Part shown: positions 1 to 61,029 of the stretch, piece by piece
Position numbering within the stretch: position 1 is the first letter of the stretch
How the letters are laid out: each line of letters begins with the position of its first letter
Assembly (NCBI RefSeq): GCF_002093625.1
Contig: NZ_MRWD01000030.1
Span: 1 to 61,029 of the forward strand
Direction of reading: 5' to 3'
Length of the DNA: 61,029 nt
Origin: Rouxiella silvae
GTDB taxonomy: Bacteria > Pseudomonadota > Gammaproteobacteria > Enterobacterales > Enterobacteriaceae
Position numbers and translations under genes: made by a program
The notes under the pieces: model-generated
What the model was told of the DNA's origin: nothing
The model's database searches: none
Seen by the model: the letters and a program-made list of their open reading frames with translations, nothing else

Positions 1-42
1 GTGTGGGGTCTCCCCATGCGAGAGTAGGGAACTGCCAGGCAT
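1..42 (+). rRNA. rrf: 5S ribosomal RNA, 3' end only
   Basis: The first 42 bases match, from memory, the conserved 3' end of enterobacterial 5S rRNA, ending in the helix-closing GCCAGGCAT. The gene is cut by the window edge, so an rRNA operon lies upstream and reads toward metA. It is followed by a strong terminator at 56-89. An open reading frame crossing it is not real. Confidence 0.93.
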
Positions 43-55
43 CAAATAAACAGAG

Positions 56-89
56 AAACCTCAGTCGAAAGACTGAGGTTTTTTTGTTT
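56..89 (+). terminator. rRNA operon terminator 1
   Basis: An 8-bp GC-rich stem (CCTCAGTC / GACTGAGG) closed by a GAAA tetraloop is followed by seven T residues. This is the standard T1-type intrinsic terminator directly behind the 5S gene. Confidence 0.92.
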
Positions 90-196
90 AACTCGTTGAT
101 GGCCGGTTGCCTGCTCGAGAAGAGAGCAGGACTAAAAGCTTCGCTTTTAGCACGTTGCTTGCAACGGCCCGAAGGGTGTATGACGAAGTCGTACAT

Positions 197-218
197 AAAC
201 TGCCAGGCATCAAATAAA
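197..218 (+). repeat. Duplicated 5S rRNA tail remnant
   Basis: ACTGCCAGGCATCAAATAAA occurs at 31-50 and again at 199-218. The second copy has only the last 13 or so bases of 5S plus the post-5S spacer, not a whole gene. A second terminator follows at 225-252, so the whole tail-spacer-terminator module is duplicated. The 110 bases between the copies carry small hairpins (CTAAAAGC-TTCG-CTTTTAG near 132-150 and GTTGCTTGCAAC near 155-166). It is probably the remains of an ancestral extra 5S gene or of unequal recombination between rRNA operons. Confidence 0.7.
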
Positions 219-224
219 GCACAG

Positions 225-252
225 AACCTCAGCGAAAGCTGGGGTTTTTTGC
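225..252 (+). terminator. rRNA operon terminator 2
   Basis: The stem CCTCAGC / GCTGGGG with a GAAA loop and six T residues repeats the architecture of the terminator at 56-89 behind the second 5S tail. Confidence 0.88.
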
Positions 253-304
253 TAATTGACGTTTGTAAAAGGGCGAAAAGCCGGGTCAACGGCCACGAAA
301 ATCG

Positions 305-333
305 GGCCCCTGTCGTCAGACAGGGGCCTTTTT
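305..333 (+). terminator. Third tandem intrinsic terminator
   Basis: A perfect 10-bp stem GGCCCCTGTC / GACAGGGGCC with a GTCA loop is followed by five T residues. Three terminators in a row insulate metA from the rRNA operon. Bases 334-500 after it hold no gene that I can see, only AT-rich sequence that probably contains the metA promoter. Confidence 0.9.
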
Positions 334-501
334 GCGTCTGAATACAGGATGATTATTGGTCATATTCGTGCGTTGTAAATAGCCAAACCCTCATTTTTTT
401 ACGTCCTAAATAACTAAAGATTATGAATATATAGCAATATGCTGAATAATTTTCACCTTGTGATTACAAGCTCGACATGGCTCCCGAAACCCGCTATCTT
501 C

Positions 502-525
502 AGGCATCTAGATGTCTAAACGTAT
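502..525 (+). promoter_or_regulatory. MetJ operator (tandem met boxes)
   Basis: Three contiguous 8-mers, AGGCATCT, AGATGTCT and AAACGTAT, resemble the met-box consensus AGACGTCT in tandem. As recalled, E. coli metA has nearly the same sequence at the same distance from its start codon. MetJ with S-adenosylmethionine should repress metA here. Confidence 0.8.
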
Positions 526-550
526 AAGCGGATGCAGTGAGGAAGTTGTT

Positions 551-1480
551 ATGCCGATTCGGGTTCCAGATGAGTTACCAGCCGTGAGCTTTTTACGCAA
601 TGAAAACGTTTTTGTGATGACGTCTTCACGTGCAAAAACTCAAGAAATTCGCCCATTAAAAGTGCTGATACTCAATTTGATGCCGAAGAAGATCGAGACT
701 GAGAATCAGTTCTTACGTCTACTTTCCAATTCCCCCTTGCAGATTGATGTTCAACTGCTGCGCATCGACAGCCGTGAGTCAAAGAACACACCTGCGGAAC
801 ATTTGAATAATTTCTACTGTGACTTCGAAGATATCCAGCACGACAACTATGACGGCCTGATAGTCACCGGTGCGCCACTGGGTTTAGTCGATTTCTGCGA
901 CGTTGCCTATTGGCCGCAAATTGAACGCATCGTTCATTGGGCAAAAGAGCATGTAACTTCTACCCTGTTTGTTTGCTGGGCCGTACAGGCAGCGCTTAAC
1001 GTGCTTTATGGGACGCCGAAAATGACCCGAGAAACCAAACTTTCAGGTGTGTATGCTCATCAAACGCTACAGCCGCTGGCTTTATTGACCCGTGGATTCG
1101 ACGAGTCCTTCCTCGCACCACATTCACGTTATGCTGACTTCCCCATTGAAGAGCTGCGTAAATACACCGACCTCGATATTTTGGCTGAGTCAGAAGACGC
1201 TGGCGCTTATCTGTTTGCTACTAAAGACAAGCGTATGGCATTCGTTACCGGTCATCCTGAATATGACGCCGGAACCTTGGCGGGTGAGTACCTGCGTGAC
1301 CTAGAAGCAGGCCTGTCGCCTGATATGCCTACTAACTATTTCCCGAACGACAATGCAGAATTGGCACCTAAGGCCAGTTGGCGCAGTCATGGACATCTGT
1401 TGTTTACCAATTGGCTGAATTATTATGTCTACCAGATAACACCTTTCGATCTCCGTCATATGAATCCTACGCTGGAATGA
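551..1480 (+). CDS. metA: Homoserine O-succinyltransferase MetA
   Basis: First committed step of methionine synthesis: succinyl-CoA plus homoserine gives O-succinylhomoserine, in the cytosol. The 309-residue product is close to E. coli MetA throughout ([12 protein letters not shown] start, [26 protein letters not shown] with the catalytic Cys, then the HPEYD region). The start is the ATG at 551 behind GAGGAA and matches the E. coli N-terminus; an in-frame ATG at 512 lies inside the MetJ operator and is unlikely. It is a single gene, regulated by the met boxes at 502-525; the methionine synthase gene metH is 6 kb downstream. Confidence 0.97.
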
Positions 1481-1514
1481 ACTCTCGACTGATCTGTTGT
1501 TGATCATCCCAACA

Positions 1515-1538
1515 CAACGGCCATTAAATTGGCCGTTG
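1515..1538 (+). terminator. Probable metA terminator hairpin
   Basis: A 9-bp perfect stem CAACGGCCA / TGGCCGTTG with the loop TTAAAT follows metA by 34 bases. The T-run after it is short (TCGTTT), so termination may be incomplete. Confidence 0.55.
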
Positions 1539-1869
1539 TCGTTTCCACCCGCCAGTTATTCTCCCTCCCTCTCGAACCTAGACAAGATCCCTTCTTTTTT
1601 CAAAAGTGGAAATCAATCCTGTTTTTAATAAAAAATTTATTCCGTTAACTCAATGAATAAAAACATGTTTATTTTTATTTTAAATAAAAATGGAAATCGT
1701 TTTTGATTTTACGTATTTATTGGTTACGCTTAATTCTATTGGCTACTAAATGACCTGCCGGATCGTGTTATTCAAAACGATCCTGGAGATGTCGGGTATA
1801 TGGCCAAGGCAATCGCATAGCACTCAGATATTTAACCGCTGATTACCTTGATAAGTCAGGAGAATGTTG
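1539..1869 (+). promoter_or_regulatory. aceBAK promoter and IclR control region
   Basis: No gene in this stretch. It is very AT-rich at 1615-1740 (long A/T runs) and contains two TGGAAATC motifs (about 1609-1617 and 1690-1698) that match half of the E. coli IclR site TGGAAATNATTTCCA as I recall it. That places IclR control of aceBAK here. AGGAGA at 1858-1863 is the aceB ribosome binding site. Exact promoter elements cannot be fixed by eye. Confidence 0.5.
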
Positions 1870-3468
1870 ATGTCACAGCAGATAACCCGCAGTCCACTCG
1901 CCTTTACACGCCAGTTCTCGGAACAGGCCTCCAGCGTTTTAACCGAGCAGGCAATAGACTTTTTATCCGATCTGGTCAGCCAATTCACCCCTTCCCGTAG
2001 TCAGTTGCTTACCGAAAGGAAGACTGTGCAGGCCAATATAGACAGGGGAGTGCTGCCTGATTTTATTTCGGAAATGACTTCCATTAGAGAATCTGAATGG
2101 CAAATTAAAAGTATCCCCAATGACCTGCGCGACCGGCGTGTCGAGATTACCGGTCCCGTAGAGCGCAAAATGGTCATCAATGCGTTGAATGCCAACGTCA
2201 AAGTCTTTATGGCTGATTTTGAGGATTCCCTCGCTCCCGAGTGGGCAAAAGTTATTGAAGGACAAATCAATCTGCGTGATGCGGTAAAGGGGACGATTAG
2301 CTATACCAATGAATCAGGGAAGATTTATCAACTAAAGCCAAATCCTGCAGTGTTAGTTTGTCGGGTAAGAGGGATGCATCTGCCTGAGAAGCACGTGATG
2401 TGGGAGGGCGAGCCGATCCCCGGCGGGCTGTTTGATTTTGCCCTTTATTTCTTTCACAACTACCGCGAACTGTTGGCAAAAGGCAGTGGCCCCTATTTTT
2501 ACCTGCCTAAAATGCAGTCTTACAAAGAGGCGCAGTGGTGGAGTCAGGTCTTTAGTTATGCCGAAGACAGCGTTGGGCTACCGCGCGGTACCATTAAGGC
2601 GACCGTATTGATTGAAACTCTTCCCGCCGTGTTCCAAATGGACGAAATCCTTTATCACCTGCGGGATCATATTGTAGGTCTGAACTGTGGACGTTGGGAC
2701 TATATATTCAGTTATATCAAAACACTGAAAAATCACCCCGAACGGGTACTTCCCGATCGTCAGGTCGTGACTATGGAACAACCATTCCTCAGCGCTTATT
2801 CACGATTGTTGATTAAGACCTGCCATCGACGTGGCGCCTTTGCTATGGGCGGCATGGCGGCATTTATTCCCAGTAAGGACCCGCAGCGCAATGAATGGGT
2901 GCTAAATAAAGTGATAAAAGACAAAGAGCTGGAGGCAGCGAATGGGCATGACGGCACCTGGATTGCACATCCAGGTTTAGCCGATACCGCCATGTCTGTA
3001 TTCAATAAAGCCTTGGGAACACGAGCAAATCAGTTGGACGTCTTACGTGAACACGATGCGCCGATTAACGCAGAGGCGCTGCTTGAGCCTTGTTCCGGTT
3101 CACGGACTGCCGAAGGTATGCGCGCCAATATTCGCGTTGCCGTGCAGTACATCGAGGCCTGGATTTCAGGTAATGGCTGCGTGCCAATTTATGGGTTAAT
3201 GGAGGATGCCGCTACCGCAGAAATCTCCCGAACTTCCATCTGGCAGTGGATCCATCACGGCAAAACGCTGGACGACGGACAACAGGTAACTAAAGCACTC
3301 TTTCAGCGGATGTTGGCAGAAGAGATGCAGGTCATCCAGCAAGAACTGGGTGAGCAGCGGTTTAGCTCAGGGCGTTTTCACGAGGCCGCGGCACTTATGG
3401 AAAAAATCACGACTCAGGATGAACTGATCGACTTCCTCACGCTGCCAGGCTATGCGCTGCTGGCCTGA
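1870..3468 (+). CDS. aceB: Malate synthase A
   Basis: Condenses glyoxylate with acetyl-CoA to malate, the second step of the glyoxylate bypass used on acetate and fatty acids. The 532-residue product aligns along its whole length with E. coli AceB; signature blocks are [19 protein letters not shown], the [12 protein letters not shown] acidic motif, [17 protein letters not shown] and [24 protein letters not shown] codons occur at 1864 and 1870; 1870 has the better spacing from AGGAGA. First gene of aceBAK, with aceA 31 bases downstream. Confidence 0.97.
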
Positions 3469-3499
3469 TAAAAGCCTAAAATTATGTGGAGATAGCGTT

Positions 3500-4810
3500 A
3501 TGAAAACAACCCGTACCCAACAAATTCAGCAGCTTGAAGAGATATGGTCGCAGCCTCGCTGGAAAGGTATTGTTCGTCCTTATACTGCCGCAGAAGTTAT
3601 CAGCCTGCGCGGCTCGGTTAACCCCGAGTGCACATTGGCACAACATGGGGCGCAGCGTTTATGGAATCTCCTGCACGGCGCATCGCGCAAAGGCTATGTG
3701 AACTGTCTCGGTGCGTTGACCGGCGGACAGGCTTTACAGCAGGCCAAAGCGGGCATCGAAGCTATCTATCTTTCGGGCTGGCAGGTTGCCGCCGACGCAA
3801 ATACTGCATCGAGCATGTACCCCGATCAGTCGCTTTACCCGGTGAACTCAGTGCCCGAGGTGGTGGCGCGTATCAATAATACGTTCCGCCGTGCTGACCA
3901 AATCCAATGGTCCAATAACATTGAGCCGGGTCAGTCAGGCTACACCGACTATTTTTTGCCGATCGTTGCCGATGCGGAGGCCGGTTTTGGCGGGGTGCTC
4001 AACTCATTTGAACTGATGAAATCGATGATTGAGGCCGGAGCCGCGGCGGTGCACTTTGAAGATCAACTGGCCGCGGTGAAAAAGTGCGGACACATGGGCG
4101 GCAAGGTGTTGGTTCCGACGCAGGAAGCGGTGCAGAAGCTGGTATCAGCGCGTTTGGCGGCGGACGTTCTTGGAGTTCCAACGTTAGTTGTCGCGCGAAC
4201 AGATGCTGATGCCGCCGACCTGCTGACGTCCGACTGCGACCCTTATGACAGCGAGTTTATTACCGGCGAACGCACTCATGAAGGCTTTTACCGCACACAT
4301 GCTGGCATAGAGCAGGCAATTTCCCGAGGTCTAGCCTATGCGGCCTATGCCGATATTGTCTGGTGTGAAACGTCTACGCCCGACCTTGCATTGGCTAAAC
4401 GCTTTGCCGACGCCATTCATCAGCAATTCCCAGGTAAATTACTGGCCTATAACTGCTCACCTTCGTTTAACTGGAAGAAGAATCTGGACGATAAGACCAT
4501 CGCCAGTTTCCAGGATCAACTGGCGGCAATGGGCTACCAGTACCAGTTTATTACTTTGGCGGGTATCCACAGTATGTGGTTCAACATGTTCGATCTGGCG
4601 CATGCCTATGCACAGGGCGAAGGCATGAAGCATTACGTCGAAAAAGTGCAGCAACCAGAGTTTGATGCTGTGGCACGTGGCTACACCTTTGCCTCGCATC
4701 AGCAAGAAGTGGGCACCGGTTATTTCGATAAAGTGACCACTATTATTCAAGGGGGGCACTCGTCGGTAACCGCGTTGACTGGCTCAACCGAAGAGCAGCA
4801 GTTTTCCTAA
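3500..4810 (+). CDS. aceA: Isocitrate lyase
   Basis: Cleaves isocitrate to succinate and glyoxylate, diverting carbon from the TCA cycle. The 436-residue protein (E. coli 434) carries the catalytic KKCGHMGGK loop, the metal-binding DAEAGFGG segment and [11 protein letters not shown]. The start at 3500 is preceded by GGAG and matches the E. coli N-terminus MKTRTQQI; an upstream in-frame start inside aceB is spurious. Second gene of aceBAK. A terminator-like hairpin follows before aceK. Confidence 0.97.
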
Positions 4811-4819
4811 TATAGCCAG

Positions 4820-4846
4820 GGGTCCAGTGTTAATTGGACCCTTTTT
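4820..4846 (+). terminator. aceA-aceK intercistronic terminator/attenuator
   Basis: GGGTCCA / TGGACCC stem (7 bp, 8-base loop) followed directly by TTTTT. It sits inside the aceBAK operon, 28 bases before aceK, and would reduce read-through. AceK is needed in far smaller amounts than AceA. Confidence 0.75.
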
Positions 4847-4873
4847 AATCGAACAATTTACAGAGGGTAGATG

Positions 4874-6607
4874 ATGAAGACCGAACTGCTCATTGCCCAA
4901 ACCATCCTGCAAGGTTTTGATGCTCAGTATGGCCGTTTTTTGGAAGTCACTTCCGGTGCGCAACGTCGTTTTGAACAGGCTGACTGGTTGGCCGTACAGC
5001 AAGCAATGAAGCAGAGAATTCATCTTTATGACCACCACGTTGGTTTAGTGGCCAGCCAGCTCAGGTGTATTACCGGGCCTCACTTTTTTGATGCAGCCTT
5101 CGTTAGCCGTGTAAAAGCTTGCTACAGCGAACTGTTACCCGACTATCCGCGCGGCGAGATAGCTGAAAGCTTCTTTAATTCGGTCTATTGTCGCATCTTC
5201 AAACACCGTGATTTAACGGCGGACAAACTCTTTATTTTCAGTGAGCAGCAGGCTGGAAGCGGTAGCCAACTGCATCGTCCGTTGGCCAGAATCCTTTCGC
5301 AGACGGAAGGGCTTTCTATTCTGCTACACAAGCTGTTAATGGAATTGCCACTGCAACTACCGTGGGATGACATTGAAAGAGACGTTGATGCTATTGCTAG
5401 CGCACTGGCCGATGCCTTAGATCCAAATACGCTCGCCGATGCGCAGTTTGAAATGGCTACCGAGCTTTTTTATCGCAATAAAGCCGCGTGGCTGGTCGGA
5501 AAAATTCGTCTTCAAGAGCAGGTTCACCCGTTCTTGCTGCCGATACATCAAACGCCTCACGGCAAACTGTTTGTCGACAGCTGTTTGACCCAACATGATG
5601 ATGCCAGCATCGTCTTTGGCTTTGCTCGATCTTACTTTATGGTTTATGCCCCTAATCCCGGTGCATTGGTTGAGTGGCTGCGTGAGATATTGCCCGCTAA
5701 AACAACCGCTGAGCTTTACAGTTCTATTGGCTGTCAAAAACACGCAAAAACAGAATGTTATCGAGAGCATTTGCGCTATATGGCGCTAAGTGAAGATCAG
5801 TTTATTATTGCTCCAGGCGTAAAAGGCATGGTGATGCTGGTATTTACCCTAACCGGTAGCGACCGAGTTTTTAAAGTCATTAAAGACCGTTTCACTCCCC
5901 CTAAGCAGGTGACTGAGCAGCGGGTTCGCGAGTGCTATCAGCTGGTTAAAGAGCATGATCGTGTCGGACGAATGGCTGACACGCAGGAGTTTGAGCATTT
6001 CATCTTACCCAAGAATCGTATTAGCCCAGAGCTGATGGAAGAGTTACAGCGCGAAGCGGCCAATAAAATTGAAGACTTGGGGGACAGCATCGCCGTGCGG
6101 CATTTATACATTGAACGTCGCATGACGCCGTTGAATATTTATCTTGAGCACGCTACGTCCCAGCAGTTGCACGATGTCATTGAAGAGTACGGTAATGCTA
6201 TCAAGCAGTTAGCAGCGGCCAATATTTTTCCTGGCGATATGCTGTTTAAGAACTTTGGTGTTACCCGTCACGGCCGCGTCGTATTTTACGATTACGACGA
6301 GATTTGCTATATGACTCAGATTAATTTCCGAAATCTGCCGCCCGCGCTTTATCCCGAAGACGAATTGGCCAATGGACCTTGGTACAGTGTGGCTGAGAAT
6401 GACGTGTTCCCTGAAGAGTTTCGCTACTTCCTGTGCAGTGATAAACGCCTTCGTCCGCTTTTTGACGTGTTGCACGGTGACCTGTTTTGCCCCGATTACT
6501 GGCGTAGCCTGCAGCAGCGCATTCTTGATGGACATATTGAAGACGTTTACGCCTATCGCCCCAGGCAGCGCTTTAGCCACAGGATTCAGCAGCCGCTAAA
6601 CGCCTAA
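4874..6607 (+). CDS. aceK: Isocitrate dehydrogenase kinase/phosphatase
   Basis: Bifunctional enzyme that phosphorylates and inactivates isocitrate dehydrogenase, or dephosphorylates it, setting the split between TCA cycle and glyoxylate bypass. About 577 residues, E. coli size. The N-terminal half is the regulatory domain; the kinase fold begins near residue 310 with the nucleotide loop [14 protein letters not shown], then VFKVIKD (Lys), [18 protein letters not shown], and the catalytic/metal segment [21 protein letters not shown]. ATGs at 4871 and 4874; the second is better spaced from GAGGG. Ends 24 bases before the convergent iclR. Confidence 0.96.
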
Positions 6608-6631
6608 TTATTGTCCCCGTCGAATGCACAA

Positions 6632-7474
6632 TTAATGTTTTCCGCCGCCGTAGGCTTGGGTTATTTCTTTCGCCGCGTGGATAACGAGTGCGCCAAGCTC
6701 AGTCACGCGATCATCGGTAATTCTTGAAATAGGCCCTGAAATGGAAATGGCCGCATAGGCATCGTTGTGTTCATCATAAATACAGGTCGCCACACAGCGT
6801 AATCCCAGCGCATGTTCTTCATCATCAAAGGCATAGCCGCGTTTACGGGTGTCGGCCAGCTCCTGTTTCAGGTTAGCCGGTGAGGTGCGCGTCAGTGGCG
6901 TGTAGCTGTGTAAACCAATTTTATGCAGCATTTTTACCAGGCGCTCTTCCGGCAGCGTCGAAAGGAAGGCCTTGCCCGCCCCCGAGGCATGCATTGGCAG
7001 CTTGCCACCAATCGGTGCCGACATGCGCATCAGCGCGTTGCATTGCACCTGATCGATAATGATCGCCTGATAGTCGCTGTGATCGAGCACCGCCAGGTTT
7101 ACCGTTTCTCCAGATTCTTCCATCAAACGTCGCAACATCGGATGTACCATTGCCAGCAGGTTGCGGCTTTGCAGGAAGCTGCTGCCGACGACAAAGGCAT
7201 GCGAACCAATAGTCCACAGCCCCAAGTCCCCTACTTGGCGCACAAAACCTTGCTGCTGCATAGTAGTCAACAGTCGATGAGTGGTTGAATTAGGCAGCCC
7301 GGCCTGCTGTGCAAGATCGGTTAGTGCCACGCTGCCTTGTGCCTCGGCAATATATTCCAGCAGTTTCAAACCGCGCGTTAAAGACTGAACCTGACCGGTT
7401 GCTGCACTGGCGCTGGCCGTTGTGTTTTTCGCTTTCTTTGTGCGTTTTACCGCCGTGGCTGAAGAAGTCACCAT
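6632..7474 (-). CDS. iclR: Acetate operon repressor IclR
   Basis: Represses aceBAK; pyruvate and glyoxylate modulate it. The product has a variable basic, Ala/Thr-rich N-terminal tail of about 25 residues, a winged helix-turn-helix (LTDLAQQAGLPNSTTHRLLTTMQQQGFV) and the IclR effector domain (GGKLPMHASGAGKAFL, DDEEHALGLRC, AAISISGPISRI). Tandem ATGs at 7477 and 7474 behind AGGGA; the second has better spacing. It is convergent with aceK and divergent from metH, as in E. coli. Confidence 0.95.
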   Translation of the reverse strand: MVTSSATAVKRTKKAKNTTASASAATGQVQSLTRGLKLLEYIAEAQGSVALTDLAQQAGLPNSTTHRLLTTMQQQGFVRQVGDLGLWTIGSHAFVVGSSFLQSRNLLAMVHPMLRRLMEESGETVNLAVLDHSDYQAIIIDQVQCNALMRMSAPIGGKLPMHASGAGKAFLSTLPEERLVKMLHKIGLHSYTPLTRTSPANLKQELADTRKRGYAFDDEEHALGLRCVATCIYDEHNDAYAAISISGPISRITDDRVTELGALVIHAAKEITQAYGGGKH

Positions 7475-7622
7475 CATGCTTTCCCTTGTCAGCGTTGCCT
7501 AAGATATCGGCATTAAAATATTATTTTGGAATTCGTTTTCGTTTTTACAGTATGGATCGCAAACAGGTTTTGCGCTCATCCGATGTGTTGCATAGGCCTT
7601 GGAATAAGGCTCGAGAATTTGA

Positions 7623-7635
7623 TGAAAAAGTCTCA
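7623..7635 (+). promoter_or_regulatory. Candidate MetR site for metH
   Basis: TGAAAAAGTCTCA differs by one base from the MetR consensus TGAA-N5-TTCA and lies 71 bases before the metH start in the iclR-metH intergenic region, where E. coli metH is MetR-activated. Short motif, so only suggestive. Confidence 0.35.
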
Positions 7636-7705
7636 CATCCAGGCGAACACTGCGCCCAGCCAAGGTATGCTAGGATGATTGCCGGTGATGAGTGATGAGG
7701 TGAAA

Positions 7706-10700
7706 GTGACAAATCGAGTTGAAGCACTGCATGAACAGCTAGCGAAGCGCATTCTCGTTCTGGACGGTGGCATGGGCACCATGATCCAAAGCTACCATCT
7801 TGAAGAAGAAGACTATCGCGGCGAACGTTTTGCCGATTGGGAAAGCGATCTCAAAGGTAACAACGACCTGTTGGTGCTGACCAAGCCAGAGGTTATCACG
7901 GCTATCCATTATGGCTATCTTGAAGCCGGTGCCGACATCCTTGAAACCAACACCTTTAACTCTACCACCATCGCCATGGCCGATTACCACATGGCGTCGC
8001 TTTCAGCCGAGATAAACTATGAGGCGGCGCGGCTCGCCCGCATCTGTGCCGACGAATGGACTGCACGCACGCCGGAGAAACCGCGTTATGTGGCTGGGGT
8101 ACTGGGCCCAACCAACCGCACGGCGTCGATCTCTCCTGACGTCAACGATCCCGCATACCGCAACGTCTCATTCGATCAACTGGTCGAGGCCTATTGTGAA
8201 TCGACCCGTGCATTGATCGAAGGCGGTGCGGATCTGATCATGGTTGAGACGATCTTCGACACCTTGAACGCCAAGGCGGCGACCTTTGCCGTTGAAACCG
8301 TGTTTGAAGAGATGGGCGTACTGCTGCCGGTGATGATCTCGGGCACCATTACCGACGCATCCGGTCGCACCCTGTCGGGTCAAACGACGGAGGCGTTTTA
8401 TAACTCGCTGCGCCACGTCAAGCCGCTAACCTTTGGCCTTAACTGTGCATTGGGTCCTGACGAGCTGCGTCAATACGTTGCCGAGCTTTCGCGCATTTCC
8501 GAGTGCTACGTTACCGCGCACCCAAACGCCGGTTTGCCCAACGCCTTTGGTGAGTATGACCTTGAAGCCAAAGAGATGGCCGAGCACATTGGCGAGTGGG
8601 CACGTTCTGGATTCCTGAACATTGTGGGGGGCTGCTGCGGCACCACGCCAGCACACATTGCGGCAATGGTTAAGGTGCTTGAAGGCGTTCCTCCGCGCAA
8701 GCTGCCTGAAATTCCGGTTGCCTGTCGTCTTGCGGGTCTCGAACCTTTGACCATCGACCCCAAAACACTATTTGTTAACGTCGGTGAGCGTACCAACGTC
8801 ACGGGTTCTGCCCGCTTCAAAAAGCTCATTAAAGAAGAGAAATATTTGGAAGCGCTGGCCGTGGCGCGTCAGCAGGTTGAAAGCGGTGCGCAAATCATCG
8901 ATATCAACATGGACGAAGGCATGCTTGATGCCGAAGCTGCGATGGTCAAGTTTCTGAATTTGATTGCCGGTGAGCCCGATATTGCCCGTGTGCCTATTAT
9001 GATTGACTCCTCAAAATGGGATGTCATTGAAAAAGGGCTGAAATGTATTCAGGGCAAAGGGATTGTTAACTCAATTTCAATGAAAGAAGGGGAAGAGGCT
9101 TTTCTCAAACATGCTCGCAAGGTGCGCCGTTACGGTGCTGCCATGGTGGTGATGGCTTTTGACGAAATGGGTCAGGCCGATACGCGGGCGCGTAAAATAG
9201 AAATTTGCCGTCGCGCCTACAATCTGTTGACCAAAGAAGTGGGCTTTCCACCCGAAGACATCATTTTCGACCCGAATATTTTCGCCGTTGCGACCGGTAT
9301 CGAAGAGCATAACAACTACGCGGTAGATTTTATCGATGCCTGTGCCGACATTAAGGCCGAGCTGCCTCATGCGATGATTTCTGGCGGTGTTTCCAACGTT
9401 TCCTTTTCGTTTCGCGGGAATGACCCCGTACGTGAAGCCATCCACGCCGTATTCCTGTATCACGCCATTCGTAACGGCATGGATATGGGTATCGTCAATG
9501 CCGGTCAGCTGGCGATTTACGACGATTTAAGCGACGAGCTGCGTAATGCGGTTGAAGATGTGATCCTCAACCGTCGAGAGGACGGAACAGAGCGCCTTCT
9601 TGATTTGGCCGAGAAATACCGAGGTAGCAAAGACGACGGCGAAGCCAACAAACAGCAGGCGGAATGGCGCGGCTGGGAAGTCAGAAAACGTCTCGAATAT
9701 TCACTGGTAAAAGGTATCACCGAATTTATTGAGCTCGATACCGAAGAGGCACGTCAACTCTCCGCTCGGCCAATTGAAGTTATTGAAGGCCCACTGATGG
9801 ATGGCATGAACGTGGTGGGCGACCTATTCGGCGAGGGGAAAATGTTCCTGCCGCAGGTGGTGAAATCCGCCCGCGTTATGAAGCAGGCGGTTGCCTATCT
9901 GCAGCCGTACATTGAAGCCAGCAAGGAGAAGGGTAAAACCAACGGTAAAATTCTGCTGGCGACGGTGAAAGGCGACGTGCATGACATCGGCAAGAACATC
10001 GTCGGCGTTGTGTTGCAGTGTAATAATTACGAAATTATCGATTTGGGCGTGATGGTGCCGACCGATAAAATTCTGAAAACCGCCATTGAAGAGAAGGTGG
10101 ATATTATTGGCCTTTCTGGTCTGATAACACCGTCTCTTGATGAAATGGTTAACGTCGCCAAAGAAATGCAGCGCCGGGGTTTCACCATTCCCTTACTGAT
10201 TGGCGGAGCGACGACTTCAAAAGCGCACACGGCAGTAAAAATTGAACAAAATTATCACGGCTCAACCACCTACGTGCAGAATGCCTCGCGTTCCGTAGGG
10301 GTGGTGTCAGCCCTGTTGTCAGACACGCAGCACGATGTGTTTGTTGAAAAAACGCGTAAAGAATACGAAACGGTGCGCATACAGCACGCCCGTAAAAAGC
10401 CGCGTACGCCACCGGTTAGCCTCGATATTGCTCGCGCGAATGCCAGTGCCCTCGACTGGGAAAACTATACGCCGCCCGTCGCCCTGCGTTTAGGGATCCA
10501 GCAGGTTGAAGCCAGCGTTGAAACGTTGCGTCACTATATCGACTGGACGCCGTTCTTCATGACCTGGTCTCTGGCAGGTAAATATCCACGTATTCTGGAA
10601 GACGAAATCGTGGGTGAAGAGGCTAAACGCCTGTTCCAGGATGCCAATGACCTGCTTGATAAGCTCTCGAATGAAAAGCTGCTCAATCCCCGCGGTGTTT

Positions 10701-11389
10701 TCGGGCTGTTCCCGGCAAACCGCGTCGGCGATGATATTGAAATTTATCGCGATGAAAGCCGAGATGAGGTGCTAGTGGTCAGTCATCATCTGCGTCAGCA
10801 AACTGAAAAAACTGACTTTGCTAACTACTGCTTGGCGGACTTTGTGGCACCAAAATCCAGCGGTAAATCCGATTATATGGGGGCCTTCGCGGTAACCGGC
10901 GGTTTGGAAGAGGACGCACTGGCCGAGGCTTATGATCGGCAGCACGATGATTACAATAAAATAATGATTAAAGCGCTGTCAGACCGATTAGCTGAAGGGT
11001 TTGCAGAATATCTGCACGAACAGGTGCGCAAGGTCCACTGGGGCTTTGCTGCCGATGAGAAGTTGAGTAATGAAGAGCTGATCCGCGAGAATTATCAGGG
11101 GATTCGTCCTGCGCCGGGTTACCCGGCTTGTCCCGAGCATACCGAAAAAGGCCAGATCTGGAAGCTGCTGGATGTTGAAACTCATACCGGTATGCAACTG
11201 ACCGAATCGTTCGCCATGTGGCCGGGTGCCGCCGTTTCAGGTTGGTATTTCAGCCACCCGGACAGCAAGTACTTTGCGGTTGCCCAGATTCAGCGCGATC
11301 AGGTCGAAGATTATGCGGCACGTAAGGGCATGCCTGTTTCCGAGGTCGAGCGCTGGTTGGCACCTAATCTCGGATACGACGCTGATTAA
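7706..11389 (+). CDS. metH: Cobalamin-dependent methionine synthase
   Basis: Transfers methyl from 5-methyltetrahydrofolate to homocysteine through methylcobalamin. A GTG start at 7706, preceded by GAGG, gives 1227 residues, exactly the E. coli length; in-frame TTG 7679 and ATG 7688 lack good ribosome sites. Modules in order: homocysteine/zinc domain (about 1-350, with [11 protein letters not shown] supplying zinc cysteines), pterin domain ([24 protein letters not shown]), cobalamin cap and Rossmann domain ([16 protein letters not shown] with the cobalt-ligand His), and AdoMet reactivation domain ([21 protein letters not shown]). All modules are intact. Divergent from iclR. Confidence 0.97.
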
Positions 11390-11473
11390 TCGATTATTGT
11401 CCGTCTTCTTGGCCTTTAACCCATTTTGGGAAGGGCAAGGAGACGGAGATAAGTTCTGGTCCCGAAAAATTTT

Positions 11474-12184
11474 TTACCCCACCTCAACGTCGATCTGTAA
11501 GGCATCATAGCGCCAGTATTCAAGATCGCAGTCAATAACCCGATCCTGCTGATCGCGGTTGATCCTGGTAATAAATAGCGCCGGGCTTCCTGCTGTCACT
11601 TTCAATGCATCTGACGCCTCCTGTGGCAAACGGGTTGGCACCATGTCAAAACGCACTCGGCCATACTTTATGCCATAGCGAGATAAATACAGATCAGTCA
11701 ACGATTGAGTCAGGTCGGCGTGAAGAATATCGGGGAAAAATTGCGGATTAAGGTAGTGCTCAACGTAAAGCACCGCGCGGCCATCGATATATCGCAGTCG
11801 CCGAATGCAATAAATGTCACTTTGCAGTGGCAGATTAAGCTTTTGGCATAGATTGTCGCTGGCTCTTCTCTGACAGGCATCAATCAGTTCCGTTTGCGCG
11901 AAACGACCCTGTTCCTGAGCCATCGCATGGAAATGGCTGCGTTGCAGCGGGTTATACAGAATGCGCGGTGGGGAAATAAACCATCCGCGGCGCACTTCAC
12001 GATAAATCAACCCTTGAGCCTCAAGTTGACTCAGTGATTCGCGCAACGTTATTCGCGTGGTAGAGAATTGCTCGCTCAGCGTTCTTTCCGAAGGCAGTCG
12101 CCCCTCGGCAAAATAAAGTCCGGCAGCTATCTTTTCACTCAGTGTCTGGCAGATGGTTGCTACGGCGGTCTGCGATTCACTCAT
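11474..12184 (-). CDS. GntR/UTRA-family regulator, PhnR-like
   Basis: 236 residues: N-terminal winged helix-turn-helix of the GntR type (residues about 8-72; GRLPSERTLSEQFSTTRITLRESLSQLEAQGLI) and a C-terminal UTRA effector domain (about 90-230; IRRLRYIDGRAVLYVEHYLNP, LFITRINRDQQDRVIDCDLEYWRYD). The UTRA subfamily senses small organic ligands; the closest named protein I can suggest is PhnR of 2-aminoethylphosphonate uptake clusters. It is divergent from the transporter operon that starts at 12387, and a UTRA-type palindrome lies between them (12338-12355), so it probably controls that operon. The effector is unknown. Confidence 0.85.
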   Translation of the reverse strand: MSESQTAVATICQTLSEKIAAGLYFAEGRLPSERTLSEQFSTTRITLRESLSQLEAQGLIYREVRRGWFISPPRILYNPLQRSHFHAMAQEQGRFAQTELIDACQRRASDNLCQKLNLPLQSDIYCIRRLRYIDGRAVLYVEHYLNPQFFPDILHADLTQSLTDLYLSRYGIKYGRVRFDMVPTRLPQEASDALKVTAGSPALFITRINRDQQDRVIDCDLEYWRYDALQIDVEVG

Positions 12185-12292
12185 TGGTCATCAGCCTCAT
12201 TTCAGTGCGTTTTTGCACCACAATGGCAAGTAAAGGTCGAAAATTTGTGCGCTCGCTAACAGCGATGAGCTTAAAAATGCTGCTTTTTCACG

Positions 12293-12310
12293 CTGTCATA
12301 TAATTATCAC
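12293..12310 (+). promoter_or_regulatory. Candidate Pho box
   Basis: CTGTCAT-ATAA-TTATCAC has the 7-4-7 layout of a PhoB site: the first half is a perfect CTGTCAT and the second matches CTGTCAC at five of seven positions. A weak -10 hexamer, TAGATT, starts 10 bases further at 12321, the usual geometry when the Pho box replaces the -35 element. This suggests phosphate-starvation induction of the operon behind it. Inference from motif and spacing only. Confidence 0.5.
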
Positions 12311-12337
12311 AAACGATCGTTAGATTGGCTTGGTTCT

Positions 12338-12355
12338 TGCTGGACTAGACCAGCA
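12338..12355 (+). promoter_or_regulatory. Candidate GntR/UTRA operator
   Basis: TGCTGGACTAGACCAGCA is an 18-base palindrome with a single mismatched pair. Its core TGGACTAGACCA differs by one base from the TGGTCTAGACCA type bound by UTRA-domain GntR regulators (DasR; PhnF is similar). It lies just downstream of the predicted -10, where a repressor would block transcription, 31 bases before the binding-protein start codon. Confidence 0.65.
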
Positions 12356-12386
12356 CTCACACACACTATCATCTGGAGCATCAGTT

Positions 12387-13445
12387 ATGAAACAGTTGTT
12401 CGCTTCTGTGTTAACCACCGCGCTGGTAATGACCACCACGACGGCGTTTGCCGCCGAATCTCTTGCGGATCTTGAGAAAGCCGCTAAAGCTGAAGGTACG
12501 GTAAACAGCGTCGGTATGCCTGACTCATGGGCAAACTGGAAAGATACCTGGAATGATTTAAACACTAAATACGGCATCAAACACAGTGATACCGACATGA
12601 GTTCGGCGCAGGAAATCGCCAAATTCTTGGCGGAGAAAAATAATGCCAGCGCTGACATCGGTGACGTGGGTGCCGCTTTTGGTCCGGTTGCGGTGAAAGA
12701 GGGTGTAACTCTGCCTTATAAACCAAGCACTTGGGATCAGGTTCCTGCCTGGGCAAAAGACAAAGACGGTAACTGGGTTCTAGCCTACACCGGCACTATC
12801 GCGTTTATCATTGATAAATCACAGGTTAAAGATGAGCCGCACAGCTGGGCTGACCTGCTGAAAGGCAAATACAAAGTGACTATTGGCGACGTAAGCACCG
12901 CGGCTCAGGCCGCTAACGGCGTGCTGGCGGCCACTTACGCGATGGGTGGCAACGAGAAAAACCTCAAGCCTGGCCTGGAGTATTTTGCCAAGCTGGCTAA
13001 AGCAGGCCGTCTGAGCCTGACGGATCCGGTCATTGCTTCGCTGGAAAAAGGTGAAGTGCAGGTTGGCGTAGTATGGGACTTCAATGGCCTGAACTACCGT
13101 GACCAGATTGATAAAACCCGTTTTGACGTTGTTATCCCGTCTGACGGCAGCATCACCTCCGGTTATTCAACCATCATCAATAAATACGGCAAGCACCCTA
13201 ACGCCGCTAAGTGGGCACGCGAATATATCTTCTCTGACGCTGGCCAAATCAACCTGGCACGCGGTTATGCACGACCTATTCGCGCAGAACATTTGACTCT
13301 GCCAGAAGACGTGAAAGCTAAACTGCTGCCAAACAGCGAATACGCTAATGCCCATCCGATTGCTGACCCAGAAGCCTGGAACAAGAGTTCTAAGACTCTC
13401 CCACGTTTGTGGCAAGAAGACGTCATGATCAACATGCAGCAATAA
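12387..13445 (+). CDS. ABC transporter periplasmic binding protein (organophosphate/phosphonate-type cluster)
   Basis: 352 residues with a clear Sec signal peptide (MKQLFASVLTTALVMTTTTAFA, cut near 22) and the fold of the iron/polyamine/aminoethylphosphonate-type extracellular binding proteins (SLADLEKAAKAEGTVNSVG, DIGDVGAAFGPVA, PHSWADLLKGKYKVTIGD, GVVWDFNGLNYRD). It captures the substrate in the periplasm for the permeases at 14544-16207. Start chosen at 12387 because the signal peptide begins there; an in-frame upstream start would overlap the operator. First gene of the operon; an ERIC element follows. The ligand cannot be read from sequence. Confidence 0.85.
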   Translation: MKQLFASVLTTALVMTTTTAFAAESLADLEKAAKAEGTVNSVGMPDSWANWKDTWNDLNTKYGIKHSDTDMSSAQEIAKFLAEKNNASADIGDVGAAFGPVAVKEGVTLPYKPSTWDQVPAWAKDKDGNWVLAYTGTIAFIIDKSQVKDEPHSWADLLKGKYKVTIGDVSTAAQAANGVLAATYAMGGNEKNLKPGLEYFAKLAKAGRLSLTDPVIASLEKGEVQVGVVWDFNGLNYRDQIDKTRFDVVIPSDGSITSGYSTIINKYGKHPNAAKWAREYIFSDAGQINLARGYARPIRAEHLTLPEDVKAKLLPNSEYANAHPIADPEAWNKSSKTLPRLWQEDVMINMQQ

Positions 13446-13446
13446 A

Positions 13447-13568
13447 TCCTCGTCATCTTTCGCACCGCAGGGGCGTTGGCCTCCCTCTCGTTTCCCGGTC
13501 ACTTACTTCAGTAAGCTCCCGGGAAACACTCGGTCGCCGCCTTCCTGCAACGCGAAATCTTTAGAGGA
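13447..13568 (+). repeat. ERIC (IRU) element
   Basis: A 122-base imperfect palindrome whose layout matches the enterobacterial repetitive intergenic consensus: outer arms TCCTCGTCATC / TCTTTAGAGGA, the GGGGCGTTGGC block, and the diagnostic centre GGTCACTTACTTCAGTAAGC flanked by GTTTCCC and CCCGGGAAAC. It lies inside a same-strand operon, between the binding-protein gene and the phosphatase-superfamily gene, beginning immediately after the stop codon. In RNA it would fold into a long hairpin. Confidence 0.85.
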
Positions 13569-13727
13569 TTCATTTTCCTACCTTGAAGAGGAGGGAAATG
13601 TTTCAGGTAATACTCTGGTGAGAATATTGAACGGTGTTGCTCTCACTAAAGCTAAATAGATCGTTACTAAAAAGTCATCGCCTTCGACATGTGTTGAATT
13701 TTTATAAATTTATCAGGGTCACACGTA

Positions 13728-14525
13728 ATGAAAAGCATTCTGGTGGTATTGGACGGCCTGAATTTTCAGGTAGCCCGCGATGCAATGGGATATTTACAGG
13801 CACAGTGTGCCGCAGGACGCGGACGCTTATATCAACTGGAATGCGAGCTACCTTCGCTGTCACGACCGCTATATGAGTGCATTCTTACCGGCGTAACGCC
13901 GGTGGTCAGTGGAATTGTTCACAACCACGTCGACCGTTTATCAACCCAGCGCAGCATTTTCCATTATGCGCGCGATGCGGGATTAACTACGGCGGCGGCG
14001 GCCTATCACTGGGTTAGCGAGCTTTATAACCGTACGCCTTTTACCCCAGCGCGCGATCGCCATACCGACGATAAAAGCCTGACTATCCAGCACGGGCATT
14101 TTTATTACGACGATACCTATCCGGATTCCCATTTGTTTGATGATGCGGAAAGCCTGCGCCTTAAGCATGATCCTGACTTTTTGCTGATTCATCCCATGAA
14201 TATCGATGATACCGGCCATAAGTTTGGATTGGACTCGATGCAATATCGCAACAAAGCGCGCGTCGCCGACGGAATTCTTTCTCACTATCTTGATAACTGG
14301 TTAGCCGAGGGTTACCAGGTGATTGTCACCGCCGATCACGGCATGAACAACGATCGCAGCCACGGCGGAATTCTTGACGAAGAGCGTCAGGTGCCGATGT
14401 TTGTATTTGGCAGCGCATTCAGCATGGCTGCTGCCGAGCCGTTACAAACTGAACTGTGTGGCACCGTTTGCCAATTACTCAATATCAGCCACGACAAACC
14501 GCACTGCGCGGATTTACTGGTCTGA
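13728..14525 (+). CDS. Cytosolic alkaline-phosphatase-superfamily hydrolase
   Basis: 265 residues, related to nucleotide pyrophosphatase/phosphodiesterase and phosphonoacetate hydrolase. Visible metal and active-site positions: Asp9 in VVLDGL, candidate nucleophile Ser45 in PSLSRPLYECILTG (equivalent to the Thr of the NPP family), Asp160 and His164 in DDTGHKFG, Asp203-His204 in TADHGM, and His212 in SHGG. There is no signal peptide, unlike most phosphatases of this superfamily, so it should act on imported substrate in the cytosol. It probably cleaves a phosphodiester or phosphonate. Encoded between the binding protein and the permeases; 18 bases separate it from the next gene. Confidence 0.8.
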   Translation: MKSILVVLDGLNFQVARDAMGYLQAQCAAGRGRLYQLECELPSLSRPLYECILTGVTPVVSGIVHNHVDRLSTQRSIFHYARDAGLTTAAAAYHWVSELYNRTPFTPARDRHTDDKSLTIQHGHFYYDDTYPDSHLFDDAESLRLKHDPDFLLIHPMNIDDTGHKFGLDSMQYRNKARVADGILSHYLDNWLAEGYQVIVTADHGMNNDRSHGGILDEERQVPMFVFGSAFSMAAAEPLQTELCGTVCQLLNISHDKPHCADLLV

Positions 14526-14543
14526 AACCGCCGAGGATAACGG

Positions 14544-15383
14544 ATGAAAGCTAAGTGGCTCGCCCTGCTGTTTGTGCTGCCTTTCGCGGTGTTCTTTATT
14601 GCTTTCCAGCTTGCACCTCTGGTGTGGGTCGCGGTGAGCAGCTTTTATAGCGACACTTATGAAGCCTGGGGTTTTGGTAACTACAGCGACATATTGACCT
14701 CACCTTTTTATCTGCAGGCGATTAAATTCTCGTTGGATATTTCGGTTTGGTCGAGCCTGTACGGTTTGCTGATTGCTTTAGTTGGTAGTTACTCACTTCG
14801 CCAGCTAGGTCCGACAAAACTGCACGATTTTGTGATGTCCTTTACCAACATGACCAGTAATTTTGCGGGCGTACCCTTGGCTTTTGCCTTCGTCATTCTG
14901 CTGGGACTCAACGGCACGCTCACGCTGATAATGCGTAAATATGGCCTGATGAGCACCTTCAATCTGTACTCAAAAGACGGCCTGATCGTGCTGTATACCT
15001 ACTTTCAAATTCCCTTGGGCGTGCTGCTGCTATACCCAGCTTTCGACGGACTGCGTGAAGACTGGAAAGAGTCGGCAGCCTTGTTGGGGGCCGGGAAATG
15101 GCGTTTTTGGCGCTATATTGGTTTGCCGGTGCTTGCCCCGGCTCTGATGGGGACCTTCGTCATTTTGCTGGCTAACGCGCTCGGTGCCTACGCGACGGTT
15201 TATGCGCTAACCACCGGCAACTTTAACGTGGTGCCAGTGCGTATTGCGGCGCTAGTATCGGGTGATATCTCCCTCGACCCGAATATGGGCAGTGCCCTGG
15301 CGATTTTGCTCGTGCTGTTAATGGCAGTCATTACACTGGTACATCAGTGGATATTGCGCAGGAGCTATCTCAATGTTCGTTAA
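14544..15383 (+). CDS. ABC transporter permease (PotB/PhnU-type)
   Basis: 279-residue inner-membrane protein with about six hydrophobic helices. The cytoplasmic coupling loop (ESAALLGAGKWRFWRYIGLPVLAPALMG) is the EAA motif of binding-protein-dependent permeases of the spermidine/putrescine, iron and aminoethylphosphonate class. Forms a heterodimer with the next gene product. Starts 18 bases after the hydrolase gene behind GAGGATAACGG. Substrate inferred only from neighbours. Confidence 0.87.
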   Translation: MKAKWLALLFVLPFAVFFIAFQLAPLVWVAVSSFYSDTYEAWGFGNYSDILTSPFYLQAIKFSLDISVWSSLYGLLIALVGSYSLRQLGPTKLHDFVMSFTNMTSNFAGVPLAFAFVILLGLNGTLTLIMRKYGLMSTFNLYSKDGLIVLYTYFQIPLGVLLLYPAFDGLREDWKESAALLGAGKWRFWRYIGLPVLAPALMGTFVILLANALGAYATVYALTTGNFNVVPVRIAALVSGDISLDPNMGSALAILLVLLMAVITLVHQWILRRSYLNVR

Positions 15384-15421
15384 GGCTAATTCTGTGAATA
15401 TTCTGGTTCTGGAGGCAAATC

Positions 15422-16207
15422 ATGTCGCGTGCTGAAAGCATTTATCATCGGCTCATCGTGTGGTTGCTGTTTATCGTTCTTCTCTTGCCGCTAGCAGCGA
15501 CGCTAATTTATGCGCTGGTGGAGGACTGGGGCGCAACGATTTTACCCAGCGGATTCACCCTGAAATGGCTGATAGCTCTTTGGAGCGATCCGCGTTTTCT
15601 GGTGGCATTAGGACACTCGCTGCTGGTGTGCTTCGGGACGCTTTTGTTCTCGATGGTGCTTATCCTGCCGCTTATGTTTGTGATTGCTTACTATTTCCCA
15701 AGGCTTGATGCCCTGATGAATGTGTTGATCCTGCTGCCCTTTGCCGTGCCGCCGGTGGTGTCTTCGGTCGGCCTGATGGAACTGTACTCCTCTCCGCCGT
15801 TTGAGTTGACGGGCACTCCGTGGATTTTGATTGGCTGTTATTTCACCATTGCACTGCCGTTTATCTATCGGGCCATTTCCAACAACATTCAGGCGATTAA
15901 TATGCGTGACCTGATGGATGCGGCACATTTGCTCGGCGCCAGCACTTGGAAAGCCGCGCTGATGGTGATTTTGCCAAACTTGCGAAAGGGCGCGTCGATT
16001 GCTGTGCTGCTGTCGTTCTCGTTTTTAATCGGTGAGTTTGTGTTTGCTAACCTATTGGTCGGCAGCCGCTATGAAACGCTGCAGGTTTATCTCTACAATA
16101 TGCGCAATGGCAGTGGCCATTTCACCAGCGCATTGGTCATCTCCTATTTCGTGGTTGTCTTGGTATTTACCTGGGTGGCCAACGTTCTGAATAAAGGGAA
16201 GCGCTGA
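15422..16207 (+). CDS. ABC transporter permease (PotC/PhnV-type)
   Basis: 261 residues, about six transmembrane segments, with the EAA loop DLMDAAHLLGASTWKAALMVILPNLRKG. Partner of the preceding permease. GGAGG lies six bases before the ATG. The stop codon is one base from the start of the ATPase gene, so the two are translationally coupled. Confidence 0.87.
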   Translation: MSRAESIYHRLIVWLLFIVLLLPLAATLIYALVEDWGATILPSGFTLKWLIALWSDPRFLVALGHSLLVCFGTLLFSMVLILPLMFVIAYYFPRLDALMNVLILLPFAVPPVVSSVGLMELYSSPPFELTGTPWILIGCYFTIALPFIYRAISNNIQAINMRDLMDAAHLLGASTWKAALMVILPNLRKGASIAVLLSFSFLIGEFVFANLLVGSRYETLQVYLYNMRNGSGHFTSALVISYFVVVLVFTWVANVLNKGKR

Positions 16208-16208
16208 T

Positions 16209-17201
16209 ATGTCCTATTTAGAAGTCACCCAACTCAACAAGCACTACGGCCAGACGCAGATTTTCAATAATATTGATTTCAGCGCCAAAGAGGGCGAGTT
16301 TGTCACCCTCCTTGGCCCAAGTGGCTGTGGAAAATCAACGCTGCTGCGCTGTCTGGCAGGCCTGACCTCGGTTGACAGTGGAAAAATCATTCTGCAGGGG
16401 CAAGACATTGTTCCACTTACGCCACAAAAGCGCGGCATTGGCATGGTGTTTCAAAGCTATGCGTTGTTCCCTAACATGACGGTTGAGGGCAACGTGGCGT
16501 TTGGCCTGAAAATGCAGAAACTCTCAACCAGTGAGGTTAAACGCCGAGTGGCCGAGGTGTTGGCGCTGGTGGAATTAAACGAATTTGCCCGTCGTTATCC
16601 TCATCAACTTTCTGGGGGCCAGTGTCAGCGTGTGGCTTTGGCACGTTCGCTGGTAACTGAGCCTCGACTGCTGCTGCTCGATGAACCGCTTTCGGCGCTG
16701 GATGCCCGTATTCGTAAGCATTTACGTGAGCAAATCCGCCGTATTCAGCGCGAGATGAACCTCACTGCCATCTTTGTGACCCACGATCAGGAGGAGGCGT
16801 TGACGATGTCTGACCGCATTGTTCTGATGAATAAAGGACAAATCGTACAGAATGGCGACGCTGAAACATTGTATACTGCTCCGGTAAATGCTTTCGCGGC
16901 AGGATTTATTGGCAGTTATAATCTGCTCACCGCCGAGCAGGCACATGCCCTGACCGGCCAAAGCTACCCTTCACAGGTGGCAATAAGGCCCGAGTCGATC
17001 GCTTTTTGTGCTCCACAACAGGGTATTCCAGCCCGAATTATCAATCACAGCCTGCTGGGTAACGTCGTTCGTTATCGTGTTATGGCTCACAATGTCGAGT
17101 TATCCGTGGACGTTTTAAACCGCTCCGTTGCGTCACTCATCGCTGATGGCACCGATATTGGTCTACAGTTAGATCTTGATACCTTACGGGAAGTTGCATG
17201 A
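16209..17201 (+). CDS. ABC transporter ATP-binding protein
   Basis: 330 residues. Walker A GPSGCGKS at 36-43, Q-loop VFQSYALFPNMTV, signature LSGGQCQRVALARSL, Walker B LLLLDEPLSALD, switch His in FVTHDQEEALTMSDRI. Residues from about 235 form the extra TOBE-like domain of the CUT1/PotA/PhnT class. Powers the permease pair encoded just upstream. The last four bases overlap the start codon of the HAD phosphatase (ATGA), tying that enzyme to the transporter. Confidence 0.9.
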   Translation: MSYLEVTQLNKHYGQTQIFNNIDFSAKEGEFVTLLGPSGCGKSTLLRCLAGLTSVDSGKIILQGQDIVPLTPQKRGIGMVFQSYALFPNMTVEGNVAFGLKMQKLSTSEVKRRVAEVLALVELNEFARRYPHQLSGGQCQRVALARSLVTEPRLLLLDEPLSALDARIRKHLREQIRRIQREMNLTAIFVTHDQEEALTMSDRIVLMNKGQIVQNGDAETLYTAPVNAFAAGFIGSYNLLTAEQAHALTGQSYPSQVAIRPESIAFCAPQQGIPARIINHSLLGNVVRYRVMAHNVELSVDVLNRSVASLIADGTDIGLQLDLDTLREVA

Positions 17202-17854
17202 ATCTGGCGCTATTTGATCTTGATGAAACGCTGATTGGTGGAGACTGTTCCAGCCTGTGGTCAGCCTTTATGGTTGAGCAGGGTTGGGTCGCTGAACCGG
17301 AAATATTTTTGCAGCAGGATGCCGAAATGATGCGCCTGTATGCACTAGGCCAGATGGACATGACTGAATATATGAACTGGACGCTGACCCCGCTGAAAGG
17401 CAGAAGTGTGCCCGACGTGAGCGCAATGGTTGAGCGGTTCGTGCATGAAGTTATTGCCGAGCGGGTGTATGACGACGCGCGCGCGTGCTTGGCCGAGCAT
17501 AACGCTAAGGGCTGCCAGATCATTATCATTTCCGCCTCGGGCGAGCATCTGGTTGCGGCTATTGCCAGATTTCTTGGCGTGGACGAAACTCTGGCCATCG
17601 GCGTTGAGATTGTCGACGGCCTGTATACCGGTTTTACCCAAGGCGTGCCGACTTTCCGTGAAGGAAAAGTCTCCCGGTTGATGACCCTGTTAAATCAGGA
17701 CTCGAGCCGGCTTGAGCACGCCAGTTTTTATTCGGATTCGCACAACGATTTGCCGCTGTTAACCCTGGTCGGCAATCCGGTGGCCATTAATCCGGATGCT
17801 ATCCTGCTCCAACACGCCAGGCAGGCAGGATGGCCTATCCAGGCCTGGCGCTAA
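17198..17854 (+). CDS. HAD-IB family phosphatase
   Basis: 218 residues of the HAD subfamily IB (SerB-like). Motif I DLDET supplies nucleophile Asp7 and Asp9, motif II is IIISAS, motif III the Lys in FREGKVS, motif IV SDSHNDLPLL. The long insertion between motifs I and II is the helical cap. It hydrolyses a small phosphomonoester in the cytosol; substrate unknown. The four-base overlap with the ATPase gene shows it belongs to the uptake operon, where it may dephosphorylate the product of the hydrolase at 13728. A generic phosphoserine-phosphatase role is less likely because of this context. Confidence 0.82.
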   Translation: MNLALFDLDETLIGGDCSSLWSAFMVEQGWVAEPEIFLQQDAEMMRLYALGQMDMTEYMNWTLTPLKGRSVPDVSAMVERFVHEVIAERVYDDARACLAEHNAKGCQIIIISASGEHLVAAIARFLGVDETLAIGVEIVDGLYTGFTQGVPTFREGKVSRLMTLLNQDSSRLEHASFYSDSHNDLPLLTLVGNPVAINPDAILLQHARQAGWPIQAWR

Positions 17855-17869
17855 AGGAGCTATTTTTTA

Positions 17870-19525
17870 GTGTTAACTCTTCTTCATTTGCTTTCTGCTG
17901 TTTCATTACTCGTATGGGGTACGCACATTGTGCGTACTGGCATCATGCGCGTGTTTGGTGCCAATTTGCGCCGCGTTCTCAGCAGCAGTGTTGAAAAGAA
18001 GCCTCTGGCGTTTGTTTCGGGCATCGGTGTTACGGCACTGGTGCAGAGCAGCAACGCCACGGCACTGCTGGTGACCTCGTTTGTTGCCCAGGGGCTGGTC
18101 GCACTTTCCCCGGCGTTGGTGATTATTCTCGGCGCCGATGTTGGCACCGCACTGATGGCGCGCGTGCTGACTTTCGACCTCTCGTGGCTATCTCCGCTGC
18201 TTATCTTCGTTGGCGTGTCGTTCTTCCTTAGCCGCAAACAGACGCGGGCGGGGCAGATGGGGCGGGTCGGAATTGGTCTGGGCCTTATTCTGCTCGCTCT
18301 CGAACTGATCGTCAGTGCCGCCACGCCGATTACTCAGGCGTCGGGCGTGAAGGTGCTGTTCTCGTCGCTAACTGGCGATACCATTCTTGATGCCCTGACC
18401 GGTGCCGTCTTTGCCATCATCAGTTATTCCAGCCTCGCTGCGGTGCTGTTAACGGCAACGCTTGCGGCTACGGGCGTTATTTCACTGAAAGTTTCACTGT
18501 GTCTGGTCATCGGTGCCAATCTCGGCAGCGGTATTTTGGCGATGATCAACGCCAGTAAACAAAATGCTGCCGGTCGACGAGTTGCGTTGGGGAGCCTACT
18601 CTTCAAGCTGATTGGCTGCGTGATCGTGCTGCCCTTTATCGGGCCATTGACTGGCCTGTTGGCTAAAATTGGTATCCCCGATGAGGAATTGGTTATCTAT
18701 TTCCACGTCTTCTATAACCTGATCCGCTGTCTGGCGCTGGTGCCAATGGCTGGCATGATGGCAAGAATTTGTGAACTGTGGATTGCCGATATGCCAGAAG
18801 ATGACCCACGTTTGCGTCCTCGCCATCTGGACGTTAGCGCTATCGACACCCCTACGTTGGCGCTGGCTAATGCCGCGCGTGAGACGCTGCGCATGGGTGA
18901 CGTGGTTGAACATATGCTTATCCTGCAGCATGAAGTGATGCATGGAAAGATAACTAACGACCGTGAGGTTCGCCGCCTGGATGACGATGTCGACGTGCTG
19001 TATACCGCGATAAAACTCTATCTGGCACAAATTCATAAAGAAGATTTGGGAGAGGACGACTCTCGTCGCTGGGCCGAAATCATCGAGATGGCGCTTAACC
19101 TTGAGCAAGCCGGCGATATTATCGAACGCATGACCGGTGATATCACCGCCAAGTCTCACGACACCCGACGCGCGTTCTCGGCGGAAGGCCTCGGTGAGCT
19201 CGACAATTTGCATGAGAAGCTGGTGGATAACCTGCGACTTAGCCTGTCGGTGTTCCTTTCAAACGATTTGACCAGTGCAAAAAGACTGCGTCGTTCCAAA
19301 CATCGTTTCCGCCTGCTTGACCGCCGTTATGCGCACGCCCACGTTGACAGGCTTCATCAGCACAACGTACAAAGCATTGAAACCAGTTCGCTGCATCTTG
19401 GGCTGCTGGGCGACATGAAACGCCTTAACTCGTTGTTCTGCGCCGTCGCCTACAACGTGCTCGATAAAGACGAAAAAGACGACGAACGTGAAGAGTTGGA
19501 CGACGTACCTGGTCTGGCTAAATAA
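17870..19525 (+). CDS. yjbB: Na/phosphate cotransporter family protein YjbB
   Basis: 551 residues. The N-terminal part (1-300) has repeated Na/Pi cotransporter motifs (GVTALVQSSNATALLVTSFV, SYSSLAAVLLTATLAATGV) with about eight membrane segments; the C-terminal part (350-530) is a PhoU-like helical domain. The E. coli homologue acts as a phosphate exporter. The start is GTG at 17870 behind AAAGGAG, only 15 bases after the HAD gene, so it is probably the last gene of the organophosphate operon here, although in E. coli it is a conserved neighbour of metH and lysC. A bidirectional terminator follows. Confidence 0.93.
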   Translation: MLTLLHLLSAVSLLVWGTHIVRTGIMRVFGANLRRVLSSSVEKKPLAFVSGIGVTALVQSSNATALLVTSFVAQGLVALSPALVIILGADVGTALMARVLTFDLSWLSPLLIFVGVSFFLSRKQTRAGQMGRVGIGLGLILLALELIVSAATPITQASGVKVLFSSLTGDTILDALTGAVFAIISYSSLAAVLLTATLAATGVISLKVSLCLVIGANLGSGILAMINASKQNAAGRRVALGSLLFKLIGCVIVLPFIGPLTGLLAKIGIPDEELVIYFHVFYNLIRCLALVPMAGMMARICELWIADMPEDDPRLRPRHLDVSAIDTPTLALANAARETLRMGDVVEHMLILQHEVMHGKITNDREVRRLDDDVDVLYTAIKLYLAQIHKEDLGEDDSRRWAEIIEMALNLEQAGDIIERMTGDITAKSHDTRRAFSAEGLGELDNLHEKLVDNLRLSLSVFLSNDLTSAKRLRRSKHRFRLLDRRYAHAHVDRLHQHNVQSIETSSLHLGLLGDMKRLNSLFCAVAYNVLDKDEKDDEREELDDVPGLAK

Positions 19526-19540
19526 AACTCACCGTTTAAA

Positions 19541-19574
19541 AAAAAGGGTCGCGAGAATATCGCGACCCTTTTTT
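19541..19574. terminator. Bidirectional terminator yjbB / panS
   Basis: GGGTCGCGA / TCGCGACCC stem (9 bp, loop GAATA) bordered by A-run and T-run, so it works for yjbB on the plus strand and the transporter gene on the minus strand. Confidence 0.9.
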
Positions 19575-19602
19575 ATCAATCCAATTTGTCTGTCAGCGCA
19601 GA

Positions 19603-20538
19603 TTATTCCTCAGCGGATTTCTGCTCTTTCTTCACCGGACGACCCGACCAGTAACCGGCCAGCAGCGAGCCGGAGAGGTTGTGCCATACCGAGAAGATTG
19701 CACCCGGCAGTGCTGCAATGGGAGTGAAGTACAGTTTGCCCAACGTTGCGGCCAGACCGGAGTTTTGCATGCCCACTTCCAGCGCAATGGTGCGGCATGT
19801 GGTTTCATCAAATCCAAACAGCTTACCGCCAAAGTAACCGCTGAGCAGGCCAATGGCATTGTGCAGAATCACCGCGATAACCACTACCAGTCCTACCGAG
19901 CCAATCAAACCTTGGCTCCCTGCGATCACTGCGCTGATGATAGCCAAAATGCAGACCATCGAGAACAGTGGCAGGAAAGGCTCGATGCGTTTGACGGCTT
20001 TGGTAAACAGGTGATGAATAATCAAACCAGCCAAAATAGGGATCACGACAATTTGTAGAATACTTAACAGCATGCCCTCGACATCAACGTTAATGTGCGT
20101 ATCCACATAAAGACGAGTGAGCAGGGGCGTGGCGAATACGCCGACTAAGGTAGAGACGGAGGAAATGGTCACAGAAAGTGCCACGTCACCTTTGGCCAGG
20201 TAAATCATCACGTTGGACGCCGTTCCGCTGGCAACGCTGCCCACCAAAATCATACCGGCTGCCAGATCATCAGGCATGTGGAACAGCTTCGCTAGCAACC
20301 ATGCGGCCAGCGGCATCACCAAATAATGCAGGAAAGTGGCGGCGGCAACCGGCGCGGGCCGAGACAGCACGCGCTTAAAATCACCAAATTCAAGCGTTAC
20401 GCCCATTGCAAACATAATCAGCATCAATAGGGTGCTGACGTGCGGGCCGATAGGGGTAAAGGTCGTGGGCGTGTAATAGGCGGCGACGGCCAGTAAAACG
20501 GCCCACAGGGGGAACAGGCGTGTAATTTTGGCTAACAT
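19603..20538 (-). CDS. Bile acid:sodium symporter family transporter, PanS-like
   Basis: 311 residues with about nine to ten membrane helices, BASS family. Signature stretches: [38 protein letters not shown] and [18 protein letters not shown], the two broken-helix sodium sites. The Salmonella PanS member moves ketopantoate, pantoate and pantothenate; this assignment is plausible but the family also includes bile acid and ketoacid carriers. Single gene on the minus strand, downstream of lysC but separated from it by a terminator. Confidence 0.85.
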
Positions 20539-20600
20539 GCAGAGTGATCCTCAGTGTCTTGTTATAATTTAATAGTTTTTAATGTTGTGTTTTTCTTGGT

Positions 20601-20628
20601 AAAAAAAACCGGATCTTTCGACCCGGCT
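20601..20628 (-). terminator. lysC terminator
   Basis: On the minus strand GCCGGGTC-GAAA-GATCCGGT forms an 8-bp stem (two G-U pairs) followed by eight T residues, 30 bases after the lysC stop codon. Confidence 0.87.
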
Positions 20629-20657
20629 TAATTATCTGGTTAACTGGAATCGATAAT

Positions 20658-22055
20658 CTATTGATTTTGCTCGAATAGATTATGATGCAGTTTTTGAACA
20701 ACCTGATTAGCATCATCGCCCGGAACCAGGAAGCACAGGTTATAGCTACTGGCACCGTAACAAATCATGCGAATGTTAAACGGGTCCAACACGCCAAAGA
20801 CCTCTTTGCCCACGCCGCAGGCTTGAGAAAGCTTATTGCCAATGATTGCTATCAGCGCCAGATTCTCTTCAACTTCGACGCGGCACAGTGAAGAAAGCTC
20901 GGTCAGCAGAGAAGTGGTCAACAGGCTCTCGCCGGACGAGGTAGACCCGGTGGTATCGAGCGTCAATGCAATGCTGACTTCGGAGGTCGTTATCAAGTCC
21001 ACCGAGATGTTATGACGCGCCAAGATGCTGAAAACTTCGGCCAAAAAACCTTGCGAATGCAGCATGCTCAGGCTGTGCAACGTGAGCAACGTCTGCTTGC
21101 GGCGCAGCGCCAGTGCGCGAAACAGCGGCGGATTCTCAGTGGTGTTGCAGACCAACGTTCCACCGGCGGACGGGTCTTTGCTTGAGCCCACAAACACCGG
21201 AATACCGCGGCGAACAGCGGGCAGCAGCGTGGCCGGATGCAGAACCTTGGCGCCGAAGGTGGCCATTTCAGCCGCTTCTTCAAACGCAATACGATCAATG
21301 CGTTTAGCGGCCGGGACCAGACGGGGATCGGTGGTGTAAATGCCCGGAACGTCGGTCCAGATATCAACGCGAGACGCGTGCAGCGCTTCACCCAGCAGGG
21401 CTGCGGTGTAATCACTGCCGCCGCGACCCAGCGTAGTCGTGCGGCCTTTAGGTTCTGAGCCAATAAAGCCCTGAGTAATAATCAGTGCTTCCTTCAGACG
21501 TGGCAGCAGCTGTTGGCTTGCCAGTTCATACAGTGTCTGAGTATCTGGCTCGGCGCGGCCAAAGCGGTCATTGGTGCGCATGATTTTGCGCACGTCAAAC
21601 CACTCGGCAGAAACGTTGCGCTGGCGAAGGATTTCGACAAATAGCAGCGTCGACATCATTTCACCGTGGCTGACCAGTTCATCGGTCAATGCACTCGAGG
21701 TGGCAAGGCTTGCCGCTTCGGAAAGCATGCTGATGTTTTCCAGCATCCGCTCTATCTCTTCATGGATAACCTCAGGCTTGTCCAGGCGGTCGATAATAGC
21801 GTTTTGGATACGGCGAATTTCGTCGAGCAGGAATACGCGGCGCGTGCTGTCGGAACCTTCGGCCAGTTCAACCAGCAGATTCGTTACGCCAGCAGAGGCG
21901 GAGAGTACGACGACTCGAACATCAGGATTGGAGAGTACAACGTCGGCGCTGCGGTTCATCGCTTCGAAGTCCGCCACGCTGGTGCCACCAAATTTGGCAA
22001 TGACCGTGCTGCTCAAAGGCGTCGGGTCGGCGTTGCGGATTGTTGCTTGATTCAT
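20658..22055 (-). CDS. lysC: Lysine-sensitive aspartokinase III
   Basis: Phosphorylates aspartate, first step toward lysine, threonine and methionine; feedback-inhibited by lysine. 465 residues (E. coli 449, with a longer N-terminal tail here). Kinase domain: VIAKFGGTSVADFEAMNRSA, FDVRKIMRTNDRFGRAEPD, GRTTTLGRGGSDYTAALL. Two ACT domains follow from about residue 325 (SQGFLAEVFSILARHNISVDLITTSEVS; NIRMICYGASSYNLCFLV). ATG at 22055 with GAGG six bases upstream. Controlled by the lysine riboswitch in its leader. Confidence 0.96.
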   Translation of the reverse strand: MNQATIRNADPTPLSSTVIAKFGGTSVADFEAMNRSADVVLSNPDVRVVVLSASAGVTNLLVELAEGSDSTRRVFLLDEIRRIQNAIIDRLDKPEVIHEEIERMLENISMLSEAASLATSSALTDELVSHGEMMSTLLFVEILRQRNVSAEWFDVRKIMRTNDRFGRAEPDTQTLYELASQQLLPRLKEALIITQGFIGSEPKGRTTTLGRGGSDYTAALLGEALHASRVDIWTDVPGIYTTDPRLVPAAKRIDRIAFEEAAEMATFGAKVLHPATLLPAVRRGIPVFVGSSKDPSAGGTLVCNTTENPPLFRALALRRKQTLLTLHSLSMLHSQGFLAEVFSILARHNISVDLITTSEVSIALTLDTTGSTSSGESLLTTSLLTELSSLCRVEVEENLALIAIIGNKLSQACGVGKEVFGVLDPFNIRMICYGASSYNLCFLVPGDDANQVVQKLHHNLFEQNQ

Positions 22056-22167
22056 TTAAAACCTCGTGTCAGGGTCGCCATGTTTATGACGGCCTTTTTA
22101 ATTGCATATTCCTTGGCACAAGGGTAGAGCGGGAAACGGGAGCAGACGTAGAGATGCTACGATACAC

Positions 22168-22350
22168 CCAGAAGCGCCCCACCATGCCAATAGCTCACAG
22201 AGCTATAGCGGTGACAACCCAGAGGATTCAGCCCCTGTAGTCGATCTTTTCCCAACCGTTGGGTGTCTGACCTCGGCGTCGCACCCCATAATGCACCTTC
22301 GCAGGATACGGTTCCTCCGATACATTGCCTGGGCGACGCGCCTCTTCTGG
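22168..22350 (-). promoter_or_regulatory. Lysine riboswitch (L box)
   Basis: Minus-strand leader of lysC. The closing P1 helix is CCAGAAG (22350) with CTTCTGG (about 22168). Conserved internal blocks match the E. coli lysC riboswitch as recalled: AGAGGCGCG near the 5' end, GGAGGAACCG, GAAGGTGCA, GCCGAGGT, GGGGCTGAATCC and TGGGTTGTCACC. Lysine binding should lower lysC expression. The expression platform is the roughly 110 bases between 22168 and the start codon; I see no clean T-run terminator there, so translational control as in E. coli is likely. The palindromic TACGCG/CGCGTA just upstream (about 22353-22372) may be a P0 hairpin. Confidence 0.92.
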
Positions 22351-22625
22351 CTTACGCGCGCGGACGCGTATAAGTTAGGTGCCTAGAATTACTGGTTCTG
22401 CGCCATCTGTCAACGATCGCGCGGCATCTGTCTCACATTTTGAAAGATTGTCATCTATTATTGATTGCGGTATTTGTCTATGCGGCGCATTGCCAACAGT
22501 TATTGCCTATTGCAAGAAACGCAAGAAAAGGCATCTAAACTTGTAAAATACCGGATACAATCAAGGCAGTTGCGCTAAATAATAGTCAAGATGTCACCTT
22601 ACATTCTCAGCCTAAGAGCATTGCT

Positions 22626-24275
22626 ATGAAAAATATCAATCCAACTAAAACCGCTGCCTGGCAGGCCCTGCAGCAGCATTTCGACCAAGTTAAAGATGTG
22701 CAAATCAGTCAGCTGTTCGCTGAAGATAGCGATCGCTTCGCCAAGTTTTCTGCGACCTTCGACGATCAAATTCTGATCGACTTCTCTAAAAACCGCATCA
22801 CGGCAGAAACGCTTGAAAAACTGCATGCGCTGGCCAAAGAGACCAGTCTGCAGGACGCCATCAAGTCGATGTTCTCAGGTGAGAAAATTAACCGTACGGA
22901 AGACCGCGCCGTGCTGCACGTTGCCCTGCGTAACCGCAGCAATACGCCAATTGTGGTTGATGGCAAAGACGTAATGCCAGAAGTGAACGCCGTACTGGCC
23001 AAAATCAAAGGCTTCACCGAACGTGTGATCGGCGGAAGTTGGAAGGGCTACACCGGCAAGCCAATTACTGACATCGTTAACATCGGTATCGGTGGTTCAG
23101 ACTTGGGGCCTTTCATGGTGACCGAAGCGCTGCGTCCTTATAAAAACCATTTAAATATGCACTTTGTTTCCAACGTTGACGGCACGCACATCGCCGAAAC
23201 GCTGAAACCGTTGGATCCAGAAACCACGCTGTTCCTGGTGGCATCAAAAACCTTCACCACGCAAGAAACCATGACCAACGCCCACAGCGCGCGCGACTGG
23301 TTCCTGCAAACTGCCGGTGATGAGCAGCACGTTGCCAAGCATTTCGCCGCGCTTTCTACTAACGGTAAAGCCGTGGCCGAGTTCGGCATTGATACCGACA
23401 ACATGTTCGAGTTCTGGGACTGGGTGGGCGGTCGTTATTCTCTTTGGTCTGCGATTGGTCTGTCGATTGCCCTTTCAGTAGGCTTCGAAAACTTCGAACA
23501 GCTGCTGAGCGGCGCGCATGCGATGGATAAACACTTCGCCGAAACGCCTGCCGAGAAAAACTTGCCAATTATTCTGGCACTGATCGGTATCTGGTATAAC
23601 GATTTCTACGGCACTGAAACCGAAGCAATTCTGCCATACGACCAGTACATGCACCGTTTTGCTGCCTATTTCCAACAGGGAAATATGGAATCCAACGGCA
23701 AATACGTTGACCGCAACGGCGATGCCGTGGACTACCAGACGGGCCCAATCATCTGGGGCGAGCCGGGCACCAACGGACAGCACGCTTTTTATCAGCTGAT
23801 TCACCAGGGTACTAAAATCGTCCCTTGTGATTTCATCGCACCGGCGGTAAGCCATAATGCGTTAAGCGATCATCACGCCAAACTGCTGTCCAACTTCTTC
23901 GCGCAAACTGAGGCGCTGGCCTTTGGTAAATCGCTGGACGTGGTTGAGGAAGAGTTTGCTGCACAGGGCAAAAAGCCTGAAGACGTTAAACACGTGGCGC
24001 CTTTCAAAGTGTTTGAAGGCAACCGCCCAACTAACTCTATTCTGCTGCGTGAGATTACCCCGTTCAGCCTGGGCGCACTGATTGCGCTGTATGAGCATAA
24101 AATCTTTACTCAGGGCGCTATCCTCAATATCTATACCTTCGACCAATGGGGCGTAGAATTAGGCAAGCAGCTGGCAAACCGTATCCTGCCTGAGCTTGAA
24201 GGCAGTGAGAACGTGACCGGCCACGACAGTTCTACCAACGGTTTAATCAACCGCTTTAAAAACTGGCGTGCCTAA
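22626..24275 (+). CDS. pgi: Glucose-6-phosphate isomerase
   Basis: Interconverts glucose-6-phosphate and fructose-6-phosphate. 549 residues, identical in length to E. coli and similar throughout: [59 protein letters not shown] (catalytic Glu), [20 protein letters not shown] and [10 protein letters not shown] (catalytic Lys). Divergent from lysC; its promoter must lie in 22380-22625. A strong terminator follows. Confidence 0.97.
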
Positions 24276-24330
24276 GAACTTTCTCCAGCAATAATGTGTG
24301 ATTTGCTGGGTTAATTGTTCGCAGCTTGAA

Positions 24331-24360
24331 GGGCTAACTGTTTGTCAGTTAGCCCTTTTT
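24331..24360 (+). terminator. pgi terminator
   Basis: Perfect 10-bp stem GGGCTAACTG / CAGTTAGCCC, loop TTTGT, then a T-run. Confidence 0.93.
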
Positions 24361-24475
24361 ATTTTGAAAGAAACGATAACCAAAAAGAAGATTACAGCAA
24401 AAACATCCGCCTTTACCCTTTTGAACGCTGTGGTATTCTTCTGCCATTCAACATCAAAAGTGGGATCTACATCAC

Positions 24476-24883
24476 ATGGCAGGATCTAAAAAGGCAACGA
24501 TGATTGCGGTCATCATGCAGCGAATTTTAAACGTTTTTCTATTGGGGCTGGCGGCAATTTTAATGCTGTTCCTGGGGCGAGAAACGTATCATTTGGCTCT
24601 GGTATTGTTCGTTAATAACGACGAATCCTCGTCTTATATGCTGATTGAAGGCATTGTTATTTACTTCCTGTACTTTGAGTTTATTGCCCTGATAGTTAAG
24701 TACTTTGCGTCGGGATACCATTTCCCTTTGCGTTACTTCGTCTATATCGCGATCACGGCGATTATTCGCTTTATCATCGTCGACCACAAAAGTCCGATTG
24801 ATACTCTACTTTATACCGCCGCAATTTTGGTGCTGGTTGTTACCCTTTATTTGGCTAACGGTGAACGCCTGAAACGTGAGTAA
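24476..24883 (+). CDS. psiE: Phosphate-starvation-inducible protein PsiE
   Basis: 135-residue inner-membrane protein with four predicted helices; the block [29 protein letters not shown] and IVDHKSP are diagnostic. Function is unknown beyond phosphate-starvation and cAMP-CRP control in E. coli. The ATG at 24476 fits the E. coli N-terminus by length; an alternative ATG at 24500 has a better ribosome site (AAGG). I could not see a convincing Pho box upstream. Confidence 0.93.
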
Positions 24884-24982
24884 ATGTTCTCCTCGGCGGG
24901 ATTACCGCCGGGGGAATCTGCGCTAGAATGCCAGCCTTAATTTCTTTTGTGGTAGAGATTTCTACCCACTCGGAGTGCGTTG

Positions 24983-25522
24983 ATGTCTGAGTCTTATGTT
25001 CCCTTTCCGGATGCTATTCACTGGTTTGAATTCTCTTCCGACGTCCCTCCCTCGGTCGTAGACTGGCTGCTGGAAATGGGGTCGATGACGCGTCGTTTTG
25101 AACAGCACTGTTCCACCGTCAGCGTGACCCCGCAGAAAGAGTGTTTCATTGAACACCACCAGTTAAGCAAAGAAGAGGCCGAGCAACTGCCGATGAGTGA
25201 GCGCTACTGGCTGCGCGAAATCGTCCTTTTTGGTGATGATGTGCCCTGGCTGCTGGGCCGCACGGTTATTCCACTCGAAACGCTGACTGGAGACGATCAG
25301 GCGCTGGTGGACTTGGGAACCTTGCCACTTGGGCGCTATTTATTTAGCGGCAATCATCTGAGCCGTGACTATATTCATCTGGGGCAGCAGGCTAAATACT
25401 GGGCCCGGCGGTCTCGTCTGAGGCTTTCAGACAAGCCACTGCTGCTGACCGAAATTTTCTTGCCTGCTTCGCCTGTGTACGCGAGTGGCGACGATGCGGT
25501 AAAACCAACGACAGAAAAGTAA
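24983..25522 (+). CDS. ubiC: Chorismate pyruvate-lyase
   Basis: Converts chorismate to 4-hydroxybenzoate and pyruvate, first step of ubiquinone synthesis. 179 residues; E. coli 165. Recognisable: [41 protein letters not shown] and LPLGRYLF. The C-terminal tail (about 12 residues) extends beyond E. coli. ATG at 24983 with CGGAG seven bases upstream. Operon with ubiA, 25 bases downstream. Confidence 0.94.
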
Positions 25523-25547
25523 TGCTGTAAGGGAGAAGATCAAGTTG

Positions 25548-26423
25548 ATGGGGACTGTGATGCAGGGACAATGGCGTGATTATTGCCGGCTGATGCGAAT
25601 TGATAAGCCGATTGGTTCGCTGCTTTTAATGTGGCCGACGCTGTGGGCGCTGTGGCTGGCCAGCGGCGGTATGCCGCCGCTCAAGATTCTGATTGTCTTT
25701 GTTCTGGGTGTATTTTTCATGCGCGCGGCGGGGTGTGTCATCAATGATTATGCCGATAGGAAGGTTGACGGGCACGTGAAGCGTACCGCTGGCCGCCCGT
25801 TACCGAGTGGCGCAATCACCAGCGCGCAGGCCAAGATGCTGTTTGCTGCGCTGATTCTGCTGTCATTCTGCCTGGTGCTGTTGTTAAACGGAAAAACCAT
25901 TCTGCTGTCGCTGGGCGGATTGGCATTGGCGTGGATCTATCCGTTTATGAAGCGTGTGAGTAACCTGCCTCAGGTGGTGCTGGGCGCGGCATTTGGTTGG
26001 GCTATCCCGATGGCCTACATGGCCGTGAGCGAAGCTGTGCCGCTGAGCTGTTGGCTGCTATTTTTGGCTAATATTTGTTGGACTGTTGCCTACGATACTC
26101 AGTACGCGATGGTAGACAGGGACGATGACCTTAGGATAGGCGTGAAATCTACCGCGATTCTTTTTGGCCGCTACGACAACCTGATTAACGGGCTTTTGCA
26201 GCTGGCAACGCTGGTGTTAATGGCGACTGTGGGTCATCTCAACCAGCTTGGTGCCCCGTTTTATTGGTCGCTGCTGCTTGCCGCTTGCCTGTTTGTACAT
26301 CAGCAGAAAATCACGGCAAAGCGCCAGCGCGAGCAGTGTTTTCAGGCCTTTCGCAATAACAATTACGTCGGCATGGTAATGTTTATCGGCATCTTGCTGA
26401 GCTACTCAATGGCCGGCGGCTAG
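25548..26423 (+). CDS. ubiA: 4-hydroxybenzoate octaprenyltransferase
   Basis: Membrane prenyltransferase attaching the polyprenyl tail to 4-hydroxybenzoate. About 290 residues, about eight to nine helices. The two Asp-rich metal/diphosphate motifs are present: [23 protein letters not shown] and [12 protein letters not shown]. Start uncertain between TTG 25545 (nine bases from GGGAG) and ATG 25548. Second gene of ubiCA. Ends at a bidirectional terminator facing plsB. Confidence 0.95.
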
Positions 26424-26440
26424 CCAGTCCTGTAAAAAGA

Positions 26441-26478
26441 AAACCCCGATGCGCATTGAAGCGATCGGGGTTTTTTTT
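26441..26478. terminator. Bidirectional terminator ubiA / plsB
   Basis: CCCCGAT / ATCGGGG stem with an A-run on the left and eight T residues on the right, between convergent ubiA and plsB. Confidence 0.9.
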
Positions 26479-26512
26479 GTGCCATACAGTGACGACGCGA
26501 ATATAAAGTCGA

Positions 26513-28993
26513 TTAGTGGTCGGTATCTCTAACGTCGATTTTAGCTTCGGCCGGAGGCTCGGTCGCCACCGGTAATTCAGAAGGCATGCCTGCGCTTTCA
26601 ATCGTCAGTCGAATGTCTGGCGTAATCAAGTCACTGAGAATGGTATAGATTTCACGGGTATGTTCCGGAATAGCATCACCAATATCATTGATATAGCCTT
26701 CATCGCGCAACGTGCCGACCAGCGTAGTAAATACTGCCTTGTCGAAGAACTCCGGAGCGTTGATACCATGCAGCACCGACAGACGCTGTGCCATGATACG
26801 ACTCTCTTTTTCCAGCGCGCCACGGCTGATACTTGGATTATTGCTCAGCAGCGACAGGGTAATCGCATAGCGTTGCAATGTTTCACGCACGCCCGCAGCC
26901 AACAACTGTAGAGGCCTGCTGCGCAGAGGATTCAGTGTAAGCTGTTCACCTTCGACCACGATCAGCCCCTGACGTGCAAGTTCGGCGCTGAGAACGTCAA
27001 GCACCTGCGGCAACTGCTCTTTACCGTAGTGCATAAACAGTTCGGCTTTTATCATTGGATAAATCAGCTCGACCTGACGCAGAAGCTCGGACTTACTCAC
27101 CTCGCGGTGGTGCATCAAAATACTTGCTATCAGAGATGGCATCACCAGAAGGTGATGAATATTGTTGCGATAATAGGTCATCAGTACTGCCTGTTCGCGC
27201 GGCAGGATGATGATATCGCCAATATTGTCCTTCTCGACCTGGAACTTGTTCATATTCAGTGCGTGGTCGAGCAGTCGATCGGCTGTGAGGTCCGGCACGG
27301 TTGAGTCAGCGGTGTAAGGCACATTGCGCAAAAGCTGCAGATAGCAATCCAGCTGTTCAATCAGCTGCTCGCGGGTCAATGAGCGCTGACGGGATGCCAG
27401 CAGCGCCGTACAGCACAGGTTCATGGCATTGGCAGCCGCCGAGTTGTTGATTCGAACCATTATTTTGTCGGCAATATCCTGCACAGTCGGTGTCAGCCAG
27501 CTTGGGCGATGTGCTTCGATAGGGTCTATCGCATCGCGCCACTGGGGAACGTTCTGGTTAAGATACGGTGTCAAATGCAGCGGCTCGCCAAAGTTGACAT
27601 AGCCCTGACCCAGGTTGCGCAATTTACGCAACCCGTTGATCATCTGAAGGAAGCTTTCTTTCTCTTTGGTGGCTCCGCGCAGCTCTTTCGCATAGGTGCC
27701 CACTTCCATCACGTGTTCGTATCCGATGTAAATCGGCACCAGTGTTATAGGACGCGATCCGCCGCGCAGCATAGCTTGAATGGTCATCGCCAAGGTGCCG
27801 GTTTTAGGTTCGAGCAGACGGCCGGTGCGTGAGCGACCTCCTTCAACGAAGTACTCGACGGAATAGCCGCGGCTAAACAGTTCACCCAAGTACTCACGGA
27901 AAACCGTGGCGTAAAGTTTATTCCCTTTGAAGGTTCGACGAATAAAGAACGCACCCAAGCGGCGGAAGATAGGTCCCGCTGGCCAGAAGTTGAGGTTGAT
28001 ACCTGCCGCAATATGTGGCGGAACCAATCCTTGATGATAAAGCACGTAAGAGAGCAGCAGGTAGTCCATATGGCTGCGGTGGCAGGGCACATAAACGATT
28101 TCCTGACCGTCCTGGGCAAGCTGACGTACGCGCTCGGCGTTGTTAACGTTGATGCCTTTATAAAGACGGTTCCAGGTCCAGCTTAATACGCGGTCAGAGA
28201 GGCGAACCGCCTCATAACTGAAGTTAGCAGCAATTTCTTCCATTAAGGCGATAGCGTTTTGCTGTGCCTTGTCGTGGGAGATCTTTTTGGTGCGCGCTTC
28301 GTCTTCAACCGCTTTCTCAATGGCTTTTGAGGCTAAAAGCTTGTTAAACAAATCCTGACGAACCGGCAGGCGCGGGCCCACCGCGGCCAAACGCTGGCGC
28401 GAGAAATGCATACGCGCCACGCGGGCAAGTTTGTGGGCAATGATTTTATCGGTGCCGTGCTGGGTTGCCATATCGCGAAGCGATACCGTGTTCGAGAAAC
28501 GCACAAAGCTGTCGCGGCCGAGCCAGAGCACGGCAAAGAATTTTTGTACGCCGTTCAAGACACGAAGATGCGGCGCGTCCTGACCTTCGCGACCCGGCGC
28601 ACGACCAAACATAACCGAGACCGGCAGCATCTGAATATCCAAGTTAGGGTTATTGCGATGCAGGTCGAGATAGTCGTGGAAAAGTTTTACTGACTCTTGT
28701 TTGGGCTGATAATAGGAAAATACGCGCGGCCCTTCACCAATAAAAACGTGGCTTGGCAGGTGTACGCCGTCTATTTCTAGCGGAATAAGAGGATCGGGCA
28801 AGTTCTGCGCGAGGCATTGAACCCGTAGAGTAAGCAGATCGGCCTTGGAGTTATAAGGCAAAACGTACAGAATTGGGCGAGTTGGATCTAAACGCAACTC
28901 CGTCACCGGATCTGTAGGTATGACCTTGCTTCTTACCAGCAATTTTAGCGGTAAATTCAATAGGGTATAATAAAGTCTACGCCATCCTGACAT
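26513..28993 (-). CDS. plsB: Glycerol-3-phosphate 1-O-acyltransferase
   Basis: Acylates glycerol-3-phosphate at position 1, first step of phospholipid synthesis, at the inner membrane. 826 residues (E. coli 806). Acyltransferase motifs: HRSHMD (catalytic His-x4-Asp), [25 protein letters not shown] and [13 protein letters not shown]. The start was set at 28993 because MSGWRRLYY aligns with E. coli; an upstream in-frame TTG at 29020 adds nine residues without support. The C-terminus has an acidic, Pro/Ala-rich extension. Divergent from dgkA. Confidence 0.95.
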
Positions 28994-29118
28994 AAAAAAC
29001 GTAAAGCCTCTTGTTAGCAATTCGCCGCAAGGATACCAGAAACCCGGTATGAGATCTGTGGTGATAGGACAACGGATTCAGGCTAAAATGCCCCAAAATC
29101 ACTCTAAGACGCAAAATA

Positions 29119-29487
29119 ATGTCAAATCAAGTTACGGGATTGACCCGAATCTACAAGGCCGCAGGTTACTCCTTAAAGGGATTAACCGCGGCCTGGAAAA
29201 ACGAAGCTGCATTTCGTCAGGAAGCCATTGTCGTGGTGCCTGCCATCTTACTGTCATTTTACCTGGATGTGAGCAGCATCGAGCGTATTTTAATGATTGG
29301 TTCACTGATTTTAGTCTTGGTTGCTGAATTATTAAACAGTGCAGTAGAAGCCGCCATCGACCGCATAGGACCGGAATTTCACACGCTTTCTGGCCGCGCC
29401 AAAGACATGGGGTCGGCCGCCGTTCTCATTACCATTGTTTTTGCCATTTTCACTTGGGCAACTATCCTAGTGCCGCGCTGGCTCTGA
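29119..29487 (+). CDS. dgkA: Diacylglycerol kinase
   Basis: Small trimeric membrane kinase that recycles diacylglycerol to phosphatidic acid. 122 residues, three helices, with an N-terminal amphipathic helix. Conserved catalytic stretch ELLNSAVEAAIDRIGPE and AKDMGSAAV. Divergent from plsB, another phospholipid gene; lexA follows after 106 bases. Confidence 0.95.
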   Translation: MSNQVTGLTRIYKAAGYSLKGLTAAWKNEAAFRQEAIVVVPAILLSFYLDVSSIERILMIGSLILVLVAELLNSAVEAAIDRIGPEFHTLSGRAKDMGSAAVLITIVFAIFTWATILVPRWL

Positions 29488-29548
29488 ATGTTTTAAATAT
29501 TCTTAATGTCTGTTTTTGTTCACTCTTAGGTTTTAATTCACCCATTAC

Positions 29549-29564
29549 CTGTATATACTCACAG
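29549..29564 (+). promoter_or_regulatory. LexA (SOS) box 1
   Basis: CTGTATATACTCACAG fits the CTG-N10-CAG consensus and is the same as the E. coli lexA site as recalled. Autorepression of lexA. Confidence 0.92.
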
Positions 29565-29569
29565 CTGGA

Positions 29570-29585
29570 CTGTATAAACAACCAG
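29570..29585 (+). promoter_or_regulatory. LexA (SOS) box 2
   Basis: CTGTATAAACAACCAG, CTG-N10-CAG, 21 bases after the first box (two helical turns), as in the two-operator lexA promoter of E. coli. Confidence 0.9.
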
Positions 29586-29593
29586 GGGGCGGA

Positions 29594-30202
29594 ATGAAAG
29601 CACTAACGACCAGACAACAAGAGGTCTATGACCTTATTCGCGATCATATCTCCACCACCGGTATGCCGCCAACTCGTGCCGAGATTGCCACACGTCTGGG
29701 TTTTCGTTCCCCTAACGCGGCAGAAGAACATCTTAAGGCACTGGCGCGCAAGGGCGTAATCGAGATTATCTCCGGTGCTTCTCGCGGCATTCGCCTGCTG
29801 ATGGAAGAAGAAGAAGGCCTGCCACTGATTGGCCGCGTTGCCGCTGGCGAGCCTTTACTGGCTACTCAGCACATTGAAGCGCATTATCAGGTTGATCCTG
29901 CCATGTTCAAACCTAACGCTGACTTCCTGCTGCGCGTAAGCGGTATGTCGATGCGCGATATTGGTATTCTCGATGGCGATCTGCTGGCGGTTCACAAAAC
30001 GCAGGACGTTCGCAACGGTCAGGTTGTTGTTGCGCGCATCGATGACGAAGTCACGGTTAAGCGTCTTAAGCGACAGGGTAATACCGTACAGCTGCTTCCA
30101 GAAAACAGTGAGTTCGAACCTATTGTGGTCGACCTACGTCAACAAAGCTTCAGCATTGAAGGTCTTGCGGTCGGCGTGATTCGCAATGGTGATTGGATCT
30201 AA
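29594..30202 (+). CDS. lexA: LexA repressor/protease
   Basis: SOS master repressor, 202 residues as in E. coli. Winged helix-turn-helix at 1-70 ([28 protein letters not shown]), Ala-Gly self-cleavage site in [10 protein letters not shown], catalytic Ser in [10 protein letters not shown] and Lys in DDEVTVKRL. The ribosome site is the G-rich AGGGGGCGG. Regulates itself, and the uvrA and ssb genes in this window. Confidence 0.97.
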
Positions 30203-30271
30203 CATTTGCAGTCAGGATCTGGCCATTCGTTCGGCATATATTCCCTGCCAGCAAACGCTTGCCGTTTGCCC

Positions 30272-30302
30272 ATCGCCCCTTAATTGGGGCGATATTGTTT
30301 TT
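30272..30302 (+). terminator. lexA-dinF attenuator hairpin
   Basis: ATCGCCCC / GGGGCGAT 8-bp stem, loop TTAATT, followed by ATTGTTTTT. It lies between lexA and dinF, so it may let only part of the SOS transcript through. Confidence 0.7.
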
Positions 30303-30340
30303 GTCCCGAATTGTTATCTCAGCCTGGGTTTTTAGCCATT

Positions 30341-31690
30341 ATGCGATCGCTTTTCAGCTTGCCTGCACTCAAAAAAACCTTTTTCAGCCCAGCCGACAAG
30401 GCCCTATGGCTGCTTGCGCTGCCGATGATCTTCTCAAACATTACCGTGCCTTTACTGGGGCTGGTGGACACCGCCGTCATAGGCCATCTCGACAGTCCCG
30501 ATTATCTTGGCGGCGTTGCGGTGGGTTCAATGGTCACTAGCTTCCTGTTTATGCTGTTGCTGTTTTTACGCATGAGCACCACAGGGCTGACAGCGCAGGC
30601 ATTGGGAGCAAAAGATAACGTCCTGTTAGCACGCGCTTTCGTCCAGCCGTTTATGTTAGCCATGATTGCCGGCGTGTTGATTTTCCTGTTTCGCCATCCA
30701 TTGATTTCATTGGCCTTGAGCATTGTCGGCGGCAGTCAGGCGGTTTTGGATCAGGCCGAGATCTTTCTTTCTATTCGCTGGTACAGCGCGCCGGCTTCAC
30801 TGGCAAACTTGGTAATTCTAGGTTGGCTATTGGGTATTCAGTACGTCAGAGCGCCGGTGATTATGCTAATCGCCGGAAATTTGCTGAACGTCGTGCTCGA
30901 CCTGTGGCTGGTGATGGGGCTTGGGTGGAATGTTAAAGGCGCCGCCGTGGCGACCGCCTGTTCAGAATATGCCACCTTGGCACTTGGACTATGGTTGGTT
31001 TCAATTGTAATGAGAAGGCGGGGGATCAGTTTTAGCCTCTTAAAACAGTCTTGGCGGGGAAATCTGCGCCAGCTGATTACGCTTAATCGTGACATCATGC
31101 TGCGCTCGCTGCTGCTTCAACTGTGTTTTGCTTCTTTGACCATCCTCGGTGCGCGCTTAGGCAGTGAGATTGTTGCCGTAAACGCCGTATTAATGAACCT
31201 GCTGACCTTCACCGCCTTTGCTTTAGACGGCTTCGCCTATGCGGTAGAGGCTCATTCCGGTGAGGCATTTGGTGCCAAAAATAAAAGCCGGCTGTTGCAC
31301 GTTTGGCACGCCGCTTGCCGTCAGGCAGGGCTGGTGGCACTGATGTTTGCCGTCGTTTATGCGTTGGCCGGAGAGCATATTGTCAACTTGCTGACATCTC
31401 TACCCGAGCTTCGGGCGCAGGCAGACCGCTATTTAAATTGGCAAATCATTTTACCTCTGGTTGGCGTGTGGTGTTATTTACTCGACGGCATGTTTATCGG
31501 TGCTACTCGCGGACGTGAAATGCGCAACAGTATGGCGATCGCCGCGCTCGGCTATGCTCTGTCGCTGCTGGCGTTGCCCGCTTTGGGTAATCACGCGCTG
31601 TGGTTGGCGGTGGCGGTATTTTTATCCCTAAGGGGGCTGGCCTTAGGATGGATTTGGCGTCGCCATTGGCGTCATGATACATGGTTTTAA
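30341..31690 (+). CDS. dinF: MATE family efflux transporter DinF
   Basis: SOS-coinduced multidrug/oxidant exporter of the MATE class. The ATG at 30341 gives 449 residues with twelve predicted membrane segments; ALPMIFSNITVPLLGLVDTAVIGHLDS is the family start, and the second half repeats it at LNRDIMLRSLLLQLCF. Upstream in-frame starts would run through the attenuator hairpin and are rejected. Co-transcribed with lexA. Confidence 0.92.
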   Translation: MRSLFSLPALKKTFFSPADKALWLLALPMIFSNITVPLLGLVDTAVIGHLDSPDYLGGVAVGSMVTSFLFMLLLFLRMSTTGLTAQALGAKDNVLLARAFVQPFMLAMIAGVLIFLFRHPLISLALSIVGGSQAVLDQAEIFLSIRWYSAPASLANLVILGWLLGIQYVRAPVIMLIAGNLLNVVLDLWLVMGLGWNVKGAAVATACSEYATLALGLWLVSIVMRRRGISFSLLKQSWRGNLRQLITLNRDIMLRSLLLQLCFASLTILGARLGSEIVAVNAVLMNLLTFTAFALDGFAYAVEAHSGEAFGAKNKSRLLHVWHAACRQAGLVALMFAVVYALAGEHIVNLLTSLPELRAQADRYLNWQIILPLVGVWCYLLDGMFIGATRGREMRNSMAIAALGYALSLLALPALGNHALWLAVAVFLSLRGLALGWIWRRHWRHDTWF

Positions 31691-31825
31691 ATTCTTTAGA
31701 TTAATCCTAGTTATACGCTTTATTACTGCTTTAACCTGAATTATTGAAATCCTCTACTACAATTAGAACTGTTGATAAGCATTTATCAAATGCAGTCAAA
31801 CCTAAGCTAATCAGGAGAGTTGATG

Positions 31826-32035
31826 ATGAATAAGGACCAAGCAGACGGTAACTGGAAGCAGTTTAAAGGCAAAGTGAAAGAAAAATGGGGTAAGTTGACC
31901 GATGATGACCTGACCGTCGTTGAAGGTAAGCGCGATCAGCTTGTCGGCAAGATTCAGGAAAGATATGGATATCAGAAAGAAGAGGCTGAAAAGGAAGTTA
32001 AGTCCTGGGAATCAGACCATAAATACCACTGGTAG
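31826..32035 (+). CDS. yjbJ: CsbD-family stress protein YjbJ
   Basis: 69-residue hydrophilic protein almost identical to E. coli YjbJ (GNWKQFKGKVKEKWGKLTDDDL, EGKRDQLVGKIQERYGYQKEEAEKEV). Abundant stationary-phase/osmotic stress protein of unknown role. ATG 31826 is eight bases from AGGAG; ATG 31823 and TTG 31820 are weaker. Confidence 0.93.
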   Translation: MNKDQADGNWKQFKGKVKEKWGKLTDDDLTVVEGKRDQLVGKIQERYGYQKEEAEKEVKSWESDHKYHW

Positions 32036-32196
32036 AAGGTGATTCTCCCCGAATCTGCATCCTGAGCATTAAGCTGCTCCTACCCAAGACGCTTTTCAGG
32101 ATGCAGGGTACAAGGACGTACCCAACCATTTACCGACTTTAGCCCCCCCTTGAGCCATTTCTCCCCATCAAATAGTCAACTCGTCTCACCGATAAT

Positions 32197-32616
32197 TCAT
32201 TCATCCGTTGCAGTAAATCTTAGATATCCCGCAATGAGTGCACCGCTTTTGGAATCAGCGGGATGACTTCTGCCGTTCAATACAGGTACTTCAGCGAAAT
32301 CAAACGGAGAAACGCCTTCTAGGCAGGCTACGTTAACGCCGTATTGCGTAGGATTGGACCGACGTTGATGGTGGGTGTAAATGCCGCAAGTTGAGCAAAA
32401 GTAGTGTTTGGCCGTTTTGGTATTGAAGCTGTACTCGATCAGTTTTTCCTGCCCTTGAGTGAAACTAATATCTTTCAGGTCTGCCGACACGGCAACAGCT
32501 CCGCGCATGCGGCAAAGCGAGCAATCGCAGCGTCTGATGGTGTTAAACCCGTCGGTAAGTTTGACGTTAAACTTTACAGCGCCACAGTGACAGCTGGCCT
32601 TGAAGATATCTCGCAT
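32197..32616 (-). CDS. GFA (CENP-V/glutathione-dependent formaldehyde-activating) family protein
   Basis: 139 residues. Zinc-binding cysteines of the Mss4-like fold: CHCGAV, CDCSLCRMRG and CSTCGIYTHH. Members include glutathione-dependent formaldehyde-activating enzymes, but most are uncharacterised. Encoded 32 bases downstream of zur on the same strand, so probably co-transcribed with the zinc regulator; not part of the E. coli gene order. ATG at 32616, seven bases from GAGG. Confidence 0.85.
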   Translation of the reverse strand: MRDIFKASCHCGAVKFNVKLTDGFNTIRRCDCSLCRMRGAVAVSADLKDISFTQGQEKLIEYSFNTKTAKHYFCSTCGIYTHHQRRSNPTQYGVNVACLEGVSPFDFAEVPVLNGRSHPADSKSGALIAGYLRFTATDE

Positions 32617-32648
32617 CACTTTTCCTCAGCTGAAATTGAACGCGTTGT

Positions 32649-33158
32649 TTATCGCTTTTTAACTGCAATGCTGTGGTCGTGTTCGCAATGGTCATGGCTT
32701 TCACAGGATTCAATCACTGAACAGTCGGAGCACAGCCCGTGTGCTTCAACCACGGAATGACGCAGCACAAAACCTGAGTCTTTAGCCAGCTTGCTTAAAC
32801 GTTCTTCGATGCCGTCGGTGGTTTTTTCGGTGACAAAACCGCAGCGATCGCAGATAAACAGGGCAGACGTGTGGCTTGGTTCCTCAAAGTGGTGACAGAC
32901 AACATAGCTGTTTGCCGACTCAACCCGATGAATAAAACCTTGTTCCAAAAGGAAATCGAGAGCGCGATAAACTGTTGGGGGCTTGGCCTGCGGCTCCGTT
33001 TTACGCAACAGGTCGAGCAGGTCGTAGGCGCTGATGGCCCCAGGTTGTTGCGTCATTAAACGCAATACTTCGAGCCGCTGCGGGGTAAGCCGTACGCTAC
33101 GTTGCTGACAAAGATGCTCAGCCTGAATGAGGATATTTTCCGTAGTGGTTGGGTTCAT
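32649..33158 (-). CDS. zur: Zinc uptake regulator Zur
   Basis: Fur-family zinc-responsive repressor of znuABC and related genes. 169 residues. DNA-binding helix LTPQRLEVLRLMTQQPGAISAYDLLDLLRKTEPQAKPPTVYRALDFL; regulatory zinc ligands in CHHFEEPSHTSALFICDRCG and HGLCSDCSVIESC; His-rich tail HDHCEHDHS. The start at 33158 matches the E. coli N-terminus; an upstream in-frame start is spurious. Divergent from dusA. Confidence 0.95.
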   Translation of the reverse strand: MNPTTTENILIQAEHLCQQRSVRLTPQRLEVLRLMTQQPGAISAYDLLDLLRKTEPQAKPPTVYRALDFLLEQGFIHRVESANSYVVCHHFEEPSHTSALFICDRCGFVTEKTTDGIEERLSKLAKDSGFVLRHSVVEAHGLCSDCSVIESCESHDHCEHDHSIAVKKR

Positions 33159-33452
33159 CGCGACGTCTCTGCATAAAAAGAGTGCTGATTTTATCATGCT
33201 TCTGTCTATTCGCCGAGACCTGACCCGCAGTTACTTCGTTCTGAATGCGTACCAGCCAGTCGTGCTATTAACAGTATTAGGTCACTCTGGCGTAATTTTT
33301 CTGCCCCCGCCAGAGCATTGGCGCGTCAGCACGTACCCGCACAACTATGGTATAGTGAGCGATACTTCCGCTAATTCCTGTATCCGAGTGCACCCTGTTA
33401 TGTGTGCTGCATGGTGTACTGAGAAAGCATCAATTAGCCTAAATAGATAAAA

Positions 33453-34508
33453 ATGCACGAAAATACAGAAATGAACACCTTATCCCATCGCGGTGAAACC
33501 CCCATCACGACGCAAAAATACAGCGCACAGCGTTTTTCTATCGCGCCCATGCTGGACTGGACCGATCGCCACTGCCGCCACTTTCATCGCATAATGAGCG
33601 GCGAAGCGCTGCTGTATACCGAAATGGTCACCACCGGCGCTATTATTCACGGTAAGGGTGATTATCTGGCGTTTGGCGAGCAGGAGCATCCTATTGCTCT
33701 GCAACTCGGCGGCAGCAATCCCCAAGATTTAGCCACCTGCGCCAAGCTGGCCGAGGAACGCGGCTATGACGAAATCAACCTTAATGTGGGGTGTCCTTCC
33801 GATCGCGTACAAAACGGCATGTTTGGTGCCTGCCTCATGGCGCAGGCTTCCTTGGTCGCCGACTGTATCAAAGCAATGCGCGACGTGGTGTCTATCCCCG
33901 TAACGGTAAAAACCCGCATCGGTATTGATGAACTCGACAGCTACGCGTTTCTTTGCGACTTTGTGCAGCAGGTTTCTGAGCACGGCGGCTGCGATACTTT
34001 TATCATCCATGCGCGCAAGGCCTGGCTTTCCGGATTGAGTCCAAAGGAAAACCGCGAAGTCCCGCCGCTCGACTATCCGCGCGTTTATCAGCTCAAGCAG
34101 GATTTTCCACACCTGACCATGGCAATCAATGGCGGTATCAAATCGCTGGATGAGGCAAAGCAGCATCTGCAACATATGGATGGCGTGATGATCGGTCGTG
34201 AAGCCTATCAAAATCCGTCCATGCTGCTAGAGGTTGACCGCGAACTGTTTGGCAGCCAGAAATCGGCACTGACAGGTCCTGAGGTGATCCGCGCGCTCTA
34301 TCCCTATATTGAAGCGGAACTTTCAAAAGGCACCTACCTCGGCCACATTACGCGACACATTCTGGGCATTTTCCAAGGTATTCCTGGCGCTCGCCAGTGG
34401 CGCAGGCATTTGAGTGAAAATGCGCACAAGCCAGGGGCTGGAATCGACGTCGTTGAGCAGGCCTTGTCGATGGTGACCCGTCCGCAAATGGCCACGACTG
34501 AAGCGTGA
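33453..34508 (+). CDS. dusA: tRNA-dihydrouridine synthase A
   Basis: FMN/NADPH enzyme that reduces uridine 20 and 20a of tRNAs. 351 residues; [34 protein letters not shown] (catalytic Cys) and [20 protein letters not shown] are family hallmarks. The start MHENTEM resembles E. coli MHGNSEM. The intergenic 33159-33452 shared with zur holds the promoters of both genes; no clear Zur site was seen. Confidence 0.95.
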
Positions 34509-34629
34509 TTTTATTGCAGGCTTGAGTGATTTCACCAATTGTTGGTTTTTTTGACCAAAGAATATATCCCGCTGAAACGGCGGGATATGCAACATATTGA
34601 TATATAAAGATTTAAATAATATTCCGCAC

Positions 34630-34645
34630 TGGCACGTTTCTTGAT
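34630..34645 (+). promoter_or_regulatory. Sigma-54 promoter of pspG
   Basis: TGGCACGTTTCTTGAT fits the -24/-12 consensus TGGCACG-N4-TTGCA with one change in the -12 element, 67 bases before pspG. E. coli pspG is transcribed by sigma-54 with PspF. The inverted repeat ATATCCCGC / GCGGGATAT at about 34563-34588 lies where the PspF enhancer would be expected. Confidence 0.85.
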
Positions 34646-34711
34646 ACATCTCTCGGTAGAACGTCTTATCAGTCATGTCTGTCGACACTGTTTTTCCTGA
34701 GGAGTATTGCC

Positions 34712-34948
34712 ATGTTGGAAATTTTATTCGTACTCGGTTTTTTCTTTATGCTATTGCTGACCGGTATTTCATTGCTGGGGATGGTTGCTGCGTTAGTGGT
34801 GGCGTTTGCCGTAATGATGTTGGGTGGACTGCTGGCAGTTGTTATAAAAATGTTACCTTGGCTTATTCTGGCGGTAGTGATTGTGTGGATTTATCGCGCC
34901 TTCAAGCAGCCTGAAAAACCACGTTATAACCGCAGACGCTTTCGTTAA
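34712..34948 (+). CDS. pspG: Phage shock protein G
   Basis: 78-residue inner-membrane protein, two long hydrophobic segments and an Arg-rich tail (KPRYNRRRFR). Part of the Psp envelope-stress regulon. GAGGAG precedes the ATG. The sigma-54 promoter upstream supports the assignment. A longer frame in another phase over the same bases is a shadow. Confidence 0.93.
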   Translation: MLEILFVLGFFFMLLLTGISLLGMVAALVVAFAVMMLGGLLAVVIKMLPWLILAVVIVWIYRAFKQPEKPRYNRRRFR

Positions 34949-35283
34949 GCATGCTGTATTTGCTGACTAAAATATAAACGCCAACCTTATCAGCGGGATA
35001 AATTCTCCATCGGGAATGCGGAAAATGTAAGACCTCAGGCATAACTTTTACTTATGTGGGCTCGATCACAGGTTGAGTGATAAAGTGCTTTCGCAATCAA
35101 TTAATCATATTTTTTAACATTGGTGGCTGCTAGGATGGGCATATCGTGACAGACGACAAGCTTTCATCCGATCTGGTGAGCTCTAAAATAGTTGCTTAAG
35201 CAACATCGCCACCCGATTTACCTTGCAGTAACCTACAGGCAGTACCGTTCTGAACTCAACATGATTGACGCCAGAACAGCATA
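34949..35283. other. Gene-free interval pspG-qorA
   Basis: 335 bases with no credible coding frame. It contains a perfect 14-base palindrome GTTGCTTAAGCAAC at 35191-35204 and an inverted pair GTTCTG / CAGAAC near 35247-35276, followed by the terminator at 35284. A small RNA is possible, but I see no convincing promoter. Confidence 0.5.
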
Positions 35284-35316
35284 AGAGGGCTCCCTAACCG
35301 GAGCCCTCTTTGCTTT
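35284..35316. terminator. Terminator between pspG and qorA
   Basis: Perfect 10-bp stem AGAGGGCTCC / GGAGCCCTCT, loop CTAACC, followed on the plus strand by TTGCTTTT. It can serve both convergent genes. Confidence 0.85.
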
Positions 35317-35330
35317 TAGGCAAAACCCGG

Positions 35331-36320
35331 TTATTGACCTGGGATCAGCAGGCTTGAGCCAGTTGTGGCGCGGCTTTCCAGCGTTTCGTGTGCCTTGCGT
35401 GCCTGAGATAGCGGAAATTTCTGCGTATCTTTTACGTCAACTTTAATAGCGCCGCTGGCAATCAGCGAGAAAAGCTCCTCACTGGCGGCCGTCAATTCTT
35501 CGTAATTTGTGACGTAATTATTGAGGGAAGGGCGCGTGACGTACAGCGACCCTTTTTGATTCAAGATGCCGAGGTCTACGCCGGTTACCGGACCTGAAGC
35601 GTTGCCAAAGCTCACCAGCAGGCCCTGACGTTTCAGGCTGTTGAGCGAGTCCAGCCAGGTGCTTTTACCCACCGAGTCATACACTACCGACACTTTCTCC
35701 CCTTGAGTCAGTTCGGCAACGCGGGCGGCGATGTCTTCGGTTTGATAATTGATCGTTGCCCATGCTCCCGCTTCTTTAGCGAGCACCGCTTTTTCATCGG
35801 AACCGACGGTACCAATCAGTTTGGCACCCAACGCCTTGGCCCATTGGCAGGCGATCAGCCCTACGCCGCCCGCTGCAGCCTGAAACAGGAAGACGTCACC
35901 CGCTTTCACTTTATAAGTTTGGCGGAATAAATACTGTACCGTCAGTCCCTTAAGGAAGGCAGCCGCGGCCTGTTCAAAACTGATGGCATCAGGCAGTACA
36001 AAGACCTTTTGCCCTGAAACATTATGGATTTCGCTGTAGGAACCGAGTGGAGACTGGGCGTATACCACGCGGTCACCCACCTTAACGTGCTTAACCTCGG
36101 CACCGACTTTAGTGACGACACCTGCGGCTTCGGTCCCCAAACCTGATGGCAGCGAGGCGGTGGGATAAAGACCGCTGCGCACATAGGTATCGATATAATT
36201 GATGCCTATCGCCTTGTTCTCGACTTGAACTTCGCCCGCCGCCGGATCTTGTGGTTCAAAATCAACATATTCCAAGACTTCCGGACCGCCCGTGGCGCTA
36301 AATTGAATACGCTTAGCCAT
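35331..36320 (-). CDS. qorA: NADPH-dependent quinone oxidoreductase
   Basis: Zinc-free MDR-superfamily quinone reductase, 329 residues, cytosolic. Nucleotide-binding AAAGGVGLIACQWAKALGAKLIGTVGS, substrate-side NYIDTYVRSGLYP and LKGLTVQYL. Homologous to E. coli Qor, which occupies the same position beside dnaB (divergent). GAGGAT ribosome site. Confidence 0.93.
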   Translation of the reverse strand: MAKRIQFSATGGPEVLEYVDFEPQDPAAGEVQVENKAIGINYIDTYVRSGLYPTASLPSGLGTEAAGVVTKVGAEVKHVKVGDRVVYAQSPLGSYSEIHNVSGQKVFVLPDAISFEQAAAAFLKGLTVQYLFRQTYKVKAGDVFLFQAAAGGVGLIACQWAKALGAKLIGTVGSDEKAVLAKEAGAWATINYQTEDIAARVAELTQGEKVSVVYDSVGKSTWLDSLNSLKRQGLLVSFGNASGPVTGVDLGILNQKGSLYVTRPSLNNYVTNYEELTAASEELFSLIASGAIKVDVKDTQKFPLSQARKAHETLESRATTGSSLLIPGQ

Positions 36321-36525
36321 CTTTTATCCTCGTTATAAAGTGTGATTTTTACCCTACGCTAATTGATTGGGCTTTCCTAGTCGGCAAGTGCTGCTGTTAA
36401 GACCGTTTGGAAATGAGGCATCACAAGGAATTATAATTGGGTATACTGACGCGTTATTAGCGTTCGCTCTGACCGTCAGCCAGACGGTACCAAGCCAGTT
36501 ATTTATAGTAGGAAAGCATTCACCC

Positions 36526-37935
36526 ATGGCAGGAAACAACAAACCAACCAATAAACCGAACGAACCCCGCGATCGTCAGATGGAAGGGTTAAAGCTTCCG
36601 CCACATTCGATAGAAGCCGAGCAGTCCGTGCTGGGTGGACTGATGCTGGACAACGAGCGTTGGGATAACGTTGCTGAACGCGTGGTAAGCAATGACTTCT
36701 TCAGCCGTCCGCATCGTTTGATTTTTACCGAGATGCAGCGCCTGCTGGAGATGAGCAAGCCTATCGACCTGATTACGCTGTCTGAATCTCTCGAGCAGAA
36801 AGGGGATTTGGATTCGGTGGGTGGTTTTGCCTATCTTGCAGAATTATCAAAAAACACCCCGAGTGCGGCCAACATCGGTGCCTATGCGGATATCGTCCGC
36901 GAGCGAGCGGTGGTACGAGAAATGATCTCGGTAGCTAATGAAATCGCCGACGCCGGTTATGATCCGCAGGGCCGCAGCAGTGAAGATCTGCTGGACTTGG
37001 CAGAGTCACGTGTTTTCCAGATTGCCGAAAGCCGCGCCAATAAAGATGAAGGCCCGAAAAGCGTTGACCGCATTCTTGAAAGCACCGTGGCGCGCATTGA
37101 AGAGCTGTTCCAGCGTCCGCACGACGGCGTAACCGGCGTTTCTACCGGTTACAGCGATTTAGACAAGAAAACGGCCGGTTTGCAGAAATCTGATCTAATC
37201 ATTGTTGCCGCACGTCCCTCGATGGGTAAAACCACCTTCGCCATGAATCTGTGCGAAAACGCCGCCATGATGCAGGAAAAACCCGTGCTGATTTTCAGCC
37301 TCGAGATGCCCGGCGATCAGCTGATGATGCGTATGCTGGCGTCCCTGTCGCGCGTTGACCAGACCCGAATTCGTACCGGTCAGCTCGACGACGAGGACTG
37401 GGCGCGTATTTCGAGCACTATGGGTATCCTGCTTGAAAAACGTAATATGTACATCGATGACTCTTCAGGTCTGACGCCCACCGAAGTTCGCTCTCGTGCC
37501 CGGCGTATTTTCCGTGAGCACGGTGGCCTGAGCATGATCATGATTGACTACCTTCAGCTGATGCGCGTTCCCTCGCTGTCGGATAACCGTACTCTGGAAA
37601 TCGCTGAGATTTCCCGTTCGCTTAAAGCGCTGGCGAAAGAGCTGCAGGTGCCGGTTGTTGCCCTTTCTCAGCTTAACCGAAGCCTGGAGCAGCGCGCCGA
37701 TAAGCGCCCAGTCAACTCCGACCTGCGTGAATCGGGTTCAATCGAGCAGGATGCCGACTTGATCATGTTTATTTATCGTGACGAGGTTTATCACGACAAC
37801 AGTGAAGAGAAGGGCATCGCGCAAATCATTCTAGGTAAGCAGCGTAATGGTCCAATCGGTACGGTACGCCTGACGTTTAACGGGCAATGGTCGCGATTTG
37901 ATAATTATGGCGGCCCGCAATACGACGAGGACTAG
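36526..37935 (+). CDS. dnaB: Replicative DNA helicase DnaB
   Basis: Hexameric 5'-3' helicase of the replication fork, 469 residues. N-terminal DnaG-binding domain starts at PPHSIEAEQSVLGGLMLDNERWD; RecA-like motor contains Walker A RPSMGKTT, Walker B MIMIDYLQLM, and SQLNRSLEQRADKRPVNSDLRESG. Start at 36526 aligned to E. coli MAGNK; the frame is open 159 bases further upstream but without homology. No intein seen. Confidence 0.97.
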   Translation: MAGNNKPTNKPNEPRDRQMEGLKLPPHSIEAEQSVLGGLMLDNERWDNVAERVVSNDFFSRPHRLIFTEMQRLLEMSKPIDLITLSESLEQKGDLDSVGGFAYLAELSKNTPSAANIGAYADIVRERAVVREMISVANEIADAGYDPQGRSSEDLLDLAESRVFQIAESRANKDEGPKSVDRILESTVARIEELFQRPHDGVTGVSTGYSDLDKKTAGLQKSDLIIVAARPSMGKTTFAMNLCENAAMMQEKPVLIFSLEMPGDQLMMRMLASLSRVDQTRIRTGQLDDEDWARISSTMGILLEKRNMYIDDSSGLTPTEVRSRARRIFREHGGLSMIMIDYLQLMRVPSLSDNRTLEIAEISRSLKALAKELQVPVVALSQLNRSLEQRADKRPVNSDLRESGSIEQDADLIMFIYRDEVYHDNSEEKGIAQIILGKQRNGPIGTVRLTFNGQWSRFDNYGGPQYDED

Positions 37936-38019
37936 TTCTTTTCAGGGCGAGTGACTTGGCAGCGAGTGTTCGGGCAGTGCCCGGAATCTGCATTATTAAA
38001 TTCTTCATAAGGACAATCA

Positions 38020-39099
38020 ATGAAGGCGGCTACGGCTGTGATTGATCGCCGCGCTTTGCGCCATAATCTGCAACGGATTCGGCACGTTGCTCCGCAAAGT
38101 CGGGTGGTAGCAGTGGTGAAGGCCAACGCCTACGGGCACGGCCTGCTTGAGGCAGCACACAGTTTGCAAGATGCTGATTGCTATGGTGTTGCTCGTTTGG
38201 GGGAGGCGCTGGCGCTGCGCGCGGGTGGCATTCTTAAGCCGATTTTGCTGCTTGAGGGATTTTTTGCCGCCGAAGACTTGCCGCTGCTGGTTGAACACAG
38301 TCTGGAAACGGCGGTTCACAGCGTCGAGCAGCTTGACGTGCTTGAAAGCGCTCAATTGACTGCGCCGTTAAAAGTGTGGATGAAGCTTGACTCCGGCATG
38401 CACCGGTTAGGCGTTGCGCCCGATGAGGCCGAGGCTTTTTACCAGCGACTCTGCCGGTGCACAAACGCAGTTCAACCCGTGAATATGATGAGTCATTTTA
38501 GCCGCGCCGATGAGCCGGAAAATGATTACACCCTAAAGCAGATGCAGTGTTTTCACGATTTTTCGCAGCATAAACCGGGCCTTAAATCGATCGCCGCGTC
38601 AGGGGGAACTCTGCTTTGGCCTGCCTCGCATCTTGATTTAGTGCGCCCAGGAATTATTCTGTACGGCGTGTCTCCGCTGGCCGCAACCGAAGCCAGCGAG
38701 TACGGTTGCCGCCCGGCCATGACCTTAAGCTCGAGCCTGATAGCCGTACGCGACCATCGTGCCGGCGAACCGGTTGGCTATGGCGGTATCTGGACCAGCC
38801 CGCGAGACACTCGGCTGGGCGTGATAGCCATTGGCTACGGCGACGGTTATCCACGCAGTGCACCCAGCGGCACGCCGGTTTTGGTCAATGGACGAGAAGT
38901 GCCGATCGTAGGCCGGGTCTCTATGGACATGATTTCTGTCGATTTAGGCCCGGATGCACAGGATTGCGTGGGTGATGAAGCGATTCTGTGGGGACCTTCC
39001 CTGCCGGTTGAGCGCATCGCCCGTGAGACTGGCATCAGCGCCTATGAACTGATCACCACCTTAACGTCCCGCGTTGCCCGCCTCTATCTCGGCGAATAA
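38020..39099 (+). CDS. alr: Alanine racemase, biosynthetic
   Basis: PLP enzyme making D-alanine for peptidoglycan. 359 residues as in E. coli Alr. PLP Lys in [20 protein letters not shown], and catalytic Tyr in [23 protein letters not shown] near the C-terminus. 84 bases after dnaB. Confidence 0.96.
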
Positions 39100-39102
39100 T
39101 CC

Positions 39103-39135
39103 CCGTCAGGGCGTAGCCATGCTGCACCCTGACGG
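39103..39135. terminator. Hairpin between convergent alr and pheC-like gene
   Basis: 9-bp perfect stem CCGTCAGGG / CCCTGACGG with a 15-base loop, directly after alr. No T-run on either strand, so a Rho-independent role is uncertain. Confidence 0.5.
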
Positions 39136-39155
39136 CCTGCTTAGTCCTTCAAAAC

Positions 39156-39938
39156 TTAGTGAGCCGCTCCCAGCCACTGTGCGATAACTTTCTGATAATC
39201 GCCGTTTGCTTTACTTAAATGTAGCCACTGATCGACATACATTTTCCAGCTAATATCATCTTTTGGCAGCAGGTAAGCCTTCTCAAGATACTGCAGCGGC
39301 TTTTTAGGATTTACGGCGCAAAGCTTGGGATAATGCTTTTGCTGGAACAGAGCTTCAGAAGCATCGGTAACCATGACGTCGGCTTTTTTATCGACCAGCA
39401 TTTGGAAAATTGCCAGATTATCGTGTGAAAGCTCCAGGTGAGCGTTGGGCAAGTGTGCGTGCACGAAAGCTTCATTGGTGCCGCCCACCGGCTCAATCAG
39501 GCGAACCTCAGGTTTGTTCAACTGTTCGATCGTTTGGTACTTATGCACGTTCTCGCAGCGTACAAACGGAATTTTGCCATCCTGAGTCAACATATTGGCA
39601 AACCAGGCTTTTTGCTGGCGGGCCAAAGAGACAGAAATTCCCCCCATCGCGATATCGCACTTGTTAGCACTCATATCGTCCATCATGGTCTTCCAAGTCG
39701 TTTTCACCCAAACCACTTTTACACCCAAACTCGCCGCCAATGATTGCGCCATCGAGACATCAATGCCTTCATATTGGCCGTCGGGGCGTAAATAAGTGTA
39801 GGGCTTGTAATCGCCGGTGGTACAAACGTTGAGTGAGCCTTTCTGAATAACCCTGTCGAGATGTGAAGAGACGCCCTCTGCCTGAGCCGTTGCGGTGCCC
39901 GCAGCCAGCAGAACGAGAGAAACAAGCAGTTTTTTCAT
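39156..39938 (-). CDS. Periplasmic cyclohexadienyl dehydratase-like (PheC) protein
   Basis: 260 residues with a Sec signal peptide (about 1-20, AQA cut). It has the amino-acid-binding-protein fold, but the sequence follows PheC of Pseudomonas aeruginosa closely as I recall it: LDRVIQKGSLNVCTTGDYKPYTY, MSANKCDIAMGGISVSLARQQKAWF, VGGTNEAFVHAHLPNA, ADVMVTDASEA and AYLLPKDD. PheC dehydrates prephenate or arogenate to phenylpyruvate or phenylalanine. Glu156 of GGTNE is probably the catalytic acid position. Next to an Lrp-type regulator (divergent) and near tyrB, whose product uses phenylpyruvate. A plain amino-acid binding protein is the alternative, but no ABC permease genes adjoin. Confidence 0.75.
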   Translation of the reverse strand: MKKLLVSLVLLAAGTATAQAEGVSSHLDRVIQKGSLNVCTTGDYKPYTYLRPDGQYEGIDVSMAQSLAASLGVKVVWVKTTWKTMMDDMSANKCDIAMGGISVSLARQQKAWFANMLTQDGKIPFVRCENVHKYQTIEQLNKPEVRLIEPVGGTNEAFVHAHLPNAHLELSHDNLAIFQMLVDKKADVMVTDASEALFQQKHYPKLCAVNPKKPLQYLEKAYLLPKDDISWKMYVDQWLHLSKANGDYQKVIAQWLGAAH

Positions 39939-40197
39939 TACTTTCCCTTGTCGGTGACCTGTGTAATAAAAAGGACAACAGTCACGGTGATGTATTTTTT
40001 AATTGCGGCGTAAGTATAAGAAATATCGTGGTTAATTAATAATGCCTACCTCGCATATTTTTCAGCGTCACGGGGGCTTTAGTCAGTAAACGATGCATTG
40101 AGCACGAAAAGCATCTCTCGGGCTATAAAGGACCGGTTTGGCTATTAAAAAACTGATAGTGTGTTAATAAATAAAATAGAGAGGCAGGTGAGTACTC

Positions 40198-40662
40198 ATG
40201 TACAGCATTGATGATTATGATTTAAAAATACTGACCCTGTTGCAGGCTAACGGGCGGCTGACCAATCAGGAGCTGAGTGAAATCGTGGGGCTGTCTGCCT
40301 CACAGTGTTCACGCAGAAGGATAAGCCTTGAACAGCAGCAAATGATTCTGGGCTATCACGCGCGCCTTGCCCCCGAAGCTTTGGGTTTAGGCATGATTGG
40401 ACTGATAGAAATACGTTTAATCAATCACTTGCCAGAAAGTGTGAGTGAATTTCATCTGATGCTTGAAGAGGTTGATGCCGTGATCGACGCCTATAAAACC
40501 ACGGGGGATGCAGACTATTTGCTGAAAGTTGCCGTCGCTGACTTGGCGGGTTTGAGCACGCTTATAAGCCATATTCTTTCGGTTCATAAGAGCGTTGCTC
40601 ATATTAAAACCTCCGTAGTTCTGAATCGAATAAAAGAGAATGGCCTGCTTAGTATTCAATAA
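40198..40662 (+). CDS. Lrp/AsnC-family transcriptional regulator
   Basis: 154 residues: N-terminal helix-turn-helix (DYDLKILTLLQANGRLTNQELSEIVGLSASQCSRRRISLEQ) and C-terminal RAM domain with the GDADYLLKVAV ligand signature. Divergent from the pheC-like gene across 259 bases and so its likely regulator, perhaps in response to an aromatic amino acid. Not E. coli Lrp itself (too divergent, different context). Its stop codon lies inside an inverted repeat (40655-40694). Confidence 0.87.
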   Translation: MYSIDDYDLKILTLLQANGRLTNQELSEIVGLSASQCSRRRISLEQQQMILGYHARLAPEALGLGMIGLIEIRLINHLPESVSEFHLMLEEVDAVIDAYKTTGDADYLLKVAVADLAGLSTLISHILSVHKSVAHIKTSVVLNRIKENGLLSIQ

Positions 40663-40694
40663 AGTTAACTGTCAGATACCCTGACTTTATTGAA
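40655..40694 (+). repeat. Inverted repeat across the lrp-like stop codon
   Basis: TTCAATAAA pairs with TTTATTGAA, and inside it GTCAG pairs with CTGAC around ATACC, with a bulge on the left arm. The left arm contains the TAA stop. No T-run follows; it may stabilise the 3' end or bind a protein. The rest of the gap to 40947 is AT-rich without a recognisable gene. Confidence 0.55.
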
Positions 40695-40947
40695 CTGTTA
40701 TGGTGCAGCATCCCTTATTTGGTGCATATAAAGAATGTTTTATGCGTGTTAATGCTACTGCGTTGCCAATATTTGCATGAGTTGATTGTTTTTGTATTTT
40801 AAAGTGCGTGAATTGTGCAAAAACGGTTGCCTTCTTTGGCCCTGTCGTTAATTATCTATGAAAATTCGCAGACCCCAACGGGCAAGATAGCCTGTGCGGT
40901 TTCTTTATTTTCTAAATGATCAGCACTTAAGGGCGACAGACACTGCT

Positions 40948-41568
40948 ATGGATAATATCGATAACATCCCGGAACCGCGTATTTCACACACTTGGGTCGA
41001 AGACGTGCTGGCCATTCTGATGGGTACCCTGATGGTCTCTTTTGGCGTAATGATGTTGCGTCAGTCGGGCGCATTGACCGGCAGCACCGCGGGTCTGGCA
41101 TTTCTGGTGCACTACTTGACGCATTACTCATTCGGTGCGGTGTTTTTCGTCATCAATTTGCCGTTTTATTACCTGGCAATTCGCCGCATGGGCTGGGCCT
41201 TCACCATCAAAACCTTCAGTGCTGTGGCGTTGGTATCAGTCTTTACCAGCCTGCATCCGCTGTTTGCTCATTTTGACCATCTTGAGCCGTTTTATGCCGT
41301 ACTCTTCGGAAACGTGATTATGGGCATGGGCTTTATTGTGCTCTTTCGCCACAAGGCAAGTCTGGGCGGCATGAATATCCTTGCGCTCTATCTACAGGAT
41401 AAATACGGCATTCGTGCGGGAAAACTGCAGATGGGCGTCGATTTTGTCATCGTGTTGGCGTCGTTGTTTGTCGTGAGTATTCCGATGCTTATTGCGTCGA
41501 TTTTGGGCGCCTTCGTGCTCAACCTGATTATTGCCATGAACCACCGCCCTGGGCGCTATCGAGTCTGA
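40948..41568 (+). CDS. YitT-family (DUF161) membrane protein
   Basis: 206 residues with about five to six membrane helices. Conserved features: GSTAGLAFLVHYLTHYSFGAVFFVINLPFYYLA and HKASLGGMNILALYLQDKYGIRAGKLQMGVDFVIV. Function unknown; some relatives are proposed transporters. ATG 40948 was preferred over a GTG at 40894. Separate from tyrB by 178 bases. Absent from this position in E. coli. Confidence 0.82.
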   Translation: MDNIDNIPEPRISHTWVEDVLAILMGTLMVSFGVMMLRQSGALTGSTAGLAFLVHYLTHYSFGAVFFVINLPFYYLAIRRMGWAFTIKTFSAVALVSVFTSLHPLFAHFDHLEPFYAVLFGNVIMGMGFIVLFRHKASLGGMNILALYLQDKYGIRAGKLQMGVDFVIVLASLFVVSIPMLIASILGAFVLNLIIAMNHRPGRYRV

Positions 41569-41746
41569 CGGCACGCTCAACAAGAACTGAACATAAATGT
41601 TTCTTCCTGAGCGATATTTGCTAGTCTACGGGGTATTAAAATACAGCAGTAAAAAAGCAGTCAAACGTCGGTGCTTCGACACAGCGGCGCCCCGTATCAC
41701 GGGGTTCTGGCGCTGGTTCAAGAAACAATCCTAGGAGAAATATACC

Positions 41747-42940
41747 GTGTTCCAACATGTTGATGCTTATGCCGGTGACCCCATTCTGTCGCTGATGGAT
41801 AGCTTCAAGAACGATCCAAGAGAGAAAAAGGTAAACCTGAGCATCGGTCTGTACTACGACGACAAAGGGATTATTCCTCAGCTTGGCGCTGTCGAAGCCG
41901 CTGAAAATCAGCTGAATGCCCTGCCTCAGGCTGCTTCAGTGTATTTGCCGATGGAAGGCTTGAGTGCCTATCGCAGCAGCATTCAGACCCTACTTTTTGG
42001 TGCAGAACATCCTGCGCTGCAACAGCAGCGTATTGCCACCATTCAGACCGTGGGGGGATCGGGCGCGCTTAAAGTGGGCGCCGACTTCCTTAAACACTAT
42101 TTCCCTAATTCAGAAGTATGGGTAAGTAACCCAACCTGGGACAACCACGTCGCGATTTTTGCCGGCGCGGGCTTCGAGGTGCACACTTATCCGTACTTTG
42201 ATGCTGAGGATCTCGGCGTTAACTTTGCCGGTATGATTGACGCGCTGCAAACTCTGCCCGCGCAAAGCATCGTACTGCTGCACCCTTGCTGCCATAATCC
42301 GACCGGTTCCGATTTAACCCCGTCCCAGTGGGATCAGGTGATTGAGCTGGTTAAGCAGCGCGAGCTTATCCCGTTCCTCGACATCGCCTATCAGGGCTTT
42401 GGTGAAGGGATGAACGAAGATGCTTACGCCATCCGTGCAATGGCCGCTGCCGGTGTGAACATGCTGGTGAGTAACTCATTCTCCAAAATTTTCTCACTGT
42501 ACGGTGAGCGCGTCGGTGGACTGTCGGTGGTGTGTGAAAGCGCCGAAGCCGCAGGGCGTGTACTCGGCCAGCTAAAAGCAACCGTGCGTCGCAACTACTC
42601 TAGCCCGCCAAACTTTGGCGCAAAAGTGGTGGCCACCGTGCTGAACAACGCAGAGCTTAACGCCCAGTGGTTAGCCGAAGTGGAAATTATGCGTACGCGC
42701 ATAATTGAAATGCGCCAGACGCTGGTTAACAGCTTGAAGAAAGCGTTACCGGGCCGTGATTTTGACTATTTGCTACAGCAGCGCGGCATGTTTAGCTATA
42801 CCGGCTTCAGCGTGGCGCAGGTTGATCGCCTGCGCGACGAGTTTGGCGTCTATCTGATTGCCAGCGGTCGCGTGTGCATGGCCGGTCTGAACCACCACAA
42901 CGTGGAGCAGGTTGCTGCGGCGTTTGCTGCGGTACAGTAA
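41747..42940 (+). CDS. tyrB: Aromatic amino acid aminotransferase
   Basis: PLP transaminase for tyrosine, phenylalanine and leucine synthesis, 397 residues as in E. coli. [16 protein letters not shown] start, [29 protein letters not shown]-Lys in [17 protein letters not shown] and [12 protein letters not shown]. Translation starts at GTG 41747 with AGGAG nine bases upstream. No TyrR box was evident in the leader. Normally adjacent to alr; here 2.6 kb of other genes intervene. Confidence 0.96.
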
Positions 42941-42964
42941 TCGTTAAAAGCGGTCTGATAACCT

Positions 42965-42998
42965 TCGGCGTGAGCGAAATCTCACGCCGATTTTTTTT
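42965..42998 (+). terminator. tyrB terminator
   Basis: Perfect 10-bp stem TCGGCGTGAG / CTCACGCCGA, loop CGAAAT, then eight T residues. Confidence 0.94.
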
Positions 42999-43021
42999 GC
43001 TCAGTACTCATCACTGCGCGC

Positions 43022-44011
43022 TTACTCTGCCCTCAGATTAACCACGACACGTCCGCGGATCTCGCCTTTAATTAACCGCGCGGCGGCATCAATCGTTTCA
43101 TCAAGCGTAATTTCCTGACTGACGGCCTCAAGCAGCTCGGCGTCAACAAGCTGGGCAAGTCGAGACCAAGCAACCCTGCGCTCCTCAGATGAACGCGTCA
43201 CGCTGTTGATGCCTGCCAGCGTAACATTGCGCAGAATGAACGGGGCGACGCTGGCGGGAAAGTCCAACCCCTGTGCCATCCCGCAGGCCGCAACGGTTCC
43301 GCTCTCTTTAATACTGGCACAAACGTTGGCCAGCGTGTGGCTGCCGACTGAATCTATTGCCGCTGCCCACAGCTCCTTCTGCAACGGTTTACCCGGTTCA
43401 CTAAGTGTGTTGCGGTCGATGATTTCACGGGCACCCAGGCGTTTTGTCAGATATTCAGCCTCGTCCGAACGCCCGGTTGAGGCGGCAACCTGATAGCCGA
43501 GTCGGGAGAGCAGCGCGATGGCAAAGCTGCCGACGCCACCGTTGGCACCGGTCACCAGCACTGTACCTTTGTCTGGCGTGAGGCCGTTTTTTTCCAGCGC
43601 GATAATTGCCAGCATTGCGGTATACCCCGCTGTGCCGACAATCATGCTGTCCTTCAGGCTCACAGACGGCGGTACCGGCGTCAGGTATTGGGCATCAATA
43701 CTGACTTTTTGTGCCAGTCCACCCCAGGCTTTCTCACCAAAACCCCAACCGTTAAGCAGCACGCGATCGCCTACTGCAAACTGTGGGTTACTGCTGTGTG
43801 AAACGATACCGGAAAAGTCGATGCCCGGCACCATCGGAAAGCGGCGTACGATAGGCCCACTGCCGGTAATAGCCAGCCCATCCTTATAGTTCAGCGTTGA
43901 ATAATGCACGTCAACCTGGACTTCGCCCGCAGGCAGCTGGCTCTCGTCCAGTTCTTTAAGGGCGGCCTGATACGTGTCGTCTGTTTTATCAATCACGATT
44001 GCTTTAAACAT
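43022..44011 (-). CDS. AcuI/YhdH-family acrylyl-CoA reductase-type oxidoreductase
   Basis: 329 residues, MDR superfamily. HYSTLNYKDGLAITGSGPIVRRFPMVPGIDFSG, GWGFGEKAWGGLAQ, GTAGYTAMLAI and the NADPH site VTGANGGVGSFAIALLSRLGYQV match the YhdH/AcuI group, which reduces acrylyl-CoA. Start at ATG 44011, six bases from GGAG; earlier ATG/TTG are too close. The start lies inside the 3' end of the TetR gene, so regulator and enzyme are translationally coupled. Confidence 0.88.
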   Translation of the reverse strand: MFKAIVIDKTDDTYQAALKELDESQLPAGEVQVDVHYSTLNYKDGLAITGSGPIVRRFPMVPGIDFSGIVSHSSNPQFAVGDRVLLNGWGFGEKAWGGLAQKVSIDAQYLTPVPPSVSLKDSMIVGTAGYTAMLAIIALEKNGLTPDKGTVLVTGANGGVGSFAIALLSRLGYQVAASTGRSDEAEYLTKRLGAREIIDRNTLSEPGKPLQKELWAAAIDSVGSHTLANVCASIKESGTVAACGMAQGLDFPASVAPFILRNVTLAGINSVTRSSEERRVAWSRLAQLVDAELLEAVSQEITLDETIDAAARLIKGEIRGRVVVNLRAE

Positions 44012-44675
44012 CATCAACTCCAGAGTGGGAACTCTCGTTAGGCGAGCGGGGGAGACCGGCCAGAAAGTAGCGGATAAAATTATTCAGCGGAGTGGCATTG
44101 GCATTAAGCTTGGCGCGCATTACCGCCCCTTCCCATCCGCTCCAAAAGTAGGTCGCCAAGTTGTCGCAGTCGGCCTGCGGCGATAGCGAGCCGTGGCGCT
44201 GGGCCAGGGCGAGGCACTCACTCACGCGATGTTCCCAGCTGTGCAGAATATCTTTGAGCTGTTCTCGGAAGTTAACCGGCAGATTGGCGACTTCCTGCCC
44301 GAGATTTCCGACCAGGCAGCCGCGCGTATAGTCATATTTCGCCATGCCGCGTGCGGCATCTTCAGCGAAGGCCTTGAGACGCAAAAGAGGAGCGAGGGTG
44401 TCATCAAGCAGGAATTTATCCAGCTTATGCGCGAAGAAGCGGGCATAATTTTCAATAATTGCCTGACCAAAGCTCTCTTTGCTGTCGAAGTAGTAGTAGA
44501 AAGAGCCTTTGGGAACGCCAACCTGCTTGAGTATGGCGTCAATGCCGGTGGCGGCAAAACCCTGTTCGGTCAGCACGGCGGTTCCGCTGCGGATCAGCGT
44601 TTCGCGGGTGTCAGTGTTTTCTCGCCCAGCTTTAAGCGGACGACCACGGCGTGGTTTTGAGTTTTCAACAGTCAT
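44004..44675 (-). CDS. TetR-family regulator (AcuR/NemR-like)
   Basis: 223 residues. N-terminal Arg/Lys-rich tail, then the TetR helix-turn-helix (RETLIRSGTAVLTEQGFAATGIDAILKQVGVPKGSFYYYFDSKESFGQAII), then a ligand domain with GCLVGNLGQEVANL, typical of the AcuR/NemR group that responds to acrylate or reactive electrophiles. First gene of a two-gene operon with the AcuI-type reductase (overlap of 8 bases), with a palindrome at 44686-44700 before it. Confidence 0.87.
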   Translation of the reverse strand: MTVENSKPRRGRPLKAGRENTDTRETLIRSGTAVLTEQGFAATGIDAILKQVGVPKGSFYYYFDSKESFGQAIIENYARFFAHKLDKFLLDDTLAPLLRLKAFAEDAARGMAKYDYTRGCLVGNLGQEVANLPVNFREQLKDILHSWEHRVSECLALAQRHGSLSPQADCDNLATYFWSGWEGAVMRAKLNANATPLNNFIRYFLAGLPRSPNESSHSGVDDV

Positions 44676-44685
44676 TGCATGAATA

Positions 44686-44700
44686 TAGACCGACCGTCTT
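44686..44700 (-). promoter_or_regulatory. Candidate TetR operator
   Basis: TAGACCGACCGTCTT is an imperfect palindrome (AGAC / GTCT arms) resembling the TAGACC...GGTCTA site of NemR. It is 11 bases upstream of the TetR start codon, consistent with autoregulation of the tetR-acuI operon. Confidence 0.5.
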
Positions 44701-44766
44701 GTTAAATCAAAAGTTTGCTAAAGGAAGTGAAACTTCCTTTGATTTTCATCAAAAAAGGAGTGCGTT

Positions 44767-45186
44767 ATGTGGTTTCAAAAAGAGCTTAAACTTAAACAGC
44801 GGCCGCGTGGGTTCCATCTGGTCACCGACGAAGTCTTGCAGCTGTTGCCGGAGATCCGCCAGCTTTCGGTGGGAATGTGCAACGTGTTTATTCAGCACAC
44901 TTCGGCAGGTTTAACGATTAACGAAAACGCCGATCCGACGGTGCGGCTCGATTTTGAGAGCTATTTCAACCGTGCGGTAAAAGAGGATGAGCCTTGGTAT
45001 CAGCATGACTACGAAGGCAGCGACGATATGCCCGCGCACCTGAAAAGCAGCCTGCTGGGCTGCACTTTGAATATCCCGATCACTAACGGTCGCCTGAATC
45101 TGGGCACCTGGCAGGGCATTTATTTGTGCGAGCATCGCAATCACGGCGGGTCGAGAAGAATTGTCGTCACGTTGAACGGTGAATAG
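44767..45186 (+). CDS. yjbQ: YjbQ / UPF0047 family protein
   Basis: 139 residues; MCNVFIQHTSAGLTINENADPTVRLDFE and GTWQGIYLCEHRNHGGSRRIVVTL are the family signatures. The E. coli protein has weak thiamine-phosphate synthase activity; the physiological role is unknown. Conserved yjbQ-yjbR-(uvrA-ssb) order. AAAGGAG precedes the ATG. Confidence 0.93.
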   Translation: MWFQKELKLKQRPRGFHLVTDEVLQLLPEIRQLSVGMCNVFIQHTSAGLTINENADPTVRLDFESYFNRAVKEDEPWYQHDYEGSDDMPAHLKSSLLGCTLNIPITNGRLNLGTWQGIYLCEHRNHGGSRRIVVTLNGE

Positions 45187-45270
45187 ATTTTGTTAAGCGG
45201 GTTGCAGTTGCATGTTTTTTAACCAGCTATACTTCTCTTTCCCATTTTACTTACGGAAAGTGTGATTAAT

Positions 45271-45624
45271 ATGAACAATGCTCAACTGCTCGATTACTGT
45301 CTGTCTAAACCAGGTACGCATCAAAGCACTGAAAATCAATGGCAGGCCAGTCAGATAAAAGTGGCGGGTGTGATGTTTGCCATGCTGCGCGATATAGAAG
45401 GTCATCCGGCAATTTCATTGAAGGTTGGCAATAAAAGTGCGGAAAATCTTCGCCATCAGCATCCTGAAATTGTGCCCTGTGACTGTTTGAACAAGGCACA
45501 TTGGAACAGCGTACTGCTCGACGGGAATCTGCCGGATTCCCAGTTCTATGCGCTGATCGACACGGCTTATCAGCAGGTTGTTTCCGGTTTACCAGAGGAA
45601 AAGCGTCACCACATTACCGGGTGA
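45271..45624 (+). CDS. yjbR: MmcQ/YjbR family protein
   Basis: 117 residues of the CyaY-like MmcQ/YjbR fold: LLDYCLSKPGTHQS, FAMLRDIEGHPAISLKV, NKAHWNSVLLDGNLPDSQFYALIDTAYQQVV. Putative DNA-binding; function unknown. ATG 45271 aligns with E. coli; the in-frame GTG at 45262 is an alternative. Confidence 0.92.
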   Translation: MNNAQLLDYCLSKPGTHQSTENQWQASQIKVAGVMFAMLRDIEGHPAISLKVGNKSAENLRHQHPEIVPCDCLNKAHWNSVLLDGNLPDSQFYALIDTAYQQVVSGLPEEKRHHITG

Positions 45625-45652
45625 TCCTCCATAAGCGCAGGAGCAGCAATAG

Positions 45653-46558
45653 TTAAGCCCATACGCCGGTATCAAGCGTCGCGGGTGAATATTCAATGTC
45701 TGTTCCTCGCCACGGCAGCAGAGCCTGAAAACGCCATGCTCGCCTAATGTGCAGGCACCAGAAACGTTCAGCACCTTCAAGAGGATGTTGGGTTTCTCCC
45801 TGCCAGCGTATTTCCGTCTCTCCCTGCACGTGCAGTACGTCGCCGCTCTCAAAGTTGAGGAACAACAGCGCCGCGCGGGGTTCTGCCAACATGTTGCCCA
45901 GCGTATTCATGTAGCGATTCCCGGAGAAGTCGGGCACCCACAGCGTGTCGCCTTCAATTTTTACAAAGCCGGGCTTTCCACCGCGATGAGAGATATCCGC
46001 GCCGCCGTTTATTGATTCCCCATGGGCGTGCGTGGCCACGAAAAAGGTGTCGGCAGAGCGGATAAGATTTCTTTCCTCCGCGTCTAGTTTATCAAGATAA
46101 ACAATTGGCTGAGGATGATTGACCTGCGCTGAAATTTTTCGCCGCTGAATATACTTCGGACAGTTGCCGAAGCTTTGGTTAACCGCTAACTCAAGCCGAT
46201 TTTTATCCATGCGGCTAATCACGCCATTGACGCGATTTCTACGGCGGTTGGTAAAGTCCAACCCCAATGCACCCAGCGTTTGACCGGGGCGCAGTGCCGA
46301 CAGCGCCGGACAGTCTTCTCGGCGCGGGGCATTAATTCTCAGGTGTGAATTATCGACCGTACTGATGAAGCCCGGCGGTCCGCTCAGCACAGTGGCCACC
46401 GGCCAGCCGGTGGCGTCCAAAGTGGCAATGAAAAATGACGGCAATCCGGCAAAAAAATCGCGATGCTGCTGTGGCATGGCCGGATAAATACCCGCCGAGC
46501 CGACCATAAATCCTGCCATTAACTGCGCGCGTTTTTCATCCGCATGGAAGATGTCCAT
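45653..46558 (-). CDS. Pyridoxamine-5'-phosphate oxidase-like flavin-binding protein
   Basis: 301 residues with two split-barrel PNPOx-like halves: FFAGLPSFFIATLDATGWPVATVLSG (1) and SADTFFVATHAHGESINGGADISHRGGKPGFVKIEGDTLWVPDFSGNRYMNTLGNML (2). Usually binds FMN. Relatives are poorly characterised and some carry a C-terminal ferredoxin domain; this one does not. Nine bases downstream of the GST gene, same strand, so probably an operon. GAGG precedes ATG 46558. Confidence 0.8.
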   Translation of the reverse strand: MDIFHADEKRAQLMAGFMVGSAGIYPAMPQQHRDFFAGLPSFFIATLDATGWPVATVLSGPPGFISTVDNSHLRINAPRREDCPALSALRPGQTLGALGLDFTNRRRNRVNGVISRMDKNRLELAVNQSFGNCPKYIQRRKISAQVNHPQPIVYLDKLDAEERNLIRSADTFFVATHAHGESINGGADISHRGGKPGFVKIEGDTLWVPDFSGNRYMNTLGNMLAEPRAALLFLNFESGDVLHVQGETEIRWQGETQHPLEGAERFWCLHIRRAWRFQALLPWRGTDIEYSPATLDTGVWA

Positions 46559-46567
46559 CACGTCACC

Positions 46568-47194
46568 TCAGACTTTTGCCTTTACGGGTAAAGGCAGCGC
46601 TGGGGTTGAGAAAAAGCCCGGCAACTGTTCGATGCGCGTTAGCCACTGGCGGATCGCGGGAAAGGCGTCGAGAGAAATACCGCCTTCCGGGGCCAAAGCA
46701 ATGTAGGTATAGCAGGCTAAATCGGCGAGGGTGACGCGATCGGTGGCTAAAAAATCACGCGCGGTCAGATGTTGCTCAAGATGAGGCAAGAACTTGCCCG
46801 CCAACTTGGTTGCGTAGGCATAATCTTCGTCAGTGCCAAACTGCGCGATAAGCCTTGCCGAAGCCGGCCCGTAGCGAACCTCACCGGCCGCTTTACACAG
46901 CCATTGTTGAGTCAGCGCGGCTGCAACCGGTTCGTTTGGCAACCAGTGACTGTCGGGCGCATAGGTTTTGGCCAAATAAACCAGAATCGCATTGCTGTCG
47001 CTAATGACAATATCGCCATCGACCAGCACGGGAATTTGTCCCCAAGGATTTAATTTCCGAAATGCCGCAGACGCCCGAACCTCTGCCCCGGCCTCGATAA
47101 ATTCGTGCGGCAGCTCAAGCATTTTCAGCAGCAGCGCCACGCGGTGGACGTGCCCAGAAAGCGGTGTGCCATACAGTTTTAACATGTTCATCAT
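46568..47194 (-). CDS. Glutathione S-transferase family protein
   Basis: 208 residues. Thioredoxin-fold N-domain (KLYGTPLSGHVHRVALLLKMLELPHEFI, cis-Pro in QIPVLVDGD, SDSNAILVYLAKTY) and helical C-domain (FLATDRVTLADLACYTYIA). The likely catalytic position is Ser in PLSGH. First gene of an operon with the PNPOx-like gene and divergent from a LysR regulator, which suggests a regulated detoxification unit. Two ATGs (47194 and 47191) behind AAGGA. Confidence 0.88.
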   Translation of the reverse strand: MMNMLKLYGTPLSGHVHRVALLLKMLELPHEFIEAGAEVRASAAFRKLNPWGQIPVLVDGDIVISDSNAILVYLAKTYAPDSHWLPNEPVAAALTQQWLCKAAGEVRYGPASARLIAQFGTDEDYAYATKLAGKFLPHLEQHLTARDFLATDRVTLADLACYTYIALAPEGGISLDAFPAIRQWLTRIEQLPGFFSTPALPLPVKAKV

Positions 47195-47298
47195 TCTCTT
47201 CCTTATAAGATATTGCGTGAATTAATAGATTACTCTTGCAACGGATGAATGAAATCCGAGAACATTGAAATTGATAATTTCATTAAATGGAATAATTT

Positions 47299-48192
47299 AT
47301 GGATCGTCTGGATGAGCTGGCTATTTTTCTCGAAGTACTCAATCAGGGCAGCTTGTCGGGAGCTGCGCGTAAATTACGGCGTTCTGCACCGGCGGTCACT
47401 CGCGCCATTGCCTCTCTTGAACAACGTTTTGGCGCTCGGCTGGTGGAGCGCACCACGCGACGTTTGGCACCGACCGAGGCCGGCGTGCGTTTGGCCGAAC
47501 GCGCTGCTCTGGTGCTGAGCAGCTATGATGATGCTGTGCTGGACACCGCCGCCACGCAGTTGAAGGGCCTGCTGCGCATCACTGCGCCGGTGCTGTTTGG
47601 ACGATGGCACGTCGCCCCGCTGGTGATGGAGTTTCAGTCTCTGCATCCCGAAATCCAAATTGAGCTGATACTCAACGACCACAATCTGGAGATGATTGGC
47701 CAAAGCATCGATGTTGCTGTCCGCATTGGCCATCTCGATGATTCCGCCAAAGTTGCCCGTCGGCTAGGCGAGGTGAGTATTGTACTGGTGGCCAGCCCGC
47801 ACTATTTAGCGCGCTACCCGGCGTTACGTCATCCCAGCGAGTTGAATACCCATCAAACCGTACTTAGCAGTAATGACGCTTTCAACGAATGGCGATTTGG
47901 CCCGCACGAAGAGGGGCCGCGCGTTCGGCTTGCCCCCCATTTATTGTTTAACGACGTTGAAACCCGTCGCTTGGCCGTCAAGACGGGGAAAGGCGTGGCG
48001 AGATTACTCTCTTATCAGGTTGCCGATGATATTGCCGACGGCTCGCTGGTGCGCCTGTTACCCGAGTTTGAGCCATTGCCGCTTCCCGTACAGCTGGTGG
48101 TGCAAAATATTCAGCGTATGCCATTAAAAGTTCGCGCTTTTTGGGACTTTGCGCGTGAGAGATTAAGCCAGGTTCCGCAAATTCGTTCCTGA
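47299..48192 (+). CDS. LysR-family transcriptional regulator
   Basis: 297 residues: helix-turn-helix LAIFLEVLNQGSLSGAARKLRRSAPAVTRAIASLEQRFGARLVERTTRRLAPTEAG, then a periplasmic-binding-like effector domain (LRITAPVLFGRWHVAPLVMEF). Divergent from the GST/PNPOx operon across 104 bases and so its likely controller. Effector unknown. Confidence 0.88.
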   Translation: MDRLDELAIFLEVLNQGSLSGAARKLRRSAPAVTRAIASLEQRFGARLVERTTRRLAPTEAGVRLAERAALVLSSYDDAVLDTAATQLKGLLRITAPVLFGRWHVAPLVMEFQSLHPEIQIELILNDHNLEMIGQSIDVAVRIGHLDDSAKVARRLGEVSIVLVASPHYLARYPALRHPSELNTHQTVLSSNDAFNEWRFGPHEEGPRVRLAPHLLFNDVETRRLAVKTGKGVARLLSYQVADDIADGSLVRLLPEFEPLPLPVQLVVQNIQRMPLKVRAFWDFARERLSQVPQIRS

Positions 48193-48230
48193 ATGATAAT
48201 GATGATGCATATCCTGTTACAGGCAAAAAA

Positions 48231-48257
48231 ATAGCGAGTCCGAGGACTCGCTATTTT
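48231..48257. terminator. Bidirectional terminator lysR / uvrA
   Basis: AATAGCGAGTC-CGAG-GACTCGCTATT stem flanked by an A-run and TTTTT, between the convergent lysR-type gene and uvrA. Confidence 0.92.
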
Positions 48258-48272
48258 TGTTACCGGCTTAAA

Positions 48273-51128
48273 TCAGGCGGTTTTTTTTGCTTTCTGCGTA
48301 TGGCGTTCCAGCAGTGGCTTCAGGAAGCGTGCGGTATGCGACTCTTTGCACTCCGCGACGGTTTCCGGCGTGCCAGATACCAAAATTTGACCGCCGCCGT
48401 GTCCGCCTTCAGGACCCAAATCCACAATCCAGTCTGCGGTTTTGATCACATCAAGGTTGTGCTCAATCACCACAATGGTATTGCCTTGGTCACGCAACTG
48501 ATGCAGAACTTCAAGCAACTGCTGGATATCCGCGAAGTGCAGACCGGTCGTCGGCTCATCAAGAATATACAGCGTTTGACCGGTGCCGCGTTTCGACAGC
48601 TCACGCGCCAGTTTAACCCTTTGCGCCTCACCGCCGGACAGCGTCGTGGCCGACTGGCCGAGACGAATATACGACAGGCCGACGTCAATCAGCGTTTGCA
48701 GCTTGCGGGCCAATGCCGGAACAGCATCGAAGAACTCACGCGCCTCTTCAATAGTCATGTCCAACGTTTCGTGAATGCTCTTGCCTTTGTACTTAATCTC
48801 AAGCGTTTCACGGTTATAGCGTTTGCCTTTGCAATGGTCGCAGGGTACGTAGATATCCGGCAAGAAGTGCATCTCGACCTTGATTACGCCATCGCCCTGA
48901 CAGGCTTCGCAGCGACCGCCTTTCACGTTAAAGCTGAAACGTCCTGGCGTATAACCCCGCGCCCGCGATTCTGGCACACCGGCAAACAGCTCACGCACTG
49001 GTGTGAAAATACCGGTATAAGTGGCCGGGTTTGAGCGCGGTGTACGACCGATCGGGCTCTGGTCAATGTCGATGACTTTATCGAAATGCTCGAGGCCTTG
49101 AATATCACGATAAGGCGCGGCTTCCGCAATGGTTGCGCCATTAAGTTGGCGCTGCGCCAGCGGGAACAGCGTGTCATTAATCAGCGTCGATTTACCCGAT
49201 CCTGAGACGCCGGTGATGCAGGTAAATAGTCCAACCGGCAGGGTAAGGGTCACGTCTTTCAGGTTGTTACCCGTTGCGCCTACCAGTTTCAACACTTTGG
49301 CCGCATCGGCCGGAACCCGCTTTTCAGGCACAGAAATTTCGCGCTTGCCGCTGAGATACTGTCCGGTCAGGGAGTTCTCGGTAGCCATAATGTCTTCTGC
49401 CGTGCCTTCCGCGACCACTTCACCGCCGTGAACACCGGCACCTGGGCCAATATCGATAATATGGTCGGCGGCGCGAATGGCGTCTTCGTCGTGCTCAACC
49501 ACGATAACGGTATTGCCGAGGTCTCGCAGGTGAATCAATGTCTCGAGCAGGCGTTCGTTGTCGCGCTGATGCAAACCTATAGAAGGCTCATCGAGCACGT
49601 ACATTACACCCACCAGGCCCGCACCAATCTGGCTGGCAAGACGGATACGCTGGGCTTCACCGCCCGACAGTGTCTCGGCCGAACGAGAAAGAGAAAGATA
49701 GTTCAGGCCGACGTTAACCAGGAATCTCAGCCGATCGCCGATTTCTTTCAAGATCTTCTCGGCAATCTGCTTGCGCTGACCGGTAAGGTTCATGCTGAGG
49801 AAAAATTCCATCGCGTGACCGATGCTGTAATCGGAGATTTCCGGCAGCGTGGTCTCTTCAACGAAGACGTTACGTGCTTCTTCGCGCAGGCGCGTACCCT
49901 TACAGGACGCGCAGGGGCGATTGCTGATGTATTTTGCCAACTCTTCTCGTACCGCACTGGATTCCGTCTCTTTATAGCGACGTTCCATATTGTGCAGCAC
50001 ACCTTCGAACGGATGGCGACGCACCGAGGTATCACCCCGATCGTTGATGTATTTGAATTCTATGGTCTGCTTGTCGGAGCCGTGCAGAATGGCGTGCACC
50101 ACGTCTTCACTCAGCTCGTTGAAAGCCGCTTCGACGTCAAACTTGTAGTGCTCACCCAGCGAACGCAGCATCTGGAAATAGTAGAAGTTGCGACGATCCC
50201 AGCCGCGGATCGCGCCACCGGCCAACGAAAGCTCCGGATTTTGAATCACACGATCAGGGTCAAAAAACTGCTGCACGCCCAGACCGTCACAGGTTGGGCA
50301 GGCACCGGCCGGATTGTTAAACGAGAACATACGCGGTTCCAGCTCGCGCATGCTGTAGCCGCAAATCGGGCAGGCAAAGTTGGCCGAGAACAGCATTTCG
50401 TCGGCTTTAGGGTCGTCCATGTCGGCGACCACGGCAGTTCCGCCGGAAAGCTCCAGCGCGGTTTCAAAAGACTCCGCCAAACGCTGAGCCAGATCGTCGC
50501 GCACTTTAAAGCGATCGACGACGACCTCAATGGTGTGTTTCTTCTGTAGCTCCAGCTTCGGTGGATCGGACAGATCGCACACTTCGCCATCAATCCTTGC
50601 GCGGATGTAGCCCTGCGCCGCCAGATTTTCCAGCGTTTTGGTGTGCTCGCCTTTGCGATCCTTGACGATCGGTGCCAGCAGCATCAGGCGTTGCCCTTCA
50701 GGCTGTGCCAGCACGTTGTCGACCATTTGGCTCACGGTTTGCGCGGCCAGCGGAACGCCGTGTTCAGCGCAGCGCGGTTCGCCCACGCGAGCAAACAGCA
50801 GGCGCAGGTAGTCGTGAATTTCGGTAATCGTCCCGACTGTTGAACGCGGGTTGTGCGACGTCGATTTTTGCTCAATCGAAATAGCCGGTGACAACCCTTC
50901 AATATGGTCGACGTCCGGTTTTTCCATCAAGGATAAAAATTGCCGCGCATAGGCTGAAAGCGACTCAACGTAGCGGCGCTGACCTTCGGCATACAGGGTG
51001 TCAAAAGCCAGTGAGGACTTGCCAGATCCGGATAATCCGGTGACAACAATCAGTTTGTCGCGCGGAATAATCAGGTTGATATTCTTGAGATTATGGGTAC
51101 GTGCGCCCCGAACTTCTATCTTATCCAT
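48273..51128 (-). CDS. uvrA: UvrABC excinuclease subunit A
   Basis: DNA-damage-recognition ATPase of nucleotide excision repair, 951 residues. Two ABC modules: Walker [33 protein letters not shown] and [12 protein letters not shown]; signatures [14 protein letters not shown] and [14 protein letters not shown]; Walker [12 protein letters not shown] and [11 protein letters not shown]. Zinc sites CPICGYS...CPTCDGLG and CEACQGDG...CDHCKGKRY. Shares a divergent, SOS-box-bearing promoter region with ssb. A 373-residue open frame on the opposite strand is a shadow. Confidence 0.97.
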
Positions 51129-51303
51129 TCATCATTCCCGGAATAACTTGAAAGCTCACCGTGCCGGTGACTGTCCGCGATGCGTGTGTGAAATTGCATA
51201 CCCGCTTACCGATTGATTCGGGTATATCCGCCCCAGACACGGCATCTGAATCAGAAAATTGGGCACAGAAAGTACGAAACGAGTAAGTATGACACAAAAA
51301 AAC

Positions 51304-51319
51304 CTGAATGGATATCCAG
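51304..51319. promoter_or_regulatory. LexA (SOS) box between uvrA and ssb
   Basis: CTGAATGGATATCCAG fits CTG-N10-CAG and sits where the E. coli uvrA-ssb site lies. It should make uvrA damage-inducible, with weaker effect on ssb. The remaining 320-base gap holds the two promoters and no gene. Confidence 0.75.
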
Positions 51320-51447
51320 TAGAAGTCTGCAACCTTGTCGACTCCGTAAACATTATCTCGATATGCATTGCAGGTATTATCTAGAATCTGCCCATGCTAA
51401 AATTCATGGTTTATACTGTATAAAATTAACTCATCAGGAGAGTCGAC

Positions 51448-51996
51448 ATGGCCAGCAGAGGCGTAAACAAAGTGATTCTGGTTGGGAATCTGGGTCAGGA
51501 TCCCGAAGTCCGCTACATGCCTAACGGCGGTGCTGTTGCCAATATCACCCTGGCAACCTCTGAAAGCTGGCGCGACAAGGCGACCGGCGAGCAGAAAGAG
51601 AAGACTGAATGGCACCGCGTTGTGCTGTTCGGCAAGCTGGCAGAAGTTGCAGGTGAATACCTGCGTAAAGGCTCTCAGGTTTATATTGAAGGCGCACTGC
51701 AAACGCGCAAGTGGACCGATCAGGCAGGTGTTGAAAAATACACTACCGAAATCGTGGTAAACGTCGGTGGCACCATGCAAATGCTGGGTGGTCGTGCGGG
51801 CGGCGGTGCTCCTGCAGGCGGCGGCCAACCTTCTGGCGGCCAAGCTTCAGGTGGCCAGCAGGGCGGTTGGGGTCAACCTCAGCAGCCACAGGGCGGTAAT
51901 CAGTTCAGCGGCGGTCAGCAATCTCGTCCGGCTCAGAATGCACCGGCGCAAAGCAACGAACCACCCATGGATTTCGACGACGATATCCCGTTCTGA
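51448..51996 (+). CDS. ssb: Single-stranded DNA-binding protein
   Basis: 182 residues: OB fold at 1-112 ([42 protein letters not shown]), a Gly/Gln-rich flexible linker (about 113-170), and the acidic protein-interaction tip DFDDDIPF. Binds ssDNA as a tetramer and recruits repair and replication proteins. AGGAGAG precedes the ATG. Ends at a strong terminator. Confidence 0.97.
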
Positions 51997-52058
51997 TCCT
52001 TGCCCACCTAGCGGCTGCTGGTGAGTCTTTAAAAGACAGGTAATTTTCACGACGACTG

Positions 52059-52083
52059 ACCCCGCTTTTAGCGGGGTTTTTTT
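52059..52083 (+). terminator. ssb terminator
   Basis: ACCCCGCT / AGCGGGGT stem with a TTT loop and seven T residues. Confidence 0.93.
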
Positions 52084-52163
52084 GGGCTCATATCTGGCGT
52101 AATCTTAAAAAATTGCAGGTTCGTGGCTGTAAAACGTACTTTCCATCATGCAGGGAGCCGTAA

Positions 52164-53222
52164 ATGAAACAGGCGAACAGCCTTTTTGATTTTCATCAGG
52201 TTATGGATGATAAAGCCCGCTTGAACCAGTTTGTTTTGGATCCTGACCAGCAACAGGTTATTGCTTGTCTTGATGCACTGATGAAGCGGTCGTTAAGTCC
52301 CCCCAAAAAGTTTTTTAGAAAAGAGACGTTGCCTAAGTCAGGTGTTTACGTTTGGGGAACGGTCGGGCGCGGTAAGAGCTTTATCGTCGACAGTTTTTTT
52401 TCAGCGGCTCCCGTCAAAAATAAAATACGGGTCCATTTCCATGATTTCCTGCGTGAACTGCACTGCCATATCAACCGCCCGCACACCGGTGAAAATACTC
52501 TTGATGCTGCATTAAACGCGCAGTTGGGCCATTGCGAGCTATTGTGTTTCGATGAGCTGCATCTGCACGACGTCGGTGACGCGATGCTGGTGAAAAGCCT
52601 GCTTGAACTGATTGCAAGGCGGCGAATTATCCTCGTCGCCACCTCGAACTATCCCCCTGACCAGCTGTTGTCGAATCCTCTTTATCATTCACGTTTTGCC
52701 TCCTCAATTGAACTGATTAAGCAGAATATGCAGGTGGTGGCGCTGGGCGGGACTTTGGATTACCGCACGCTGGGCGGCAACACTTTCACGCCGTTTAGCA
52801 AAGGGGCTTATCTCTGTCCGGGCACTGAGGCACAGCGTCGCGACTGCGTGCTACCGTTATTGCCGGTCAGCGATCCTCTGCCGCTTCGCGTGGGTCATCG
52901 CCACATTAATGTGTTGTCGGCCAGTGAGAATTTTCTTCACCTTACCTTCGAAGCGCTATGCGCTGCACCGACGGCCGTGATGGATTATTTGAGTCTGTGT
53001 GAGCATTACCGCTGCTGGATAATAGAGGGTGTTCCCAAACTCGAAAACTCTTCTCCCGCAGTGCAGCAGCGTTTTATTAACGTGATCGACGTGCTTTATG
53101 ACCAACACTGCCGGTTATTTTTAATCAGCGACTATGCGCTGCACAAAATGACCGAAGGTGTTCAACAGGAAGATATTCAGCGCACGCGAAGCCGCCTGCA
53201 ACAGCTTAACTATCTCGTTTAG
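52164..53222 (+). CDS. ZapE/AFG1-like ATPase paralogue
   Basis: 352 residues with AFG1/ZapE architecture: Walker A GTVGRGKS, RVHFHDFLRELHCHI, Walker B LLCFDELHLHDVGDAMLVKSLLEL, sensor ATSNYPPDQLL. It differs from E. coli ZapE (GGVGRGKT and FDEFFVSDITDAM) and is not in the zapE locus, so it is probably a divergent paralogue. ZapE modulates the FtsZ ring; this protein's role is unknown. Followed after 35 bases by a TauE/SafE permease on the same strand. Confidence 0.82.
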   Translation: MKQANSLFDFHQVMDDKARLNQFVLDPDQQQVIACLDALMKRSLSPPKKFFRKETLPKSGVYVWGTVGRGKSFIVDSFFSAAPVKNKIRVHFHDFLRELHCHINRPHTGENTLDAALNAQLGHCELLCFDELHLHDVGDAMLVKSLLELIARRRIILVATSNYPPDQLLSNPLYHSRFASSIELIKQNMQVVALGGTLDYRTLGGNTFTPFSKGAYLCPGTEAQRRDCVLPLLPVSDPLPLRVGHRHINVLSASENFLHLTFEALCAAPTAVMDYLSLCEHYRCWIIEGVPKLENSSPAVQQRFINVIDVLYDQHCRLFLISDYALHKMTEGVQQEDIQRTRSRLQQLNYLV

Positions 53223-53257
53223 CAGTAATCGCCGCTAACCCAAGGACTCGGTACACC

Positions 53258-54004
53258 ATGCTCGACACACTCACGTTCGCAAATTATCTGCTGCTCGCTG
53301 CCACGTTATTGGTGGCTTACGTGATTTTCGGCATCGCGGGTTTTGGCTCGGCGCTTATCGCCAGCCCGGTGATGGCGCTCTACATTCCACTGAAAGAGAT
53401 TGTGCCGGTTTTGGCATTGTTAGACTTGTGCGCCGCACTGGTCAACGTTAGTCGAGATGGGCGTAACGCGCAGTGGTCAGAGTTGAAAAGGCTGGTGCCG
53501 TTGATGATTATCGGTAGCCTGGTTGGTGCAACGATCCTGTTAAAAACTCGTCCCGATATTCTTTTGCTCGCGCTGGGCATGTTTGTCGTCCTGTATGCCC
53601 TTTACTCGTTTAGTGGACTGAAACCGCATCGTCCTTTTTCGCCCAAGGCATCTGTGCCATTTGGACTGGTCGGCGGAATATTCAGCGCGCTGTTTGGCAG
53701 CGGTGGATTTATCTATGCCATTTATCTCAGCGGGCGCATCGAGAAGAAAGAGGCTTTTCGCATTACTCAAACCACACTGATTGGCCTGAGTACGCTGACG
53801 CGGGTGATTATCTTCGCTTTTGCCGGGATCTATCTCGACGTCAATCTATGGCTACTGGCGCTGTCGCTGCTGCCGGGCATGCTGATAGGCATCACGCTGG
53901 GGCGTTACTTCACGTTGAAAATGTCACGTGAGCAGTTTCTTAAGCTTCTCAATATCATTCTGCTTGCCTCGGGAGCGATGCTTATTTTCAGATATTTTAA
54001 TTAG
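53258..54004 (+). CDS. TauE/SafE-family sulfite/anion exporter-like permease
   Basis: 248 residues with seven to eight membrane helices and the duplicated family motif (IFGIAGFGSALIASPVMALYIPLKEIVPVLALLDLCAAL; GLVGGIFSALFGSGGFIYAIYLSG). Family members export sulfite, sulfoacetate and similar anions; the substrate here is unknown. Probable operon with the AFG1-like gene. Its stop overlaps the stop region of the minus-strand gene by four bases. Confidence 0.85.
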   Translation: MLDTLTFANYLLLAATLLVAYVIFGIAGFGSALIASPVMALYIPLKEIVPVLALLDLCAALVNVSRDGRNAQWSELKRLVPLMIIGSLVGATILLKTRPDILLLALGMFVVLYALYSFSGLKPHRPFSPKASVPFGLVGGIFSALFGSGGFIYAIYLSGRIEKKEAFRITQTTLIGLSTLTRVIIFAFAGIYLDVNLWLLALSLLPGMLIGITLGRYFTLKMSREQFLKLLNIILLASGAMLIFRYFN

Positions 54005-54495
54005 CGAGAAGGCTGATTTAGCATCTCAAATTTCGCGCCTTTTATCACAATTTCGTTGAACTGGAGATGGTGCATAAATTCTCTGAGGATCAGCAGGGTG
54101 GCAGCGAAATCGTTACCGTCTGGAATACCTTCAAAGCTGGCAGGGCGCCCATTGATAACCAGTGCCAATCGGTCGAAGGTGCGTTCGACGGCCTCAACGG
54201 AAAGAGACATTTCTTCGTTTTCTGCCACGCCAGCCAGGCGTGCGATGGCACGGATATCATTGTCTTCACTGTATAAACGCGCGCCCGGAGCGATATCATG
54301 ACGCAAACGTGCAATCTCATCTTCTACCACCATAATGGCGGTTTCCATCTCGGCGGGGGTAGGAGGCTGGTGCCTGAAATACGCCAATGATGTGAGCTGT
54401 GAACCCAATGTTAAGCGCTGTATTGTGCCGTCGAGAGTGACCTGAGTGTCTTCGCTGCCGATATGCAGAAAAACGGTTGATAAAGCTGGCGCCAT
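54001..54495 (-). CDS. Conserved-looking hypothetical protein, family not recognised
   Basis: 164 residues, soluble, acidic; no signal peptide or membrane helix. Starts VFLHIGSEDTQVTLDGTIQRLTLGS, has an Ala/Glu-rich helical middle and ends with a beta-like FNEIVIKGAKFEML. GGAG seven bases before the ATG and a full frame with enteric codon usage support a real gene. It converges with the TauE gene (four-base overlap) and lies downstream of a LysR gene on the same strand. No function proposed. Confidence 0.65.
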   Translation of the reverse strand: MAPALSTVFLHIGSEDTQVTLDGTIQRLTLGSQLTSLAYFRHQPPTPAEMETAIMVVEDEIARLRHDIAPGARLYSEDNDIRAIARLAGVAENEEMSLSVEAVERTFDRLALVINGRPASFEGIPDGNDFAATLLILREFMHHLQFNEIVIKGAKFEMLNQPSR

Positions 54496-54550
54496 GTTTT
54501 ACTCCGTAGCCGATGGCCGATAAGGCCGTGAGTCTTTGAATAACTTACTC

Positions 54551-54584
54551 CCACTTAGCCAGATTACGCAATCTGACTGAGTGG
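54551..54584 (-). terminator. Hairpin after the LysR gene
   Basis: 15-bp stem with one mismatch and one G-U pair (54551-54565 with 54570-54584, loop ACGC) 16 bases after the lysR-type stop codon on the minus strand. No T-run follows, so it may be an mRNA-end structure and not a true intrinsic terminator. Confidence 0.45.
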
Positions 54585-54599
54585 CGACGCGCTCCATTT

Positions 54600-55496
54600 T
54601 TAAACGTTATGCATGGAAAATGCCTGCACCATCCAATCAATAAAGACCCTGACGCGCGGCGAAAGCTGGCGATTTCTCGGATAAAGCAGGGAAACGGGCA
54701 TGGAACCGGCGGGAAACTGCGGCAAAATAGGCACCAGCGTTCCCTGAGCCAAATCAGCAGCCACGCCATAGTGTGGCACTTGGATAATGCCTAATCCTTG
54801 TCGTGCTGCCTCTTTCATACTTTCTGAACCCGTGACGGAAACGCTGGTCGGCAAATTAATAATCCGCTCTTCGCCTTCAACATAAAAGGTCAAAGGCAGA
54901 ATATTTCCGCTGGCGCTAGAGTGAAATCCCACCATCTGATGATGCCGTTGCAGCGCGTCGAGCGTGTCCGGTAGGCCAAATTTCTTCACATAATGCGGGC
55001 TGGCACAGGTGACTTCCTGAAAATGCCCCAGCGAGCGGGCCACCATGTCGCTGTCTTTAAGTTCACCTGCGCGAATGACACAGTCAATGCCTTCACGCAC
55101 CAGGTCCACCAGCCGATCGCCTTCACTGATAGCCAGCGTCATTTCAGGGTGACGAACCAAAAAGCTCTCGAGTCCAGGAAAGATGAAGTTTCGCGCGATG
55201 GCAGAATTAACGTCAATGCGCAGCAAACCTTTTGGCCTCGCGCCGGCAAACGCCATTTCAGCTTCTTCAACCTCGGCCAGAATACGTAGACAGCGTTGGT
55301 AATAGGCTTCACCGTCCAACGTTGAGCTGACGTGGCGCGTCGTGCGTTGCAGCAGTCGTACATTCAGGCGCGTCTCTAGCTGCTTGATGGCGTCAGTCAC
55401 CGTTGAGCGTTTTAAATTTAAATCCTCTGCCGCCCGCGTAAAACTGCGTAGCTCTACCACGCGCGTAAAAAGCCGCATGCTGTCGAGTTTATCCAT
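54600..55496 (-). CDS. LysR-family transcriptional regulator
   Basis: 298 residues. Helix-turn-helix MRLFTRVVELRSFTRAAEDLNLKRSTVTDAIKQLETRLNVRLLQRTTRHVSSTLDG, effector domain from about 90 (LLRIDVNSAIARNFIFPGL, DCVIRAGELKDSDMVARSLG). Belongs to the large CrgA/DmlR-like group. Divergent from an SDR gene; the 139-base gap contains a dyad (55513-55540), so it probably controls the SDR. Confidence 0.88.
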   Translation of the reverse strand: MDKLDSMRLFTRVVELRSFTRAAEDLNLKRSTVTDAIKQLETRLNVRLLQRTTRHVSSTLDGEAYYQRCLRILAEVEEAEMAFAGARPKGLLRIDVNSAIARNFIFPGLESFLVRHPEMTLAISEGDRLVDLVREGIDCVIRAGELKDSDMVARSLGHFQEVTCASPHYVKKFGLPDTLDALQRHHQMVGFHSSASGNILPLTFYVEGEERIINLPTSVSVTGSESMKEAARQGLGIIQVPHYGVAADLAQGTLVPILPQFPAGSMPVSLLYPRNRQLSPRVRVFIDWMVQAFSMHNV

Positions 55497-55512
55497 TTTT
55501 ATGCCGCAATTG

Positions 55513-55540
55513 TTCGTTTTATCCGGATAGTGTTAACGAA
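55513..55540. promoter_or_regulatory. Candidate LysR binding dyad
   Basis: TTCGTT / AACGAA arms enclose the perfect palindrome TATCCGGATA (55520-55529); a related TTATCCGAAC follows at 55551-55560. This arrangement (recognition dyad plus activation half-site) between divergent lysR and target is typical of the family. Motif specificity is inferred. Confidence 0.5.
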
Positions 55541-55635
55541 TAATAGGTGATTATCCGAACGATTCAAAGGTGCATTATTTGTTCACCGGCCAGCAAGCGT
55601 GGCTCAATTGAACACCTCTAATAAGGATACACAGC

Positions 55636-56391
55636 ATGACGACTTCAAACGCACAGCCTGTAGAACAAAAAGTTGCGTTGGTTACCGGCGGTTCGCGCGG
55701 TATTGGCGCCGCGATAGTAGAGCGTCTGGCAAAAGACGGTTTCACGGTAATCGTAAACTATGCCCGTAGCGCCGACGAAGCCGATGAGCTGGTTCGCAAG
55801 ATTGAGCAGGCCGGTGGACGCGCGGTCAGCGCCCAGGCTGACGTGAGCGATGCGGCATCGGTACGCAAGATGTTTGACAGCGCCGAGCAGGCTTTTGGCG
55901 GCATTGACGTGCTGGTCAATAATGCCGGTATCATGACACTCTCAACTATTGCCGACACCGATGACGAAACCTTTGACCGTCTGATCGACACCAATCTCAA
56001 AGGCACCTTTAACACCCTGCGTGAGGCAGCAAAACGCCTGCGTAACGGCGGACGCGTGATTAATTTCTCTACCAGCGTAGTGGGACTGTATCAGCCAACT
56101 TACGGCGTATATGCCGCGACCAAGGCGGCAGTGGAAGCTATGAGCCGCGTGTTGACCAAAGAGCTGCGCGGACGCAATATCACCGTCAACGTGGTGGCAC
56201 CTGGCCCGACGGCGACCGAACTTTTCCTCAACGGAAAATCACAGCAGCTGATTGAAAACATCACCAAACTTGCGCCGCTTGAGCGGTTGGGTCAGCCAGA
56301 CGATATCGCAGCCAGCGTCGCTTTCCTCGCCGGTCCTGACGGCGCTTGGGTTAATGGCCAAACGCTGCGGGTGAACGGCGGGATAATTTGA
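55636..56391 (+). CDS. SDR-family NAD(P)-dependent oxidoreductase
   Basis: 251 residues, classical short-chain dehydrogenase. Cofactor site VTGGSRGIGAAI, LVNNAGIM, catalytic Ser in NFSTSV and Tyr-x3-Lys in YGVYAATKAAVE, C-terminal GAWVNGQTLRVNGG. Arg in the first loop (SRGIG, YARS) suggests NADPH. Substrate unknown. Divergent from its probable LysR regulator. AAGGATAC precedes the start. Confidence 0.88.
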   Translation: MTTSNAQPVEQKVALVTGGSRGIGAAIVERLAKDGFTVIVNYARSADEADELVRKIEQAGGRAVSAQADVSDAASVRKMFDSAEQAFGGIDVLVNNAGIMTLSTIADTDDETFDRLIDTNLKGTFNTLREAAKRLRNGGRVINFSTSVVGLYQPTYGVYAATKAAVEAMSRVLTKELRGRNITVNVVAPGPTATELFLNGKSQQLIENITKLAPLERLGQPDDIAASVAFLAGPDGAWVNGQTLRVNGGII

Positions 56392-56396
56392 TTGAA

Positions 56397-56421
56397 TTTG
56401 TAGACTCCTTATATCTACAAA
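56397..56421 (+). repeat. 8-bp inverted repeat after the SDR gene
   Basis: TTTGTAGA / TCTACAAA around a 9-base loop, five bases after the stop codon. A second small hairpin ACCCT-CTGAC-AGGGT with CATTTTTT follows at about 56424-56450 and could be the SDR terminator. Confidence 0.5.
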
Positions 56422-56470
56422 CAACCCTCTGACAGGGTGAGTCATTTTTTACCTAATAATTACAAGCATT

Positions 56471-56521
56471 CGCGGCGCACCCACTGAGGTTCTGTTAACT
56501 CAGTGCGGGCCGCGGCTTTTT
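56471..56521 (+). terminator. Long hairpin with T-run overlapping the EamA 3' end
   Basis: CACTGAG / CTCAGTG core stem extended with mismatches to CGCGGC / GGCCGCG, followed by CTTTTT on the plus strand. It overlaps the stop region of the convergent EamA gene and would stop SDR read-through. Confidence 0.6.
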
Positions 56522-57403
56522 CCACTCGGTAAGCCAGCGTGGACGATAAAACATCACCAGGTTCCCCAGCAAGATCAGCGTAAGTCCAATAACGGCGTTG
56601 GTATGCCATTGATATCCTTCATAGAAGGTTGATACTGTAAGCGCTACCAGTGGAAACAGCAGCGTGCTGTAGGCCGCCTGACTGGCGCCAATACGACCGA
56701 CCAGACTGAAATACATCCCAAATCCCAGTACTGAACCAAATACGGCCAGATAGACCAACGATCCTAAATAAGACGGCGTTAATTCAACCGCAAAAGAGGC
56801 ACCCTGAAACAGACTAAGCAGCGCCATTACCGCCGCGCCGTAACCCATCGCGTAAGTATTAGTACTCACTACGTCCAGCCCGTGCTGCTTGTGGCGGGTG
56901 CTGATCATATTGCCCAATGAAAAACCGAAGGTACCCAGCAGGCTGAGTCCGATTCCTTTGAGCAGGCCTGGAGCGATATGCGCAGCACTGAGGTCATGCC
57001 AGAACAGCGTCACGATCCCGGCGAGGCCCAGAATAGAGGCTGGGATAAGCGCAGGTGAAAGCTTTTGGCGGAAAAACAGCATGCCGTTGAAGGCGTTAAA
57101 CAATACCGACATCGAGAAAATGACCGATTCCAGTCCGCTGCTGATGTAAGCTGCCGCATGGTAAAAACAGTAAAAATTGAATGCGAAAACACAACAGCCC
57201 TGTGCGACGCAAAACAGGTGGTCTTTCAGCGCCAGTTTGCGCAGGCGCCGGGTGACGAGCAGGGTGACCATCATCAACAATGAGGCCAGTAAAAAACGAT
57301 AGAAAATGGATACGGTAACGGCAACGACACCCTGTTGCAGATAGATGGCAAACCAGGTTGTGCCCCAAATGAGGATCACAGAAATATACAGCAGCGCGTT
57401 CAT
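56495..57403 (-). CDS. EamA/DMT-family transporter
   Basis: 302 residues, ten predicted membrane helices in two EamA repeats (LLYISVILIWGTTWFAIYLQQG start; GIGLSLLGTFGFSLGNMIS mid; VLGFGMYFSLVGRIGASQAAYSTLLFPLVALTVS end). Drug/metabolite or amino-acid exporter; substrate unknown. Start set at 57403, where the first helix begins; longer forms add a hydrophilic stretch that overlaps the operator region. Divergent from the AraC-type gene. Confidence 0.85.
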   Translation of the reverse strand: MNALLYISVILIWGTTWFAIYLQQGVVAVTVSIFYRFLLASLLMMVTLLVTRRLRKLALKDHLFCVAQGCCVFAFNFYCFYHAAAYISSGLESVIFSMSVLFNAFNGMLFFRQKLSPALIPASILGLAGIVTLFWHDLSAAHIAPGLLKGIGLSLLGTFGFSLGNMISTRHKQHGLDVVSTNTYAMGYGAAVMALLSLFQGASFAVELTPSYLGSLVYLAVFGSVLGFGMYFSLVGRIGASQAAYSTLLFPLVALTVSTFYEGYQWHTNAVIGLTLILLGNLVMFYRPRWLTEWKKPRPALS

Positions 57404-57475
57404 AGTGTTGTCCAGCCAAGAGAAAGAAGTTCCAGACTGATTATTGCGGTTTGATAAAACACGGGCTTTCATCAA

Positions 57476-57530
57476 CTTGCGGTCATTTGCATAATCTTGC
57501 GGTTTTTTTAGGGCAAAAATGCAGTCATTT
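57476..57530. promoter_or_regulatory. Phased direct repeats, candidate AraC operator
   Basis: CTTGCGGTCA at 57476, CTTGCGGTTT at 57496 and TGCAGTCATTT at 57520 (compare TGCGGTCATTT at 57478). Spacings of 20 and 42 bases put the copies on one helix face. They lie between the divergent EamA and AraC genes. Confidence 0.6.
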
Positions 57531-57591
57531 CTCGCTCTCGACCCCGCCAAAACACTACAATATCGCTATTCATCCCCTGGGAAGCCACGCT

Positions 57592-58470
57592 ATGCCTAAT
57601 CGTTATCAGGCGTTCGAAACGCTCAAAAAGCATCAAGCTATATTGCACGACAGCGTGCATCTAGGCTCGGGCATGCAGTTGGCTGCCTGGTCGAATAAGC
57701 ACGATATCGTGACTCAGGAAGACCCCGATCACCACACGCTTAGCCTCTACATCGCCGACGGATACGAGTGTTATCACAAAACTCGTTCAGGATGGCAAAA
57801 CGGCGGAGGCCCCGATCGATTTTGTTTGATGCCGAAACATAACGTGTCGAGTTGGGACGTGCGCGGCGATCTGTCGTTTGTGCACATGTATTGCACTGAT
57901 GAACACCTGCGCAAGGTGATTGAGCAAACCTGGGATCGCAGTCCTGCAAGCCTGTTGGTTGACGAGATCACTTTTCGAGAAGACGCGCAAATAACCCAGC
58001 TTTATCGTCATTTTTTGCTGAGTTGCCAGTGGCAGGAAAACAGCAATCAGCTGATGTTGAGTTCGGCGACCAACCTGTTGGTGACACATTTGGCTCGCCA
58101 ATATACGCAGCTCCAGTGGGCGCTTCCCACCGTGCGCGGCGGCTTATCGCCGTCGGTATTAAATCGGGTGAAGGAGTATATTCACGGTCAGCTTGCCGCG
58201 CCGCTGCAACTGGCGGAACTGGCCGAAATCGCCGGACTGAGCGAGTTTCACTTTGCACGGATGTTTAAACAGTCTATGGGCATCGCGCCGCATCAATACG
58301 TAATGAATGCGCGCATTATTCGCGCCGAAAGCCTGCTGTACAACACAGAGCTTGATATCACCACCATCGCACTGGACTGCGGATTCAGCTCAACCAGCCA
58401 CTTCAGCAATCGCTTTAAATCTCTGCGCGGCGTTTCCCCTTCTACCGTTCGCCAGGCCTCCCTGCGCTAA
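57592..58470 (+). CDS. AraC-family transcriptional regulator
   Basis: 292 residues: N-terminal cupin-like effector domain (YECYHKTRSGWQNGGGPDRFCLMPKHNVSSWDVRGDLSFVHMYC) and two C-terminal helix-turn-helices (LAELAEIAGLSEFHFARMFKQSMGIAPHQYVMNARI; ITTIALDCGFSSTSHFSNRFKSLRGVSPSTVR). Start chosen at 57592; the frame is open upstream but runs through the repeats. Likely controls the divergent EamA exporter. Confidence 0.87.
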   Translation: MPNRYQAFETLKKHQAILHDSVHLGSGMQLAAWSNKHDIVTQEDPDHHTLSLYIADGYECYHKTRSGWQNGGGPDRFCLMPKHNVSSWDVRGDLSFVHMYCTDEHLRKVIEQTWDRSPASLLVDEITFREDAQITQLYRHFLLSCQWQENSNQLMLSSATNLLVTHLARQYTQLQWALPTVRGGLSPSVLNRVKEYIHGQLAAPLQLAELAEIAGLSEFHFARMFKQSMGIAPHQYVMNARIIRAESLLYNTELDITTIALDCGFSSTSHFSNRFKSLRGVSPSTVRQASLR

Positions 58471-58555
58471 TCCTCAAAATTATCTCTCCGTTATGCCATT
58501 GCCCGCTTTTCAGTGATAGGTTATTTAAGTCTGATAATCGAGGGTGATAACGTAA

Positions 58556-59095
58556 ATGTTCCAGTCTGCTCCGCAAATAGAAACGCCGAGGTTGCTGCTG
58601 AGAGGCCACCTTTTCGAAGATTTTAATGTTATTGCCGCGCTCTGGGCTGACCCAGACATGGTGCGATTTATCAGCGGAGTACCTTCAACGCGTGAGGCAA
58701 GCTGGAGCCGGTTTTTACGGTATATCGGCCATTGGAGGTTGATGGGGTTCGGCTATTGGGTGATTGTTGATAAGAATTCAGGCCGCTTCGTCGGTGAAAT
58801 AGGCTTTGCCGATTATCAACGCGATATGCAGCCTTCAATGGACAATATGGCTGAAATGGGCTGGGTGCTGAGTCCCGAATTTCACGGTAAAGGTTACGCA
58901 AGCGAGGCGGCAGAATCAGCTTTGGCGTGGGCCGACGACAATCTTCAGCGGCCGGTCTGCTGCATTATTGCGCCCGAGAATGTTCCATCACTGCGCCTGG
59001 CAGATAAAAATGGATTTATCGCTCAGACAGACACACGCTATCAGAATTCTACAGTGCGCCTTTTTACTCGCCCTGTTAAAAACAATAAACAGTAA
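58556..59095 (+). CDS. GNAT-family N-acetyltransferase (RimJ/RimL-like)
   Basis: 179 residues; IETPRLLLRGHLFEDF start, and acetyl-CoA site MGWVLSPEFHGKGYASEAAESALAWA (Q/R-x-x-G-x-G/A-type loop GKGYA). Acceptor unknown. 25 bases before a GST gene on the same strand; probably co-transcribed. Confidence 0.87.
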   Translation: MFQSAPQIETPRLLLRGHLFEDFNVIAALWADPDMVRFISGVPSTREASWSRFLRYIGHWRLMGFGYWVIVDKNSGRFVGEIGFADYQRDMQPSMDNMAEMGWVLSPEFHGKGYASEAAESALAWADDNLQRPVCCIIAPENVPSLRLADKNGFIAQTDTRYQNSTVRLFTRPVKNNKQ

Positions 59096-59120
59096 TACTT
59101 GCGGATGGAGAAGGCAGATT

Positions 59121-59744
59121 ATGTTGAAAATTCTAGGAAAATCTATCTCGATTAACGTCCGCAAGGTTCTGTGGACTTGTCACGAGCTAGGGCTAGACTA
59201 TACCCATGAAGAGTACGGCGGCGATTTTACCTCTACCCAAACCCCTGAGTTCAAGGCGCTGAACCCCAATTCACTGGTGCCGGTGATTATTGACGGTGAT
59301 TTTGTACTGTGGGAGTCCAACGCTATTTGCCGTTATTTAGTGGCAAAGGCCGGCCGACAGGACTTACTGCCCGAAGATCCGCAAAGCAGGGCTAAAGTAG
59401 AACAGTGGATGGACTGGCAACTGGGTGACCTAAACAACGCTTGGCGCTATGCGTTTATGTCTTTGGCACGCCACAGTCCGCAGCATACCGACCCAGACCT
59501 GTTGGCTAACAGCATCAGCGAATGGAACCGGCTGATGGAAATTGTTGAACAGCAGTTGCAGGAGAAGGGGGACTACATTCTTGGCGACAGCTTTACGCTG
59601 GCCGATGTGGTCATTGGCATGTCGGTCAATCGTTGGGTGATGACGCCGATGACCCGTCCGACGCTTTCTGCCGTGTTTTCTTACTATGAAAGATTGAATC
59701 AACGCGAAGGATTTAAGCTTTTTGGCCGCAACGGCAACGTGTGA
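59121..59744 (+). CDS. Glutathione S-transferase family protein
   Basis: 207 residues. N-domain KILGKSISINVRKVLWTCHELGLDYTHEEYGGDF, SLVPVIIDGDFVLWESNAICRYL; C-domain with GDSFTLADVVIGMSVNRW. The likely catalytic Ser/Asn lies in SISINVRK. Start at 59121 behind GGAGAAGG; the frame continues upstream into the acetyltransferase gene but the fold starts here. Confidence 0.88.
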   Translation: MLKILGKSISINVRKVLWTCHELGLDYTHEEYGGDFTSTQTPEFKALNPNSLVPVIIDGDFVLWESNAICRYLVAKAGRQDLLPEDPQSRAKVEQWMDWQLGDLNNAWRYAFMSLARHSPQHTDPDLLANSISEWNRLMEIVEQQLQEKGDYILGDSFTLADVVIGMSVNRWVMTPMTRPTLSAVFSYYERLNQREGFKLFGRNGNV

Positions 59745-59749
59745 TGGCG

Positions 59750-59783
59750 AAAACTGCCCCCTTCTGGAATCAGCAGGGGGCAG
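59750..59783 (-). terminator. Terminator of the reductase-like gene
   Basis: CTGCCCCCT / AGGGGGCAG 9-bp stem; read on the minus strand it is followed by TTTT. It also lies between the convergent GST gene and the reductase gene. Confidence 0.75.
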
Positions 59784-59789
59784 AGAATG

Positions 59790-60905
59790 CTATTTGAAGT
59801 CGACCATCATCAGCTCGGGAATAGAACGCCCGCGCGTTGAACTGACACATTTATCAATGTAAGTGGTAAAGGGCATTGGGCGTGGAATGCCCATGTCTAA
59901 CAGACGTTTATTATCAAATTTGACATTTAATTCTGCAAAGCCGCCATAAAGTTTAATGGCGCGAAGAATAATCTTATCGTTACAAGGTCCAAGAACGTCT
60001 TTAAATTGCTTGCGGTTCTCTGTGAATTCCTCGTAACTAATTTGTTGATAATCGTCAACAATAGCAGAGGTGTTATTGGCCTTGGCGATAAACTCGTCAA
60101 TAGCGTAAAAAGGCGTACACATCTCTTCACCGGAAGAAATATGATAGAAATTATGTGTTACTTCATCGCGCAGGCATAAATTAACCAGCACCATTGCACA
60201 GTAATCTACCGGAATAACGTCAATTTTGCTGTCTAAATGGCAGGTGAACTTTTTCAGTTTAAGCGCCATCAGGAATACCCAAAATATGCTGCTCGAAGGA
60301 CGGCAGCCGAACAGGGTATGTCCGACGATAATTGACGGTCGTGCTACCACAAATGGCAGGTCAGGGCAGTGCTCACGGATAAGATTTTCAATCGCTCGCT
60401 TGGAGGCAGTATACTGCACCAAGTCCTCGTTGTGCGCGTTGTCAGGCATGTTTTCATAAAACACGCTGTCTTTGTCCGGCATCGATGCCATCGCCGTGCC
60501 GACGTGTACAAAGCGCTTAAGGCTTTTTACTTTTGCCATCCGTTGAGCAAAAGCTAAAGAGCCATCAACGTTAACGCGCCACAGCGCCGGGTTATTTCCA
60601 AATGAAGCAATTGCCGCGCAGTTAATCACGTGAGTAACATTATCTATGCGATTATCTTGCGTAAAGGCATCCGGCTCGGAGAGATCGCCGATAAGAATAT
60701 TTTCTTCTTTTATTGAATCAAGTTGTTGCGAATTTAAACCAAATTTTTCCAAATTGGTTCTTATTCTCAGCAAGCCATCGGCAGGTGTTTGCGCGCGTAC
60801 TAATAACAGCAGATTCAATTCGTTTTTCTGATGTTGGCGCAATAGATGTTCGACAACGGCACCACCAACAAAGCCGGAGGCGCCTGTTATTAAAATGCTT
60901 GGCAT
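59790..60905 (-). CDS. Extended SDR, thioester/acyl-CoA reductase-like
   Basis: 371 residues. N-terminal Rossmann motif ILITGASGFVGGAVVEHLL, HVINCAAIASFG, and active-site Tyr-x3-Lys in VQYTASKRAIENLIREH; VVARPSIIVGH follows. This is the NAD-binding-4 (male-sterility / fatty-acyl-CoA reductase / NRPS-terminal reductase) type of extended SDR. No carrier-protein or synthetase gene is next to it, so the substrate is unknown. An NAD-dependent epimerase is the alternative. Upstream bases 60906-61029 are AT-rich promoter-like sequence without a gene. Confidence 0.78.
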   Translation of the reverse strand: MPSILITGASGFVGGAVVEHLLRQHQKNELNLLLLVRAQTPADGLLRIRTNLEKFGLNSQQLDSIKEENILIGDLSEPDAFTQDNRIDNVTHVINCAAIASFGNNPALWRVNVDGSLAFAQRMAKVKSLKRFVHVGTAMASMPDKDSVFYENMPDNAHNEDLVQYTASKRAIENLIREHCPDLPFVVARPSIIVGHTLFGCRPSSSIFWVFLMALKLKKFTCHLDSKIDVIPVDYCAMVLVNLCLRDEVTHNFYHISSGEEMCTPFYAIDEFIAKANNTSAIVDDYQQISYEEFTENRKQFKDVLGPCNDKIILRAIKLYGGFAELNVKFDNKRLLDMGIPRPMPFTTYIDKCVSSTRGRSIPELMMVDFK

Positions 60906-61029
60906 TATTAAATCTCAGCAGTTGACAGTCGGTGCACAGTATCACCTGCCGGTTAAACGATTCCTATACTAATTTTCAATGAAAATAAACGAATCATAAA
61001 CGATAAGGTGTATTTTTTAGTCAGTATTC

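Follow-up and report, generated by a model that had tools for sequence, protein, structure and literature searches.

A candidate phosphate-starvation operon of Rouxiella silvae coupling an AepSTU-like importer to a cytosolic alkaline-phosphatase-superfamily hydrolase

An organophosphate-type set of eight genes, all of them open, was confirmed at positions 11474..19525 of the window, the whole 61,029-nucleotide stretch of Rouxiella silvae DNA analysed here. The preferred reading, to which we give a probability of roughly 0.45, is an accessory phosphate-starvation operon of the "import first, hydrolyse inside" kind, in which an aminoalkyl phospho(di)ester would be imported and its P-O bond hydrolysed within the cell. 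A role in phosphorus scavenging is likely, internal P-O hydrolysis is slightly favoured and the aminoalkyl (di)ester as ligand is doubtful. The reading builds on gene content, clustering, catalytic residues, a modelled fold of the nucleotide pyrophosphatase/phosphodiesterase (NPP) type and the position of a Pho-box-like site, all observed here (features in Table 1). The original prediction for this DNA survives in its importer type, cytosolic hydrolase, clustering and intracellular cleavage as the likely logic, but not in its placing of the HAD phosphatase in the core or its absence of C-P lyase, and its novelty is overstated.

Table 1 Features of the operon, in window coordinates.
Feature	Position	Strand	Evidence or remark
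GntR/UTRA regulator, PhnR-like, divergent	11474..12184	-	UTRA and GntR Pfam
Pho-box-like site	12293..12310	+	12/14 against the consensus; 76 nt 5' of ATG
Periplasmic substrate-binding protein (SBP_bac_6)	12387..13445	+	PF13343, 104.6 bits
Imperfect palindrome	13490..13527	.	In the 282-nt gap from binding-protein gene to hydrolase gene
Cytosolic alkaline-phosphatase-superfamily hydrolase (AP), NPP type	13728..14525	+	PF01663, 62.8 bits
ABC permease A	14544..15383	+	PF00528
ABC permease B	15422..16207	+	PF00528; PhnV 87.2 bits, cut-off 358.7
ABC ATPase	16209..17201	+	PF00005; PhnT2 383.7 bits, cut-off 457.7
HAD-IB phosphatase, accessory gene	17198..17854	+	TIGR01490, 174.9 bits, above cut-off 98.3
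YjbB, Na/Pi-type phosphate exporter; GTG start	17870..19525	+	TIGR01013, 410.8 bits, cut-off 306.15

The eight-gene layout is as predicted, with every gene open at its place, the UTRA regulator divergent and a gap of exactly 15 nt between the HAD gene and yjbB, and the gene names are backed by Pfam/NCBIfam profile matches. The HAD gene overlaps the ATPase gene by 4 nt. For the binding-protein ORF the mechanical call was a TTG at 12330; the ATG at 12387 was adopted instead because it yields a signal-peptide-like N-terminus (judged by eye) and a length equal to that of the orthologs. The imperfect palindrome is a single genomic copy when up to three mismatches are allowed.

The gene set is widely conserved among bacteria. 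The five-gene core occurs in order in 77/77 related loci with enough DNA, these being the best 80 loci of the contig scan less three that start at a contig edge without the upstream part. Core order was established by an automated test in 57 loci and from the locus listing in the other 20, for which an unrelated upstream ATPase paralog had been picked. The hydrolase is the second operon gene in all 77 and the regulator is divergent in 75. Clustering of hydrolase and transporter in relatives, on which the prediction had staked itself, is therefore strong. Co-conservation had been expected of seven genes; the five-gene core answers to this, but 12 of the 32 AP-bearing genomes have no HAD match and 8 have one that is unlinked only. 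Among 198 family genomes the binding protein is found in 33, AP in 32 (one weak match dropped), both in 31 and either in 34 (Fisher 1e-32, with species that are not independent), and AP is present in 24/25 genomes of one genus, taken for Pseudomonadaceae. AP also occurs, at 43% identity, on Enterococcus plasmids (179 of the 198 plasmid records with a match). The transporter stands without AP in two genomes (G022 and G167), and AP is kept with the transporter absent in locus L153. Locus L147, whose contig ends 1.1 kb behind, has no SBP 5' of AP.

A predicted Pho box lies at a conserved promoter position, as would be expected of a Pho regulon member. The score of the site in the window, counted against the consensus, is reached by 2/2000 shuffles of the 202-nt intergenic region. 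Pho-box-like sites (10-13/14) are placed 73-77 nt 5' of the binding-protein start in 32/35 Enterobacterales loci, the same site being carried by locus L021. In 40/42 Pseudomonadaceae loci the site is on the opposite strand, 204-239 nt upstream (12-13/14), while 6/12 more distant loci reach 12/14 at variable positions. A single match was rejected as proof of Pho control, since at 29240 of the window an unrelated ORF also contains a 13/14 match. The regulator scores 282.2 bits with the PhnR model TIGR03337, under the cut-off of 296.75, and seven further operon regulators (261.6-289.4 bits) likewise stay below it.

The phosphate-starvation response itself is borrowed from papers on inferred Pseudomonas counterparts. 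In P. putida, PPUBIRD1_3890 (GntR) and PPUBIRD1_3895 (ATPase) are up under Pi depletion and undetected in a phoBR mutant (PMC5082522, Table 2). The SBP counterpart PPUBIRD1_3891 also rises, and its rise persists in the phoBR mutant (log2 2.31 vs 2.69); by these data of PMC5082522 it is not PhoBR-dependent. P. aeruginosa PA3250 was found in the exoproteome of phosphate-starved cells (PMC4899797); the main text of PMC9769906 makes no mention of PA3250-PA3255. The inferred regulator counterpart PA3249 binds the amrZ promoter (PMC8041468) and is thus not purely local.

The transporter is probably of the P. putida PhnD3/AepSTU type, as judged from gene order and not from sequence. The layout of a GntR gene, a PF13343 binding protein and an ATPase four genes downstream is matched here as layout only, and is also displayed by Pseudomonadaceae loci of the contig scan. 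Similarly, PPUBIRD1_3890-3895 of P. putida BIRD-1 comprises a GntR regulator, an SBP, three genes and an ATPase and is Pi-responsive (PMC5082522 Table 2, PMC8316502 section 7). Unlike the reading preferred here, that system was published as a 2-aminoethylphosphonate (2AEP) transporter, the hydrolase genes receiving no discussion in these parts of the two papers. Because the transporter matches a published system by gene order, the claim that the intracellular route is undescribed does not hold for the transporter and is tenable for the hydrolases only.

AepSTU is an auxiliary, Pi-responsive 2AEP importer (PMC8316502 section 7, PMC5082522 Table 2), although AepS is described in the former section as constitutive. 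The operon could be an importer of 2AEP feeding C-P lyase, with AP acting on phosphonate esters (freeing 2AEP) or not on the import at all, which we consider unlikely. This alternative draws on the need for AepSTU when P. putida lacking two transporters grows on 2AEP (PMC8316502 section 7), on the PhnR-like regulator and the PhnT2- and PhnV-like scores, and on the C-P lyase gene PhnJ on contig C47 of this genome (496.8 bits; E. coli control positive). PhnA is in addition among both the profile and the fold matches of AP. The phosphonoacetate hydrolase (PhnA) model TIGR02335 gives AP 21 bits against a cut-off of 407.55. Every AEP equivalog cut-off is missed: the binding protein stays under those of the NCBIfam AEP-binding equivalogs, and the 2AEP-transporter equivalogs PhnS, PhnS2, PhnT, PhnT2, PhnU, PhnU2 and PhnV are all under their curated cut-offs. 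The alternative also leaves the HAD or PHP phosphatase without a role, and the cluster is found on plasmids of Enterococcus, a genus not known to have a C-P cleaving pathway. Finally, AepSTU has just an auxiliary role, and P. putida depends on PhnWX for its use of 2AEP in the published account. The predicted lack of PhnW, PhnX and C-P lyase genes fails on PhnJ and stands for the other two within the reach of the PhnW and PhnX models, which find nothing over cut-off genome-wide; the 14 control genomes gave the same result and hence no positive control. Locus L136 was rejected as a PhnW-type pathway, its aminotransferase being cysteine-desulfurase-like (SufS 167.6 vs PhnW-AepZ 37.4 bits).

The AP hydrolase has no visible signal peptide, and the catalytic Asp9 is already in the first strand. 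Residues D9, S45, N66, D160, H164, D203, H204 and H212 are invariant in 23 chosen sequences and presumably act as nucleophile, two-metal ligands and active-site Asn. The 50 fold matches listed are headed and dominated by NPP enzymes (NPP5, NPP1/3, Xac NPP and ENPP6/7) and include EptC/ICR phosphoethanolamine transferases, phosphoglycerate mutase and PhnA. S45 and N66 align to the Thr and Asn of Xac NPP within a weak 9.1-bit stretch. The model is of moderate quality, with the catalytic loop (42-47, 54-72) at pLDDT below 50 and the best of five models alone above 70. The conserved residue set and the NPP-like modelled fold together place AP among the NPP-type members of the alkaline phosphatase superfamily. 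With ENPP6, ENPP7 and bacterial NPP enzymes AP has in common the superfamily fold and a correspondingly placed Asn, but it is shorter (265 aa vs about 390), carries Ser where they carry Thr and lacks a signal peptide. The database records consulted call it only "alkaline phosphatase family protein", "Type I phosphodiesterase / nucleotide pyrophosphatase" or "hypothetical protein". Loci of alphaproteobacterium-like relatives gave no substrate name, and the listings, abstracts and article passages searched assign none to AP or HAD.

The HAD enzyme passes the TIGR01490 and TIGR01488 cut-offs and contains the DxD, S, K and DxxxD motifs, with D7, D9, S112, K157, D180 and D184 invariant in 13 sequences. 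It scores nearest a histidinol-phosphatase model, NF052360, at 208.9 against a cut-off of 280; histidinol-phosphatase acts on an amino-alcohol phosphate. Its standing as a core member of the operon is not borne out, given the 12 AP-bearing genomes that have no match, and for the same reason a two-enzyme route is not obligatory. AP alone might then free Pi, as a cytosolic phosphomonoesterase or phosphonohydrolase, with HAD as a housekeeping phosphatase that merely travels with the operon; the histidinol-phosphatase type, which it resembles, would be one example. Contig C58 of this genome indeed carries a second HAD paralog (41% identity), and loci L146 and L161 have no HAD match adjoining the operon. 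We nevertheless hold such a one-step route to be improbable: among the best 80 loci HAD follows the ATPase in 45/45 of Pseudomonadaceae and 14/35 of Enterobacterales, it does so in five more loci (L149-L152 and L154) at 32-37% identity, and it stays with AP where the transporter has been exchanged, as in locus L148, in which AP (60%) and HAD (43%) are joined to an Opp-type transporter and a LysR gene. In the two Enterococcus plasmid records examined a PHP phosphatase lies beside the SBP, and HAD is unmatched over a distance of about 19 kb. The best model of this PHP enzyme is NF005597, "hypothetical protein" (303.8 vs 303), histidinol-phosphatase models reaching 110.3 vs 321. An order in which AP acts before HAD is plausible.

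Carriage of another ligand (iron, sulfate or polyamine) by the binding protein, with an incidental hydrolase, is very improbable, the low-scoring PDB hits on proteins that bind sulfate or Fe3+ and the Fe3+ transport annotation of the P. putida counterpart (PMC5082522) being outweighed by the Pi-responsiveness of the counterparts (PMC4899797, PMC5082522), the hydrolase in second place at all 77 loci and the PhnR-like regulator; iron transport as the main reading was rejected on that Pi-responsiveness.

YjbB is identified as an exporter by the Na/Pi family cut-off and by metH-yjbB synteny. Its predicted partnership with the operon gains from the join of 15 nt behind HAD in 13/13 contig-scan loci that have both genes, and from genome G014, in which a second yjbB accompanies the operon at a new location. 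The surroundings of yjbB are for the most part inherited, however, because the gene also follows metH in E. coli K-12, where the operon is absent.

For the preferred reading, import followed by internal hydrolysis, we infer the ester chemistry, the order of the hydrolases, the ligand class and the role of YjbB as follows. The binding protein and ABC transporter would import an organophosphorus compound of small size; the best candidates are zwitterionic aminoalkyl phosphodiesters and phosphomonoesters, with glycerophosphoethanolamine and phosphoethanolamine as examples. In the cytosol, AP would make the first P-O cut with Ser45 as nucleophile and two metals. A phosphomonoesterase, where needed, would release Pi from the AP product, HAD here and perhaps PHP in Enterococcus. 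The PhnR-like regulator may add substrate control on top of PhoB control, and yjbB is probably read through in HAD-bearing Enterobacterales, allowing the exit of surplus Pi. The aminoalkyl class is favoured among ligands because HAD is nearest a histidinol-phosphatase model and AepSTU supports growth on 2AEP; our low estimate for it was lowered slightly further because the best model of the PHP enzyme is a "hypothetical protein" family. It is possible, at odds of well under one half, that the operon represents an unrecognised cytosolic salvage module, in which an AP-superfamily phosphodiesterase and an interchangeable phosphomonoesterase (HAD or PHP), joined to SBP_bac_6 or Opp importers across Pseudomonadota and Bacillota, give access to aminoalkyl phosphodiesters, lipid head-group fragments for example, without periplasmic hydrolysis. 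The AP substrate, if learned, would be a further organic phosphorus source imported intact by bacteria and might explain the merely auxiliary role of AepSTU in 2AEP import.

New here are the conserved Pho-box-like site, the AP catalytic residues with their NPP-type fold and the swaps of transporter and second phosphatase. The strong match of the binding protein to PDB 5t1p_A (E=5.4e-153, 512 bits), which we take to be from Campylobacter jejuni, suggests a likeness to cj0727-cj0732, presumably members of the PhosR regulon. The Agrobacterium agrocinopine acc operon combines phosphodiester import, a cytosolic phosphodiesterase and then a phosphatase, with transporter and hydrolase families that we take to be different. 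The ugpBAECQ operon shares the logic of import and cytosolic hydrolysis, with UgpQ as cytosolic phosphodiesterase; its hydrolase and binding-protein families are presumably unrelated to those of this operon. Of the C. jejuni genes, cj0730 is listed with iron-limitation genes, and the phosphonate paper PMC2715421 deals, in the part consulted, with other genes. Like the operon proposed here, ugpBAECQ is a PhoB-dependent operon for organophosphate use (PMC11389368).

The interval between metH and yjbB holds a divergent GntR/UTRA regulator and six genes encoding a binding protein (SBP, PF13343), an alkaline-phosphatase-superfamily hydrolase (AP), two permeases, an ATPase and a HAD-IB phosphatase (HAD), separated in this order by 282, 18, 38, 1 and -4 nt. 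The start of yjbB lies 15 nt past HAD. This gene content and order, as originally predicted, is both right and robust. The operon is best read as serving the import and hydrolysis of organophosphates under phosphate (Pi) starvation; to that extent the original prediction stands, although HAD proves accessory, the place of YjbB is partly positional and the transporter has probably been published. C-P lyase, whose genes had been described as absent, is present elsewhere in the genome. No signal peptide was visible in the AP sequence, and hydrolysis should thus be cytosolic. In the window the gap between SBP and AP contains an imperfect palindrome. Across loci this gap measures 9–22 nt in Serratia, Erwinia, Dickeya and Lonsdalea, and 33–282 nt elsewhere, the window among them.

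Positions of the features discussed, in window coordinates unless a plasmid is named
Feature	Position	Strand	Remark
GntR/UTRA regulator gene	11474–12184	-	divergent
Imperfect palindrome	13490–13527		18-nt arms; one copy genome-wide
AP gene	13728–14525		
HAD gene	17198–17854		
lysC-type aspartokinase gene	20658–22055		
Lysine riboswitch RF00168	22164–22354	-	69.4 bits; upstream of the lysC-type gene
ORF	29119–29487		
Pho-box-like match in this ORF	29240		13/14
Cluster on E. faecium plasmid L157	7893–12484		
Cluster on E. faecium plasmid L158	7902–12485		

A contig scan returned at least 586 stretches encoding a relative, of which the best 80 were kept; the nearest named locus among them is that of Rouxiella badensis (AP 94% and YjbB 98% identical), in line with a Rouxiella-like source. 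The core order SBP, AP, permease, permease, ATPase is kept in all 77 testable loci of these 80, three that start at a contig edge being left out of the count, and the regulator is present in 75 of the 77. The clustering of hydrolase and transporter in relatives, proposed earlier as a check, is thereby confirmed. In 198 genomes of the window's own family an SBP ortholog (at least 64% identity) occurs in 33, AP in 32 and both in 31 (Fisher P ~1e-32, kinship ignored), any SBP match being found in 125 and one further weak AP match having been dropped. Across 398 genomes of the phylum, AP was matched at 58% or more in 29, at 33–40% in 12 and by weak or partial matches only in 14, and it is present in 24 of the 25 genomes of one genus taken for Pseudomonadaceae. 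Several operon copies look broken (genomes G026, G048, G104 and G107); thus the operon is accessory in Enterobacterales.

Among the best 80 of the at least 586 loci, HAD follows the core in 59 and YjbB in 32 (13 loci have both, 46 only HAD, 19 only YjbB and 2 neither), the 46 comprising 45 Pseudomonadaceae loci and one named Citrobacter. The HAD motifs show no variation across 13 sequences. By position, HAD lies in the operon in 11 of the 32 family genomes with AP, is a remnant in one, occurs only unlinked in 8 and is unmatched in 12. HAD is therefore optional, and a route through both hydrolases is not obligatory. As for YjbB, its gene directly follows metH in E. coli K-12, and 81 of the 112 family genomes with a yjbB match are without AP, so that the YjbB neighbourhood is largely inherited, the operon occupying the metH–yjbB gap. 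The proposed membership of YjbB is in this respect positional; however, the HAD–YjbB gap is 15 nt in all 13 loci having both (ATPase–YjbB, 116–295 nt in the 19 loci without HAD), and in genome G014 (loci L163 and L164) the operon sits at another site with a yjbB ~20 nt past the ATPase while a second yjbB stays beside lysC. The constant gap and G014 speak for a link beyond position, although co-transfer without function would explain it too.

Natural swaps and solitary copies indicate that the transporter and the hydrolases are separable, which weakens any case for one fixed ligand. In a genome of the same class (locus L148) relatives of AP and HAD are accompanied by an importer of the Opp type and a LysR gene. 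Among the 198 plasmid records that encode a relative of AP, 179 belong to Enterococcus, and the two E. faecium plasmids examined carry SBP (57–58%), AP (43%), permeases and ATPase adjoined by a divergent PHP-type phosphatase with no sequence similarity to HAD; this enzyme is a "histidinol phosphatase" by annotation in one record, its best model match being a "hypothetical protein" family. Transporter orthologs (73–77%) occur without AP in G022 (L165) and G167 (L168); in G022 their neighbours are a pair of LysR genes, a gene with a metallo-beta-lactamase fold and a decarboxylase of the ornithine/DAP type. Conversely, AP stands without nearby transporter genes in G146 (L153), still adjoining yjbB, and in G452 (L147), with no binding-protein gene before it and the contig ending 1.1 kb behind. 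A record of Pseudomonas aeruginosa that is filed among plasmids (L159) carries the operon with minCDE and neighbouring chromosomal-type genes; it may be a piece of the chromosome or a large excision. AP relatives of ~30–36% identity beside SBP_bac_5/Opp-type transporter genes, assigned by Pfam in L138 and L142 and by ATPase matches in L140 and L144, are a separate association.

In 32 of 35 Enterobacterales loci, all but two Dickeya and one Serratia, a Pho-box-like site that matches the consensus at 10–13 of 14 positions is found 73–77 nt before the SBP start. The window's score was reached by 2 of 2000 shuffles. The best site in Pseudomonadaceae (12–13/14) lies on the opposite strand, 204–239 nt upstream, in 40 of 42 loci; 6 of 12 other loci have a site of at least 12/14, its position differing from locus to locus, and the Enterococcus locus reaches 9/14. 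Another match in the window, inside an ORF, is taken as chance. Gene order around minCDE and locus numbers presumed to be correct suggest that P. aeruginosa PA3250 is the SBP ortholog, in which case PA3249 would be the operon regulator. PA3250 is present in the phosphate-starvation exoproteome (PMC4899797). A gel-shift test showed binding of PA3249 to the amrZ promoter (PMC8041468), so that the role of PA3249 may be wider than the operon. A P. putida BIRD-1 study describes PPUBIRD1_3890 (GntR) and 3895 (ATPase) as raised on Pi depletion and undetected in a phoBR mutant, and PPUBIRD1_3891 (the binding protein PhnD3) as Pi-depletion-induced and not PhoBR-dependent (PMC5082522).

Across 23 chosen hydrolases that are 30–91% identical to the window AP, residues D9, S45, N66, D160, H164, D203, H204 and H212 never vary. 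In a weak stretch of a profile alignment (9.1 bits), the residues of Xac NPP (a nucleotide pyrophosphatase/phosphodiesterase) opposite S45 and N66 are a Thr and an Asn, the roles of the aligned residues being assumed. Of five predicted models of the AP structure the best has a mean pLDDT of 81.9 and the other four 67–69, with loop 54–72 poor. Among the 50 matches listed, those closest to the predicted fold are NPP5, NPP1/3, Xac NPP and ENPP6/7; the list also includes EptC/ICR phosphoethanolamine transferases, phosphoglycerate mutase and phosphonoacetate hydrolase (rank 46). Three weak pointers, namely this NPP-type fold, the histidinol-phosphatase-like HAD and transport of 2-aminoethylphosphonate (2AEP) by the P. 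putida counterpart, lead us to prefer aminoalkyl phospho(di)esters as the ligand class, a tentative choice that is more probably wrong than right.

The window proteins score below the cut-offs of the NCBIfam 2AEP-transporter and PhnR models. PPUBIRD1_3891 has been named AepS, and removal of aepSTU from a double mutant abolished growth on 2AEP as P source, aepSTU being only auxiliary in 2AEP use in the wild type (PMC8316502). The route, formerly held to be undescribed, can be so for the hydrolases only, as the operon transporter is probably the published AepSTU/PhnD3: with 3890 a GntR regulator, 3891 the binding protein and 3895 the ATPase, the P. putida spacing equals that of the window operon with AP and the permeases between, a likeness of gene order alone.
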